A stretch of 64,000 bases of DNA. It comes from Candidatus Enterovibrio altilux. Lineage in GTDB: Bacteria; Pseudomonadota; Gammaproteobacteria; Enterobacterales; Vibrionaceae. Position 1 is the stretch's first letter. Each line of letters begins with the position of its first letter. The notes under the pieces are model-generated. The model had not been told where the DNA came from and did not search any database. It saw only the letters and a list, made by a program, of their open reading frames with translations. The translations under genes were made by a program, and so were the position numbers. The stretch spans positions 806,001 through 870,000 of the forward strand of contig NZ_CP020660.1 of assembly GCF_002381345.1 (NCBI RefSeq), read 5' to 3'. Shown one piece after another: positions 1 through 64,000 of the stretch.

Positions 1-345
1 TTGATGGTAGTGTTATATCCAATATCACGGACTAGCCCTTCCATATAACAAGCAAAGAGTAACGAGCCCATAATGTCTGAAATGTATCAATAATTGTATC
101 TTCTGACAAATCTATGAAACATCAGTGCTCGACATGGTAGAGAGAAAAAATTATTACTAATTGTTAGAAATATAAACTCTTACACTCTCTCAATGTCAGT
201 TCATGCAGTTTTTTACGTGACTGTAAATGATTTAATTTGGTGCTATTTTTTTGTAATTCGGTACTAGTCAACATAAACGCCTTAACCTCTCAATTCAACG
301 ATGTTTGGGTGTATAAAAGGCATCTTACCAATATGGCAAATAAGA
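1..345. other. Unrecognised degenerate DNA upstream of the greB relic
   Basis: No open reading frame of useful length and no recognisable protein relic was found on either strand. It precedes the greB relic, so it probably includes that gene's former promoter region. Nothing further can be supported. Confidence 0.3.
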
Positions 346-830
346 CAGTGAATAATGTTATAGACAAAATCCATTTCATCATTAAAAAATGTTATAAAAG
401 CTAAAATAAAAATGCTATTTTTTTAAAGAAGGTGATGCCACAAGATCACCAAAATTATATCTTAAACAACTAATATTGGTGATCGCTCAGAAAACGCAAA
501 CTATGCTTATAATAAGCATATTCTCCGTGAAATAGACCGTTTAATTCACTACTTATGTAAGCATATCGAAGACTAACAGTTGTCGATTACCACCCCCAGC
601 GAAATGATGAAATTTTCTTCAAAACCTAAGTAAGCATTACAAACGATGAAGACAAGACATACAAATTCCACATTGTTGACCTAAATAAAACATATAGTCA
701 CAAAGACTACACATCAATTGACAGCCCAATATGTCTCACATATGAATACAAAAAAATTAATAATACAGCCATTGTGTCAACAATAAAAGGTCACCTGATT
801 TGGCACATCCATACCATCCACTATCAATAA
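346..830 (+). pseudogene. greB: greB relic (transcript cleavage factor GreB)
   Basis: Translating across frames recovers the GreB protein. GDRSENANYAYNKHILREID at about 477-537 matches the conserved GDRSENADYxYxKKRLREIDRR block. VVDYHP follows at about 575, then HKFHIV..SHKDYTSIDSPI at about 660-740 and a tail HLIWHIHTIHYQ at about 791-830. The N-terminal part (residues around GYEKLKQEL) is only faintly visible and the start is approximate. Several frameshifts and stops make it non-functional. GreB rescues backtracked RNA polymerase. The adjacent tex relic in the same direction is the greB-tex pair known from other gammaproteobacteria, which supports the call. Confidence 0.75.
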
Positions 831-879
831 GACGAATTTTCATCCTGCTGTCCGCAGGAGTGACTTTCAAAGGAACGTA

Positions 880-2958
880 ATGACTACTTTAATTTATTAA
901 TAGGTTACTAGTGAACTAAATATATGCGGCACGAAAATGATTGCAGCGGTTGCTCTAATGAATGATGGCAAGACTATGCTGTTCATTTCTCACTACCATG
1001 ACGAGATGATACCCAATTACGTAATTTGAAATCACGACTTAGTTATATACGTGAGCTAAAAAATATTATTAGGTTATTCTTAAGTCAATTGAAGATCAAT
1101 GTGAATTGAACAATCTACTCAAAAAAACATTTTCAGTACCAATACAAAAAATTGGCTAAAAATTTTATTTTCCTTACAAGAAAAAGCGGTGCACCAAAGG
1201 GCTAAGAGCCATTGCAGCGGGTATAAATTTTTAAGCACAGTTGTTATAAATACCCTAAAAACAATTTTGACGTAGAAGCAATGACTTATATCGACGTCGC
1301 AAAACAATTCGTTAATAACAAGACTGTACTTAATGGTGTTCGTGCTATCTTGATAGAATAATTCGTCACAGATGCTTTCTTACTGCCTAAAATTCATTAT
1401 TATTTAATTCAGAACGCAGAACTTCAAGCCTGTATTATCCCAAGCCAAGAGCATAAGAGCATAAAATTTAAAGACTACTGCAAACATGATGCACGACTGG
1501 CTCACGTCCCATTATACCGTACATTAGCCATATTCCACGGTTGAAACAAAGATATTTTTCAACTAGCATTGAATGCAAGCCTTTAAAAAATAAAAGATTG
1601 ACTGCTTCATACTGTACAAACATTATCTATAATGGCTGCGACATTATGCTTGCTACTACTCCAGCAGATAATTAGCGTAAGCAAATAGTAAGTTTCGCAT
1701 GGCACATTAAAATCTTAATGCACATAGGCACTGAATTAATAGGTAACCCACGCAATGGATATATTTACCAAGCACCTAAAAGATTTATTAATAGCAGACC
1801 TGCTAGCTCTCGCTGCACGTTAGGTATTGACTCAAGTTTACATGCTGGCTATAAAGGAGCTATCGTTCATAACACATGTAAACTTTTAACTTTTAACTTT
1901 TAACTTTTAACTTTTAACTTTTAGATACTGCCACCATTTACCCACAACTACCGTCAAATACTATTACCAGATCCTCGTAAATCGTAATAGTATCGATGAA
2001 AAAATAGAATCACGTAAAACGGATGCCTGTGTGGTGGATATACTAAAGAGTACTAATAACAAAATTCTAACTATGATTGTAAGTGAAGCTGAAACTTTCA
2101 TCTATTCTGTGTCAAAACTAGCTGTGACCAAATTACTTGGACTAGATGTGTCACTTCGTAAAGCAGTATTCATTGCTCATCGTCTTCAAAATGTACTTGC
2201 AAAGTTAGTGGCACTTAATCCGAAATCAATTGATATGGGCCAATATCAACATAACATTAACCAAAAACAACTTGCGAAATGTTTAGATGCTGCTGTAAAA
2301 GATTGTGTAAGTATCGTTAATATTGACATTAATAGCGTCTCTGCAGCATTACTAACTCTAGTTACAAAATTTTTTATCACTGCTATAACCAATATTATCG
2401 AATTTCATGGTGCACACCGCCAGTTTGGCGGCCGTAAAATCTTATTTAAAATACTTCGCTTAGGCCCAAAAAGCTTATAAATAACACGCAAGTCTCCTGC
2501 GCATTATTAACGGTAAAATTAGTTAAGCGATTCATGCGTTCACTCAGAAGCCTATCCTGTGGTGATATGATTAGCAACTATGACTTCATACACAGCTTAA
2601 AAGCATCTAATTATACTTACAGAACTTTTTAAAATTCCAGCTGTGACTAATATTCTGACAAAATTAGCCCATTTTAAACGAAGTCAGCATCCATAATTTC
2701 ATACCATTACCTTTGCAGCCAATGTTAACGCAGTGAAAGACTTAATTCCCGACCTAGTGCTAGAAGACACTGTGACCAACTGTGATTACATTTGGAGCAT
2801 GTGTCGATATTGGTGTTTATCAAGACGGTTTGGTGCATATCTTTGACCTATCTGATGAATTTATTTTAGACTTACGTGAAGTAGTAAAAGTGGATGAAGC
2901 AATTAAAACACAAAGTGGTGAACATAATTTGATACGTAAGTATATCACACTATCAATA
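880..2958 (+). pseudogene. tex: tex relic (S1-domain transcription accessory protein)
   Basis: This is a near full-length ghost of the roughly 770-residue Tex protein. The N-terminus starts at ATG 880 with stops within a few codons; AAVALMNDGKT at about 940-975 matches the Tex N-terminal block. NGVRAILIE at about 1335 and the stretch around 1780-1880 (SRCTLGIDSSLHAGYKGAIV) match the YqgF-like part. IVSEAETFIYSVSKLA to QYQHNINQKQLAKCLDAAVKDC at about 2074-2310 matches the helix-hairpin-helix core. The C-terminal S1 domain is seen as CVDIGVYQDGLVHIFDLSD at about 2797-2860. At least six stops or frameshifts interrupt it and an IS copy cuts off its 3' end at 2959. A heptanucleotide array lies inside it at 1881-1922. 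Tex binds nucleic acid through S1 and influences transcription; the function is lost here. Confidence 0.85.
1881..1922 (+). repeat. Six perfect tandem copies of AACTTTT
   Basis: The 7-bp unit AACTTTT is repeated six times without error inside the tex relic, replacing the codons after the conserved VVDNTGK-like block. Because 7 is not a multiple of 3, each unit gained or lost shifts the reading frame. Here it lies in an already dead gene. Confidence 0.95.
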
Positions 2959-3968
2959 GGCTTTGTTTTTTAATTCAAGTTCAGATAGCAAATCCCAGCA
3001 TGATTCACTGTTAGACAATCACTTTCGTGTGAGGCATGCCTAGTCTTATCATCTTATATAACGCTTTTATCATGCCATAGGTTTCATTAATCTTAGCTAC
3101 GTGCTCCCTTAGACTCAATGTCCCCCAATAGGTTTTGACTTGAATGATTGCTGTTGCTGCTAGGAAAAGCTTAGGATAATCGGCTTTATTTTTAAAATAA
3201 GAGAACTAAATTTTGAATCAAAGCTCTAAACAATCAGGTCTATGAACAATCTTCGCTACAAAGTAACTAACTGGAAGCAGTATAATCAGACTTGAATCAA
3301 TCATAGCTCACTAACATTCTGGATTGATGAAGAAGCTATTTAACTCTGGAATCAGGCCGGATACTAATAGAAGACCTCGTTTATTTAGTAACTGAGTCAT
3401 TACAGCGGCTCCCCATGGTTAAACGCGTGTTTTTAATGCCATTGTGATGTCTACAACAATTCATTCATTCTGCTTTCAAACTTATTCAACTACCATTGGT
3501 ATACTGTCACTATTCGTGCATTAGCAAGTAATCCAAAATGGTTAACATCACGTTCAAGACAAAGAGTAAAGGAAGTATCCAGCACTTAACCATTCAGTCT
3601 GTCGGGTTCAAAATTTATAATAAAGGTAACTAAAAAGCAAAAAATATGGTACTGATGGAAAAAGAAGAGTCTGTCGCCAGTTACATTTAGCGGTCAGTTA
3701 CCAAAAATTATACGGTTCCAATCAGCATAAAAAAACGAAGGATAGTTACCATAAACGTTCCCTATCAAAGACAGCAATATTTCGAATCAAAAAACTACTG
3801 GGAGGGATAGTGCGCTTAAGAGAGAATAATGCTCAGATTAATGAGACTTACGCCATAATCAAAGTGTGAAGTAAGTTGCCGGGCTAGGTATGTCTCAAAC
3901 AAAAACGGGTGTTTAATCATTAATTATATTAAAATTGGCTATCTGAACTATAATTAGGAAACAAAACT
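2959..3968 (+). mobile_element. Chimeric IS5/IS903-group relic with inverted 3'-end arm
   Basis: Begins with the outer end GGCTTTGTTTTTTAATTC, the transposase 3' end in reverse orientation. It runs about 220 bp, then jumps at a TAAT-CGGCTTTATTT junction near 3178 into a forward copy that ends with ATTAGGAAACAAAACT. The forward part has an internal deletion after the WRKLHLAV-like segment and many stops. Both outer ends are therefore the same transposase-3' terminus. It truncates the tex relic. Confidence 0.8.
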
Positions 3969-3969
3969 G

Positions 3970-4498
3970 AGCAAACTAAGTAGTATTTCACCATAAATCG
4001 TATTTAATGCACTGAACTTAGCAGCAATCATTGCATACGTATTTATATCTACCAATAAATGTCACCTCGACACTCATCGGTTCCCATCAGTGTCATGTTT
4101 TGCTTACCATTTCGCCTCCATCGTATGCTTTGAGCTCAGTAGTATCAATGGCTAAATGCTGGATAGTTCCTTTAGTTTTCGTCTTAAATGCAATGCTAAC
4201 CATTTTGACTCGTTTACTAATGCATGAATAGTAAGGGTATGACAACGGCAGTTGAGTAAATTTAAACACACAATTAATGAATCTTTACAGACCTCTCAAA
4301 GACATTAAAACATACATATGCCATAAGATCCGTCGCAATGGCTCAATTACTAACTAAACGAGGTCTTCCATTATTATACCGGTTCCAATTAGTTGCTTTA
4401 TTGCGAAGCTTATTCATAAATCTAAATAGTTAAGTTAACCTCGCTGTTTAAAAAAACATAGCTTGATCATTTAGGTCCATTATTCAGAAAATAAATCC
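3970..4498 (-). mobile_element. 5' half of an IS5/IS903-group relic
   Basis: Reverse-oriented fragment from the middle of the transposase (around the LPNLLKQT region) to the 5' terminus GAAAATAAATCC. It abuts the chimeric copy on its left. It is riddled with stops and contains no usable reading frame. Confidence 0.8.
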
Positions 4499-4685
4499 TG
4501 GCTACACGGTACGTACCCACAGACAATGAAAGATAGGTCAAATACTAAGTTTAAATAATCATTTAATATTATTGTTACCTTTCAATTAGTTCAACTTAAA
4601 CCAATCGATGCAGATCTTACTACACTGATCTCTGCACACGAAAAACCAACCCCCAAACATAGACGTACCAATACGGAGATATAAT

Positions 4686-6766
4686 ATTATTTATCAAGAT
4701 AACACTCTATCCGTAAGTTATCTGGGAGATGGTCTCGCAAAACTCAACTTAGACGACTAAATTTTTTAATAAATTCAATCATGCAACACTAAAAAAAACT
4801 TAGCTGATACATTTATAGCAATCGAATCAAAAGCAAACGTATGCGCTGTATTACTGACCCTAACAAAATCAACAATTCATTGTAAAAGCTAATATCACTA
4901 AGTTTTTAGCTATATTTTTTCGTCTTACAGAAGGATGACTTAGTGAATAAAGGATGCAAATGCAGTCTTTTTAAAAATTGAAGACCTCCCTTCCCCTATT
5001 ATTTCGGTAATCTCTGCCTATTCGCTTGGCAGTGGTTGTGAATGCATCTTCTCAACAGGTTTCCGTACTGCTAATTCCACAGCCCATACCGATCTTCCGG
5101 AAACTAAATGAAAGATTATCTCTGGTTTCGGTCGTACAGTTAGAATGCCACGCCTTATTTATTCTGATACTGTGATGGAACTCATCACTGCAGATAAAGA
5201 TCTGAGTGATGTAGTTATTCAACTCGCACAACAAGCAATCGCAGGAAAATTTGATTGACAAAACATCGTAACCAAAAAAAGCCCCCTTTCAACCGAATAA
5301 CACAGAAGCAACAAGAAGTTTTACCAAAGCTAAAGCCATGGTGACACAAATTACAGATAAACATACCTAGCACCAATAGCTTCTATTCTAACACTTGAAG
5401 AAGCGTCTTATGCTGCTAGAGAAGAAGCATTATTAATTACAAATGAAGACTCCTTTTATCTCGTAAAATAGCCAGTCACGCAAGTATTTGTAGACCTCTG
5501 CCTTAACGATCAATACCTAAAATTCAAAGCTAAAAAAGCATCAAAAAAGTAAAAAATTAAACATGTTGCAGTACTTAACACTGGTATTATGGACGTAGAT
5601 ATCTTTTACCAATCGGCAAGTCATAGCGTTCCTGTTTTAATGAAAGATATCAACCCAGCTTCGCTAAGAATAAGCATGAAAAGGCATCTAAACTACTGAA
5701 CAAAAGTACTAAAATAACAAAAATATTTGCCTTTATCACACCAAATGTGCATTACGCAGGTATCACACAAGCTGATGTTATCATCGAAGCAATTGTTAAA
5801 AATTTGCAAGTTAAAGTCACCATGTTGGGATAAATTGAAGGTTTAATAAGTGAAAATAATATTCACTTCAAATACTTCAACCATTCCTAACGATTTGCCG
5901 GCGAAGCCATTGAAGCGTTCAATCAGCTTCTGTGGTATGCATTTTTGCAACCCAGTGCATCGCATACCATTGGTTGATGTTATTCGAGATAAAGACACAT
6001 CAGAAGAAACAATTTTTTCAAATTTTTTTACGCGAATAAAATAGGCAAGTACCCAATTGTCGCCAATGATTGTCCTGGTTTTTTGTTAATCAGATATTTT
6101 TCCTTTATGTCGCAGGCTTTAACTTACTACTTCATAATGGGGCTAGCTTTAAGAGCATAGATCAAGCAATGAAAAAAATTTTGGCTAGCCAATGGGTCCA
6201 GCTTATCTATTAAATTTTGTTGACATTGATACCGCACATCATGCACAAACAGTAATAGCTGGAGCTTTTCCTAAGCGTATGGCAAAGAATTATCATTATT
6301 GCATAAACGTCATGTTCAATAACAAACGTTTTAGTCAGAAGAGTGGGTTAAGCTTCTACCGTTACTCGATAGATCACAAAGGCAAGCCAAAAAAAGGCAT
6401 GGATGACGATGTAGAAATTTTACTAACGTCTATCGTTGACAGCCGCGCAAACTATAACGAAGCCATCACAATAGACCGCATGATGGTACCCATAATTAAC
6501 GGAATGGCCCGTTGCTTAAAAAAGGCATTATCGCAACCCCACAAAAAGTAGATATGGCCTTGATTTATAGTTTTGGGTTCCCTCCATTCCGTCGTGATGT
6601 TTTCCACTATTTAGATACCATTAAATTAACAAATTATGTACAAATAACAAATAAATTAATCAACCTTGGTGCTATATATTACGTACCTCAGGGTCTGTGT
6701 GATAAGGCCTTTAATGACACAAGCTATTTCGATGTTCAACAACAGCCGGTTTTACTTCTTAAGTAG
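4686..6766 (+). pseudogene. fadB: fadB relic (fatty-acid oxidation complex alpha subunit)
   Basis: Essentially the whole FadB protein can be followed across frames. IYQDNTLSVSYLGDGLAKL is at about 4689 (the start codon has become ATT). NVCAVLL is at about 4840, then LGSGCECIF-like and ATDFRTADS-like traces at about 5030-5090. KKAPFQPNNTEATRSF is at about 5280, HYAGITQADVIIEAIV at about 5750 and [11 protein letters not shown] at about 5864. [19 protein letters not shown] is at about 5926-5985, then GPAYLLNFVDIDTAHHAQ at about 6195 and ALIYSFGFPPFRRDV at about 6557. FadB carries enoyl-CoA hydratase and 3-hydroxyacyl-CoA dehydrogenase activities of beta-oxidation. Multiple frameshifts and stops make it dead. 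The usual partner fadA is not found downstream, where an IS relic begins immediately. Confidence 0.88.
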
Positions 6767-6940
6767 AGTTCAGATAGCAAGCAGTATCAATCAGAAATAT
6801 CACTAAACCACTGTTGATTAAAGTTTAATTATACAGCTTTTAGTTGGTTTTTTTGCGGCTAAAATTGCCCATAGATCTAAGGGACCTAGCTGTTTAGAGC
6901 ATAGCTTGATTATTTAGGTTCCTGATTTAAAAATAAAGCA
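6767..6940 (-). mobile_element. Short internally deleted IS5/IS903-group relic
   Basis: Both ends of a reverse copy survive (GAGTTCAGATAGC at the left, AAAATAAAGC at the right), but nearly the whole transposase is deleted. It directly follows the fadB relic, where fadA would be expected. Confidence 0.75.
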
Positions 6941-7036
6941 TACAAATTTTTTACTATTTTACGGCATTAACTCACCAAAATTGACATTAAAAAGAAAAAA
7001 TTTTACGCTCACATTTACATCATCCACATGCAATAT

Positions 7037-7774
7037 CTAACCACGACGTTGGCGAACAGCTTCAAACAGACAGATACCAGAAGCTACAGATACATTTAAA
7101 CTTAAAACGTTACCCATCATTGGAATGCTAATTAATTCGTCACAATTTTCACGTGTTAAACGACGCATCCCATGCCCCTCTGCACCCATCACGATGGCCA
7201 GAGGACCTGCCATTTTACTTTGATAAATATCATGCGTGGCTTCGCCCGCAGTACCAACGAGCCATACGCCTTCTTCCTGTAACGCACGCATAGTTCGAAC
7301 AAGATTGGTTACACGAACTAGAGGCACCACGTCTGCTGCACCTACAGCCACTTTACGTACTATTGCGCTTAGCGGGGCAGTACGGTCTTTCGGTACGATA
7401 ATCGCGCACGCACCTGCCGCATCAGCATTACGCAAACATGCACCAAGATTGTGTGGGTCAGTAACACCATCTAGCACTAGCAATAATGGGTTTTTTTGCC
7501 TACCTAAGATTAAATTAATGTCATTTTCATTGTACTTGCGCCCAACCTTAACACGGGCAATCAAGCCCTGATGCGATGCACATTGAGCCTTGTGATCCAG
7601 CGCCTTGCGTCCCATTTCATACGTGGTAATGCCAAGTTCAGCCAATTCATTCAGTATTGGCATTAGACGTTCGTCTTCACGGTCTTTACTAACATAAACT
7701 TCAATAAAAAATTCTGGCTTGTTGATTAATGCAGCTTTAACGGCATGAATGCCATAAATTATTTCATTACTCAT
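7037..7774 (-). CDS. rlmB: 23S rRNA (guanosine-2'-O-)-methyltransferase RlmB
   Basis: SPOUT-family 2'-O-methyltransferase; RlmB modifies G2251 in the peptidyl-transferase P loop of 23S rRNA using S-adenosylmethionine. At 245 residues it has the usual length. The three SPOUT motifs are intact: [16 protein letters not shown] (106-121, with the conserved Asn and Arg), MGAEGHGM (196-203) and [16 protein letters not shown] (216-231). The N-terminal substrate-binding domain starts with [11 protein letters not shown]. The ATG lies 3 bp after the rnr stop codon, so the two form an operon as in other gammaproteobacteria. No sign of decay. Confidence 0.97.
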
Positions 7775-7777
7775 GGA

Positions 7778-10297
7778 TTACTTCTTTGAATTACCTGCTT
7801 GGGTGGATTTATTTCGCTGCATTTGTTGCTTACGCACCTTCTCGCATCTGCTCTTTCTCTTTACAGAGTTTCCTGCATCCTCTTTGTTCATAGCATTACC
7901 TTTACGATGGTTTTTTTCTGTGCTTATAGACGCTTTACTATCACCTATTTGTCGGATTGAACTGCTATTCAACTGCTGACAAACCGATGAATGATCTTTA
8001 CTTTCTTTTGGTTTTGTACCAAACTTTATACGATTTTTTTTGGCACTTTGACGTACCGTTTTCCCAACACCTCGAGGTTTACGAATAGTGCCCTCAATTT
8101 CAAAATCAATCATTCTTTCATCAAGGTTAACGGAGAGCACTTTAACCTTCACTTGATCGCCAAGCTGAAATACACGACCAGAGCTCTCACCCACCAGCTT
8201 TTGACCTACGATGTCATAATTATAATAGTCATTATCTAAGTTTGAGATGTGTACAAGACCATCAATATGAAGCTCGTTCAAGCGCACAAAAAAACCGAAA
8301 CCGGTCACGTTTGCGATTGTACCATTCATGATATCGCCAACGTGATCTTGCATGTATTCACACTTAAGCCAGTCAGACACATCACGGGTGGCATCATCAG
8401 CACGACGCTCAGTCATCGAACACTGCACACCCATCGCATCCATTTCATCGAAAAAATAATGATAGCCGCCAGTTGGAGTCCAGCGATCTGTGTTCTGTCC
8501 ACCTTGTTTGGAAATTAAGTATTTAATCGCACGGTGCAACAATAAGTCAGGATAGCGACGAATGGGTGATGTAAAATGCGCGTATTGTTTCAGAGCTAGG
8601 CCAAAGTGACCTTGGTTCTTAGCTTGATACACTGCTTGTTTCATTGAGCGGAGCAACATAGTTTGGATCAACTCCTTATCAGGGCGGTTTTGAATTAAAT
8701 TAGCTAACTGCGCGTAATCCGTCAACGAAGGTGACAAACCACCATTCAACGAAAGACCTATCTCACACAAAAAATTTTTGAAACTTATAAGGCGCTCTTC
8801 ACTTGGTGCTTCGTGCACACGATACAATGCCGCTTCTTTATGTTTTTCAATAAAACGTGCAGACGCGACATTCGCCAAAATCATGCACTCTTCGATAATT
8901 TTATGCGCATCATTGCGCTCAACCGGCACAATACGTTCAATTTTACGCATTGCATTGAATAAAAACTTAGTTTCAATCGTTTCAAACTCAATTGCACCAC
9001 GTTGTTCGCGTGAACCTCTTAACACTTTATACATGCTGTTGAGTTCTTCAAGGTGCGGCACTAAAGATATATAACGATTTCGGAGCTCTTCATTACCATT
9101 CAACACTTGAGCCACTTTGGTGTAAGTTAGACGGGCATGAGAATTCATGACTGCTTCGTAGTGCTTATATCCAGAGAGATTACCTGTTTCAGAAATCGTC
9201 ATTTCACAGACCACACACAAACGATCGACTTGTGGGTTCAATGAACACAGACCATTAGATAGCACTTCAGGCAGCATAGGAATAACTTGTGATGGAAAAT
9301 ACACTGAGTTACCACGATTAACGGCTTCTTTATCGAGAGCTGAGTCTGGACGGACATAATAACTGACGTCTGCGATCGCAACCCACAAACGCCAACCACC
9401 TGATTTTTTCTTTTCGCAAAAAACTGCATCATCAAAATCACGAGCGTCTTCACCATCAATAGTGACCAATGGCAGATCACGCAAATCAACATGACTTTTT
9501 TTTGCTTCTTCAGGCACAGACTCTGCGAATACTTTTATTTGCTTCTCGATATCATGAGACCACACATTGGGAATATCATGAGTACGGAGTGCAATTTCAA
9601 TTTCCATACCTGGCGCCATATTTTCTCCCAGCACTGCAACAATATGACCCATCGCATTCTGTTGACGTGTAGGCCGTTGAAAAACATCAACAACAACAAC
9701 ATTACCCATACGTGCACCATTACGATTTTCCTTAAAAACAATAATATCTTGACTCAAACGCGAATCATCAGGTACGACATAGCCATTGTTATTTTTTAAA
9801 AAAAACCGACCAACAATTTGTCCTTTACGTTCTTCCAGAACACGCACAACACGCGCTTCTTTACGACCACGCTTATCAATGCCAGCAGGTTGTGCAAGAA
9901 TGAAATCACCATGCATAACACTTTTCATTTGATGGTGCGGCAACAACCAATCTTCACGGTTACCTTTGCCTTCAGGGCGTAAAAAGCCAAAACCATCACG
10001 ATGACCAATGACAGTACCTTTCACTAAATCCAGGCGTTCTGGCAAAGCATAACACTGCCGACGAGTAAAAATAAGTTGGCCATCACGTTCCATAGCACGA
10101 AGACGACGACGAAGACCTTCGTATTCTTCTTCCGTACGCATACCCAAAACTTCAAACAGTTGGTCGCGATTCACTGGTGTGCTGAAACCTTTAATAACGT
10201 CCAACAAATACTCGCGACTTGGTACTGGATTATCATATTTTTCTGCTTCACGAACCAAGTGTGGATCATTGCCGTATTGATTTTTGTCCTGAGACAT
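7778..10297 (-). CDS. rnr: Ribonuclease R (3'-5' exoribonuclease)
   Basis: RNase R degrades structured RNA and takes part in rRNA quality control and trans-translation. The 839-residue protein has the family layout: N-terminal helix-turn-helix (about 25-90), two cold-shock domains (about 95-250), the RNB catalytic domain with [10 protein letters not shown] at 281-290 (metal-binding aspartates present), a C-terminal S1 domain (around [15 protein letters not shown]) and a basic, low-complexity tail. It is the first gene of an rnr-rlmB operon. In related genomes nsrR lies just upstream, and a ghost of nsrR is found there (10440-10850). The purine-rich sequence ACGAGA precedes the ATG at a suitable distance. 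Confidence 0.97.
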
Positions 10298-10439
10298 ATA
10301 AGATTCTCGTTAGCGACACTTAATAGCAAGTATATCGCTTTAAATAAATGAAAATGGGTGTCCAGCGGAATTACTTAAAATATTTTGCTCCAAAATACCA
10401 TGTAACAATACGATACCAATAGAACTAGTTAAACCAGGC

Positions 10440-10850
10440 TAATGAGGATAAGAAGGCGATGCAAGTCATTATTACCTATCACCATATCGTAAAATGTCTG
10501 TCTAGCTCAGCAAGGGACGCACCCATCGCATCCACGTTGATAACAGCCTGAGATAATATGCAACTAATTCTCACTTCCATTAACAATGTACAAAGGTTCA
10601 AGAGCTATTATCACTGTGTTGATGATAATTGATCCGACTGACTTACCTAACCATATTCCGCCATTTTTCCACGATCGGTTTCTACATAACCTGCCTTACT
10701 TATACATTGAATAATTTTCACCATATGATTTTGGGACATACCATATTTTCCGTGACTACAATAATACTGGTTAACTCTTCAGGTGGCAGCATAGACACAT
10801 ACATAAACACACCAAAGCCAAGGTCTATACCACTAGTTAATGGTATATTC
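10440..10850 (-). pseudogene. nsrR: nsrR relic (nitric-oxide-sensing Rrf2-family repressor)
   Basis: Reverse-strand translation across frames gives LTSGIDLGFGVFMYVSMLPP (Rrf2 start, compare LTSFTDYALRTLIYLASLP), then EELTSI, then SQNHMVKIIQCISKAGYVET (recognition helix and wing, compare SRNHMVKVINKLGQLGYV) and DRGK. A fragmentary 3' end near 10450-10520 contains GASLAELDRHF. The start codon is lost and several frameshifts and stops are present. NsrR is an [Fe-S] repressor of NO-detoxification genes such as hmp. Its position directly upstream of rnr is the conserved location. Limits are approximate. Confidence 0.75.
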
Positions 10851-10898
10851 CCAGACTTTCTCCGCCAGACTTCCTCCGCAAGATTATACCCTGAACTG

Positions 10899-13025
10899 AG
10901 CTTTGTTTCCTAAATCAGGGAACTAAGTTATCAATCTATGCTCTAAACAGTTAGGCTCACTTAAGCATTCAGGTCTATGAAAAAATTTTGCTACACAACA
11001 ACTCACTGGAAACAGTACAATCAAATTTAACCGATCGTGACTCACTAACACTCTGGATTGATGAAAAAGCCATTCAGTTATGAAATTAAACTAAGCAAAA
11101 TAATCATGAGATGCCTCATTTATTTAGCTACTTAGCCATTACACGGCTTTCATGGTTAAACGCGTATTTTCAAGGCCTTTAAAAAGTCTGCAAGGATGCA
11201 TTAATTTTATTTGTAAACTTACAAGCTACCACCGTCATGCCTTCATTATTCATATCTTAGCAAGCAAACTGAAACGGTTAACATTGCGTTCAAAATGAAA
11301 ATTAAAGGAACTATCCTGCACTGAACCATTGATTCTATGGAGCTAAAAGTCTACGGTGAGGGCGAATAGCTAGTAAAAAAGCATGCCGCTGATGGGAAAC
11401 AAGAAGTCTAACGCCAGTTACATTTAGCGGTAGATATAAATACACATGAGATCATTGCTGATGAGTTAAATGCATCACATGTGACTGATAAGAAAGTCGG
11501 CTTTGTTTCTTAATTTTAATTCAGATAGCCAATTTCAACATGATTAATGATTAAATAATTGTTTTTACTTTAGGCATACTTAGTAAAGTCCAGCTTATTT
11601 AACGCCTTTATCATAGCGTAAATTTTATTAATCTAGGCATTGTAATCTCTTAAGCTCACTGTGCCTTCTAAAAATTTTTTAATTCGTAACATTGTTTGAT
11701 ATCGTAAGCACCACCGATTAATATTTCATTAATTTTTTGGCAGGTCTATTTAAGCAAGTTAAGTAGTATTTTACCGTTTGCCACATTTGGTGCACTTAAC
11801 TCATCAGCAATGATTTCATGCACATTTATATCTAACGCTAAAGGTAATTTGCGTCAGACTCGCCATTTCCCATCAGTGCCATGCCTTCCTACTTGCCATT
11901 CGCCTTCACCCTAGACTTTTAGCTTCATAGAATCAATGATTAAATACTGGATGGTCCCTTTATTCTCCGCCTTGAACACGACGTTAATCATTTTGATTCG
12001 TTTGCTAATGCATAGTAGTGAGAACATGGCAACGACAATTAAGTAAGTTTGAAAATACATTTAATGAATCCTTGCAGACCTCTCCATGACATTGAGAATA
12101 CGCATTTAACCATGAAAGTCGTCGTAATGGCTAAGTCATTAAATAAATGAGGTCTCCCATGATTATCCTACTTAGTTTAATTTATAGCTAAATAACTTCT
12201 TCATCAACTCAGAATGTTAATGAGCTATGGTTAATGAAAGCTTGATTCTTCTGCTTCCAGTGAATTGTTTTTAACGCAGCTTGTTCATAGTACTAAGTAT
12301 TTGAGTGAACCTAAATATTTAGAGTATTAATTAAAATTTAAGTTCTCTGATTTAAAAAATAAAGCGGATGATAATAAACGTTCCCCAACACAAACAATAA
12401 TAGTTCGAATCAGAAACTGCTGGAAAGAACTTTAACTTTAAAGAATGACACTGCTCAGATTAGCGTAACCTCAACCATAATAAAAGCGTTAAATAAGCTG
12501 ACAGGATTAGGTGTGCATAACACGAAGCAATTCTTTCATAGTAATCATGTCAGGATTTGCCCTTTGAACTCGAATTAGGAAACAAAGCCAGTGAAATCCT
12601 ACCTAACTTGCTCAAACAGACTCGCCACAGAATCAATGGCATATCATCCGATGGTACTGACGACACCAGGCAATGTTACAAAACCATTCGTCTTAAATGA
12701 GTGGGTCTAATCATCTTACCAAGAAAAAAACAACTTTTTGAGAACAGGTCATCCGTGCAATGTAACAGGTTAGTTACTTGAAGTTATGCGATGCAAATCA
12801 GCATTAGAAAACGAGATATGGTTACCATCAACCTTCCCTATCAAAGAAGGCAATATTTTGAATCAAAAAACTATTCAAAGGAACATTGAACTTAAGGGAT
12901 CACAATGTTCAAATTAAGGATATCTACTCAATGATCAAAGTATTAAATCAGCTGACAGCACTAGGTATGCCCAGCACGAAAACTAATGCCTGATAGTTTA
13001 TTATTTTTGGGTTTGCTATCTGCAT
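10899..13025 (+). mobile_element. IS5/IS903-group relic (+) carrying a nested chimeric copy
   Basis: The host copy begins with GCTTTGTTTCCTAAATCAGG, runs forward to 11498 (the SASNVTD codons), is interrupted at 11499-12589, and resumes at GTGAAATCCTACCTAACTTG (the LPNLLKQT codons). It fades out near 13025 just before the hmp promoter. It is degenerate throughout. Confidence 0.8.
11499..12589 (-). mobile_element. Chimeric IS relic nested in another IS copy
   Basis: Reverse-oriented copy (start GGCTTTGTTTCTTAATTT) reaching its 5' terminus near 12360, then joined to a forward 3'-end arm of about 225 bp ending CGAATTAGGAAACAAAGCC. Read from the other strand it has the same arm, junction and body layout as the chimeric copies elsewhere. 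The host reading continues on both sides, and the flanks aagaaagtc and agtgaaatc both align to the host segment GGTGAAGTG. This fits the 9-bp target duplication typical of the IS903 group. Confidence 0.75.
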
Positions 13026-13079
13026 TTGCATGAAAAAACGATGTTTTCATGGTAACAAAAATATTTGCAGGTAATGTAC

Positions 13080-13112
13080 AAATACACCTTAAATACACCT
13101 TAAATACAGCTT
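13080..13112 (+). promoter_or_regulatory. Three tandem 11-bp operator-like repeats before hmp
   Basis: AAATACACCTT, AAATACACCTT and AAATACAGCTT sit end to end. The reverse complement, AAGGTGTATTT, closely resembles the NsrR half-site AAGATGYATTT as recalled for enterobacteria and vibrios. The last unit touches a perfect -10 box, so a bound repressor would block the promoter. Assignment to NsrR is inference. Confidence 0.5.
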
Positions 13113-13117
13113 ATAAT
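13112..13117 (+). promoter_or_regulatory. -10 element (TATAAT) of the hmp promoter
   Basis: A perfect TATAAT lies 35 bp upstream of the hmp ATG. No convincing -35 box is visible; the region where it would lie is occupied by the 11-bp repeats. Confidence 0.55.
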
Positions 13118-13152
13118 GCGTAGTTTAGGAATAACCTTACAAAGAGATTAAT

Positions 13153-14334
13153 ATGTTAAGTTCACAAACCATAGAGATTGTTAAGTCGACTGCACCTTTA
13201 ATTGCTAGAATAGGCCCCGCACTAGCCGCTCACTTTTATGAACGTATGTTCTTACATCACCCTGAACTTAAAGATATTTTTAATATGAGTAATCAATTCA
13301 CGCGTGCCCAACATGAAGCATTATTTCATGCGGTTTACAGCTATGCGGCCCATATTGACAACCTAGAGGTTTTGCTACCTATCGTTGAAAAAATTGCACA
13401 AAAACACACAAACTTCAACATAACACCAACTATGTATGCTATTGTAGGAGAAAATTTACTTGCTTCTATTGCTGAAATGCTATCATCAGAACAAACTGTG
13501 CTTAATGCCTGGACTGAAGCCTATCATGTCCTCGCGCAGATATTTATTAATCGCGAAGAAGAGATATATCGAGAAGTAGAAAGCACAGATGGTGGTTGGC
13601 GTGGTACTCGTCAATTTATGCTAGTCAGCAAAATTAAAGAAAGCGACCTAATCACTAGTTTTATTTTTGCACCAATAGATGATAAACCTGTCACTTGCTA
13701 CAAACCGGGGCAATACATCGGTATCTATCTTCATCCTGAACAATTTGAATACCAAGAAATTCGCCAATATAGCTTGTCTAGTGCACCTAATATCAAGACA
13801 TATCGTATTTCCGTTAAACGTCATCCTCAGGGAATCGTGTCGCGTTACCTACATAATCATCTTAATGTTGGTGATACAGTCAAGCTGGCTCCACCAAGTG
13901 GTGATTTTTTCTTGGATGTGAACAAAAAAACTCCTATTGCATTGATCTCTGGTGGCATAGGCTTAACACCTATGTTATCTATGCTTGAAAGCATTGTAAA
14001 CACGCATGATGCCGATATTCACTGGCTTCATGCCGCCGAAAATAGTCAACATCATGCTTTTGGTGATGATATTAACCATCTGATTCAACAAAACCCTCGT
14101 GTGAAACGCGGTATTTGGTATAATAAACCATTAATTAGTGATAAAAATTTTGATTATTATGGCTTTATTGATCTTAGCCTTGTTGAAGGATTAACAAGTC
14201 ATCCTGCGCGTCAATTTTATCTTTGCGGTCCAATTAATTTTATGCAAGCTACCGTACAACAGCTCGTCTGCGCCGGCATTACTAAAGATAACATTCACTA
14301 CGAATGCTTCGGCCCACACAAAATGATTAATTAA
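13153..14334 (+). CDS. hmp: Flavohemoglobin / nitric oxide dioxygenase
   Basis: Converts NO and O2 to nitrate using NAD(P)H, FAD and heme, in the cytoplasm. At 393 residues it has the family length. Globin domain 1-138 has proximal His85 (AQKHTNF) and distal Tyr29 and Gln53. The FAD-binding barrel contains RQYSLSSAP at about 204-212. The NAD domain has ALISGGIGLTPMLSM and ends with YLCGP and YECFGPH. The start is supported by AAAGAG shortly upstream. Monocistronic, with IS relics on both sides. Three operator-like repeats overlap the promoter, while the nsrR relic lies 2.3 kb upstream, so regulation has probably become constitutive or passed to another factor. Confidence 0.97.
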   Translation: MLSSQTIEIVKSTAPLIARIGPALAAHFYERMFLHHPELKDIFNMSNQFTRAQHEALFHAVYSYAAHIDNLEVLLPIVEKIAQKHTNFNITPTMYAIVGENLLASIAEMLSSEQTVLNAWTEAYHVLAQIFINREEEIYREVESTDGGWRGTRQFMLVSKIKESDLITSFIFAPIDDKPVTCYKPGQYIGIYLHPEQFEYQEIRQYSLSSAPNIKTYRISVKRHPQGIVSRYLHNHLNVGDTVKLAPPSGDFFLDVNKKTPIALISGGIGLTPMLSMLESIVNTHDADIHWLHAAENSQHHAFGDDINHLIQQNPRVKRGIWYNKPLISDKNFDYYGFIDLSLVEGLTSHPARQFYLCGPINFMQATVQQLVCAGITKDNIHYECFGPHKMIN

Positions 14335-14335
14335 T

Positions 14336-15508
14336 GACCATGTTACATAATTCGAGTTCAGATATCAAGTCCCAACATGATAAACTATTAAACGATCACT
14401 TTCATGTTAGGCATATTTGACCCTACCAGCTTATTTAATATTTTTATTATTGCATATGTTGGGCTAATCTGGCAATTGTAATCCCTTAGGCTCAATGTTC
14501 CTTCAAATAATTTTTTAACTCGAAACATTACTGTCTCTGATAAGGACAGGTTTATGACAACGTGCTTCATTTTCCAGCGCTGATTTGAATCGTATACTTT
14601 TCTGGTAACTGACCGTTAAATGACGTGGATGGCTTCATTCCGCAAAAGTTATCCTTTTTTTGGTAAAATGAATAGCATTGCCTGATACTTTATTGATTCT
14701 TAAACAGGTTTGTTTGAGTAAGTTAGGTAGCACTTTACCATCAGTCGCATTTAATAAACTTTGTTCAGCAATAATGATTTCATGCATATTGACATCTACT
14801 GCTACATGTAACTTGCGCCAGACTCTACATTTATCGTTCATATCATGCTTTTTTGCTTGCCATTCACCATCACCGTAGACTTTCAGAGCAGTAGAAGCAA
14901 TGGCTGGCGTTAACCGTTTTAGCTAGCTTGCTAACGCATAAATAATGAAGGTATGATAACGGCAGTTAAGCAAATTTAATTAATCCTTACCGACCTTTCA
15001 AAAGTTTTGAAAATATGAATATAACCATGAGGGCCGTCACAATCGTTAAGTCGTTAAATAAACGAGACCTTCCATGATTACCCTGCTTAATTTGATTCCA
15101 TAGCTGAATAGTTTTTTCATCAATCCAGAATGTTAGTGAGCCACAATTGATTAAAGCTTGATTATACTGTTTCGAGTTAGTTATTTTGTAGCGAAACTTA
15201 TTCATCAACTTGAACATTTAAGTGAGTTTAACTGTTTAAAATGTTAATTGAAAATTCGGCTTCATAATTTAGGAAATAAAATCGGTTACTATAAACCTTC
15301 TATCACAGAAACAGCAATGGACGAGTCAAAAAACTACTGGAAGGGACCTTGAGCCTAAGACATTACACTGCTTAAGTTAGCGACACTTACGTCATGATAA
15401 AAGTGTTAAATAAGCTGATAATGCTAGGTATTATTAACACGAAAGCGATTGTTGAATAGTACATCATGTTGGAATTTGTTATCTGAACGTGAAGTAGGAA
15501 GCAAAGCT
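14336..15508 (-). mobile_element. Chimeric IS5/IS903-group relic
   Basis: A reverse copy with both ends runs from TAATTCGAGTTCAG at the left to the 5' terminus near 15284. It is followed without a gap by a forward 3'-end arm ending GTAGGAAGCAAAGC. The junction (read on the minus strand, TAACCGATTTTATTTCC) matches the other chimeric copies. Fragments of transposase remain readable, for example FKLMNKFRYKITNSKQYNQA, but none forms a full gene. Confidence 0.8.
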
Positions 15509-15741
15509 AAGTTGCTCAAATGTTCAGTAGATAGTTAAATGTTAGACTTAATATCTTGGAATATTACTCTGAGTGGCATTGAGTAGAGCTGAACAGCTTT
15601 ATTCAACGCTGACGCTAGACAGACTAACACTTCTAGTTAATACGGCATTAAAAAATTATAAGTATATTTTTACCATGCGCTCTGCCTATTTTTTAGCCAA
15701 AAAACACTTGATCGAACATTTTATCTAGTATTCTCTCTCAT
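15509..15741. other. Unassigned DNA downstream of zipA
   Basis: No gene is recognisable. In relatives ligA lies directly downstream of zipA in the same direction; no LigA motif was found here, so ligA is missing from this locus. Confidence 0.4.
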
Positions 15742-16755
15742 TCATACATGTGAATAAAATTGCTGAATTATTTTTTTATATGCGTCTAAACGTTGCGGAG
15801 TCATCATGTTGCGACGATCATCGGTCACCAGCCCACCTAACTCATCTGCAACTTGCTGTGCGGTTTGAAGCATCAACTTGAAATTTTGCTCAGCTTCACC
15901 ATAACAAGGTAATGTCATAAAAAGTGAGATACCAGCCGTTGTGAACTGATGAATAGTAGCAACAGGAAAACTACCTGGATCAAACATGTTAGCGGCACTA
16001 AAGAGTACTTTACCTGTTTCAGACAAATCCATATGGCGATGGAATATTTCCATTTTACCGTAAAACAAACCATGCTGTTCCAGACAATTAATAAGTTTAG
16101 TACCATCAAATTCTTGATTGTTACCAGCTTGAACATTAATGTTTAACACCTGCAATTGTGGCTGAACGTCTTCAACGATAAGCTCCTCCTGCAAATTCAT
16201 GGCATTCGATAGTTTTGACGCATATTCTTTCTTCGTACCCACATCAACAACATTTTCATCATGCATAGATGCCGCTTGGTAAAAATCATTTGAAGCTTTA
16301 TTAGATTTAACTTTTGCTTTTGTAAGCACAGGCTTAACCAACCTCGCTGACTCAGGAGCAGTGTTATTGTCTAAAGTAGATGGTACAGGCAGATCAAATG
16401 ATTTTACTTTATTTAAAGTTGATTCAATAAAAGCGTAATTTGGCGCTTCATTACATGCCGTTAATGGCTTACCATTCTTATGTGCAAATAAAGGATCTAT
16501 ATGAGGCTTATTATCAAAACTAAGGCCCGGTTCTTTTCTAGCAGTTTTTGGCTCGGTATCACCAGATTTAACAATCCTAACAGAGCCAATATTATGCTGA
16601 TCAAGATCAGTATCATCTTTGCCTGTCAACTTACCAATAGGCTTTTCACTAAATGTAATTGGCTTTTCTTTCCTACTGGTCCATAGACCATGCAACAGAA
16701 GTGCAGCAATCGCTACCACTCCCAAAATAATCAATACAAGGCGCAATTCCTGCAT
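15742..16755 (-). CDS. zipA: Cell division protein ZipA
   Basis: Bitopic inner-membrane protein that anchors the FtsZ ring. The 337-residue protein has one N-terminal membrane segment (about 6-25, LVLIILGVVAIAALLLHGLW) followed by a basic cytoplasmic stretch. A long poorly conserved linker (about 35-200) leads to the C-terminal FtsZ-binding domain, recognised by HRHMDLSETGKVLFSAANMFDPGSF, TTAGISLFMTLPCYGEA, NFKLMLQTAQQVADELGG and MMTPQRLDAYKK. Length and layout are normal. It stands alone: ligA, its usual downstream partner, is absent, and IS relics flank both sides. Confidence 0.93.
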   Translation of the reverse strand: MQELRLVLIILGVVAIAALLLHGLWTSRKEKPITFSEKPIGKLTGKDDTDLDQHNIGSVRIVKSGDTEPKTARKEPGLSFDNKPHIDPLFAHKNGKPLTACNEAPNYAFIESTLNKVKSFDLPVPSTLDNNTAPESARLVKPVLTKAKVKSNKASNDFYQAASMHDENVVDVGTKKEYASKLSNAMNLQEELIVEDVQPQLQVLNINVQAGNNQEFDGTKLINCLEQHGLFYGKMEIFHRHMDLSETGKVLFSAANMFDPGSFPVATIHQFTTAGISLFMTLPCYGEAEQNFKLMLQTAQQVADELGGLVTDDRRNMMTPQRLDAYKKIIQQFYSHV

Positions 16756-16954
16756 TATTTAATCTCAGTATTTATTTAATTAACGACTAATAATCATAAG
16801 TCAAGTTTTCATATAAACATTAAAAAACTCGCTTTGACAATACCGTACACACATTTTGCTGATTACTGTACCAAAAAGCATATAAAAGTTAACGCTCAAA
16901 CCCATAAGAGCAATAAAAAAGTGTCGGTTCTATCTGACTTGTGATCCGTTCAAT

Positions 16955-17127
16955 TTATTTTATTTTCTAAAGCAGGAAAGTCAATTATTGATCTATGCTC
17001 AAAACGACTAGGTTCACTCAAATTCTGAGTTGATGAAGAAGTCATTCAGCTATGGAATCAAACTAAGCAGGTTAATCATGGAAGACTGCGTTTATTTAGA
17101 GACTTAGCCACTACGATAGTTTTCACG
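16955..17127 (+). mobile_element. 5'-end fragment of an IS5/IS903-group relic
   Basis: Forward fragment from the 5' terminus through the IQLWNQTKQ and RLFRDLA codons, cut by the chimeric copy at 17128. Part of the MNKLRYKTTNWKQYN segment is deleted. Confidence 0.7.
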
Positions 17128-18319
17128 GGCTGTGTTATATGATTCGAGTTCAGATAGCAAATCTCAATATGATGAACTATTAGATAATGGCTTGCATTTT
17201 AGGCATGCCTAGCCCAGTTAGCTTATGTATTGCTTTTATCATAGCGCAAGTTTCTCTAACTTAGATATTGTCATTTCTTAAGCTCCATGTCCCTCCAAGT
17301 CATTTTTTGACTCGAAACATTACCTTCTATGACAAAAAACATTTATGCTAACCATACCTCGTTTTCCATGACTGGTTGAAACTGCTCGTTTAATGAGAAC
17401 GGTTTCGCAACATTGTCTGGCATCGTATAAGCACCATCAGCTGATGTTTCATTAATTTTTCGGTCAGCTTGTTTGAGCAAGTTAGATAACACTTCACCGT
17501 CAGTCACATTTGATATACTGAACTCAGCAGCAATGATTTTATACATATTTGTATCGACTGCTAAATGTAACTTGCATCAGAATCATCATTTTCCATCAGT
17601 ACCATGCTTTTTTTACTTTTGATTTTTCTTCACAGTAGACTTTGAGTCCCGTAGAATCAATGGCTAAATGCTAGATACTTCCTTTATTCTTCGTCTTGAA
17701 CGTTACATTAACCGTTTGGGCTCGTTTGTTAATGCATGAATAGCGAAGACATGACAACGGTAGTGAAACAAGTTTACAAATAGAATTAACGAATTCTTGC
17801 GGACCGCTCAGTGGTATTGAAAATACGCATTTAACCATGAAAGCCGCCGTGCTGATGAAATCGCTAAGTAAACAGAGTCTTCCATAATTACCATGCTTAG
17901 TTTAATTTCATAGCCAAAGAGCCTTCCCATCGATCGAAAATATTAGTGAGACACGATTGATAAAAATAGGATTATACTGCGTTCCGTAGTTGTATTTTAG
18001 TGAAACTTATTCATAAACTTGAATATTTACGCGAGCCTAGCTGTTTAACAGCTATAGATTAAAAATTTAGGTTTCTGATCGAAAAAATAAAGGAAGTTAT
18101 TATAAACGTACCCTAGCAGAGGTAGCAATGATTAGAGCCAAAAAATTACTGGTAGAGACATTGGGCCTAAGAAATCACACAACTCAGATCAAAGAAACCT
18201 ACGTCATAATAAAAGTATTACATAAACTGACAGTGTTAGGTATGCTGAAAATAAAAGTAGTTATCAATCGTTAACCTTGTTGAAATTTGCTATCTGAACT
18301 CGAGTTAGGAAACACAGCC
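17128..18319 (-). mobile_element. Chimeric IS5/IS903-group relic
   Basis: Reverse copy from GGCTGTGTTATATGATTCGAG to a 5' terminus near 18092, followed by a forward 3'-end arm ending TTAGGAAACACAGCC. The arm carries the CTAGCAG variant shared by most chimeric arms, where simple copies have CTATCA. Confidence 0.8.
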
Positions 18320-18787
18320 CATTATCTGGTATTGTAAGCTCCATTATCTGATATTTCATTGATTCTACTGGTGGGCTGTTTGCGTAAGTGTGGTAACACT
18401 TCATCGACAGTCACATCTGGTACACTCAACTCAATAGCAATAATTCCATACAAATTTATATCTAACACTACATGTTACTTACGCCAAGCTCTCCACTTTT
18501 AGTCCATACTTTTTTTCTTTCCATTAGCTTGCATCGTAAACTTTGAGCTCCAGAGAATCAATTGCTAAATGCTGGATGGCTCCTTTAGTTTTGTCTTAAA
18601 CGCAACGTTAACCTTCTTGGCTCGTTTGTTAAGACATAAATAATGAGGGCCATGACAATAACAGTTGAGCAAATTTAAAAGCAGATCTCATGAATTTTTG
18701 CAAAATAATCATAGAAGACCTCATGTATTTAGCTACTTAACCATTATCATGACTTTCATGGTTAAACACGCATTTTGAATGCTGTTA
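18320..18787. mobile_element. Two abutting internal IS fragments in opposite orientations
   Basis: 18320-18700 is a reverse internal fragment (transposase codons around the ISADGAYDT region to the SCPHYSC region). 18701-18787 is a forward fragment (GRPRLFSDLA to KRVFSMP region). Neither has an end. Confidence 0.65.
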
Positions 18788-20054
18788 CGCTTTGTTTCAT
18801 AATCCAAGTTCAGATAACAAATCCCAATATGATTCACTATTAAACGATCGTTTTTGTGTTAAACATACACAGTTCTATCAGCTTATTTATCATTTATAAT
18901 GGCATAGATTTAGCTAATTTGACATTCTGATCCCTTAGGATTAATGTCTTCTCAGTAATTTGTTTACTCAAGCTATGGCTGTCTCTGCTAGGGAACATTT
19001 ATGATAACCAGCTTTGTTTCCTAAACTAAAACATTAAACTTCAATCGATGCTCTAGGCCACTAGCCTCACTTAAATATTCAGGTTTATGAATAAGTTTCG
19101 TTAAAACACAACTAATTAAAGGTAGTATAATTTAATTTTTATCAATTGTGATTCACTAGTATTAGGCATTGATGAAGAAACTATTCAGCTATGGAATCAA
19201 ACTAAGCGGGGTAATCATAGGGTAAACCTCATTTATTTAGTAGCTGAGTTATTACGATGGTTTTAATGGCTCAATGCGTATTTTCAATGCCATTGAAAGA
19301 TTTGTAATGCCTCATTAATTCTGCTTTTTAACCTTGCTCAACCAGTGTTGTTATGCCCCCACTATTCATACATTAACAAGCGTACTAAAATAGCTAATGT
19401 TGCGTTCAAAATAAAGAATAAAGGAACCGTACAGCACTTAGCGGTTGGTGCTACCTAGTTCAAAGTCTACAGTTTCAGTAAATAAAAAATAAGAAAACAT
19501 AGTACGAATACAAAAGGCAAGTCTGGTGTAAGTTACATTTAGCGATAAATATACATACACATGAAATCATTGCTACTGAGTTAAGTGCATCAAATGTAAC
19601 TGCCGGTATAACGCTACCTTACTTACTTACTCAAACAGCCCGCCGTAGAATTCAGATGATAGAGCTTACAACACCGAATAATGTTACGAAACCGTTCGTA
19701 TTAAAAGAGCGGTTTCACTCATCCCACCAAGAAAAGAAACGCATTTGGAGAACGAAGTCATTCGCATAATTTAACTGTTAATTACCAGCCTTTATACGGT
19801 CCCAATCAGCATTAAAAAATAACGTATGCTTACCATAAACGTTCCCTATCAAAAACAGCAACGTTTCGAGTCAAAAGATTATTAGAAGGAACACTGAACC
19901 TAAGGCATCACAATGCTCATATTAGCGAAACCTACGCCATGATAAATGCATAAAATAATGTCAACAGGACTAAGTATGCCTAACACGCAAGTAATTCTCT
20001 AACAATTCATCCTGTTGGAATATTCTATCTAAACACGAATTAGGAAATAAAACC
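18788..20054 (+). mobile_element. Chimeric IS5/IS903-group relic, nearly full length
   Basis: An inverted 3'-end arm of about 225 bp opens with CGCTTTGTTTCATAATCC and carries the CTGCTAGG variant. It joins a nearly complete forward copy at ATAACC-AGCTTTGTTTCC near 19013. The copy ends GAATTAGGAAATAAAACC. At about 1.27 kb it is the clearest example of the chimeric form. Confidence 0.85.
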
Positions 20055-20135
20055 CAGCAGTAACCGTCATAATCACTTCATAAAAATGGCGTATTACATT
20101 CAGTTTAATCGATTAAGCACATGACCAAAAAAAAG

Positions 20136-20162
20136 TAAAGTTATGGATTGGATTGTCGATAT
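20136..20162 (+). promoter_or_regulatory. Sigma-28 (FliA)-type promoter of motX
   Basis: TAAAGTTA (20136-20143), exactly 11 bp, then GTCGATAT (20155-20162). The flagellar sigma factor consensus is TAAAGTTT-N11-GCCGATAA. It lies 54 bp upstream of the motX start, as expected for a late flagellar gene. Confidence 0.6.
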
Positions 20163-20216
20163 AATTTAGGCAAAACAATGCAATTGCATCCAGGTACGTT
20201 CATATAGTAGGAATGC

Positions 20217-20837
20217 ATGGAACTGAGAATCTTATTTATATCCATCATGTTAGCCAGTTCTGCAACGAAAGCAGACATTGGTCCTGCATTGCCTGTATAT
20301 GAAAATTCCCAACTCTTCCGGTTGTTTGAAACCAACAGTCACCTTAAAAAGGTGAAAGCAGATGAATGCCAGTTGTTACAAGATATCGAAGCGCGTGTTA
20401 TTCGTATTGAATCACCATCTTACCAATTTTTATATGGCGATATGTTAGCATGGGGCGTGTGTGTAGAGAGAGATGCGGCGCAGGGAGTGTATTACATGCA
20501 GCTCGCTGCTCAACAAGGTTTACCAGCCGCATTAGAACAATTAGGTCGATATTACTCACGGGGTACGTTAGTACAACAAGATACAGAACGAGCAATATTT
20601 TATTTACGCGAAGCAGCCTCTTTAGGTAATACGCGCGCAAAATTACAGTTAGCGGAATTATTAGTGGCGGATTATGGTAGCCCACTTGATTATGAAGACG
20701 CATACCGCTGGCTCTATCAAACCATTACAACTGACAGTTCTACTCACCAAAAAGTCACCATGCTACGTAAATCTCTCGAAAATAAAATGCCTCGCAACGT
20801 TATTGCACGTGCAAAGCGACATGATACATTTTGGTAA
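20217..20837 (+). CDS. motX: MotX, sodium-driven polar flagellar motor T-ring protein
   Basis: MotX forms, with MotY, the periplasmic T ring that holds the PomA/PomB stators of the Vibrio polar flagellum. The 206-residue protein has a signal peptide of about 19 residues (RILFISIMLASSATKA then DIG). Sel1-type repeats span about 70-150 (YLYGDMLAWGVCVERDAAQG, YYMQLAAQQGLPAALEQLG, AIFYLREAASLGNTRAKLQL) and the C-terminus is GSPLDYEDAYRWLYQTI...RNVIARAKR. These match Vibrio MotX closely from end to end. AGGA lies 5 bp before the ATG. It stands alone between IS relics under a FliA-type promoter. Its retention suggests a motile stage persists. Confidence 0.93.
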   Translation: MELRILFISIMLASSATKADIGPALPVYENSQLFRLFETNSHLKKVKADECQLLQDIEARVIRIESPSYQFLYGDMLAWGVCVERDAAQGVYYMQLAAQQGLPAALEQLGRYYSRGTLVQQDTERAIFYLREAASLGNTRAKLQLAELLVADYGSPLDYEDAYRWLYQTITTDSSTHQKVTMLRKSLENKMPRNVIARAKRHDTFW

Positions 20838-20964
20838 CATCCTTTAATGAAAGCTCCGCACTGACATGGCATTTTGTTTACTTTCAGTTTAAAGGTAGTC
20901 AGCATGCGAAGGCTCTTTAAAAGTGCCCCCTCACTGGATGCTCGTGATGTAAATTAATAACGGC

Positions 20965-22543
20965 TTTATTTCAAGTTAAAAAGCTGCTTGGAGGCACATT
21001 AAACCAGCTTGATTTTTTAAATCAGGGAATCAAATTATCAATCTACGCTCTAAACGGTTAGGTTCACTTGAATATTTAGGTCTATGAACAAGCTTCACTA
21101 CAAAGCAACCAGCTAGAAACAGTATAATCGAGCTTTAATCAATCGGGCTCACTAACATTCTAAATTAATGAAGAAGCCATTCAGCGACTTTGTTTCGTTT
21201 TATTTCCTAACCTAAGATCAGATCGCACACTCCAATATCATAAGCTATTAGACGATCGCTTACCTTTTAGGCATGCTTAGTCCTATCAGATCATTTAATG
21301 CTTACATCATGGCGTAGGCTTCGCCAATATAGGCATTATAATTCATAAGGCTTAATGTCCCTCATAAAATAATTTTTTAATTCGAAACATTCTCGTATTT
21401 AATAGGGGACATTTATGGTAACCATACTTCATTTTCCAAGGCTACTTAAAACTGTATAACTTCCGGTAACTAACCGTTAAATTACGCGGCTGACTTAGTT
21501 TCCCAAAAGTTACTCCTGTTCTTAGTAAGATGAGTAAAATCACTTACTTAATCCGAACGGATTCGTAATATTATATGGTCACGTCAGATCCATCGCCTTA
21601 TATTCCATCGATTCTTGGGCGAGTCTATTTGAGCAAGTTAAGTAGCACTTCGCTGGCAGTTACATCTGATGCATTTAACTCAGCAGCACTGGCTAAGTGC
21701 AGGATGATTCCTTTAATCTTCGTCTTAAGCGCTACATTAGCCATTTTGACTCGTGTGCTCATGCATAAATAGTGAAGGCATGACAATCGCAGTTGAGCAA
21801 ATTTGAAAACAGCATTCATGAATTTTTACAGACTTCTCAATGGCATTAAAAATGCGTATGTAACCATAAAAACCGTCGTAATAATTTAGTTACTAAATCA
21901 ACTAAGTTTCTGAATGATTACCCCGCATACGATAACAAACAATCTACGTAACCAGTTGGATTAAACGAGTGGTTCATTCATCCCACGAAAAAAGCAACTT
22001 TTGGGGAACACGACCATACGCGTAATTTTGCGGTCAGTTATCCGACGTTATACGGTTCAAATTGCATTAAAAATAAGGTATGGTTACCATAAACGTTCCC
22101 TATCAGAGACAGCAATGATTCAAGTTAACAAACTACTCGGAGGGACATTGAGCTTAAGAGATCACAATGCTCAGATTAACGAAACTTACGTTACAATAAA
22201 AGCATTATATTAAACTGACCGAGTTAAGTATACCTAAAATAAAAGCAATTATTTAATCGTTAATTATATTAGGATTTATTATCTGAATTTAAATTAAAAA
22301 ATAAAGTCAAGTCGCTAAATAAATCAGGGCTCTCACGATTACCCGGCTTAGCTTAATTCCATAGCAGGATGGCTTCGTCATTAACCCAAAATATTAATGG
22401 GCACAATTAATTAAAGCTTCATTATACTTCTTCCTGTTGATTGTTTTGTAGCGAAGCTTGTCAATAAACCTGAATGTCAAATGGAACCTAACTGTTTAGA
22501 GCGTAGATTAATAATTTAGTTCCCTGAGTGAAAAAATAAAGCC
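20965..22543. mobile_element. Patchwork of IS5/IS903-group fragments
   Basis: In order: a 3' transposase scrap with the VKKLLGGTL codons (20968-21000, +); a 5'-end fragment (21002-21189, +); a reverse copy from its 3' end inward (21190-21946, -); a forward mid-to-3' half with RSLSETAMIQVNKLLGGTLSL-type codons (21947-22310, +); and a reverse 5' end (22311-22543, -). The overlaps cannot be explained by one simple nested insertion, so recombination between copies is likely. Confidence 0.7.
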
Positions 22544-22690
22544 AGCAATACTATGCTTGAAAACCGTTATTGTGTACTGACAAAATCATATTTTACATTA
22601 ATAACGTATTATAATACCCATCAAAAAAATATATGTTTTACATACAAAACAATCTATTGAATGCATAATGAGTTTAAAAATATTACATTT

Positions 22691-22719
22691 TTGTCAAGTC
22701 ATCTTTAATTTGCTATCAT
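22691..22719 (+). promoter_or_regulatory. Sigma-70 promoter of tyrS
   Basis: TTGTCA (22691-22696), 17-bp spacer, TATCAT (22714-22719), giving a leader of roughly 125 nt before tyrS. Confidence 0.55.
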
Positions 22720-22850
22720 TGTTACACTTTACTAAAATATACACTTAAAATGTCACCTCATATATAAAGTTAATTGCTTTTAAAAACCGTCAATATTCAA
22801 GTAGTATGTTGCTTTACGGAAAATTGCTGATTCTGTGGGAGCAATAAGCT

Positions 22851-24038
22851 ATGGCGAGCATTGAAACTACGCTAGTCGAAATACAACGTAATGTGGAGGA
22901 ATTAATTCCTGAAGCAGAATTGATTGCAAAACTGAAAGGGAATCATCCACTTCGTATTAAGTGGGGCGCGGATCCAACAGCACCAGATATTCACCTAGGT
23001 CACACTGTGATCATAAATAAATTGCGTATGTTTCAAAAGTTGGGTCATGAAGTAATCTGTCTGATCGGTGACTATACCGCAATGATTGGAGACCCAAGTG
23101 GTAAGAGTTCGACGCGCCCAACGCTGACACGTGAGCAGGTTTTGAGTAATGCTGAAACCTACAAAAACCAGATTTTCAAAATTTTGGATCCTGCTAAAAC
23201 ATGTATTAAATTCAACTCAAGTTGGCTAAGTAAGCTTGGTACTGATGGCATGATCCGTTTGGCTGCTAGCTCAACGATTGCACGCATGCTTGAACGGGAC
23301 GATTTTAAAAAGCGTTACAGAAACAACCAACCTATCGCTATTCATGAATTCATTTATCCGTTATTGCAAGGTTATGACTCTGTTGAGCTTAAAGCAGATG
23401 TGGAACTAGGCGGTACTGATCAAAAATTCAACCTTTTGATGGGACGCGACCTGCAGAAGCAAAATAATCAACCTCCGCAGGTTGTAATTACTATGCCATT
23501 ACTGGTTGGTTTAGACGGCGTTAAAAAAATGTCTAAATCTGCGCACAATTATATTAGCATTAATGACGTACCCAATGAGATATTTGGCAAAATTATGTCA
23601 GTTTCTGATGATGTTATGTGGAATTACTATACATTATTGTCATTTCGTCCACTGGAAGATATTGTGCAATTTAAAGTCGACATCCAAAGTGGTAAGAATC
23701 CACGCGATATAAAAATCATGTTGGCAAAAGAAATAATCGCACGCTTCCATTCCGAAGCAGATGCAGAAACTGCAGAAGTAGCATTCATTAATCGCTTCCA
23801 AAAAGGTGTACTACCAAATGAGATGGCGCAGTTTTCATTTAAACAAGGTGTAGCGATTACTAACCTTCTGAAAGATACTGCTTTGGTCCGCTCCACTTCA
23901 GATGCCATGCGTATGGTTCGCCAAGGCGCAGTAAAGATTAACGGCAAAAAAATCGAAGATATAAAACTAATTCCTACGACAGGCACAGCAGTCTATCAAG
24001 TAGGTAAACACAAGTTTGCTCGTATCACGCTGGCATAA
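22851..24038 (+). CDS. tyrS: Tyrosyl-tRNA synthetase
   Basis: Class I aminoacyl-tRNA synthetase charging tRNA-Tyr. At 395 residues it belongs to the shorter bacterial TyrRS type rather than the roughly 424-residue E. coli form. Class I signatures are intact: HLGH at 48-51 (HIGH motif) and KMSKS at 226-230. The tyrosine-binding region [14 protein letters not shown] is at about 187-200 and a C-terminal S4 RNA-binding domain at about 335-393 ([22 protein letters not shown]). GGGAG precedes the ATG. It is followed by a clear terminator and is monocistronic. Confidence 0.96.
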
Positions 24039-24063
24039 TGTGCTGTTAAGTCGCTAAAAAAAG

Positions 24064-24090
24064 AAAAGGCGCATATTAGCGCCTTTTTTT
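24064..24090 (+). terminator. Rho-independent terminator of tyrS
   Basis: AAAAGGCGC, six-base loop, GCGCCTTTT, then a continued T run. The perfect 9-bp stem lies 26 bp after the stop codon. Confidence 0.9.
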
Positions 24091-24268
24091 CCACATATTT
24101 ACAGCACATTGAAGAACAAACCATTCAACAATATAATTAAAATATTTTCGTTGTGACTTTTACATAGATCGCCGACTCATTGACGTCTCCAATTAATGAT
24201 AATTAATAGATTCTCAACCCTGTGTCTATCAGCTAATTCAAACGTCACCAAAATTAAGATGCAAAACC

Positions 24269-25139
24269 AACTTTATTTCTTCATTTGAGTTCAAATAACA
24301 AGTTCAAACCTTATTAACTATTCGATGATCAGTTGCATTTTAAGTATACTTAACTCTGTCATTTTATTTAATACTTTCATCAGGGCGTAGGTTTCACTAG
24401 CCTTAGCCTTGTACTCCCTTAGACTCAATGTTCCTCTCAGTAATTTTTTGACTCGAACCATTGCTGTCGCTGCTAGGGAACGCATATAGTAATTAGCTTT
24501 ATTCCCTCAATAAGGAACTAAATTTTTAGTCAATATTCTAAACAGTTAGGCTTACTTCAATATTCAGATCTATGAATAATCTCGACTGTAAAATAATTAA
24601 CTGGAAACAGTATAATCAAGTTTTAATCAGCCATGGCTCACTAATATTTTAGATTGATGAAGAAGCTATTCGGCTGTGGAATCAAATGAAGCAGGATAAT
24701 GCTAGAAACCGGCGTGTCTGGCACAAGTTACATTTAGCAGTCGGTGATGCTTACAGCACCAGGCAATGTTACGAAATTGTTAGCATTAAACAAGCAGTTC
24801 CACTCACCCCACTAAGAAAAGAATAACTTTGGAAAGCCAGGTCATTTGCATAATTTAACTGTTAATTACCAGAAGTTATATGATTCCAATCAGCATTGAA
24901 AAACAGATATGGTTACCATAAACGTTTCCTATCAAAGCCGGCAATGGTTTAAATCACAAAACTACTCGGCAGGGCATTAATCTTAAGAGATCACAATCCT
25001 CAGATCAGCGAAATCTATGCCCTGATAAAAGCGTTAAATAAGCTGGCAAGACTAGGTCTAATACCTAAAACGCAAAGGATCATCTAATAGTTAATAAGAT
25101 TAAAATTTGCTATCTGGACTTGAATTAGGAAATAAAGCC
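24269..25139 (+). mobile_element. Chimeric IS5/IS903-group relic with internal deletions
   Basis: The inverted 3'-end arm (24269 to about 24494) carries the CTGCTAGGG variant. It joins a forward copy at TAATTAGCTTTATTCCCTC. The body lacks most codons between NQMKQDN and RVWHKLHLAV and ends GAATTAGGAAATAAAGCC. It lies 12 bp from the coaD stop. Confidence 0.8.
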
Positions 25140-25151
25140 ACTCAAGGCCCG

Positions 25152-25640
25152 CTAATAACTGGCTTTTTTAATGTGGTAGCTCATTGCTTTGAGTATTGAG
25201 GGATGAACAAATTCGCTGGTATTCCCGCCATGAAGCGCCACTTCTTTTACAAGCGTCGAAGAAATGAACGAATTTTTTTCTGACGGCATTAAAAAAATGC
25301 TTACAAGTTCCGGCATCAAACAATGGTTCAGGTTGGCCAACTGGCATTCGTATTCAAAATCCGAGACAGCACGCAGGCCGCGTACTAAAATATTGGCATT
25401 ATATTGTTTAGCAAAATCAATTAACAAGCCAGAAAAGCCAACAACAGTGACGTTATCAATGTGTTTAGTTACTTCTTTAGCCAAGGCAACACGCTCATCG
25501 AGTTCAAATAATGGTTTTTTACTTAGATTTACTGCAATACCAACAACCACTTCATCAAATATAGATGCCGCTCGCCCTAAGATCTCTGTATGACCATTGG
25601 TAATTGGATCAAAAGTACCAGGGTAAATTACTCGGGTCAT
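25152..25640 (-). CDS. coaD: Phosphopantetheine adenylyltransferase
   Basis: Transfers AMP to 4'-phosphopantetheine, the penultimate step of coenzyme A synthesis. The preferred start is the ATG at 25640 ([12 protein letters not shown], 162 residues), matching the family; an upstream ATG at 25661 would add seven residues. Nucleotidyltransferase motifs are [10 protein letters not shown] (T/HxGH) and [10 protein letters not shown] (the ISSTxVKE motif). A Trp usual in PSEKWSFISS is Asn here ([10 protein letters not shown]), a mild oddity. Other CoA genes (coaBC) are at 52.7-53.9 kb. In Vibrio coaD sits beside LPS-core genes; here it is isolated by IS relics. Confidence 0.95.
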
Positions 25641-25832
25641 CACTTTTTTGCTCACAGGCATTTCCTGTAATTATCTAAACTAATGACATGCTACCAAAAT
25701 ACAACGGTATACTCAATGCACTTAAAAATTCCTGTTTGAGCATATAAAATTTATTATTTATTCGGGACGTCAAAGACCTTGTAATCTCTGGCAAAATCAC
25801 AGTAAGAAGGTCATTCTAGCACTTTTTGTACA

Positions 25833-26156
25833 GACTTTGTTTCCTAGTTAAAATTTCAATAATAAATCTCAATCATATTAACTATTAGATGATTATTTGC
25901 GTTTTTAAGCAACTTAACTTTATTAGCTTATTTAATACTTTTATTATGGCATAAGTTTTTTAATCTAACCAGTGTAATCCCTTAGGTTGAATGTCCTTCC
26001 CAGGAATTTGTTAACTCTAAATATTGCCGTCTCTGATAGAGAACATTTATGGTTACTATATCTCATTGTGCAATGCTAATTTGAATCGTATAACTGCTAG
26101 TAACTGAATTATCAATTTTAGTTATAAAGTGACTAACTGGAAACAGTATAATCAAG
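25833..26156. mobile_element. IS5/IS903-group relic fragments downstream of crp
   Basis: A reverse 3'-end fragment of about 270 bp (start GACTTTGTTTCCTAGTT) is followed by a short forward 5' fragment, 26116-26156 (KTTNWKQYNQ codons). Confidence 0.7.
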
Positions 26157-26208
26157 AAAAAGCCACTCGTCCGGAAGCTGGTAGGCTAATCGTGCAGGTG
26201 GCTTTTTT
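26157..26208 (-). terminator. Terminator of crp
   Basis: AAAAAGCCAC and GTGGCTTTTTT form the base of a long imperfect hairpin just past the crp stop. T runs on both strands make it potentially bidirectional. Confidence 0.75.
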
Positions 26209-26223
26209 ATGATTAATAGTAAA

Positions 26224-26856
26224 TTATCTAGTACCGTATACTACGATGGTTTTACCGTGCGCAGAGATCAAATTCTGTTCTTCCAACATCTTCAAGATGC
26301 GACCAACGGTTTCGCGTGAACAACCCACAATTTGACCAATTTCCTGACGCGTAATCTTGATTTGCATACCATCCGGGTGTGTCATTGCGTCTGGTTGTTT
26401 TGCTAAATTTAGTAAAGTCTGTGCAATACGGCCTGTTACGTCCAAAAATGCCAAGTCACCCACTTTTTGGCTAGTAATCTGAAGACGATGGGCCATCTGA
26501 GCAGATAAACGCATCAAAATTTCAGGATTCACTTGAATCAGCTGGCGGAATTTTTTGAATGAAATTTCAGCGACTTCGCACGGTGCTTTAGCACGAACCC
26601 ACGCTGTACGCTCTTGATCTTCTTCGAATAGGCCTAGTTCGCCAATAAAATCTCCCTGATTTAAATAAGAGAGAATCATTTCTTTACCTTCTTCGTCCTT
26701 AATAAGTACAGCCACAGAGCCTTTAACAATGTAATATAGTGTCTCAGCTTTTTCACCAGCATGAATAAGTGTACTTTTAGAAGGATACTTATGGATGTGA
26801 CAGTGTGAAAGGAACCACTCTAGTGTCGGGTCTGTTTGAAGTTTTCCTGAAACCAT
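26224..26856 (-). CDS. crp: cAMP receptor protein (CRP), global transcription regulator
   Basis: cAMP-dependent regulator of carbon metabolism and many other genes. The start at 26856 gives the standard 210 residues ([20 protein letters not shown]) and is preceded by GAGGAA. An in-frame upstream ATG at 26952 would add 32 residues unlike the family. The cAMP pocket is [18 protein letters not shown]; the usual Ser after Arg83 is Thr here. The C-terminal winged helix has [22 protein letters not shown], with the recognition helix unchanged. Conservation is very high compared with the decay around it, indicating strong selection. Confidence 0.97.
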
Positions 26857-27167
26857 ATATCTCATTTCCTCTACAGTTGTTGCCTGATGAGTCTTCCTTA
26901 GCCCACCGTCCTGCGGGGCACAAGTCCGTGGGATCACATAAAGTATTAGCAATTAAGCTATAAGTTCTCTATTTAGTCATTAAGTTTATCCCTTTTTCTG
27001 AATAATTTCTTGCTTTTAATATAAACTTTCTCTTTAATAAAAGTCTAAAATCGTGAACAAGCTCACGCCCTTGAAAGTAAGTAGAGAAACAATATGTGCG
27101 CACGTATCAAATAGAACGAAAATGAAATATTTTTGGTTGCCTAATTCAGGTTATCATCAAATAATAG
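26857..27167. promoter_or_regulatory. crp upstream region
   Basis: Gene-free stretch between crp and an IS relic, presumably holding the crp promoter. No -35/-10 pair stands out and no gene relic is seen. Confidence 0.3.
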
Positions 27168-28500
27168 TCACTCTGGTTCTTAATGTGGATTCAGATAGCG
27201 TACCCCAATATAATTAACTATGAGATGATGACTTTTATTTGGGACATACCTAGCCCTGTCAGCTTATGTAACGCTTTAATCATGGTGTAAATTTCGTTAA
27301 TTTAAGCACTTTAATATCTTAGGTTCAATATCCCTCCCAGTAATTTTTGAACTCAACACCTCACCATCTCTGATAGAGAGCATTTATGATTACCATACCT
27401 CGCTTTTCAATGCTTACTTGAACCGTACAACTTCTGGTAATTGGCCGCTACATTACGCAGATAACCTAGTTCTTCAAAAGCTATGTCTTTTCTTGAGCTT
27501 GGCTTCCTCAATCAGGGAACTAAATTTTTTATCTATGCCCAAACAATAGCTAAGCTAACTTAAATATTCAGGTCTATAAATAAGCTTCGTTACACAACAA
27601 CTAATTGCAAGCAGTATAATCAAGCTTGAACCAATAAGGGTTAACTAATTTTTTGGATTGATGAAGAAGTGATTCAACTATGGAATCAAACTAAGCTGGG
27701 TAATTATAAAAAATTTCGTTTATTTAGCAACGTATCATTACGACGACTTTCATGGTTAAACGCGCATTTTCAATGCTATTGAGAGGTCTGTAAGTATTTA
27801 TTAGTTCTGTTTTTGCTTTGCTTAACTGCAGTTGTCATATCTCACTATTCATGCATTAAAAAGCGGGTCAAAATGGTTAACCCACGCGTTCAAGGCTAAG
27901 ACTAAAGACACCATCCAGTACTCAATTATTCATTTTATAGGGCCCAAAATTTACAGTGGCGGCGAATGACAAATAAAAAAGCATATCACTAATGGGAAAC
28001 GGCAAGTCTGGCGTAAGTTACATTGAACTGTAGATATAAAATACATGAAATTATTGCTGCTAAGTTAAGTGCATTAAGTATGACTGACGGTGAAGTACTA
28101 CCCAACTTACTCAAATAGACCCAACAATCAATAACCAAATATCAGCCGATGGCGCCTACGACACCAGATAATGTTACGAAACCGTTCGTATTAAACGAGC
28201 GGTTCCACTCATACCATCAAAAAAAGTGCAACTTTTAAAAAACAGGTTATCCGCGCAATTTAACGGTCAGTTACTAGCAGTTATACGATTCAAATCAGCA
28301 TTAAAAAACGCGGTATAGTTATCATAAATATTTTTTAGCAGAGACGGCAATATTCCGAGTCAAAAAAGTATTCGGAAGAACATTGAGCTTAAGAAATCAC
28401 AGTACCCACGTTAGTAAAACCTAGATCATAATAAAACGTTAAATAAACTGACATAATTAGGTATGCCTAAAATAAACGTGATCGTCTAATGCATCATTAC
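27168..28500 (+). mobile_element. IS5/IS903-group relic with a longer inverted arm
   Basis: An inverted 3'-end arm of about 325 bp joins a nearly complete forward copy near 27496 (GCTTGGCTTCCTCAATCAGG). The arm is longer and the junction different from the common chimeric form, so this is an independent inverted arrangement. The 3' terminus of the body is truncated about 10 bp before the pyrE stop. Confidence 0.75.
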
Positions 28501-28511
28501 AGGAAAGAATA

Positions 28512-29153
28512 TCAAATACCGTATTCTGCTCGATATGTTTTCACTGCTGCCAGTTGTTCTAGATTATCACCTCTCGCTGCAAGATACGTTACTAGATCAC
28601 CGAGACTAATGATAGAAATCACTTTGCAATCGAAGTCCCGCTCCACTTCTTGAATCGCAGAAAGTTTACCTTTGCCCCGCTCTTGGCGGTCAATAGCAAT
28701 AAGTACACCAGCTAAATCCGCACCATTTGCTTGAATAATTTCCATTGACTCCCGAATTGTAGTTCCTGCTGTAATCACATCATCAACCAACATCACTTGG
28801 CCTTCAAGTGCACTCCCAACAAAATGTCCGCCTTCACCGTGATCTTTTTTTTCCTTTCGATTAAAGCAATAAGGTATATCAATATTATAATGCTCAGCCA
28901 ACGCTACCGCAGTTGTTGCTACAATAGGAATACCTTTGTAAGCAGGACCAAACAAAAGATCATAATCAATATTCGCGTCCACCAATGCCGCTGCATAGAA
29001 ACGGCTTAGGCGTGCCAAATCTCGTCCCGTATTAAACAGAGTAGCATTAAAGAAGTACGGACTTCTACGGCCAGACTTCAAAGTAAATTTACTAAACTTT
29101 AAAACATGTTTTTTCAATGCGAACTCAATGAATTGATGTTGATAAGCCTTCAT
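28512..29153 (-). CDS. pyrE: Orotate phosphoribosyltransferase
   Basis: Makes orotidine 5'-phosphate from orotate and PRPP in pyrimidine synthesis. The start at 29153 gives the standard 213 residues ([15 protein letters not shown]); an upstream in-frame ATG at 29216 would add 21 non-family residues. The PRPP-binding motif [13 protein letters not shown] is intact, as are [13 protein letters not shown] (flexible loop) and [11 protein letters not shown]. It follows rph in the conserved rph-pyrE order, 131 bp apart. Confidence 0.96.
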
Positions 29154-29284
29154 TTCCTCTCCTATCGCACTAAAAAACGGCTTATATGCTAATATTTCGG
29201 AGGTGTAGAATGTCATTTAACACTTTAGACCTACTTTTACCAAAATTTATTTAAGAAAGCCGCTAATAGAAATGCTTTTTTTCA

Positions 29285-30001
29285 CTAATCTGCTAGTGAT
29301 TTTTTTTGAATAACAATGATGTCTTTAATGCCCTTAGTGGCCAATGACAACATAGCATTCAATTCTTCTGCGGAGAACGGTTCGCTTTCTGCGGTTCCTT
29401 GCACTTCAATCATGCGACCATCTTCCAACATTACAACGTTCATATCTGTTGTTGCAGTTGAATCTTCTAGATAATCAAGATCACAAATTGGCGTGCCTTT
29501 ATAAATGCCCACAGATACTGCAGCAACATGACCTTTCATGGGGTTAGCGTTCAGTTTGCCATCAGCAGCTAATGTATTCAGAGCATCAGCCATTGCCACG
29601 CTAGCACCGGAAATAGACGCTGTGCGTGTGCCACCATCCGCTTGAATAACATCACAGTCAACAGTAATCGTGAAATCACTCAGTTGATCAAGATTTACCG
29701 CTGCACGTAGGCTGCGCGCGATAAGACGTTGAATTTCCATTGTGCGACCACTTTGCTTGCCATTCACCGCTTCACGACGATTACGGATATTGGTCGCACG
29801 AGGTAGCATACTATATTCAGCCGTGATCCAGCCTTGACTTTTGCCTTTCAAGAAGTATGGTACACCATCTTCAACGGTTGCGGTGCAGATAACTTTAGTG
29901 TCACCAAATTCCACCAGCACAGAACCTTCTGCATACGTGGTAAAATTACGTGTCATGACCACTGGACGAATTTGACCAACTTCTCTGCCGCTAGGACGCA
30001 T
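29285..30001 (-). CDS. rph: Ribonuclease PH
   Basis: Phosphorolytic 3'-5' exoribonuclease that trims tRNA 3' ends. At 238 residues it has the usual length. It shows the RNase PH signature from [14 protein letters not shown] through [48 protein letters not shown] and VDLDYLEDS-type motifs (here [10 protein letters not shown]). It is upstream of pyrE in the same direction and divergent from yicC, as in other gammaproteobacteria. No damage is visible. Confidence 0.97.
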
Positions 30002-30178
30002 AAATTTTCACCTATTATAAACTACTAAATTTCATTGCCTTAATCATAGCGATTTTAGCTCATACACGCTAACATTAAGCACCAGTTACATTTTTCATCA
30101 TTTTCAAGATGAGTTGCTTACACATGCTTACAACAACTGAGTATACTCAGAACAACTTTAATAAAAGAGTAAACTTCA

Positions 30179-31042
30179 ATGATTCATAGTATGACAGCCT
30201 ATGCTCATCAGGAAATTAAGGATACATGGGGCTCTGCCGTTTGGGAAATTCGCTCGGTAAACCAACGCTATCTAGAAACCTGTATTCGAATGCCAGAGCA
30301 GTTCCGTAGTCTTGAACCTATCATCCGTGAGCGTTTCCGCCAACGTTTTGCTCGCGGTAAGGTTGAATGTAATCTGTGTTTTGAAGCTACGGCATCCGCT
30401 AACACAGAACTCAAAATCAACGAAAAATTAGCGAAACAAGTAATTCACGCTGCTAAGCGGATCAGAGAGATATCTGGTGAAGGGCACATCGGTCCATTCC
30501 AAGTTTTGCGGTGGCCTGGAGTAATGCAAGCATTAGAACAAGATATGGATATCGTAAACAAAGCATTATTAGCAGGCTTTAACGAAGTTATTAACAATTT
30601 CACTGCTGCACGCGCAAGCGAAGGCGATAACATGAAAGCCTTAATTGAGCAGCGTTTGAACTCGATTAATGCTGAAATTATAAAAGTGCGAACTAAAATG
30701 TCAGAAGTTATCAATTGGCAACGTGAACGTCTTATCAGCAAACTGCAGGATGCAAAAATTGAGTTAGATTCAAGTCGCATCGAACAGGAGATCATCCTAC
30801 TAGCACAAAAAACTGATGTTACAGAAGAATTGGATCGTCTGGACTTTCACATATCAGAGACTACCAAAATTTTAAAAAAAGGCGGCTCTTGTGGCCGGCG
30901 TTTAGATTTCATGATGCAAGAGTTCAACCGCGAATCAAATACGTTAACATCTAAATCAATCAGCACTGAAATCACTGCATCTGGTGTTGAGCTGAAAGTA
31001 TTGATCGAACAAATGCGAGAACAAATTCAGAATATCGAGTAA
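30179..31042 (+). CDS. yicC: YicC-family endoribonuclease
   Basis: Conserved 287-residue protein that opens MIHSMTAYAHQEI and has an N-terminal YicC domain (NQRYLETCIRMPEQFRSLEP, FARGKVECNL). Its C-terminal DUF1732 block (EEIDRLDFHI-like EELDRLDFHISETTKIL, GRRLDFMMQEFNRESNTLTSKS) is fully conserved. Members cleave RNA and promote turnover of some small RNAs in E. coli. Divergent from rph, with a shared intergenic region of 177 bp. Confidence 0.95.
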   Translation: MIHSMTAYAHQEIKDTWGSAVWEIRSVNQRYLETCIRMPEQFRSLEPIIRERFRQRFARGKVECNLCFEATASANTELKINEKLAKQVIHAAKRIREISGEGHIGPFQVLRWPGVMQALEQDMDIVNKALLAGFNEVINNFTAARASEGDNMKALIEQRLNSINAEIIKVRTKMSEVINWQRERLISKLQDAKIELDSSRIEQEIILLAQKTDVTEELDRLDFHISETTKILKKGGSCGRRLDFMMQEFNRESNTLTSKSISTEITASGVELKVLIEQMREQIQNIE

Positions 31043-31167
31043 TCATAACTCCTATTTCTAGAGTCCAATTGATCATTGATTGACTAAAATTTCTTCAATT
31101 TTTAGGTTATCCTGAGAAGGAAGATGTGAATTTTACGCAATCCTTGATAGTCTGGTGTCCTTTAATC

Positions 31168-32015
31168 GGTTTTATCTCCTAAAGCAAAAAACTAAATAAC
31201 AAATACATAATCTAAACAGTAAAATTCATTTAAATATTTAGGTTTATGAACGAACTTCATTAATTGATAGACTTAGTTATTATGACGACTTTCATGGTCA
31301 AACGAATATTTTCAACGCCCTTGAAAAATTTATAAAGATGCATTAATTCTGTTTTTATTTTTACTCAACTGCAGTTGCTATGCCCTCATTATTCATGCAT
31401 TAACAAGTAAACAAAAAAGGCTAACATCGCGTTGGAAACGAAGATTATAGGCATACAATTGTCTTCGTTTAATTAGTCACTCTGCTTCTTAAAATACTCC
31501 AACACTCGGACATTAACAAAAAGCAATTACACTAGCAATTATAGAAGTTACTTAGGACAATATGGGACGGAACACGATTCATCAAACAAAAGAAAACAGC
31601 AAATAATAATCAAGTACTTAGCCATTAGTTCTAGGGGGCTGAAAGTTTACGGTAAAGACAAATAACAAGTAAAAAAACATGCCACTAAGCGAGGACGCAG
31701 CTTTTGGAGGGAACGAGTACATACGCATAATTTAGCGGTTACTACCAAAAATTACACAGTTAAAATCAATATGGGCAACGAGGTATGATTGCCATAAACG
31801 TTCCCTATCAGAAACTGTTATGTCCTGCGTCAAAACGCTGTTTAGCATAAAGAGCAAACCTACAAAATTACAATATCCAGATTAGCAAAATAACCTACAC
31901 AATGATAAAAGTGTAAATAAGCTGACAAAACTAAGTATACTTAGAATGCAAGCCCTCGGCTAATAGTTGACTATACTGAAATTTTCGATCTGAGCTCGAA
32001 TTGGGAAACAACTCC
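31168..32015 (+). mobile_element. IS5/IS903-group relic upstream of gmk
   Basis: Forward copy with both ends (GGTTTTATCTCCTAAAGC and GAATTGGGAAACAACTCC) but large internal deletions. A segment at about 31460-31612 between the KNKGTIQ and HLAIDSTG codons is not part of the element. It abuts the gmk start. Confidence 0.75.
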
Positions 32016-32040
32016 CTTTAACCTGACAGTGATCAAAACC

Positions 32041-32664
32041 ATGAGCCAAGGTACGCTTTATATTATTTCAGCCCCTAGTGGTGCAGGTAAATCAAGCCTG
32101 ATTTCAGCACTATTAAAAGATAACTCATGTTACGACGTGCAAGTATCCGTTTCTCACACCACTCGAGCTCCCCGCAAAGGTGAAGAAAACGGTATTCATT
32201 ACCATTTCGTGCCTGTGAGTGAATTTAAAGAGCTGATTAAACAAGATGCGTTTTTGGAATATGCAAAAGTTTTTGACAATTTTTACGGCACATCACGTCT
32301 ATGGATTGAAGGAATGCTCGCAAAAGGTATCGATATTTTTCTCGATATTGATTGGCAAGGTGCTCAACAAATTCGCAAAAAAATGCCACATGCAAAAAGC
32401 ATCTTTATTTTGCCTCCAAGCAGAGAAGAGCTGGAACATCGCCTAAATGCACGCGGTCAAGATGCTGATGAAGTGATCGCAAAACGCATGGCAGAAGCCT
32501 GTTCTGAAATTTCACACTATAATGAATACGATTACGTTATTGTGAATGATGATTTCAACGTTGCATTAATGGATATGAAAGTCATTCTTCATGCTGAGCG
32601 AATGACCCAAAACAAGCAAACTAGAAAATATCATGACATGCTAGACAGATTACTGGCACAATAA
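32041..32664 (+). CDS. gmk: Guanylate kinase
   Basis: Phosphorylates GMP to GDP. The start at 32041 ([20 protein letters not shown]) gives 207 residues as in relatives; a second ATG at 32029 adds four residues. The P loop [10 protein letters not shown], the GMP-binding region [33 protein letters not shown] and the lid [14 protein letters not shown] are all present. First gene of the conserved gmk-rpoZ-spoT cluster. The IS relic ends about 25 bp upstream, so any native promoter must be very close or has been replaced. Confidence 0.97.
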
Positions 32665-32703
32665 CATCTTGTCTGTATAATTTTTTACTTATTGGAGTGC
32701 TTC

Positions 32704-32979
32704 ATGGCTCGTGTAACCGTTCAAGACGCTGTTGAAAAAATTGGTAACCGTTTCGATTTAGTGTTGGTCGCAGCTCGTCGCGCACGCCAAATGCAAACTG
32801 GTGGTAAAGACGCACTGATTCAGGAAGAGAATGATAAGCAAACTGTTGTTTCTTTGCGCGAAATCGAAGAAGGTCTAATTACAAAAAATATTCTAGATGC
32901 TTATGAGCGCCAAGAGCAAAAGGAGCAAGTAGTTGCTGAGATGGCTGCTGTTAATACGATTTCAGGCTTACTTCGCTAA
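32704..32979 (+). CDS. rpoZ: RNA polymerase omega subunit
   Basis: Omega subunit, which helps RNA polymerase assembly and ppGpp binding. The start at 32704 ([20 protein letters not shown]) matches the family, with GGAG upstream; 91 residues. The core [16 protein letters not shown] and [11 protein letters not shown] is conserved and the C-terminal tail variable. It lies 39 bp after gmk and 22 bp before spoT, so the three genes are probably cotranscribed. Confidence 0.96.
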
Positions 32980-33001
32980 TTGACTTCAGGAAGCAGGCCA
33001 T

Positions 33002-35107
33002 TTGTATCTTTTTGATAGCCTGAAAAAAGTGGCTGCACAGTACTTGCCGAAGTTGCACTTAGAAGCACTCCGGCAAGCGTATTTGGTTGCGCGTGACGCC
33101 CACGAAGGACAAAGTCGCTCTAGTGGCGAGCCTTATATAATTCATCCAATTACTGTCGCATGCATTCTTGCTGAAATGCGTCTCGATCACGAAACATTAA
33201 TGGCCGCCTTGCTTCATGATGTAATTGAAGATACCAAGATAACGAAAGAAGACTTGCAGCAACGCTTTGGGAACAACGTCGCCGATCTTGTTGACGGCGT
33301 ATCCAAACTTGATAAGCTCAAATTTCGCGATCGAAAAGAAGCTCAAGCGGAGAACTTCCGCAAAATGATCATGGCGATGGCCCGTGACATACGGGGAATT
33401 TTTATCAAATTGGCTGACCGCACGCACAACATGCGTACACTGGGTGCTCTGCGCCCTGATAAACGTCGTCGCATCGCACGCGAAACACTAGAAATTTTTT
33501 CCCCTCTGGCACATCGTCTCGGTATCCATAACATCAAAGTTGAGCTTGAAGAACTTGGCTTCGAAGCTTTATACCCAACGCGCTACCGCGTATTGAAAAA
33601 AGTGATTGTGCAAGCACGTGGCAATCGTAAAGCTATGATCCAGAAAATCCATGCTGAAATTGAAGGTCGCCTCGAAGATGCCGGCATCAAAGCATCAGTA
33701 TTAGGCCGCGAAAAAAATCTTTATTCCATCTACAATAAGATGAAAAATAAAGAGCAGCGCTTTCACACTATCATGGATTTGTATGCTTTTCGCGTGATTG
33801 TCAACGATTTAGATACCTGCTATCGTGCACTTGGACAAATGCACAATCTGTATAAGCCTCGACCAGGTCGTATGAAAGACTACATAGCCGTACCAAAAGC
33901 TAACGGTTATCAATCATTGCATACCTCAATGATTGGTCCACACGGTGTACCCGTAGAAGTACAGATTCGTACAACAGACATGGATCAGATGGCTGACACA
34001 GGTATCGCTGCACATTGGGCTTATAAAGATGGTATTGATAACATCCAAGGTGGTACAACAGCGCAAATTCGCGCACGGCGTTGGATGCAAAGTTTACTTG
34101 AGCTTCAACAAAGTGCTGGCAACTCTTTCGAGTTTATTGAAAACGTTAAATCTGACTTATTTCCTGATGAATTATTTGTTTTTACACCAAAAGGCCGCAT
34201 TATTGAATTACCCGTTGGTGCAACAGCAGTCGACTTCGCCTATGCCGTACATACCGATGTAGGTCACTCGTGCGTTGGTGCCCGTGTAAACCGCCAATCT
34301 TACCCACTAAGCCAACCGCTAAAAAATGGTCAGGCTATTGAAATTATTACTGCACCAGGAACACGTCCCAATGCAGCGTGGTTAAATTATGTCGTGACAT
34401 CACGCGCACGTACTAAAATACGTCAGGTTTTAAAAACCAGACATCGTGAAGAATCTGTTATTCTTGGTCGTCGTCTCTTGCATCACGCACTAGGTAGCGT
34501 GAATATTCAAGACGTTCATATATCAAATATTAACAAAGTTTTGAAAGACTTAAAACTTGAAACAATAGATAATCTTCTTGCTGCAATTGGTCTTGGTGAA
34601 CTGATGAGCGTGGTGATTGCTAAACGTCTTTTAGGTAATGTTGATAGCCTAGAACAACAAGGTGGTAGTTTGCCAATTCGTGGCAGCGATGGCATTTTGC
34701 TAACTTACGCCAATTGTTGTCGTCCTATTCCTGGCGATCCAGTGATCGCGCATGTCAGCCCGGGTAAAGGCTTAGTTATTCATCGAGAAGAATGTGCTAA
34801 TATCCGCGGTTACCGTCAGGAGCTTGATAAATACATGCCGGTTGAGTGGGACAATGATATTAATCAAGAATTTGCAACTGGCCTTCGCGTAGACATGCTT
34901 AATCACCAAGGTGCGTTAGCTAATCTAACCAATACTATCACATCAACAGGTTCCAATATCCAAGGTTTAACCACCAAAGAACGTGATGGTCGTTTATACA
35001 CCATTTATGTTAAGTTAACAACGAAGAACCGTGTACATTTAGCTAACATTATGCGTCGTATCCGCGTGATGCCAAACATAGTGAAAGTCAGCCGACAGAA
35101 AAATTAA
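33002..35107 (+). CDS. spoT: Bifunctional (p)ppGpp synthetase/hydrolase SpoT
   Basis: Sets the level of the alarmone ppGpp. The 701-residue protein starts with TTG, as spoT does in E. coli (MYLFDSL). Domains: HD hydrolase (about 20-200, HDVIED at 72-77), synthetase-like domain (about 230-350, GRVKDYIAVPKANGYQSLHT-type), TGS (about 385-450, DELFVFTPKGRIIELP), conserved Cys region (NCCRPIPGD) and C-terminal ACT (about 625-701). All are intact. trmH and recG, usually next, are absent; an IS relic follows. Confidence 0.97.
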   Translation: MYLFDSLKKVAAQYLPKLHLEALRQAYLVARDAHEGQSRSSGEPYIIHPITVACILAEMRLDHETLMAALLHDVIEDTKITKEDLQQRFGNNVADLVDGVSKLDKLKFRDRKEAQAENFRKMIMAMARDIRGIFIKLADRTHNMRTLGALRPDKRRRIARETLEIFSPLAHRLGIHNIKVELEELGFEALYPTRYRVLKKVIVQARGNRKAMIQKIHAEIEGRLEDAGIKASVLGREKNLYSIYNKMKNKEQRFHTIMDLYAFRVIVNDLDTCYRALGQMHNLYKPRPGRMKDYIAVPKANGYQSLHTSMIGPHGVPVEVQIRTTDMDQMADTGIAAHWAYKDGIDNIQGGTTAQIRARRWMQSLLELQQSAGNSFEFIENVKSDLFPDELFVFTPKGRIIELPVGATAVDFAYAVHTDVGHSCVGARVNRQSYPLSQPLKNGQAIEIITAPGTRPNAAWLNYVVTSRARTKIRQVLKTRHREESVILGRRLLHHALGSVNIQDVHISNINKVLKDLKLETIDNLLAAIGLGELMSVVIAKRLLGNVDSLEQQGGSLPIRGSDGILLTYANCCRPIPGDPVIAHVSPGKGLVIHREECANIRGYRQELDKYMPVEWDNDINQEFATGLRVDMLNHQGALANLTNTITSTGSNIQGLTTKERDGRLYTIYVKLTTKNRVHLANIMRRIRVMPNIVKVSRQKN

Positions 35108-35190
35108 GGTCTTATTCCGGTAAATAAGAATCATAATATCTGCTTTCCATGAACGGTTTTTTATATATGAATAAAACATTCCATAATTGA

Positions 35191-35349
35191 GGCTTTGTTT
35201 TCTAATTCACGCTCAGATAGCAAATCCCAATATGATTCACTGTTAAACGAAAGTTTGTATTTTGGGCATATCCAAACTTGTCAGTTTATTTAACGCTTTT
35301 ATCATTACGTAGGTTTTCCAGTCTGGGTATTGTAATCCCTTAGGTTTGA
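35191..35349 (-). mobile_element. 3'-end IS relic fused to the hemE reading frame
   Basis: Begins with a near-perfect end, GGCTTTGTTTTCTAATTC, and stops inside hemE at 35349. Its transposase strand and frame match hemE, so the last 14 hemE codons and its stop are IS sequence (compare LRDYN in both). Confidence 0.85.
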
Positions 35350-36456
35350 TGGACAGCACATTCTATCCATTGATGAATCAGCATAACTTCGCTTGTGGTA
35401 TGGCCTAGAAAGCTCATGCACAGCATCAACAAACACACCTACGTTTTCAAGTGAAACATCAAGGTGAATACCATGGCCAAGGTTAAATACATGACCATTA
35501 TCCGTCCCAAACCCTTCAAGAATTGTACCTACTTCCTGACAAATAAGCTCGGGTGATGCATATAATATAGATGGATCCATATTGCCTTGTAGCGCAACTT
35601 TATCACCTATACGACACTTAGCTTCTGCAATGTCAATTGTCCAATCTAGACCTACACCATCACAACCTGTCGCTGCAATTTTTTCTAACCACATACTGCC
35701 GTTTTTAGTAAACAAAGTGACTGGTACACAGTGACCTTCGTTTTCACGAGTCAAACCATCAATAATTTTATGCATGTATTGCAGCGATAAATCATTGTAA
35801 CCACGCGGTGTTAGCACGCCACCCCATGTATCAAATACTATCAAAGCTTGTGCGCCAGCTTTAATTTGGGCATTCAAGTACTCGATCACACTATCGGCTA
35901 ATTTATCCAATAAAAGGTGAAGCGTCTGAGAATCAGTATACATCATCTTTTTAATTTTAGTGAATGCTTTAGAGCTACCGCCTTCCACCATATAAGTAGC
36001 CAATGTCCAAGGACTACCAGAGAAACCAATCAATGGCACCTGACCTTCCAAATTTTTACGAATAGTGCGTACAGTATTCATCACGTACTGCAGCGCATCT
36101 TCTGGATCAGGGATACCAATTTTATCCACGTCTGCCTTACAAGTAATAGGCCTCTCAAACTTAGGACCTTCTCCAGTTTTAAAATATAGACCAAGTCCCA
36201 TCGCATCGGGAATAGTTAGGATGTCTGAAAATAAAATAGCTGCATCAAGATTAAAGCGACGTAGCGGTTGAAGAGTCACTTCGCATGCCAATTCTGCATT
36301 CTTACATAATGACATGAAATCGCCAGCTTCCGCTCGTATTGCTTTATATTCAGGTAAATAACGACCAGCCTGACGCATCATCCATACCGGCGTGTATTCA
36401 ACCGACTCTTTCAACAAAGCGCGCAAGTAGCAATTATTTTTTAATTTTATCATCAT
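35305..36456 (-). CDS. hemE: Uroporphyrinogen decarboxylase with an IS-derived C-terminal tail
   Basis: Converts uroporphyrinogen III to coproporphyrinogen III in heme synthesis. The family body is complete: [63 protein letters not shown]-like [16 protein letters not shown] and FNLGHGIH are all present up to the usual end [10 protein letters not shown]. The total is 383 residues against about 354-355 in relatives. The extra 28 residues are about 14 of uncertain origin plus 14 ([14 protein letters not shown]) translated in frame from an IS relic that supplies the stop codon. The enzyme is probably functional, since the active site is distant from the C-terminus. Confidence 0.95.
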
Positions 36457-36719
36457 CTACAGCCTGAAATTAGAGTAGGGTTATTGTATCATTCTCAGGT
36501 CGTAACAAAAGTGATATTTTTGGAAGATAATTATATATATCCTAAAATAACAACAGTCAATTGTCAAAAGTGTAATGACATGTTAAACATGCGGCTTAAT
36601 AAGAAAAGTCTACAAGGACTACCTATATAATGTTCATGACATTCAATGAATCCAATGTAACTCAAAGCTAATACACACGTTCAAGAAATGTATCGTTCAC
36701 TTTGTCGTGCATTTCCGTT

Positions 36720-36925
36720 GGTTTTAAAGTTTCATGTCATCAATCAGGTAACTAAATCATTTACCTACACTCTAAACAACCAGGTTCACTTAAATCTTTA
36801 TGTTTATAGAAAAACGGCATGGCAACACAACCGACTACAAAAAAGATAATAAAGCTTTAATCAATCGCGGCTCATTGACATTCTGAATGGGTGAAGCAAC
36901 CATTCAGTTATGGAAACATAGCTCT
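36720..36925 (+). mobile_element. 5'-end fragment of an IS5/IS903-group relic
   Basis: Forward fragment from the 5' terminus to the AIQLW codons, degenerate. It lies between hemE and aroQ; the rest of that intergenic region (36457-36719 and 36926-37110) shows no gene. Confidence 0.65.
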
Positions 36926-37111
36926 TTTATTAATACGCATAGTTAAATAGTGAACTATTGCTCTGAAATTTTTTCATAATCGCATGACCTATATTTTAAA
37001 TATTAAATTTAATCTGATTCAATAAGTATTTTGCTGCCATTTGCAGTGATTGCTCTATACTTGTGTTTTTAGTGTATGATTCAGCACTCAAAATAAGAAG
37101 ATAGCAGCAAT

Positions 37112-37130
37112 CAGGAACAGGAACAGGAAC
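37112..37130 (+). promoter_or_regulatory. Triple AGGAAC ribosome-binding region of aroQ
   Basis: The hexamer AGGAAC occurs three times in tandem, offering three overlapping Shine-Dalgarno choices. The last is spaced for the GTG start rather than for the ATG codons downstream. Confidence 0.6.
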
Positions 37131-37133
37131 ACA

Positions 37134-37598
37134 GTGATTCATATGATGCCAAAACGTAAAGTTTTACTCATTAATGGCCCTAACCTAAACATGTTAGGAG
37201 TTCGAGAGTCTAGGTACTACGGACAACAAACATTGAAGTGCATTGTAGAAGATCTGACAATGCAAGCAACACAACTCAATATTCAGCTTAATCATGTGCA
37301 ATCCAACTCCGAGCATGTCCTCATCGATACCATACATCTGGCCATGGGCAACGTTGATTTCATCATCATTAATCCTGCCGCATTAGCTCACACTAGTGTG
37401 ACACTAAGAGATACCATGCTGTCTGTGGGCATTCCATTTATTGAGGTTCATTTGTCCAATGTATATGCACGTGAATCTTTCCGTCATCACTCATACCTAT
37501 CAGACAAAGCCATTGGAATTATCTGTGGGTTAGGAACAGACGGATATGAATTTGCTCTGATGGCAGCTTCTCGTCGCCTACAATCAGATGCTAACTAA
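37134..37598 (+). CDS. aroQ: 3-Dehydroquinate dehydratase, type II
   Basis: Third step of the shikimate pathway. Type II signatures are [20 protein letters not shown] (catalytic Tyr near the end), [16 protein letters not shown], and [22 protein letters not shown] (catalytic His). A GTG start at 37134 is 5 bp after an AGGA in a triple AGGAAC repeat; ATGs at 37143 and 37146 are alternatives and closer to the family N-terminus. It heads the conserved aroQ-accB-accC cluster. Confidence 0.95.
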
Positions 37599-37623
37599 AC
37601 TAATTTTGAAGAGATAAGACACC

Positions 37624-38058
37624 ATGGATATTCGTAAGATCAAGAAACTTATTGACCTGGTTGAAGAGTCAGGCATTGCAGAATTACAAATTTCAGCAGG
37701 TGAGGAGTCAGTATGCATCAGACGTGCCATTGCTCCATTAACACCACCAATTCAATACATGACCGCACCAGCAGCAGTTATTGCTCAAGCCACCGTTGAA
37801 ACTGCAGTACCAGTTAAAGTCTCTAGTCACACAGTACTGTCTCCCATGGTGGGGACTTTTTACCGCTCTCCCAGCCCACAATCAAAATCATTCATTGAAG
37901 TAGGACAACAAGTAAACGTGGGTGACACTCTTTGCATCATTGAAGCAATGAAAATGATGAATCAGATTCAATCCGATAAATCAGGCGTGGTGCAAGCTAT
38001 TCTGGTTGAAGACGGCCAAACCGTTGAATTCGACGAAGCATTGATCATTATCGAATAA
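37624..38058 (+). CDS. accB: Biotin carboxyl carrier protein of acetyl-CoA carboxylase
   Basis: Carries the biotin that shuttles CO2 in the first step of fatty-acid synthesis. 144 residues: an N-terminal helix ([18 protein letters not shown]), a short linker (about 35-70), and a biotinyl domain with [17 protein letters not shown] and the biotinylation site EAMKMM (Lys110). It is slightly shorter than the usual 150-156 residues, the difference being in the linker. It lies 12 bp before accC in an operon. Confidence 0.96.
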
Positions 38059-38070
38059 CCGAGGACTGCT

Positions 38071-39417
38071 ATGCTAGACAAAATTGTTATCGCTAACCGC
38101 GGTGAGATTGCACTACGTATTTTGCGTACATGCAAAGAATTAGGCATTAAAACCGTTGCAATTCATTCAACGGCAGATCGTGAACTCAAACACGTGCTGT
38201 TAGCAGACGAAACAGTCTGTATTGGTCCTGCATCAAGCAGTGAAAGCTACCTAAACATCCCGCGCATTATCAGTGCAGCGGAGGTCACAGGTGCTGTTGC
38301 GATTCACCCGGGTTATGGCTTTTTATCAGAAAATGCCGATTTTGCAGAACAAGTCGAACAATCAGGCTTTATTTTTGTTGGACCGAACGCTGAAACTATT
38401 CGCATGATGGGTGACAAAGTTTCAGCCATCAATGCCATGAAAAAAGCTGGCATCCCTTGCGTACCTGGTTCTAATGGTCCACTAAATGATGATGAAATAC
38501 AAAACAAATTTGTTACCAAACACATCGGCTACCCTGTTATCATTAAAGCTTCGGGTGGTGGTGGTGGTCGTGGTATGCGCGTTGTTCACTCAGAAGTTGA
38601 ACTGATAGAATCCATTGCGATGACTCGCGCTGAAGCAAAAGCTGCTTTTAATAATGACGTTATTTACATGGAGAAATTTCTTGAAAACCCACGTCACATT
38701 GAAGTTCAGGTACTTGCAGATGGTCAAGGTAGTGCAATCCATCTTGGTGAGCGTGACTGTTCCATGCAACGTCGACACCAGAAAGTGGTTGAAGAAGCCC
38801 CAGCACCACATATGACAACAGAGATGCGGATGTACATCGGTGAACGTTGTTGCCGAGCATGTATTAAAATCGGTTATCGCGGTGCAGGTACGTTTGAGTT
38901 CCTCTATGAAAATGGAGAATTTTACTTCATTGAAATGAACACTCGTATTCAGGTTGAACATCCAGTCACCGAAATGATCACTGGCGTTGATTTAATCAAA
39001 GAACAATTGCGTATTGCAGCTGGCCAACCATTGTCATTTACACAAGATGATATCCAAATTCATGGCCATGCAATCGAGTGTCGCATCAATGCAGAAGATC
39101 CAGAGTGCTTTCTCCCTTGTCCAGGTAAAATCGACCGCTTCCATGCACCAGGTGGCATGGGTGTGCGTTGGGAATCACACATTTATTCTGGTTACACGGT
39201 TCCATCACACTATGATTCAATGATCGGTAAATTGATTTGTTTCGGTGAAAATCGCGGAGTGGCAATTGCTCGTATGTGCAATGCTCTAAGCGAAATGATT
39301 ATCGATGGAATCAAAACCAACATTTCACTGCAGCTAAAAATCATGACCGACGAAAACTTCCAACACGGTGGTACGAATATCCACTACTTAGAAAAGAAAC
39401 TAGGTATGCACAAGTAG
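38071..39417 (+). CDS. accC: Biotin carboxylase of acetyl-CoA carboxylase
   Basis: ATP-grasp enzyme that carboxylates biotin on AccB. At 448 residues it has the usual length. Key motifs: [32 protein letters not shown], the ATP-binding glycine loop [33 protein letters not shown], and [16 protein letters not shown] with catalytic residues intact. Cotranscribed with accB. prmA, dusB and fis, which often follow, are absent; an IS relic starts 18 bp after the stop. Confidence 0.97.
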
Positions 39418-39434
39418 GTCATGTATACTATTGA

Positions 39435-40600
39435 TTGAGCTTAATTCAGATAGTAAAACTATAACATGATTCACCATTAGACGATCACGTTTATTTTAGG
39501 CTTACCTAGCCTAATCAGCTTATGTAACTCCTTAATTACTGCATAGATTTTACCAATCTGGCTATTGTCATTTCTGAGACTCAATATTCCTCCAAGTAGT
39601 TTTTTAAATCACAATATGATCGCTTTTAATAAACGTGCATTTATAATAATCATATTTCATTTTCCAATGCTGATTTAAACTGTATAATTTCTAGCAATTG
39701 ATCGCTCAAATTACACAGATAAAACCGCTCCTAAAAAATTATTTCCTTGGTAAGATGCATGAAATAGTTCGTTTAATACGAATGGTTTCGTAACATTGTT
39801 TTATATTATGTAAGCCCCATCGCCTGATATTTCATTGATTCTTCGGCGAGTCTATTTAAACAAATTAGGGAGCACTTACACGTGAGTGTAACATCTTCTT
39901 ACTTGTCATTCACCTTCACCGTAAATTTTTAGCCTGATAACATTAATATCCAAGTGCTAAATAGTTTTTTTAGTCTTAATCTTAAACATGAAGTTAACCG
40001 TTTTGGTCCATTTGCTAATGCCTGAAAGATATGAGTATAGCAATTAAGCAAACCTAAAAAAGAATTAATAAATCTTTGTAGCAAATTTCGACTCTATTCC
40101 ATAAATGAAGGAACTTAATTATTAATCTATTCTCTAAACCACTAGGTGAACTTAAACATTTAGGCCTAGGAATAAACTTTACTACCAAACAACCAACTGA
40201 AAATTATATAATCAATCATGGCTCACTAATATTTTGGATTAATGCAAAAGCCATTCAGATATGGAATGAAATGAAGAAAGGTAAGCATAGAAGACCTCGT
40301 GTATTTAGCGAATGAACCATTACAACGATTCTCATAGTCAGACGACTATTTTCAATACAATTGAGCTGTCTTCAAGGATTCATTTGTTACTATCGTTTTA
40401 GCTTTGTTTAGAATCAAAAACTATGCAGGGGGGGAACCATTGAGCCGAAGGGATTACAATGCTCAGCTTAACTAAACCTATGCAATAGTAAAAACGTTAA
40501 ATAAATTGACTAAATTCAATATGTCTGAAACAGACAATAATCATCTAATAGTTAATCATATAAGGTTTTGCTATCTGAATTAAAATGAAGAAATAAAGCC
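39435..40600. mobile_element. Inverted pair of IS5/IS903-group relics
   Basis: A reverse copy missing its 5' third (39435-40088) is joined to a forward copy (40089-40600) that ends GAAGAAATAAAGCC. The forward copy lacks most of its middle. Both outer termini are transposase 3' ends, as in the chimeric copies, but the junction differs. Confidence 0.7.
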
Positions 40601-40636
40601 ATGAAAATAAACGCCGGGGTTTTCATGGAGACAAAG

Positions 40637-40660
40637 AGCCGCACTATTACTAGCGAGGCT
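40637..40660 (-). terminator. Terminator of the rRNA operon remnant
   Basis: Read on the minus strand: AGCCTCGCTA, 4-base loop, TAGTGCGGCT, then CTTTGT. The stem has one mismatch and one G-U pair. It lies about 130 bp downstream of the 5S gene. Confidence 0.6.
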
Positions 40661-40788
40661 TCTTAACAAAAAGCAAAACAAAAAGGACTTCAACCAATAA
40701 TATAAAAAGCCTGTATCTTAATCAACTGAACTATTGCTGGATATTCATTCAATACATGTTTATTCATACATATATTTATAATTTAGAG

Positions 40789-40905
40789 CCTGGCAATGTC
40801 TTACTCTCACATGGGGAAACCCCACACTACCATCAGCGCTGTTACGTTTCACTTCTGAGTTCGGCATGGAATCAGGTGGGTCCATAACGCTATAGTTGCC
40901 AAGCA
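40789..40905 (-). rRNA. rrf: 5S ribosomal RNA
   Basis: On the minus strand it begins TGCTTGGCAACTATAGCG and ends GACATTGCCAGGC. In between is the highly conserved 5S core with ACCTGATTCCATGCCGAACT, then CAGAAGTGAAAC, and GGGGTTTCCCC of helix IV. Stem I pairs (GCTTGGCAA with TTGCCAGGC). Length about 117 nt. It is the third surviving RNA of a rRNA operon; no 23S gene lies upstream of it. Confidence 0.95.
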
Positions 40906-41204
40906 AATTTTGTAGTATTTCACTCATTAATTTTCACTTTGGATACGATGATGTTCGTCTCCCTAGTTCAGCTTATTAGTAAAACACACATAGACTATTT
41001 TTGTGTATGCTTAAATTTTTTAGATATTGTATGAGTAAAACTCATACGTAATCAATTTTAATATCTATTTACGTTATCATAGGGATGATTTATTCAAAGC
41101 TTACTTAGCATTTAAATACTTTCTATGCTTATTAATTCTAAACTTAATTACTAAATAATATTATTTCTGTAGAATACATTCACTTTATGAAGATACTGAA
41201 GAAG
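40906..41204. other. AT-rich spacer where 23S rRNA would be expected
   Basis: Only 299 bp separate tRNA-Ala from 5S, where a 23S gene of about 2.9 kb normally lies. No 23S sequence is recognisable. A short inverted repeat, ATGAGTAAAACTCAT, is present. It probably represents fused internal spacers. Confidence 0.5.
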
Positions 41205-41280
41205 TGGTGGAGCTATGCGGGATCGAACCGCAGACCTCCTGCGTGCAAGGCAGGCGCTCTCCCAGCTGAGCTATAACCCC
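41205..41280 (-). tRNA. tRNA-Ala (anticodon TGC)
   Basis: Minus-strand 76-nt cloverleaf: GGGGTTATAGCTCAGCTGGG at the 5' side, anticodon loop CTTGCAC, T arm GGTTCGATCCC, 3' end with encoded CCA (AGCTCCACCA). The acceptor stem pairs with one or two G-U positions. It is the standard spacer tRNA of a gammaproteobacterial rrn operon. Confidence 0.97.
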
Positions 41281-41325
41281 ATCATCAGTACTTAGTAATA
41301 GCCAACATTATCTAGAAAACAATGT

Positions 41326-41402
41326 TGGTGGGTCTGAGTGGACTTGAACCACCGACCTCACCCTTATCAGGGGTACGCTCTAACCGCCTGAGCTACAGAC
41401 CC
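41326..41402 (-). tRNA. tRNA-Ile (anticodon GAT)
   Basis: Minus-strand 77-nt cloverleaf with acceptor stem GGGTCTG/CAGACCC, D arm AGCTCAGGCGGTTAGAGC, anticodon loop CTGATAA, T arm GGTTCAAGTCC and encoded CCA. It is upstream of tRNA-Ala by 45 bp, in the order found in rrn spacers. Confidence 0.97.
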
Positions 41403-42294
41403 ACTAAGTCTTTAGTTTTTTAATCTAAACAATATACATTAATAGTATTTTACGGAAATAATATAACTATAAGCTATCTATACTGAGGTAAACGTTTATT
41501 CATAAGTTAAGTTATTTATTTTAGAATAGTCCACCTTATATTGTGACTGATTATACATGCTAAGTTTCAATATAAATTAATTATTTTTATAGGCTTTGAG
41601 CTAGGCAGCTAGGCTAAGGCATGTTTTTTTAAAATTATACAATAATGCAACAATTTAACAAAATTTTATCTTAACTTCAGTTAACTAATGATAGTGACAG
41701 TCCCTCTGCAGTTTTTGATATTATCCACTGCTAAATAAGAAGAAGGTTTGTACTCGTTTAAGAACTTAACGATAGTGTAACACATGAATTGAATGGTATT
41801 CATGTATTAATTTATCTTAAACTACAAAATAATAAACTAAAATTTCTCTCAACTTTTTTTATTTTATTATATCTGATTAACTAATAATTATTATTTAAGT
41901 AAGTTACTACTCGTATATCTATAACTTAATTTGCGCGTATTAAGTTCGCCATCATATAAAAGCTATTTAATTATAAGTTTATTGTTGCCAGAAGGTAATA
42001 CTATTGTGTATTGCATAAATTTTGTTTCAAAATAAAGCTACATTAACCATATAATAAATTTTTAATCAATTTTTTTATTTACAATAGATAACTATTAATA
42101 AAAATTATATTATTAAAGAACATGACTATAGAAGGATCATTCTTACTACTAGAGATACATTATCCATTGTTTCGCAATCAAGTCAAGAAAAAAATTATAA
42201 TATTTGCAGCGTTGCTTTCACAACCTTTAAAATGTCATGGTAACTCCTTTTAACCACGATCAACACTGAACTTCCTATTAAAGTGGCTTTATTG
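41403..42294. other. AT-rich gene-free region where 16S rRNA would be expected
   Basis: About 890 bp of very AT-rich DNA with no open reading frame, no 16S sequence (the anti-Shine-Dalgarno end is not found) and no recognisable relic. It would hold the promoter of the tRNA-Ile/tRNA-Ala/5S unit, but no clear promoter pair was found. Confidence 0.45.
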
Positions 42295-43544
42295 TCTAAT
42301 TTGAGTTCAGGTAGCAAATTACAACATGATTCACTATTAGACAATCGCTTTCATGTTAGGCATACTTAGTCTTGTCAACTTATTGAACGTTTTCACTATG
42401 ACGTCAATTTCACTAGTCTGAGTTATGTGATCCCGTAGACTCAATCTTCCTACCAGTAGTTTTTTGACTCGAACCATTGCTGTCCCTGCTATTATAGTAA
42501 CCGGCTTGATTGCCTAAATCAAGGAACGAAATTTTCAATCAACACTCTAAATAATTAGACTCACTTAAATATTAAAGTCTATGAACAAGCTTCCCTACAA
42601 AACAACTAACTGAATGCAGTATAATAAAGCTTTCATCAATCGTCGCTCACTAACATTTTGGATTGGTAAAAAAGCCATTCAGCTATGGAATCAAACTAAG
42701 CAGGGTCATCATGGAAGACTGCGTTTATTTGGCGCTTTAGCCATTACGACGGTCTGCATGGTTCAATGCGTATTTTTAATGCCACGAAAAGGTCTGCAAG
42801 ATTCATTAATTCTGCTTTCAAACTTGCTCAACTGCCATTGTCATGCCATCACGATTCATGCACTAGCAAGCAAACCAAAACGGTTAACGTTTCATTCAAT
42901 ATAAAGAATAAAGAAAAGACCTAGCACTTAGTCATGGATTCTACAGGACTCATAGTGCACGGTGAAGGATAATGGTAGTAAACAAAGTATGACATTGATG
43001 GGAAACGGCTAGTTTGGTGGAAGTTACATTTAGTAGTAGATAAACATACGCATGAATTCATTGCTGCTGAGTTAAGTGCATTAAATATGACTGACGGTGA
43101 AAGGCTATCTAGCTTACTCAGACAGACCCACCGAAAAATCAATGAAATATTAGCCGATAGTGCTAGCGGCACCAGATAATGTCACAAAACCATGCACATT
43201 AAACGGGCGGTTCCACTCATACCACCAATAAAGAAGCAATGTTTGAAGACGAGACGAGTAATTTAGCGGTCAGTTAGCAGAAGTCAAATGGTTCAAATCA
43301 GCCTTGGAAAAGAGGTATGTTTACCATAAGCATTCTCTATCAAAAACTGCAATGTTCCGAGTCCAAAAATTACTCAGAAAGGCATTGCATTTAAGAGATC
43401 ATAATACTCATATTAGCGAGACTTATACCATGATAAAAGCGTTAAATAAGCTGGCAAGACTAGGTATGCCTATAACGAAAACGATTATCTAATAATGAAT
43501 CCTAACATGATTCACTATCTGAACTTGAATTAAGAAACAGAGCC
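42295..43544 (+). mobile_element. Chimeric IS5/IS903-group relic with longest transposase remnant
   Basis: The inverted 3'-end arm (GGCTTTATTGTCTAATTTG, CTGCTA variant) joins a complete forward copy at TAACC-GGCTTGATTGCC near 42503. The body holds the best transposase remnant: 96 codons at 42614-42904 with NRRSLTFWIGKKAIQLWNQT. Later codons (EISADS..., RVQKLLRKALHLRDHN) are in other frames. It ends GAATTAAGAAACAGAGCC. Confidence 0.85.
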
Positions 43545-43889
43545 AGCAGAATGTTATCGGAGTGACTTCATCAAAGAAATGACATGCATTTTCAGTATAG
43601 AATTTCAATATCTTCCTCTCTATGGCTCAAATTTAAATTTAATATAGTGAATATGAATGATGATAAATAAACAGTCATGTAACAATACAAACAAAGTTAA
43701 TCGTGGATTTATATAAAACACAACATACGGTGGATAAGTGTGTGGATATTTATTTTTAACCTATAAATTATTTGTTTAATTATTAAAATAATTAAAATTA
43801 ATACCTTTTGTTTTATGTAGTTAATTATAAGAAAAATTGGTTGTGATTAAGATCATGATCAAACTATCAACTGTGGAAAAAATTATCAA
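43545..43889. other. AT-rich region with clustered DnaA-box-like sites
   Basis: Gene-free. GGTGGATAA (43729-43737), TGTGGATAT (43741-43749) and TGTGGAAAA (43872-43880) each differ by one base from the DnaA box TGTGGATAA. TTATCAACT (43883) differs by two. Two GATC sites overlap at 43851-43860, and an extremely AT-rich block (about 43750-43840) lies between. The layout recalls a replication origin, but mnmG/mioC are not adjacent. Confidence 0.25.
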
Positions 43890-45085
43890 CTCCACGTAAT
43901 TTTTTGATTCAAAACATTACTGCTTTTAATAGGGAACGCTTATGGTAAACACACTTCTTTTCCAAGGCTGATTTGAACCATCTGACTTCTGGTAACTAAC
44001 CGCTAAATTACGCAGATTACCTCGTCTCCAAACATGGTTTCTTTTTTTTGGTAAGACAAGTAAAATAACTCGTTTAATATGCACGATTTTGTAACATTAT
44101 CTGGTATCATAAACACCATCAATTAATATTTTATTAATTTTTTAATGAGTCTGTTTGAGTATACTAGATAGTACCTCACCATCAGTCACATTTAATTCAC
44201 TGAACTCTGCAGCAATTATTTCACACATCTATATATCTACTGCTAAATGTAACTTGAACAAAGCTCACCATTTTTCAGCAGTACCATATTTTTTACTTTT
44301 CATCCACTTTCACCATAAACTTTAAGCCCCGCAGAGTCAATGGATGAGTGCTGGACAATTTTTTTACTCTTCGTTTTGGTTCGCCTGCTCCTCCATGAAT
44401 CATGAGGACATAACAACAGCAGTTAAACAAATTTGAAAAGAAAATTAATGACTCCTTGCAGACTTCTCATTAGTATTGAAAATACGTTATTAACCATTAG
44501 GGCCATCGTAATAGCTAAGTTGCTAAATAAACGAGATCTCCCATGATTACTCTGCTTAGTTTGATTCCATAGCTGAATAGCTTCTTATCAATTCAGAATA
44601 TTAGCTAGTTACGATTGATTAAAGCTTAATTATACTATATTTAATTAGTTGTTTTGTAAGAAAATTTGTTTATAGACCTTAACATTTAAGTGATCCTAGC
44701 TGTTTAGAACGTAGCTTAATAATTTAGTTTCATGATGTAGAAAACAAAGTCGAAATAAGATCAATAGTTTTTATTAAACAAGCGGTTCCACTGATTTCAC
44801 TAAGAAGAGGAACAACTTTTTGAAAACGAGATCATCCGCGTCATGTAGCGGTCAGTTACCAAAAATTATACGGTTCAAATCAGCATTGGCAAACGACGTA
44901 TGGTGACCATCAACGTTCCCTAGCAGGGATAACACTGTTTCAAGTCAAAAAACTCCTGGAAGGAATAATTGAACCTGAAGGATTACAATGCCCATTGTAA
45001 CGAAGTCTGCACAATTCTAAAAACATTAAATAAGCTGCACAGACTCGGTATGCTCAAAACACAAGCACTTAAATAATTTTTACAG
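43890..45085. mobile_element. Reverse IS relic followed by a forward 3' half
   Basis: 43890-44751 is a reverse copy lacking its 3'-terminal 200 bp. 44757-45085 is a forward 3' half from the RQCYETV region to the MLKTQAL end, lacking the terminal repeat. Confidence 0.75.
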
Positions 45086-45270
45086 TGATTCTCCTAAAAT
45101 TTACATACTCTTTGACATCCAAAACAAATAACAAGTTTAAGATGTTTAATTCCGTATTTTTCAGTTAATTAAGCATAGATGTTGCTGATTATTTTGCGTT
45201 ATTCGGGCGAAAAAAATAAATCTTGAGTCCGCGTTTACCTCATAAACTTAGCTAAAAATGAATAACTCAG

Positions 45271-45289
45271 CTGTATTTAGGTATATAAT
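45271..45289 (+). promoter_or_regulatory. uvrD -10 box with a decayed LexA-like site
   Basis: TATAAT at 45284-45289 lies 35 bp before the start. Overlapping it, CTGT-N8-ATAT (45271-45286) keeps one perfect half of the LexA site CTGT-N8-ACAG. In relatives uvrD is SOS-regulated, so this may be an eroded operator. Confidence 0.35.
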
Positions 45290-45324
45290 CCTCAAATAAT
45301 ATATAAATAATAATTGAATGAAAA

Positions 45325-47502
45325 ATGGACGTATCCCATCTCATAGACGGTCTTAATGATAAACAATGCGAAGCCGTAGCTGCTCCGCTCGGTAACTATC
45401 TGATTTTAGCAGGTGCAGGGAGTGGTAAAACGCTGGTTCTTGTTCATCGCATTGCCTGGTTGATGCAAGAGGAGCTATCAGCTCCGTTCTCTGTGCTAGC
45501 TGTGACCTTCACCAATAAAGCTGCGGCAGAAATGCGAGGCCGCATCGAGCGTCTGATGCACGGTACCGCGTCGAATTTATGGTGTGGTACCTTCCACGGA
45601 TTGTGTCACCGTATTCTGCGTACACATCATTTGGATGCCAACTTGCCACAAGATTTTCAAATTTTGGATTCGGATGACCAACAACGTCTGTTACGCCGAT
45701 TAATCAAAGCACGAAATCTCGATGAAAAATCATGGCCTGTACGTCAGGCATCGTGGTATATCAATACCAAGAAAGATGAAGGTTTACGCCCACAACACAT
45801 TGATTCTCAATTCGACTCTATTGATAAAACATGGCAGAATATTTATAGCGCATATCAAGAAGCATGCAATCGTGCAGGATTAGTCGATTTCTCCGAATTG
45901 TTGCTCCGATGCCATGAATTGCTGCGAGATAAAGCGCATATTCGTGAATATTATCAAAAGCGTTTTAAGCATATCCTAGTTGACGAGTTCCAAGATACTA
46001 ACAATATCCAATACGCATGGTTACGCATGATGGTCGGTACTCAAGCAAACGTGATGATTGTTGGTGATGACGACCAGTCAATTTACGGTTGGCGTGGTGC
46101 ACAAATAGAGAACATTCAACGTTTTATCCATGATTTCACAGAAGTAAAAACTATTCGTTTAGAGCAAAATTACCGTTCTACAGGCAACATTCTAAAAGCA
46201 TCGAATCATCTAATTGAAAATAATACCGAACGAATGGGTAAAAGCCTATGGACAGACGGTTCAGAAGGAGAACTTATTTCAGTATACTGTGCGTTTAACG
46301 AGTTGGATGAAGCGCGTTTTATTGTGGGCAAAATCAAATCATGGCAAAATTATGGTGGCACACTGAACGATTGCGCCATGTTGTACCGTAATAACGCTCA
46401 ATCGCGTATTCTCGAGGAAGCGCTAATTCAAGCTGGTTTGTTGTACCGTATTTACGGCGGTATGCGGTTTTTCGAACGTCAAGAAATCAAAGATTCTCTG
46501 GCATATCTTCGCTTAATGGCAAATCGTTTGGATGATGCAGCCTTCGAACGCGTGGTTAATACCCCAACAAGAGGTTTAGGTGATAGAACGTTAGAAACCA
46601 TTCGTTTGGCAGCCCGTGATCGCGGAGCGACTATGTGGGAAACCAGTGTACAGTTATTAGAAGAACAAGTACTAGCTGGACGCACGGCACATTCATTGCG
46701 ACGTTTCATCGAACTAGTGAATACGCTTGAAAATGATACTTGTGAAATGGCCTTGTTCCAGCAAACAGATTATATGATTAAAAACACAGGCTTACGTGCG
46801 ATGTACGAAGCAGAAAAAGGTGAAAAAGCCCAAGCACGAATCGATAATTTGGAAGAACTGGTGACTGCAACACGCCAGTATGAAGTACCTGAAGAGGTAA
46901 AAGAAACTATGTCGACATTATCGGCATTTTTATCTCATGCAGTACTTGAAGCGGGCGAATGGCAGGCTGATGAATTTGACGACGCAGTGCAATTGATGAC
47001 TCTGCACAGTGCCAAAGGTCTAGAATTTCCACTGGTGTTTATGGTCGGTGTTGAGGAAGGCATGTTCCCTAGACAAATGTTATCGGCAGAAAATGGGCGC
47101 TTGGAAGAAGAGCGTCGGCTTTGCTACGTAGGTATGACGCGCGCAATGAAAAAACTTTTTATCACTCACACAGAAACACGTCGCATGTATGGTAAAACTA
47201 TGTTTCATAAGGCCTCTCGATTCATTCGTGAGCTACCTGAAGAGTGTGTGGAAGAAGTACGCATGCGAGTACAGGTATCTCGTCCTGCTGCGGCAACTGG
47301 TCGTTTTTCGCAAATACAAAAACAGTCTAATTTTAACCAAACTGGATTTGCATTGAGTCAACGCGTTCAGCATCCTAAATTTGGTGAAGGAACCATCATT
47401 AATTTTGAAGGCAGTGGTAACCAAAGCCGCGTGCAAGTAGCCTTTAACAGTGCAGGCATTAAGTGGTTAGTGACGCAATATGCCAAGCTTAAAGCAATGT
47501 AA
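45325..47502 (+). CDS. uvrD: DNA helicase II
   Basis: Superfamily 1A 3'-5' helicase used in nucleotide-excision and mismatch repair. At 725 residues it has the usual length. Walker A LAGAGSGKT (28-36), AVTFTNKAAAEM, motif II ILVDEFQDTN, VGDDDQSIYGWRGA, motif IV QNYRST, LMTLHSAKGLEFP and YVGMTRA are all intact. The C-terminal tail has VQHPKFGEGTIINFEGSG. Monocistronic, flanked by IS relics, with a terminator directly downstream. Retained although many other repair genes near its neighbours (mutM, radC, recG) are missing from this window. Confidence 0.97.
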   Translation: MDVSHLIDGLNDKQCEAVAAPLGNYLILAGAGSGKTLVLVHRIAWLMQEELSAPFSVLAVTFTNKAAAEMRGRIERLMHGTASNLWCGTFHGLCHRILRTHHLDANLPQDFQILDSDDQQRLLRRLIKARNLDEKSWPVRQASWYINTKKDEGLRPQHIDSQFDSIDKTWQNIYSAYQEACNRAGLVDFSELLLRCHELLRDKAHIREYYQKRFKHILVDEFQDTNNIQYAWLRMMVGTQANVMIVGDDDQSIYGWRGAQIENIQRFIHDFTEVKTIRLEQNYRSTGNILKASNHLIENNTERMGKSLWTDGSEGELISVYCAFNELDEARFIVGKIKSWQNYGGTLNDCAMLYRNNAQSRILEEALIQAGLLYRIYGGMRFFERQEIKDSLAYLRLMANRLDDAAFERVVNTPTRGLGDRTLETIRLAARDRGATMWETSVQLLEEQVLAGRTAHSLRRFIELVNTLENDTCEMALFQQTDYMIKNTGLRAMYEAEKGEKAQARIDNLEELVTATRQYEVPEEVKETMSTLSAFLSHAVLEAGEWQADEFDDAVQLMTLHSAKGLEFPLVFMVGVEEGMFPRQMLSAENGRLEEERRLCYVGMTRAMKKLFITHTETRRMYGKTMFHKASRFIRELPEECVEEVRMRVQVSRPAAATGRFSQIQKQSNFNQTGFALSQRVQHPKFGEGTIINFEGSGNQSRVQVAFNSAGIKWLVTQYAKLKAM

Positions 47503-47518
47503 ACTAACGACAGCGATA

Positions 47519-47547
47519 AGAAAAGAGACGATTCTCTTCTCTTTTTT
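47519..47547 (+). terminator. Terminator of uvrD
   Basis: Stem AAGAGA/TCTCTT with a four-base loop, followed by CTC and seven T. The A-rich left side could allow it to act in both directions. Confidence 0.7.
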
Positions 47548-47737
47548 TCATGCATAAGATTTGCTAGCAAAGTGATTAAAATATCTTTTCCTCAGACCAG
47601 ACTGTGAGTTAAACAGTGAGTTGCTCGTCCTCCTTTCTTTAAGACCCCCAGGGCGTATACATTGTAGCACAATTCAACCTCAATACACTGAAGACTTTAT
47701 TCACCGATTACATGTTATGTAACCTGCACTACATATC

Positions 47738-47772
47738 AAAAAAGCCTTATCTCACTCACATCCAGATAAGGC
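47738..47772 (-). terminator. Minus-strand terminator of an unidentified transcript
   Basis: GCCTTATCT (47744-47752) and AGATAAGGC (47764-47772) form a perfect 9-bp stem with an 11-base loop. The minus strand continues with TTTTTT. It would end a minus-strand gene or RNA whose upstream part is cut by the IS relic at 47840. The remaining 67 bp show no recognisable product. Confidence 0.6.
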
Positions 47773-47839
47773 CAACAGGAGCTAACTGTGTTACTCCGTC
47801 CAATCTACAGATTAGTCACAACCTACGCATTTTCAAACA

Positions 47840-49091
47840 GGCCTTGGTTTCTAATTAGAGTTCAAATAGTAAATTTCAACATAATTCACTATTAAATAAT
47901 TACTTTTATTTTAGAAATATCTACTCAATTAGCTTATTTAACACTTTTATCATGGCAACGGTTTTATTAATATGAGTTGTGTGATTCCTTAGGTTCAATA
48001 TACTTTTGAGTAACGCTTTGACTCAAACCATTGCTTTCTCTGCTAGAGAACGTTTATGACAATCGGCTTTATTTACTAAGTTAGGTAGCTCAATTTTTAA
48101 TCAATGTTCTAAACAGTTAAGCTCACTTAAATATTCAGGTCTATTAAGAATCTCCGCCACAAAACAGCTAATTGGAAGCAGTATAATCAAGCTTTAATCA
48201 ATCAGGGCTCACTAACATTTTGTATTACTGAAAAAACTATTCAGCTATAAATCAAACTAAAAAAAGTGATCGTAGAAAACCTCGTTTATTTAGCCACGTA
48301 GTCATTACAATGACCTTCATCATTAAATAGATATTTTCAATGCCATAAAAAATTTATAATAATTCATTAATTTTCTTTTCAAACTTATTCAACTGCCATT
48401 GTGATGCCCGAACGACTCATACATTAGCAAGCAAGCCAAAACGATTAATGTCACCGTTCAAGACGAAGGATAAAGGAAACATCCAGCACTTACTCATTGA
48501 TTTTGCGGGGTTCAAAATCTACGATGAAGAAGAATAGCAAATAAAAAAGCATAGTGCTGATGGAAAGCGGCGAGTCTGGCGTAAATTACATTTAGTGATA
48601 GATATAAATACGCATGAAATCAGTTCTGCTGAGTTAAGTGCATCAAATGTAACTAACGGTGAAGTACGACCTAATTTACTCAAACAGACCAGCCGAAAAA
48701 TCAATAAAATATCAGCCGATAATGTTTACGACACTAGACAATGTTACGAAACCGTTCATATTAAACAAACGGTTCTTCTCATCCCGCAAAAAAAGGTCAT
48801 CCGCATAATTTAACGATCAATTACCAGAAGCTATACGATTCAAATCAATATTGAAAATATGAAATATAATTACCATAAACGTTTCCAATGAAAAACGACA
48901 ATGTGTCAAATCAAAACATTACTGGGAGGGACATTCAGCTTAAGAGATCATACTGCTCAGATTAGCGAAACTTACGCCATAATGAACGTGGTAGATAAGC
49001 TGACAAACGCGGTATACCTAAAGTAAAAATAATTGTTTCATCATTAAGCATTTTGAGTTTACTACCTGAACTTAAATTAAAAAATAGAACC
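47840..49091 (+). mobile_element. Chimeric IS5/IS903-group relic
   Basis: Inverted arm (start GGCCTTGGTTTCTAATTAG, CTGCTAGAG variant) joins a forward copy at ACAATC-GGCTTTATTTACT near 48063. The body is nearly complete but full of stops and ends TTAAATTAAAAAATAGAACC. Confidence 0.8.
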
Positions 49092-49119
49092 TCATTATAA
49101 GTATATATCACTTCTTGAA

Positions 49120-50295
49120 TCATACAAGTTGTGCCACGCCATTTAAATAAATGCTTTCTAATTTGTCAACATGTCCTTGCATCGAAAAATGCTTCGTAAC
49201 TCGCAAATAACCGTTTGTGGCGTTTTTATGAATGAGGGCAGGCATACTTAAATATTGTTTTAATCCTATTGCAATAGACAGTGAGCTTTGTGGGTCACAG
49301 TACACTCCCGTATCTCCTAGAATCTCCGGCAATGCACCAGTATTAGCTGCTACAATGGCACATCGCTGCGACATAGCTTCAATGGCCGTTAATCCGAAGG
49401 CTTCATTATAGTATGGTAAGCATACAATTTGGATTTCATCTAGTAGCTCAGATACATCTAGACGGTAACCAACAAAATGAATACGTGCAGTATGTGCAGA
49501 TGCTACTGCTTGAGATTGCAATATTAACGAAAAACCAACATCTGCCCCTTCATCTTCAAGCAAACCACCTATCAGGATTAAATGCGCATTTGGGTACTCA
49601 TCTGCAATAAGCTCGAATGCAGTCAACAATTCACTTTGGCCTTTACCTTTGCAAATGCGACCAACAGTACCAATCAACATGGTGTCTTTAGATAGATTAA
49701 GTTCACTTTTCAGTTTGTGATTAATTGAAGGGGTAGAAATATCTCGAGCATCAATGTGAGTACCTAACCATAAACATTGAATATTAGTTTTTGACACAGG
49801 AAGCGTATTCATATTACGTTGATAAGTCTCATTACTAACAGATAGCACCTGATTAATGTGACGATACACTAATCGGTGGTAGACATCTTTTTTTGAATGT
49901 TTTACGCCTATATGTTCTGTAAAAACACTGAACCGTGTCGTGAACAAGCTCAACAACATGGAAATCAGTATGTCTCCAGACTTGTGACTATGAATAATTT
50001 TAATCTTATTTTTTTGCAGCCATCTGGTAAGCTCAAATAGTTTGGGGCCAAATAGCTGAAATTTATTTTTCACTGTAAAAACATTCATACCCGCATTTTT
50101 CATAAATTTTGCAACACGAGAATTTTTTGATGCCAAACCAAACACGCAATAACCCTTTTGCAGGAATTGCCCACCCACGCGTGAAGGATACATTTCTAAC
50201 CCACCACAGCCAGTAGAAAGACAAATATGCAAAATAGCAGGCTTATAATCGTTGCTAATATTGTGGAGGTAGCTGGTAACTTCTGTGTACTCCAT
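49120..50295 (-). CDS. Glycosyltransferase family 4, probable LPS-core/surface polysaccharide
   Basis: GT4 (GT-B fold) glycosyltransferase, 391 residues from the preferred start at 50295, which has GGAAAG upstream; an in-frame ATG at 50379 would add 28 residues. The N-terminal half is ILHICLSTGCGGLEMYPSRVGGQF, IIHSHKSGDIL and TEHIGVKH. The C-terminal donor-binding half contains GTVGRICKGKGQSELLTAF, HLILIGG, VHFVGYR-like IHFVGYRLDVSELL, and the E-x7-E motif region YNEAFGLTAIEAMSQRCAIVAANTGALPEIL. The sugar and acceptor are unknown. In Vibrio similar genes lie beside coaD and kdtA in the LPS-core cluster, which suggests that role by inference. Confidence 0.85.
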   Translation of the reverse strand: MEYTEVTSYLHNISNDYKPAILHICLSTGCGGLEMYPSRVGGQFLQKGYCVFGLASKNSRVAKFMKNAGMNVFTVKNKFQLFGPKLFELTRWLQKNKIKIIHSHKSGDILISMLLSLFTTRFSVFTEHIGVKHSKKDVYHRLVYRHINQVLSVSNETYQRNMNTLPVSKTNIQCLWLGTHIDARDISTPSINHKLKSELNLSKDTMLIGTVGRICKGKGQSELLTAFELIADEYPNAHLILIGGLLEDEGADVGFSLILQSQAVASAHTARIHFVGYRLDVSELLDEIQIVCLPYYNEAFGLTAIEAMSQRCAIVAANTGALPEILGDTGVYCDPQSSLSIAIGLKQYLSMPALIHKNATNGYLRVTKHFSMQGHVDKLESIYLNGVAQLV

Positions 50296-50720
50296 GTTGT
50301 CTTTCCAATGTATTGCGTTATGGTTAATGATACTCAAGATAAGCGTAAATTTAGCGAGTAAATGTCCGTAATTTATCATTGCATGTGAAATTTTTACTCA
50401 TGCATTCAATGAGTTATTTCAGGCGGGTGCATAGGGCCACATTATGTTTTCAGTCATTGCGTATAGCACTGGTCAACAATGTGTTTATTATCTGCAAGAG
50501 ATATTGTATACACCGCAAAACAATTTTAAATATAGATAAACGATCGCAAAGTACATTAAATGTTTTTTTGCGACAACGAAAGACGTGAGCAATAATTTTT
50601 TATCTAGGTTTCCAGGCATTCCATAGTTAGCCAGGTTTTTTATTACCCACAAAAAATATTATTTATCTATTTTGCAAACAAGCACCACTTCTTGCATATA
50701 CAGAGGAAACGAGGTTACAA
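50296..50720. other. Unassigned DNA upstream of the GT4 gene
   Basis: No gene with recognisable motifs. Short open frames here show no family signature or ribosome-binding site. The region presumably holds the GT4 promoter and decayed neighbours. Confidence 0.3.
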
Positions 50721-51840
50721 GGCTTTGTTTCCTAATTCGAGTTTCAATGACAAATCCCAACATTACTCACTATTAGACAACCACTTTCGTGTTAAGCATG
50801 CCTAGTCTTATCAGCTTATTTAATGCTTTTATCATAGCGTAGGTTTCACTAATATGAGTTGTGCAATCCTTTAGGCTTAATATTCTTTCGAGTAGTTTTT
50901 TGATTTAAATCATTGTTATCTTCATTAAAAATACTTACAATAACTGGCTTTATTTCCTAAACCATGGAGCTAAATTTTCAATCAACACTCTAAATAGCTA
51001 GGCTCACTAACATTCCAGATTAATAACGAAGCTATTCAGCTATGGAATCAAACTAAGCCGAGTAATAATGGAAGATCTAGTTTATTTAACGACTTAGCCA
51101 TGACGACGACCCTCATGATTAAATGCGTATTTACAATGCCATTGAAAAATTTGCAAGGATTAATTAATTCATTTTGTTTGCAAACTTGCTCAACGGTCAT
51201 TGCTATGCCCTCACTATCCATGCAGTAGCAAGCAAACCAAAACGATTAACGTCAGTTCAAGGCGAAGAGCAAATGAACCACCCAACACTGGACTATTGAT
51301 TTTATCAAGCTCAAAATTTACGATAGAGGAAAATAAGAAGTAAAAAAGTATAGCACTGATAAGAAACAGTAAATTTGACGCAAGTTACATTTAACGATAG
51401 ATATAAATGTGCATTAAATCATTGCTGCTTAATTCAGTGCATCAAATGTGACTCACGGTAAAGTGCTACCTAACTTACTCAAACAGACCCCCCGCCGCAA
51501 AATTAATGAAATATTAGCCAATAGTGCTTACGGTGCCCAATGTTACGAAACTGTTCGGATTAAACGAGCAGTTACCAGAAGTTATACAGTTCCAATCAGC
51601 ATTGAAAAATGAGGTATAATTACCATAATAAATGTATCCTATCAAAATGGCAATGTATCGAGTCAAAAAATCTTTCGGAGGAACGTTGAGCTTAAAAAAT
51701 TATAATTTTTATTGAGCGAAACTTACGTTATGATAAAAGCACTAAAATAAGCTGATCGAAAGCTAGATGCGTCGAACACAAAAGTGATTATTTAATCATG
51801 TTAGGATTTGCTATCTAAACTTGAATTAGGAAACAAATCG
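50721..51840 (+). mobile_element. Chimeric IS5/IS903-group relic
   Basis: Inverted 3'-end arm with an intact end, GGCTTTGTTTCCTAATTCGAG, joined to a forward copy at ATAACT-GGCTTTATTTCC near 50946. The body lacks the MNKLRYKTTNW segment and ends GAATTAGGAAACAAATC. Confidence 0.8.
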
Positions 51841-52014
51841 GCTTTACTTGAAAATAGTGATAAAGCACTACCTCGGGCACACCCACTTGTGTAGCAAACT
51901 TACTGATAATAATACGTTAACTGCCTTGAGTCAATTTCAGCATTTATGCTAAAGTTTAAAAAAATTTTCGTAGCAATGTAGCAATTATGCTTTTTTTAGT
52001 TAATCATGAATAGA

Positions 52015-52073
52015 TAGCGTCTTTGTTGTTATCAACGGGCTCTTAGTTCAAATCTCGGCTATGTCGCGTCTAC
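52015..52073 (+). other. Possible tRNA-like relic
   Basis: A small hairpin (GTTG-TTAT-CAAC) followed by AGTTCAAATCTCGGCT and GTCGCGTCTACC resembles an anticodon arm, a T arm and an acceptor end. No complete cloverleaf can be folded and no isotype assigned. Confidence 0.2.
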
Positions 52074-52136
52074 CTCAATGGCGTACCTTCGCCTAGTTTT
52101 TGCCTCTGGCCAATAATAAAAATATGAATAACACAC

Positions 52137-52168
52137 AAAAAACGCCACGGTTCAGTGACGTTTTTGTT
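52137..52168 (-). terminator. Terminator of the coaBC-dut unit
   Basis: AAAACGCCAC and GTGACGTTTTT form an 8-9 bp stem with one mismatch and a 6-base loop, with T runs on both strands, 24 bp past the dut stop. Confidence 0.75.
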
Positions 52169-52191
52169 ATTTTTTTACTAAGTTGACACTA

Positions 52192-52647
52192 TTAATTAGT
52201 ACCTGAATGCCCAAATCCTCCGGCACCACGTTCAGTTACATCAAAATTTTCAACAATGTTGAATTCTGTTTGCATAACAAACACAAAAACCATCTGAGCA
52301 ATCCGCTCACCAGATTCAATAACAAAAGTTTCTTTACTACGGTTCCAGCAAGACACCATCAATTCACCTTGGTAATCCGAATCGATCAAACCCACAAGGT
52401 TCCCCAAAACAATTCCATACTTATGGCCAAGACCAGAACGTGGAAGAATCATTCCAGCTAATGACGGGTCACCAATATGCATGGCAAAGCCTGTTGGGAT
52501 CCGTTGTGTTTGATTTGGCTCTAAAGTCATAGGTTCATCTAAACATGCACGCAAATCTAAGCCTGCAGATCCTTCAGTCGCATAAACTGGCAGTGGAAAT
52601 TCTGTACCAACGCGTGAGTCAAGAATTTTAAGGTTAATTTTTTTCAT
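52192..52647 (-). CDS. dut: dUTP diphosphatase
   Basis: Hydrolyses dUTP to dUMP, keeping uracil out of DNA. The start at 52647 ([14 protein letters not shown], with GTGGAA upstream) gives 151 residues as in relatives; the ATG at 52671 adds eight residues. All five dUTPase motifs are present: [36 protein letters not shown] and [10 protein letters not shown]. It follows coaBC by 20 bp in the conserved coaBC-dut order. slmA, normally next, is missing. Confidence 0.97.
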
Positions 52648-52667
52648 AATAAGGTTCCACTGAGTTC

Positions 52668-53894
52668 TCATTTATCCCCGTGAAATAGCAATACAATTTC
52701 ACCAACTAACTGATGGCCAATATTTACTTTACTTGCTAGTGGCAATATCTTGTCTCCATTAGGCCAGTATAAATGCAATGTATTTTGATCACTGTCACAA
52801 CCTTGCTCCTGCTGCGAAACATCATTAGCGCAGATCAAGTTAAGATTTTTTTTCGCAAGTTTATCGCGTGCATATTGCTCGACATCTTGTGTTTCTGCTG
52901 CAAAACCTACTGTAAATGGTCTATTATCAGTCATGGCTGCGACTGAGGCAAGAATATCGGGGTTTTTTGTAAGAGATAATGTTATTTCATCATGACCATC
53001 TTTTTTTTTCATTTTTTGGTTTGCCATGGTAGCAGGCTTGAAATCCGCTACTGCGGCACATGCGACGAAAATTTGATGCACGCCTGCATGTTGCTGAACG
53101 ACTACATGCATTTCTTCTGCACTTTGTACATTAATGCGGTTAACATTGGCAGGTGTCGGCAAATTTACAGGACCACTTACAAGTGTGACTCTTGCTCCAC
53201 GTTTTGATGCCGCCTCTGCAATCGCATAACCCATTTTTCCTGAGCTGTGGTTTGATAGATAACGTACGGGATCGATAGCTTCACGTGTTGGCCCAGCAGT
53301 GATCAATAAAGAAAGACCCGATAGATCAGTATCTATAAAGTAATTTTCAATCAATGCAACTAATTGGAGTGGCTCAAGCATACGACCAATACCTATATCG
53401 CCGCACGCTTGTTTGCCGCTAGCAGGGCCCCAGATAGGGTGACCACGACGAGAAAGTGTCGCAATATTCTCTTGAGTAGCAATAGCGCGATACATTTGCT
53501 GATTCATTCCGGGTGCAAATGCAACGGGCGCATCAGTTGCTAAATAAATAGTGGTGAGTAAGTCGTTGCCCATACCAGCAGCAATACGAGCTATTAAATC
53601 TGCAGTTGCAGGGGCCAGTAATACGAAATCAGCCCATTTAGCGATTTCAATATGGTCCATTGCTGTTTCTGCTCCAAGATCAAGCAAACTTTTTAACACT
53701 GGATGTCCTGATACGGCCTGCATGGTCAACGGAGTTATAAATTTTTTTGCTGCATGCGTCATTACTACACGTATTTGCGCTCCACGTTCGATAAGACGAC
53801 GGGAAAGATCTGCACACTTATAGGCGGCTATACCACCACCAATACCAAGCACAATGCGTTTTCCAGATAAAGATTGTAAGCTTGTCTGAATCAT
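52668..53894 (-). CDS. coaBC: Bifunctional phosphopantothenoylcysteine decarboxylase/synthase
   Basis: Two consecutive steps of coenzyme A synthesis. 408 residues from ATG 53894; an in-frame TTG at 53909 is less likely. The N-terminal flavoprotein CoaC half has [14 protein letters not shown], the catalytic His in [20 protein letters not shown] (PxMNxxMW-type motif) and [11 protein letters not shown]. The C-terminal CoaB half has [33 protein letters not shown] and [13 protein letters not shown] with the key lysine. Together with coaD at 25.2 kb this keeps the CoA pathway. Confidence 0.96.
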
Positions 53895-53978
53895 AACCAA
53901 ATAAGCCAATGAATAAATACACTTTAAGATATCACAAATAAGCGTTAATTACTTTTCAGGCGCTATTGATTATAAAAA

Positions 53979-54226
53979 GCGTTTTGTTTCTTAATTAGAG
54001 TTCCGACAGTAAGTTCCAACATCGTTGACTATTATAGTCTTGTTTAAGAAGCGCCTCTGAATGCTATTGAGCCTAAAGTATTACAATACCAAAATTAACA
54101 AAGCCTGCGAAATAGTAAAAGTGTTAAATAAGCTAGCAGAACTAGGTATGCCTAACATAACAGCAATTATCTCATAGTAAATCATGTTTGGATTTGTTAT
54201 CGGAACTCGAATGAGGAAACAAAATG
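53979..54226. mobile_element. Miniature palindromic IS derivative (two 3' ends)
   Basis: About 248 bp. The left end GTTTTGTTTCTTAATTAGAG and the right end CTCGAATGAGGAAACAAAA are both transposase-3' termini facing outward. The right part is a 180-bp forward 3' end, the left about 60 bp. It looks like an internally deleted chimeric copy. Confidence 0.7.
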
Positions 54227-54239
54227 TCTTAAATACAAG

Positions 54240-54625
54240 GGTAGCTGTTTTTCCTGACTTACTAATGCATGAAGGATGAGGGCATACAATGGTCATTCGA
54301 TAAGTTTGAAAGCAGAATTAATGAATCCTTGCAGATCTCTGAACGGAATTGACAATACTGTTTAACCAGAAGAACCAGTGTAATGGTTAAGCCGCTGAAT
54401 AAATAAGGTCTCCCCCCAATAGCCTTACTTGATTTAATTCCACAACTAAATGGTCTCTGCATCAATCCAACATATCAGTGAATAACGATTAGTTACAGAT
54501 TAATTATATTGCATTCAATTAATTATTTTATGACGAAGCGAGCCAATAGAACTAAATATTTCAGTAAGCCTAACTGTTTAGAACGTAAATCACCACTTGA
54601 GTTTTTTCATTTAGGAAGCAAAGCT
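54240..54625 (-). mobile_element. 5'-half IS5/IS903-group relic
   Basis: Reverse fragment from the SCPHYSCISK region to the 5' terminus TTAGGAAGCAAAGC, lying between the miniature derivative and the rpmB promoter. radC, usually upstream of rpmB, is absent. Confidence 0.7.
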
Positions 54626-54679
54626 AGTCAAAATGGCTAAAATAATTAAAAAAAATAACAAAAAGGATCTGCTTGGGAC

Positions 54680-54708
54680 TTGAGCAATGGAATCGTAATT
54701 AGTATAAT
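54680..54708 (+). promoter_or_regulatory. Strong sigma-70 promoter of rpmB-rpmG
   Basis: TTGAGC (54680-54685), exactly 17 bp, TATAAT (54703-54708). It lies 101 bp upstream of rpmB, giving a leader of roughly 95 nt. Confidence 0.75.
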
Positions 54709-54808
54709 ATGCAACCTCATAATAATCTTGATCTAGAGGTAAACTCTATTCCTATAGAACTAGTGAACAAGGTTAATAGTGAGCTAAAACCAATTTGGAG
54801 AAACATTT

Positions 54809-55045
54809 ATGTCTCGAGTATGCCAAGTAACTGGCAAGCGTCCTATGACGGGTAATAACCGTTCTCACGCACGTAACGCCACCAAGCGTCGTTTTTTACC
54901 AAATTTACAAACTCATCGTTTTTGGGTAGAAAGCGAAAGCCGCTTCATTAAACTGCGCCTAACCCCTAAAGGTATGCGCATCATCGATAAGAAAGGCATT
55001 GATGTGATTCTTACAGACATTCGTGCTCGTGGTGGGAACGTTTAA
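54809..55045 (+). CDS. rpmB: 50S ribosomal protein L28 (bL28)
   Basis: 78 residues, the standard length. [20 protein letters not shown], the [18 protein letters not shown] core and the [12 protein letters not shown] end match the family closely. TTGGAG precedes the ATG. It is 11 bp upstream of rpmG in the conserved pair. Confidence 0.97.
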
Positions 55046-55056
55046 GAGGATCTAAA

Positions 55057-55224
55057 ATGGCTAAAAGCATTCGTGAAAAAATTCGTTTAGTATCATCTGC
55101 TGGTACAGGTCACTTCTATACCACTGATAAAAACAAACGTAACATGTCAATCAAATTTGAAATCAAAAAATTTGATCCAGTTATTCGCCAGCACGTAATA
55201 TATAAGGAAGCTAAAATTAAATAA
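55057..55224 (+). CDS. rpmG: 50S ribosomal protein L33 (bL33)
   Basis: A 55-residue protein beginning [20 protein letters not shown] and ending [13 protein letters not shown], the exact family length and ends. AGAGGA lies 6 bp before the ATG. The Cys residues of zinc-binding L33 forms are absent, as in the enterobacterial type. Cotranscribed with rpmB. mutM, often next, is missing. Confidence 0.96.
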
Positions 55225-55728
55225 TACGTTTCAACTTCTGATCTTAAAGAGCGATCATGATAGGTCTCAGTATTGTTGTAACCTATTATTATTTTTTGTA
55301 GTTTTGAACAGGATTGTATCCTACTACTAAGTTTTACTAAAACCACCATATTCACGTTCTTTTAAAATAAATCTTCTTCAAGTGGTTTGAAAATATTTTT
55401 AAGCAAACTGAATGTACTTCAGCACATAAATGCTATCCTCCTGCTGAGCAGACTAATGATTAGTTTTCATCATTAGGTTACTTCGAGCAGTGTTCTCCTG
55501 ATGATAAGAAGGAACTATTCCTTTGAGCAACCAGTAAGATCATCACGAGGAAGAAAAACGAAGTGCAGAGTTCATACGTTCCCTCTTCAAATCTTTTTGC
55601 TAATCAAACAGTATGCCTTTAGCCAAGTGGGACATGAATTCCATCAATGGAACTTAACGTAAGATACCATCTTTTGCGACAGAGTTATGCTGATTACTCT
55701 TACCCTAAATGTTAAGTTCTGTTCTTAT
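55225..55728. other. Unassigned DNA downstream of rpmG
   Basis: About 500 bp without a recognisable gene. A hairpin CTAATGAT...ATCATTAG lies near 55453-55475. No MutM motif was seen, and translations give no family match by eye. Confidence 0.35.
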
Positions 55729-57262
55729 TGATTTAGTTTCCTAGATCAGGAAACTAAATCAATCCACACTGTAAGCACCTAATTTTACTTGAATATTTAA
55801 ATTTATGAACAAGCTCCGCTACAAGATAACCAACTGAAAGCAGTATAATTAAATTTTAATCAATCTTGCCTCACTAATATTCTAGATTAATGCAAAAATT
55901 ATTCAGCTATGGAATCAAACTCAGCAAAGTAATCATGGATCGTCTCGTTTATTTCACAACTTAGCCATTACGACAGCACTCATGATCAAACGCATATTTT
56001 CAATGCCATTAGGCTTTGTTTTTTAATTCAAATTCAGATAGCAAATTTCAGCATAATTAACGATTAATCAATTGCTTTTTTAGGCATGCCTAGCTCGATC
56101 AGCTTCTTTAACGCTTTTATCATGGAGCAAGTCTCACTAATCTGAGCATGGTAATCCCATAAGTTCAATGTTCCTCCAAGGAGTTTTGACTCGACACATT
56201 GCCCACTTTGATAAATAACATTTATGGTTACTATTCCTCACTTTTCCATGCATATTTAAATCGTATAACTCTTAACAACTGACCGCTAAATGGCGCAGAT
56301 GACCTCATTTCCAGAAAGTTGCTCCTTTTTTAGTAAGACGAATAAAAATCGTTCGTTTAATACGAACAGTCTCGTAACATTATCTCATTTCGTAAGCACC
56401 ATCGGCTAGTATTTCATTGATTTTTCAGTGTGTCTATTTAAGCAAATTAAGTAGCACTTAACCGTCAGTCACATTCGACGTATTTAACTCAGGACAATGA
56501 TTTCATGCGTGTTTATATCTACCGCTAAATGTAACTGACGCCAAACTCATAATTTTCCACCAATATCATGTTTTTTACTTTGATTCTCCTTCACCGTATA
56601 CTGTAAGCCCCGTAAAATCCATGGTTAAGAACTGGATGCTTCCTATAATATTCGTTATTGAACGAAATGTTACCCGTTTTCGTTTGTTTACTAACGCATG
56701 AATAGTGAGGGCATGGCCACGGCAGGCAGTTGAACAAGTTTGAAAACAAAATTAATTAATCCTTGCGGACCTCTCAATGGCATGAATAATGCGCGTTTAA
56801 CTATAAGTGCTGTCGTAATAGCTAAGTCGCTAAATAAACGTGGGTTCCCATGATTATCCTGCTGAGTTTGATTACACAGTTGAATGACTTCTTCATTCAT
56901 CCACAATGTTAATAAACCATGACTGATTAAAATTTGATTATACTACTTCCAGTTAATTATTTGGTAACGAAACTTATTCATAGGCCTGAATACTAGTATG
57001 ATCCTAGCTATTTAAAGCATAAATTAGTAATTGGGTTTCTTTATTAAAAAATAAAACTTTGTCATGCTCTCATTAGTCATGCATGAATAAGCGAACCGAA
57101 ACGGTTAACGTAGCGTTCAAAACACAGAATAAAGAAATTATCCAGCTCTTAGCCACTAATTTCATGTAAATTTATATTGACTGCTAGATGTAACTTACAT
57201 CAAACTTATCATTTACAATCAGTATCATGCTCTCTTACTTTACTTTTCATTCGCTTTCCCAT
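55729..57262. mobile_element. Forward IS relic interrupted by a complete simple reverse copy
   Basis: Forward 5' part 55729-56011 and its continuation 57059-57167 (HYSCISKRTETVN to IQLLATN region) flank a reverse copy with both ends, 56012-57058 (GGCTTTGTTTTTTAATTC to AAATAAAACT). A further reverse scrap lies at 57168-57262. The reverse copy is the simple form, about 1047 bp, without an inverted arm. Confidence 0.75.
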
Positions 57263-57479
57263 CATGTGTCAATTAATTGAACTGTATATAACATATTACA
57301 TGTATAATTTTCAAAATTAATGCAAATACACGATAAAGAGATTGGTGCGTTCATTAAATATTAATATTAATTTTAAAGCATAATCAGTTAGTTACATACG
57401 TTAACCAAATTATTGTGTGCCACTTTAATCAATACTATGCAGTATAACCTATACGAATAATCATAAACTGGAACACATA

Positions 57480-58520
57480 ATGAAAAAAATTCTTGTTATT
57501 CGGAATGATAAAATTGGTGATTTTATGTTGGCTTGGCCTGCGTTTGCTATGTTGAAGCAATCGATGCCAGATGCTGAAATTACTGCATTAATACCGTCAT
57601 ACACCAAAGCACTAGCAGTATTGTGTCCATCAATTGACAGGATATTGGTAGATTGTGAAAAAAATGCAGATCAGTTAAATCAAAAAACATTAATAAAAAA
57701 AATCAATTCACATCATTTTGATGCGGTAATCTGTTTTTTTTTAAATGCTCACAATGCAACCTTGGTGTGGAAGGCCGAAATTCCTTTTCGTTTAGCTCCT
57801 GCCACTAAGATATTTCAATTTCTATATAACCATCGCGTAACACAGCACCGTTCTAAATCAGAAAAACCTGAATATCAATACAACCTTGATCTTATTCGAG
57901 TATTCCTCGAAAAGCAGAACATACAACCTATTGAACCAACGGCGCCATATTTACGATTTAGTACGGAAGTCTTGGCTAAACAACGTACTAAACTTTCGGT
58001 TTTACTAGATCTCGACGAAAATAAACCATGGTTATATGTGCACGCAGGGAATGGGGGTTCGGCAAATAACTTGTCTTTAATCCAATATTCTAATTTAGTG
58101 ATTGGCATGTGTAATCCAAAACCGTTGGAGGTGGTATTAACTGCTGGGCCTGGTGAAGAACAAAAAGCAGCGGAACTTCAGAAATTGCTGAATAATCATG
58201 GTCTGCCGTCAGTGGTATATGACAAAAATGATGGCCTGCAAGATTTTACGCGGTCCATTGCCTGTGCGAGTGCATTCATTGCTAGTTCAACAGGACCATT
58301 ACATATTGCGGCAACAGTTGATGTGCCCACCATTGGTTTTTTTTCTGCAAAACGCAGTGCAACACCTCTACGATGGCAGTCTATCAATAGTCATGGTCAT
58401 CATCTTGCCTTTGCTCCACCAATAAGTAAAGACATCAGATCGGACATGTTTAATATTAATATCGAAAAAATTTTACCCGATGTCATGTCGTTCATTGCCC
58501 GCGTAATTCCGTTTTCTTAG
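57480..58520 (+). CDS. Glycosyltransferase family 9 (heptosyltransferase-like), LPS core
   Basis: GT9 (GT-B fold) enzyme of the ADP-heptose:LPS heptosyltransferase family, 346 residues. It opens with the typical KILVIRNDKIGDFMLAWPAF. The donor-binding half has LYVHAGNGGSANNLSLIQY, VVLTAGPGEEQKA and the family signature FIASSTGPLHIAATVDVPTIGFF. Substrate order within the core cannot be told from sequence. Its 3' end overlaps the convergent GT2 gene by 4 bp (interlocked stop codons). GGAAC precedes the ATG. Confidence 0.88.
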   Translation: MKKILVIRNDKIGDFMLAWPAFAMLKQSMPDAEITALIPSYTKALAVLCPSIDRILVDCEKNADQLNQKTLIKKINSHHFDAVICFFLNAHNATLVWKAEIPFRLAPATKIFQFLYNHRVTQHRSKSEKPEYQYNLDLIRVFLEKQNIQPIEPTAPYLRFSTEVLAKQRTKLSVLLDLDENKPWLYVHAGNGGSANNLSLIQYSNLVIGMCNPKPLEVVLTAGPGEEQKAAELQKLLNNHGLPSVVYDKNDGLQDFTRSIACASAFIASSTGPLHIAATVDVPTIGFFSAKRSATPLRWQSINSHGHHLAFAPPISKDIRSDMFNINIEKILPDVMSFIARVIPFS

Positions 58521-59299
58521 TTTGCTAAGCGATCATTTTTACGAATCCAAAGGTCTGCATATTTCACAAAAGTAGAGTGCGCAGAAAGCACAGCAATTAA
58601 AAAACCTTCCTTACCGTCAAGAAAGCCACATTTCAATATATACATCTTCAAAAAACAGCTAGTCGCATGTATGATACCTTGGATTATACTGCTTTTCTTC
58701 CCTTGAGCGTGGCATACATCAGCCCAAGATTTTGCATAAAAAGCTGATTTTTCAAGGTACTGGTGAAGATCTCGGTATGGGTAATGTAACATGTCACCGT
58801 CTAAAATTTGTTTTTGGCTGCCTTTCGGTTCAATGATCTTTTCATGCACTACTGCATCATTATAACCAGTGAATTTCCGTGGATAAAAGCGAATAATTTT
58901 ATCGTACCAACCCGAGTATTTTAGGAATCGTCCGAACACCCAGGTTGTACGCCATAAACTAAAAATAGTTCTCTCTGGAGGCGCTGCAAGTACTTCTAAA
59001 ATACTATTTTTGAGAGACTCACTGATGACTTCATCGGCATCAATAGCTAGAATCCACTCTTTGGTTGCATAATGTTGAGCTAATTGCTTTTGCTTACCAA
59101 ATCCAGCCCATTTTGTGCTTACATAAACGTTTGCTCCTGCTTGTTCCGCAATAACTATCGTATTGTCGGTACTTCCTGAGTCCACTACGATAATTTCATC
59201 AAACCAATCGAGAGATGCTAAACATTTGGGTAAAATTTGTTCTTCGTTTTTGGTGATGATAATGGCGCTAATGGATGCGCGTTGTTTGCTCTGATTCAT
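58517..59299 (-). CDS. waaE: GT2 glycosyltransferase, WaaE/KdtX-like (LPS inner core)
   Basis: 260 residues, GT2 (GT-A fold). It starts with ISAIIITKNEEQILPKCLASL and carries the donor motif VVDSGSTDNT and the metal-binding AIDADE. The acceptor part has WVFGRFLKYSGWYDKIIRFYPR, AVVHEKI and DMLHYPYRDLHQYLEKS, a pattern shared with WaaE/KdtX beta-1,4-glucosyltransferases that add hexose to inner-core heptose. In several gammaproteobacteria this gene lies between kdtA and coaD, which fits the kdtA found at the window's end. Symbol given by similarity only. Confidence 0.82.
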   Translation of the reverse strand: MNQSKQRASISAIIITKNEEQILPKCLASLDWFDEIIVVDSGSTDNTIVIAEQAGANVYVSTKWAGFGKQKQLAQHYATKEWILAIDADEVISESLKNSILEVLAAPPERTIFSLWRTTWVFGRFLKYSGWYDKIIRFYPRKFTGYNDAVVHEKIIEPKGSQKQILDGDMLHYPYRDLHQYLEKSAFYAKSWADVCHAQGKKSSIIQGIIHATSCFLKMYILKCGFLDGKEGFLIAVLSAHSTFVKYADLWIRKNDRLAN

Positions 59300-59319
59300 T
59301 AACTAATTTCCTTTTTTTG

Positions 59320-60335
59320 AGCTTTGTTTCCTAATTTGAGTTCAAATAATAAATTCCACATGATTCACTATGAGACATTTATTTTAGGCATACCTAGCCC
59401 TGTCAACTTATTTAACGCTTTTATCAGAGTGTAGATTTTTAATTTGAGCATTGTGATCTCTGAAGCTCAATGTCCCTTCGAGAAGTCTTTGGGCTCGAAA
59501 CATTGCCGCCTCTGATAGAGAACGTTTATGGTAACCATACTTTCTTTTGCAATGCCTACTTGAACTGTATAACTACTGGTAACTGATCGCTAAATGGCAC
59601 GGATAGCCTCGTTCCCAATAAGTTGCTCCTTTTCTTCATGAATGAATGGAACCACTCGTTTAATACGAACGGTTTCGTAACATTGTCCAGTGTTGTAAGC
59701 ACTATCATATGATATTTCATTGATTCTTCGGCAGGTCTGTTTGAGCAAGTTAGGTAGGACTTTACCGACAGTTACATCTGACTCACTTAACTCAACAGTA
59801 ATAGTTGCATACGTATTTATCTCTACCGCTAAATGTAAATTGCGCCAGACTCACTGTTTTCCATCAGTGCAATATTTTTTTTACTTTACATTAGCCTTTA
59901 CCGTAGGATCAATGACTAAGTGTTGGATGGTTTCTTTATCCTTCGCTTTGAACGTGACGTTAACCATTGGGGCTTGCTTGCTAATGCATTAATATTGCGA
60001 CCATAACAACGACAATTGAGCAAATTTAAAAGCAGAATTAATGAATCCTTGCGGACCTCTCAATGGTATTGAAAATACGAGTTTAACCATGAAGGCCATC
60101 ATCATGACTAAGTCGCTCTAAATAAACTAGGTCTCCCATAATTACCCTGCTTAGTTTGATTCCATAGCTGAATAACTTATGCATCAATCCAGAGTGCCAG
60201 TGAGCCACTCTGGATTATACTACTTCCAGTTAATTTTTTTGCAGCGAAGCTCATCCATAGACCTGAATATCTAAGTGAGCTTAGCTATTTAGAGAAAAAT
60301 TGATAATTTAGTTCCCTAGTTTAAAAAGTAAAGCC
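59320..60335 (-). mobile_element. Simple full-length IS5/IS903-group relic (reference copy)
   Basis: A 1016-bp copy with both ends: AGCTTTGTTTCCTAATTTGAG and TTTAAAAAGTAAAGCC. Flanks ctttttttg and tctttttgg may be a 9-bp target duplication, though a T run weakens this. The transposase (readable in pieces, for example CLTSTAKCKL-type shadows on the other strand) has numerous stops. The consensus of all copies gives an IS903-like protein with DSTGLKVYGEGEW, SADGAYDTRQCYE and the ETAMFRVKKLLGGTLSLRD region, the DDE parts. Its right end supplies the stop codon of the neighbouring GT9 gene. Confidence 0.85.
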
Positions 60336-61378
60336 TCTTTTTGGATTACTTCATCAAAGCGAGAAATTACCTCATCAACAGTTATTCTTTGCATGGCAGT
60401 ATTATTTTTCACGCGCATACGCCAAGACATGTCTCTTACTGCTTGGCTTTTTTCGTCTTTGATTGCATCCTCATAAGTACTGACCACATACTGACGCCAA
60501 TTATAAGGGCCGGTGCGGTCAGGATTATGGTGAGTATATAAACCAATAACTGGAGTGTGCACAGCATTTGCTAAGTGTGCTGGACCGCTATCTAATGCTA
60601 ATACTAGTGATGCTTCTTTCTCTAATGCGAGTAATTGCAACAGCGTTGTTTTGCCAATTAAATTAGTTATGGCGTGTGGAAACTTACTTTCGATTACTTG
60701 GCCTAACTCAATTTCAATTTTGTTAGGAGAACCCGCTAAAATTATATTAAACCCTTTGCCGATTGCATGCTCAATGACTCCCGTGTAGCCTTCCACAGTC
60801 CAATTTTTAAAAACTTGACTGGCCGTAGGCGCAACAATTAGACTGGGTTTAGAGGTTAACTGATCTTTTGCCCATATGATGTCGCTTTCTGGGAGGGAAA
60901 GTGTCCATGTTGGAGTCTGAGGCTCCAGTCCCAAGGTTTCAGTAAACGCCATAAAACCATCTAACACATGGGGCGAAGTTGGCGACGGTACTTTTACATT
61001 GGTAAACCACTGCTGCAACTCACTAGCACGGGTTTTATCAAAACCTAGTCTATACGTTGTCTTTATGCCCACAGATAAAATACTAGCTCGAATTGAATTT
61101 TGCATATGAAGTAGTGCATCAAAGCGTTGTCCTTTCAATGCCTTCCAGACCGCTTGCATCCCTTTGAGGCCTTGCTTCTTATCAAAAGCAATTACGGTAA
61201 TATCGGGTAATAATGGTGTCAGCATTGCAGCTTCAACTTTGCCTGCTATCCAGATGACTTGAGTCGTGTGCCATTGTGCTCGAATCGCTTGCACTGCTGC
61301 AATGGCATTGCATACATCGCCAATTGCAGAAAGGCGTAAAATACAAAGTGATTGTGGTGGGACTGAGAATAAAGACAT
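60308..61378 (-). CDS. GT9 heptosyltransferase-like protein with IS-derived last residues
   Basis: Second GT9 gene of the window, 356 residues. The N-terminus is ILRLSAIGDVCNAIAAVQAI, typical of ADP-heptose:LPS heptosyltransferases. The C-terminal half has LIVAPTASQVFKNWTVEGY, NIILAGSPNKIE, LLQLLALEKEASLVLALDSG and PAHLANAVHTPVIGLY, the donor-site signature. Likely role: heptose transfer to the LPS core at the inner membrane. The last eight residues (ALLFKLGN) and the TAA stop are encoded by the 5' end of the IS relic that begins at 60335, so the native end is lost. Divergent from kdkA. Confidence 0.88.
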   Translation of the reverse strand: MSLFSVPPQSLCILRLSAIGDVCNAIAAVQAIRAQWHTTQVIWIAGKVEAAMLTPLLPDITVIAFDKKQGLKGMQAVWKALKGQRFDALLHMQNSIRASILSVGIKTTYRLGFDKTRASELQQWFTNVKVPSPTSPHVLDGFMAFTETLGLEPQTPTWTLSLPESDIIWAKDQLTSKPSLIVAPTASQVFKNWTVEGYTGVIEHAIGKGFNIILAGSPNKIEIELGQVIESKFPHAITNLIGKTTLLQLLALEKEASLVLALDSGPAHLANAVHTPVIGLYTHHNPDRTGPYNWRQYVVSTYEDAIKDEKSQAVRDMSWRMRVKNNTAMQRITVDEVISRFDEVIQKEALLFKLGN

Positions 61379-61511
61379 AATAACGCTTATGTGATTTTAA
61401 TTATTGTAATTATGCAGTTATCAATATGTAATGTAAAATATGACCGTATCTCAATGGTTAGGAATATGGAAACCACAGTACGATGGAGTGCAGCACTAAA
61501 AGAGGGACGAC

Positions 61512-62219
61512 GTGGACCTATTAATTAATAATGCTACTCACATTTGGTATAATAAAACTTGGCTTAGTGAAGATCCTAAACAATGTTTTGACATCAAGTT
61601 CTGGCAGCAACGCAATGCAGTCATTGGTTCAACGACTGGGCGGGGTACCACGTGGTTTGTACAGACTAATACTATTCCAGCGGCCCTTCGTCATTATTAT
61701 CGTGGAGGGTTGTTGGGTAAGTTGGTTCTAGATAACTACTTTTTTACAGGCTGGGAAGATACCCGTTCGGCTCAAGAATTTAAACTGTTAAATCTCTTGC
61801 AAGAAAAAGGCATTTCAGTACCTCGTCCATTAGCAGCACGAGCCATGCGCGCTGGATTGACCTATCAGGCTGACTTACTCATGGAAAAAGTAGATAATGT
61901 AAAAAATTTAGTTACTGTGCTAATGGAATCAGCCCTTAATACCGAATATTACTGCCGGATTGGCGTACTAATTAGAAAACTTCACGATGCTAGCGTTTGT
62001 CACGCTGATTTGAATATCCACAATATTTTACTTGGTGCTAACAGTAAATGTTGGCTGATAGACTTTGATAAATGCGGTAAAAAAAATGGCGAGCATTGGA
62101 AGGCTTCAAATCTCAGGCGTTTGCTTCGTTCCTTTCGAAAAGAGCGGAGTAAACGACAAATTAATTGGCAAGAATCTGATTGGAAAGCACTCATGCAAGG
62201 CTATGAAATTATGAATTAA
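61512..62219 (+). CDS. kdkA: 3-Deoxy-D-manno-octulosonic acid (Kdo) kinase
   Basis: Phosphorylates the single Kdo residue of the LPS inner core in Vibrio, Haemophilus and related bacteria. 235 residues with a protein-kinase-like fold: catalytic loop HADLNIHNILL (His164, Asp166, Asn171) and DFG-like IDFDK (Asp184). The N-terminal part has RGTTWFVQ, LRHYYRGGLLGKLVLDNYFF and EFKLLNLLQEKGISVPRPLAA. A GTG start at 61512 is favoured by AGAGGGA just upstream. Together with kdtA nearby it implies an inner core with one phosphorylated Kdo. Confidence 0.92.
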   Translation: MDLLINNATHIWYNKTWLSEDPKQCFDIKFWQQRNAVIGSTTGRGTTWFVQTNTIPAALRHYYRGGLLGKLVLDNYFFTGWEDTRSAQEFKLLNLLQEKGISVPRPLAARAMRAGLTYQADLLMEKVDNVKNLVTVLMESALNTEYYCRIGVLIRKLHDASVCHADLNIHNILLGANSKCWLIDFDKCGKKNGEHWKASNLRRLLRSFRKERSKRQINWQESDWKALMQGYEIMN

Positions 62220-62238
62220 TAGGGTACTACTTACGCAC

Positions 62239-62921
62239 GACTTTCTTTCCTAAATTATGGAACTGCACTACCAATCTATGCTATAAATAGTAGGGTTCAT
62301 TCAAATATTTAGAGCTATGGGTAAACTTAGTTACAAAGCAACCCATCGGACGCAGTGTAATCAAACTTAAATGAATCGTGGCTTATTAACATCCTGAATT
62401 GATCCAAAAGTCATTTTGCTATGCAATTAAACTAAACCGGGCAACCGTCGAAGATCTCGCTCATTTAACGGTTTAACCATTATGACGGCTCCCATGGTCA
62501 GGCGAACATTATCAATGACGTTAATATGGCTGCAAAATTCATTAATTTTGTTTTCAAGCTCGCTTAACGACCATTGTCATGCCCTCATTATTCGTTCATT
62601 AATGAGTGATTCAAGGTGATTCATATCACGTTCAAGGTTATAACTAGAGGCACCATACAGCACTTAGCCATTAATTCTACGGAGCTTAAAGTCTACAATA
62701 AAGGCAAATAAAAAGTAAAGAATATGAGCTGATGGAAAATGTAAAGTCTAGTATAAGCTACATTTAGTGATAGATACAAATACGCATGAGATTACTGTTG
62801 CATTACTTACTCAAGCAGACCCACCAAAAAAATCAAAAAAATATTAGATATTGATGCTTACGAGACACCAAACTGTGTTACGAAACTATTCGTATTAAGA
62901 AAGCAATTCCGCTCATCCTAC
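62239..62921 (+). mobile_element. IS5/IS903-group relic lacking its 3' end
   Basis: Forward copy from GACTTTCTTTCCTAAATTATGG to the RIKKAIPLILL codons, where a miniature palindromic derivative begins at 62922. Degenerate. Confidence 0.75.
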
Positions 62922-63019
62922 TGAATTTATTACCTAATTCGAGTTCAAATAGCGAACGTCTCATAATGAATGATGTTTAGGACTCTCCCTATTTGAACTA
63001 GAATTAAAAAATAAAATTT
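62922..63019. mobile_element. Roughly 98-bp palindromic IS derivative
   Basis: Left end TTATTACCTAATTCGAGTTC and right end GAACTAGAATTAAAAAATAA are both transposase-3' termini, with about 35 bp of unmatched DNA between. It is the smallest member of the two-3'-ends class and lies 18 bp from the kdtA stop. Confidence 0.65.
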
Positions 63020-63036
63020 TCCGCACTATACTGCTC

Positions 63037-64000
63037 TTATATCCAACGTGCAATCGTCGTGAGTGTATTGGTAAGCGCCCGACGATTTTTTTCAACAATT
63101 GATAAGCCAGCTGCACCCGACTTTCGGCATTTTTCTGGATCATTGAAAAATGCCAATAATGCTTCTGCAATAGCTGAAGCGTCTGCCTTGACTACGCATG
63201 CACCAGCATCTATTAATTGATCAGCGATCACTTGAAAATTATAATAGCTTGGACCAATAATTTGAGGTTTAGCCAGCAAGGCTGGTTCAAGTAAATTATG
63301 CCCTCCGAGCTTATCACCCACCAGACTCCCTCCCATGAAACTCACAGTTGACGTAGCAAGTAAAGTCATCATATCTCCCATAGTATCACCAAGATATACT
63401 TGTGTATTATCATCAATAACGTGGTCTTGGCTGTGACGCGATAGTGACATACCTTTTTGCTCGATCAATTTTGCGACATCACTAAAACGCTCTGGGTGTC
63501 TTGGGACCAAAATCATTAAAGCATCTGATTTTTTAGATAGTACTGCTTGGTGAGAATCAAGCAAAATATCGTCTTCTCCAGCGTGCGTACTTGCAGCTAT
63601 CCAGACGGGTCGTTGCTTGATTTGCTGCTTAAGTTCGAAAACACGCACGCACATCGTATCAAATATAGGCGCATCAAATTTAACAGACCCTGAGACTGAA
63701 ATGTGCTGCTCATCCATTCCGAGCTGCACAAAGCGATCCGCATCATCTTCGAATTGACAGAGAATATGGTCTATATTCTTAGCAAAGAGATGGAAAAAGG
63801 GTTGCACCCATCGATAGCCACGCATTGATCGTTCTGATAATCGTGCATTTATCACGATTATTGGAATACCGGCTTTTTTAACAGCATTTAAGGTGTTAGG
63901 CCATAATTCCGTTTCCATAATCAGCATAATTTTAGGGTTGATGCGCTTAAGAAAACCATTAATCGCGAATGTGAAATCAATCGGCATGTAGCAATGTTTA
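63037..64000 (-). CDS. waaA: Kdo transferase KdtA/WaaA, 5' part outside the window
   Basis: Transfers Kdo from CMP-Kdo to lipid IVA at the inner membrane. About 321 C-terminal residues lie in the window and the frame stays open to the last base (residues KHCY precede MPIDFTFAI), so the ATG at 63987 is internal. Motifs: IMLIMETELWPN (acceptor-side Glu), INARLSERSMRGY, GSVKFDAP, WIAASTHAGED, LILVPRHPERF-like MILVPRHPERF, GDTMGDM, FMGGSLV and GGHNLLEPALL. These are the classic KdtA signature. The family length is about 420 residues. Confidence 0.95.
   Translation of the reverse strand, partial: KHCYMPIDFTFAINGFLKRINPKIMLIMETELWPNTLNAVKKAGIPIIVINARLSERSMRGYRWVQPFFHLFAKNIDHILCQFEDDADRFVQLGMDEQHISVSGSVKFDAPIFDTMCVRVFELKQQIKQRPVWIAASTHAGEDDILLDSHQAVLSKKSDALMILVPRHPERFSDVAKLIEQKGMSLSRHSQDHVIDDNTQVYLGDTMGDMMTLLATSTVSFMGGSLVGDKLGGHNLLEPALLAKPQIIGPSYYNFQVIADQLIDAGACVVKADASAIAEALLAFFNDPEKCRKSGAAGLSIVEKNRRALTNTLTTIARWI

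Follow-up and report, generated by a model that had tools for sequence, protein, structure and literature searches.

The window analysed here, a stretch of 64,000 nucleotides, covers bases 806001-870000 of contig 1 (1,604,691 bases) in an assembly of 2,143,356 bp and 4 contigs. At positions 18788-20054 it contains an insertion sequence (IS) that is preceded by an inverted IS 3' end. This inverted piece, termed the arm, lies on the minus strand at 18788-19009, with its outer right terminus at 18788, and is of the arm type at three marker sites (GAG). The body, a whole IS on the plus strand, occupies 19010-20054; its left terminus at 19010 is buried and its right terminus at 20054 forms the other outer end. 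A BLAST search of the element against the window returned many copies that are mutually about 70% identical. The arm and the end of the body of this element are about 71% identical with gaps included, and for this reason an ungapped repeat finder is blind to the arm.

We located the IS left termini of the window independently of the list given in a first-pass annotation. There are 25 of them, nine with an inverted arm, 14 in simple copies and two with other inverted neighbours. The first-pass annotation had listed nine copies of one architecture; all nine were recovered and no further chimera was found in the window. Its coordinates agree with our alignments except for one start, which lies at 42285 and not at 42295. 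Besides 18788-20054, five chimeras are on the plus strand: 2959-3968 (arm 2959-3181, body from 3182, internal deletion), 24269-25139 (arm 24269-24494, body from 24495, internal deletion), 42285-43544 (arm 42285-42502, body 42503-43544), 47840-49091 (arm 47840-48064, body 48065-49091) and 50721-51840 (arm 50721-50945, body from 50946, internal deletion). The three on the minus strand are 14336-15508 (arm 15284-15508, body 15283 down to 14336), 17128-18319 (arm 18095-18319, body 18094 down to 17128) and 11499-12589 (arm 12367-12589, body 12366 down to 11499). The last of these splits a simple copy on the plus strand (10899-13039), so that the earlier statement of a multiplication in both orientations, and even within another copy, holds. 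Complete simple copies without an arm are present on the minus strand at 56012-57058, within a fragment of a simple copy into which it inserted, and at 59320-60335. At 27171-28490 (plus strand) an inverted 3' piece of about 327 bp adjoins an IS left terminus, which is an independent join with a different junction.

Two side observations concern genes close to IS fragments. The hemE frame (35305-36456, minus strand) ends within an IS fragment (35191-35351), and its last codons are apparently IS-derived. At 40788-41402 the genes for 5S rRNA, tRNA-Ala and tRNA-Ile are grouped near IS fragments with no 16S or 23S rRNA match alongside; this is probably the remnant of a ribosomal RNA operon. For 'Ca. 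Enterovibrio luxaltus' CC26 the accessible part of the genome paper gives one rRNA operon and one additional 5S gene (PMC6020299).

Anatomy and abundance of the chimera

A majority consensus of 13 nearly full copies yields an element of 1277 bp, composed of a 226-bp arm and a 1051-bp IS. In the consensus the arm is the reverse complement of the IS 3' end, and it is joined upstream of the IS left terminus with single-base precision at GGTAACC/GGCTTTATTT, where the sequence to the right of the slash is the left terminus of the 1051-bp IS. Both outer ends of the chimera are right ends and the left end lies inside, with imperfect terminal inverted repeats of 226 bp, as described by the first-pass annotation (identical outer ends, a buried 5' terminus and an arm of about 220 bp joined at the same point). 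While simple copies are bounded by one left and one right end, the chimera is not. Neither is it a MITE or another transposase-less derivative, since its consensus contains the whole transposase gene, except for a frequent stop at codon 245. A promoter created by the junction was sought by eye, and nothing convincing was seen.

The consensus encodes a DDE transposase of the IS5 family (NCBIfam NF033579 at 356 bits; Pfam PF13737 and PF01609). The parent IS in its simple form is 1051 bp long and has terminal inverted repeats of the GGCTTTGTT type, as have the relatives L071-L076. We regard the element as IS903-like and place it in the IS903 group of the IS5 family, a group name that rests on known features of IS903. 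It shares with this group the transposase family, the length and the terminal repeats, and possibly a 9-bp target duplication, the signal of which is weak here; the duplication is perfect in the relative L076. The two right ends, the buried left end and the long imperfect repeats distinguish the chimera from the group.

For counts beyond the window we used a sample consisting of the window and 40 stretches of 20 kb, together 864 kb or 40% of the genome; the IS family makes up 28.2% of this sampled DNA. Of its 212 left termini, 95 belong to chimeras and 104 to simple copies, and 13 have an inverted neighbour of another kind. The earlier claim that chimeras outnumber the simple form is therefore not correct, neither here nor in the window (9 versus 14 and 2). 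In 85 of the 95 chimeras the arm and the gap sum to one and the same junction, with nothing between arm and body, and in alignments anchored at the junction the arm measures exactly 226 bp in 79 of them. The first-pass annotation had noted that most arms read CTGCTAG where bodies differ. At this site, body position 847 (CTGCTAG in the arm, CTGATAG in the body), G is found in 81% of 95 arm rows and T in 82% of 59 chimera-body rows, gaps aside, which bears this out. In the own genome, all 40 scored candidates for sequence across the junction match over it (991 candidates at first look). When up to 3 mismatches are allowed, a 16-bp junction pattern has 192 matches in the whole genome, compared to 9 for the reversed control pattern, and a chance origin of the junction is thereby excluded. 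The same criterion picks up 70 of the 95 sampled chimeras and 3 of the 104 simple termini. By extrapolation, on which the sample and the 16-mer route agree, the whole genome would contain about 240 chimeras and a somewhat larger number of simple copies.

Among 121 genomes of the bacterial family, the own genome included, the junction pattern with up to 2 mismatches stands out in the own genome (116 versus 1 for the control). Counts are raised in G013 (31 versus 2), where the places differ from one another, and in G046 (18 versus 10), where the match in the single locus that was read comes from a simple IS whose flank matches by chance. A query of 314 bp spanning the junction had matches in two of 17 other genomes of the genus. 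Those in G046 end at the junction; in G014 (2.6 Mb) two matches pass it by 12 bp, both in colinear stretches of a different IS that is about 56-59% identical at both matches, and there is no chimera there. The stretches L093-L107 of G014, a second reduced genome, are rich in decayed copies of another IS5-like element, most of which share 56-65% identity with the consensus; this agrees with the separate expansions described in the literature. The exact junction 22-mer had no match in a genome-contig collection, whose searched set possibly leaves out the own genome.

A probable dominant founder and the likely recurrence of the structure

The common junction, derived markers on both of its sides and arms that resemble their own body no more than other bodies support one dominant founder of the main chimera. 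The founder markers are 847G, 862G and CAA at 911-913 in the arm, and 7A, 18A, 32T, 39A and 42A in the body. None of them is present in five related elements, which mostly carry the base of the simple copies at these sites. Where arm and body differ, or chimeric and simple left ends, the difference is in most cases derived relative to these five elements; position 855 is an exception, as the arm has the base of the relatives there. Among 87 exact-junction chimeras, 80 have an arm of the arm type, 6 of the body type and 1 is undecided; their left ends are of the chimera type in 73 and of the simple type in 6, with 2 undecided and 6 not typed. Under a stricter rule the chimera-type left end is seen in 68 of the 87 chimeras and in 5 of 92 simple copies. 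Copies with other junctions have simple-type left ends in 5 of 6 typed cases (inexact class) and in 12 of 13 (the 'near' class). An arm has a mean identity of 0.691 to its own body and of 0.690 to the bodies of other chimeras (28 pairs; permutation P 0.19), which agrees with the earlier proposal that the arm came from a different copy. Arms closest to their own body and a variable junction had been named in advance as the patterns that would speak against one founder; both comparisons were run, and neither pattern appeared. Arm-type 3' ends occur in about 14 of 66 simple copies, an approximate number as some ends were assigned by chaining broken pieces, as one would expect had a copy of that sort donated the arm. 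The 6 of 87 body-type arms and the 6 of 87 simple-type left ends call for exchange or for a second origin at that very base. The body markers cluster in the first 105 bp, and relaxed constraint on the buried leader could be another cause of this clustering.

When each left terminus is joined to its upstream neighbour, 95 units with two right ends and an intact outer right end are obtained. Their arms measure 226-232 bp in 76 cases, 205-208 bp in five and 126-127 bp in three, and single units have arms of 154, 192, 263, 303, 310, 327, 340, 588, 660, 819 and 827 bp. The small sets with other junctions suggest that the two-right-end structure arose several times and that one founder came to dominate. 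The claim that the chimera arose once is hence supported for the dominant set and would not extend to these others. The opposite arrangement is also found: 30 of 231 non-arm 3' termini are followed by an inverted IS piece, and 17 of these 30 have an intact outer left end and form left-left units. Their positions are scattered over the element, with 400 used three times (two with an intact end) and 114 and 603 twice. Both kinds of unit arise at about equally many positions, and only units with two right ends form sets of more than three. Tentatively, and as a possibility that we do not favour, pairs of right ends could be the preferred substrate of the transposase, so that self-nested inverted inserts would give both kinds of unit and chiefly the right-right kind would multiply. 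If true, an IS family would evolve a new, fitter transposable unit by self-insertion and without new sequence. The contrast rests on few families and luck may be its cause. As a separate observation, IS neighbours at 3' termini in the sample are inverted in 30 cases and in the same orientation in 7; same-orientation nests may have been lost by recombination between direct repeats.

We consider it probable that a nested insertion, transposition of the resulting unit and later exchange between copies together explain these data. The ancestor would have belonged to the IS5 family, resembled IS903 and measured 1051 bp, with one DDE transposase and the terminal repeats GGCTTTGTTTCCTAA. A copy A would have inserted in inverted orientation into a copy B at position 826 of B. 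To judge from the anatomy, the left end of A would then abut the last 226 bp of B, giving a unit with the right ends of B and A and a buried left end. The founder locus, a chimera followed by the remainder of the host copy, is absent from the sampled 40% of the genome. The transposase would have paired the two outer right ends and mobilised the 1277-bp unit repeatedly, a movement to which complete copies in different flanks, a 9-bp signal in a few of them and the chimera nested in a simple copy point. The buried left end would rarely have been reused, and a derived G-to-A change at repeat position 7 may disable it. The derived A is present in 74 of 86 chimeras and 32 of 92 simple copies; it might explain the silence of the buried left end, if this position is as important as we suppose. 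Chimeras would later have exchanged sequence with simple copies, the arm may have swapped its outer part with the 3' end of its own body by inversion between the long repeats, as the fading of the founder markers suggests, and the copies would then have decayed.

Probable movement and exchange, and decay of the copies

The flanks were compared at seven duplication lengths. At 9 bp, three chimeras out of 59 and three simple copies out of 66 match in at least 7 of 9 bases (permutation P 0.0055 for either class), while the other 56 and 63 have no good duplication. Lengths of 6, 7 and 10-12 bp gave no excess, and at 8 bp 1 of 66 simple copies (P 0.044) and no chimera matched. The mean flank match is 0.324 in chimeras versus 0.294 after shuffling (z 1.6, n=59) and 0.352 versus 0.301 in simple copies (z 2.8). 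Smaller, earlier sets of copies gave no target-duplication signal; it is present in the larger set only. In the nested case, chimera 11499-12589, the host copy resumes 9 bp back and 5 of the 9 bases of the two repeats still agree. Complete ends on both sides of the chimera, this nested case and the 9-bp signal would be consistent with paired use of the outer ends. Six of seven related simple elements examined (L071-L075 and L080) are without a 9-bp duplication, some despite open transposase frames. For IS5 and other IS the absence of duplications has been ascribed to inter-copy recombination, adjacent deletions, decay and rearrangement-linked insertion, according to the part of the report available (PMC11708052).

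Chimeras and simple copies are most differentiated at the start of the body: the value is 0.068 over its first 50 bp, 0.022 over the following 50 and 0.005-0.010 as far as 300 bp, past which it is mostly below 0.008. Over the 100 bp next to the junction the arms, too, are distinct from simple copies, and over their last 50 bp they hardly are; a difference at the terminal base is an edge effect of arm excision. On trees, the label chimera/simple changes 19 times versus 58 after shuffling for positions 1-105 and 29 versus 40 for 106-325, and farther out no less often than in shuffles (30 versus 32 for 326-600, then 26 versus 25 and 40 versus 40). The label arm/body changes 34 versus 69 times in the inner arm and 58 versus 69 times in the outer arm, where 1 of 200 shuffles is as low, and mixing of arm and body is accordingly incomplete there. 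Distal polymorphisms, for example at 468, 653, 1001 and 1004 and including some transversions, are common to simple and chimeric copies. As the markers fade within about 100-300 bp of the junction, copies have probably exchanged sequence after founding; recombination between copies would produce both the fading and the shared distal polymorphisms. The fading also suggests that the outer parts of arm and body may have changed places through inversion between the long repeats of one element.

The copies are decayed. The mean divergence from the consensus is 16-18%, C-to-T and G-to-A changes are found at about 23% of C and G positions, and every own-genome protein match listed has internal stops. 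Over body positions 106-825 the divergence is 15.7% in chimeras (63 copies) versus 18.4% in simple copies (48 copies; P 1.8e-6), which suggests that chimeras spread later on average.

Other explanations of the abundance of the chimera can be weighed against these data. Position 826 might attract insertions, so that many copies each took an inverted insert independently and no mobile chimera existed. IS903 favours palindromic targets, the region TATGGTTACCATA is nearly palindromic, and the sets at 205-208 and 126 show that such joins recur. However, none of 46 IS joins at a 3' terminus falls at positions 815-850, and 826 is therefore no general insertion hotspot; no sampled chimera is followed by the rest of its host copy, and the exact-junction copies have derived markers in common on both sides. 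We regard independent insertions as very improbable. Gene conversion in place, by which arm and junction were copied onto simple copies and the number of chimeras would reflect conversion more than transposition, fits the fading of the founder markers and the distal polymorphisms common to both forms. Yet it must add 226 bp without homology in the flank, and it accounts poorly for the lower divergence of the chimeras, for the 9-bp signal outside their outer ends and for the nested chimera with its 9-bp host repeat. Its probability is low in our view, if higher than that of the insertion hotspot.

A question of a different kind is whether the chimera was partly non-autonomous and moved by the transposase of other copies. 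Among the codons listed, codon 245 (tryptophan, body 811-813) reads as a stop in 23 of 38 chimera bodies; in 31 of 63 the codon at 850, which we take to be the glutamate of the Y-R-E-K motif, is AAA or AAG. The stop is equally common in the simple copies listed (20 of 30), in which the codon at 850 is changed in 19 of 57, and G-to-A decay averages about 23% per site; TGG is kept in 10 of the 38 chimera bodies. The transposase of IS903 acts mainly in cis, which also argues against movement by other copies, and we think dependence of this kind unlikely, less so than conversion in place. Both changes are commoner than average decay and are possibly alleles that were present while copies still moved. 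We prefer nested insertion followed by transposition of the unit.

Relation to known systems and meaning

Composite transposons with inverted IS arms are known from the Tn903 and Tn10 type. The chimera has in common with them two inverted IS, like outer ends that may be used together and an inner end that is still present. In contrast to them it has no cargo and no gap, one IS is cut to 226 bp and the unit itself has reached high copy number. There is no passenger DNA, as arm and body abut. The chimera is composite-transposon logic without cargo. In Wolbachia, ISWpi1 is inverted by recombination between its terminal inverted repeats, as the available part of that study describes (PMC3004938). 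There too, recombination between the ends of one IS copy leads to a loss of asymmetry of the ends; however, the repeats are 23 bp long and the copy flips in place, whereas here a long arm of another copy was gained and the product multiplied.

'Ca. Enterovibrio luxaltus' CC26 lives as a symbiont in the light organ of the anglerfish C. couesii (Hendry et al. 2018, PMC6020299). In the accessible sections of that paper 672 IS5-family transposase genes are reported, all called pseudogenes and either 'missing the inverted-repeat regions' or truncated. These sections describe the IS5 expansion and no chimera, whereas in the genome analysed here terminal repeats are recognisable in both forms. The parts available of two further papers (PMC6773444 and PMC3196728) added nothing on chimeras. 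No chimeric IS of this kind is named in the titles and abstract openings of the literature searched, a body of text that most subscription journals lie outside.

As a natural experiment, the chimera bears on the question of which ends a transposase is able to use. In a host-dependent genome, a fusion with like outer ends has become about as numerous as its parent. A large share of the broken transposase loci in the published IS census of the symbiont can be read anew as belonging to one larger element with long inverted repeats, and the copies hold traces of sequence exchange among repeats within one bacterial genome.
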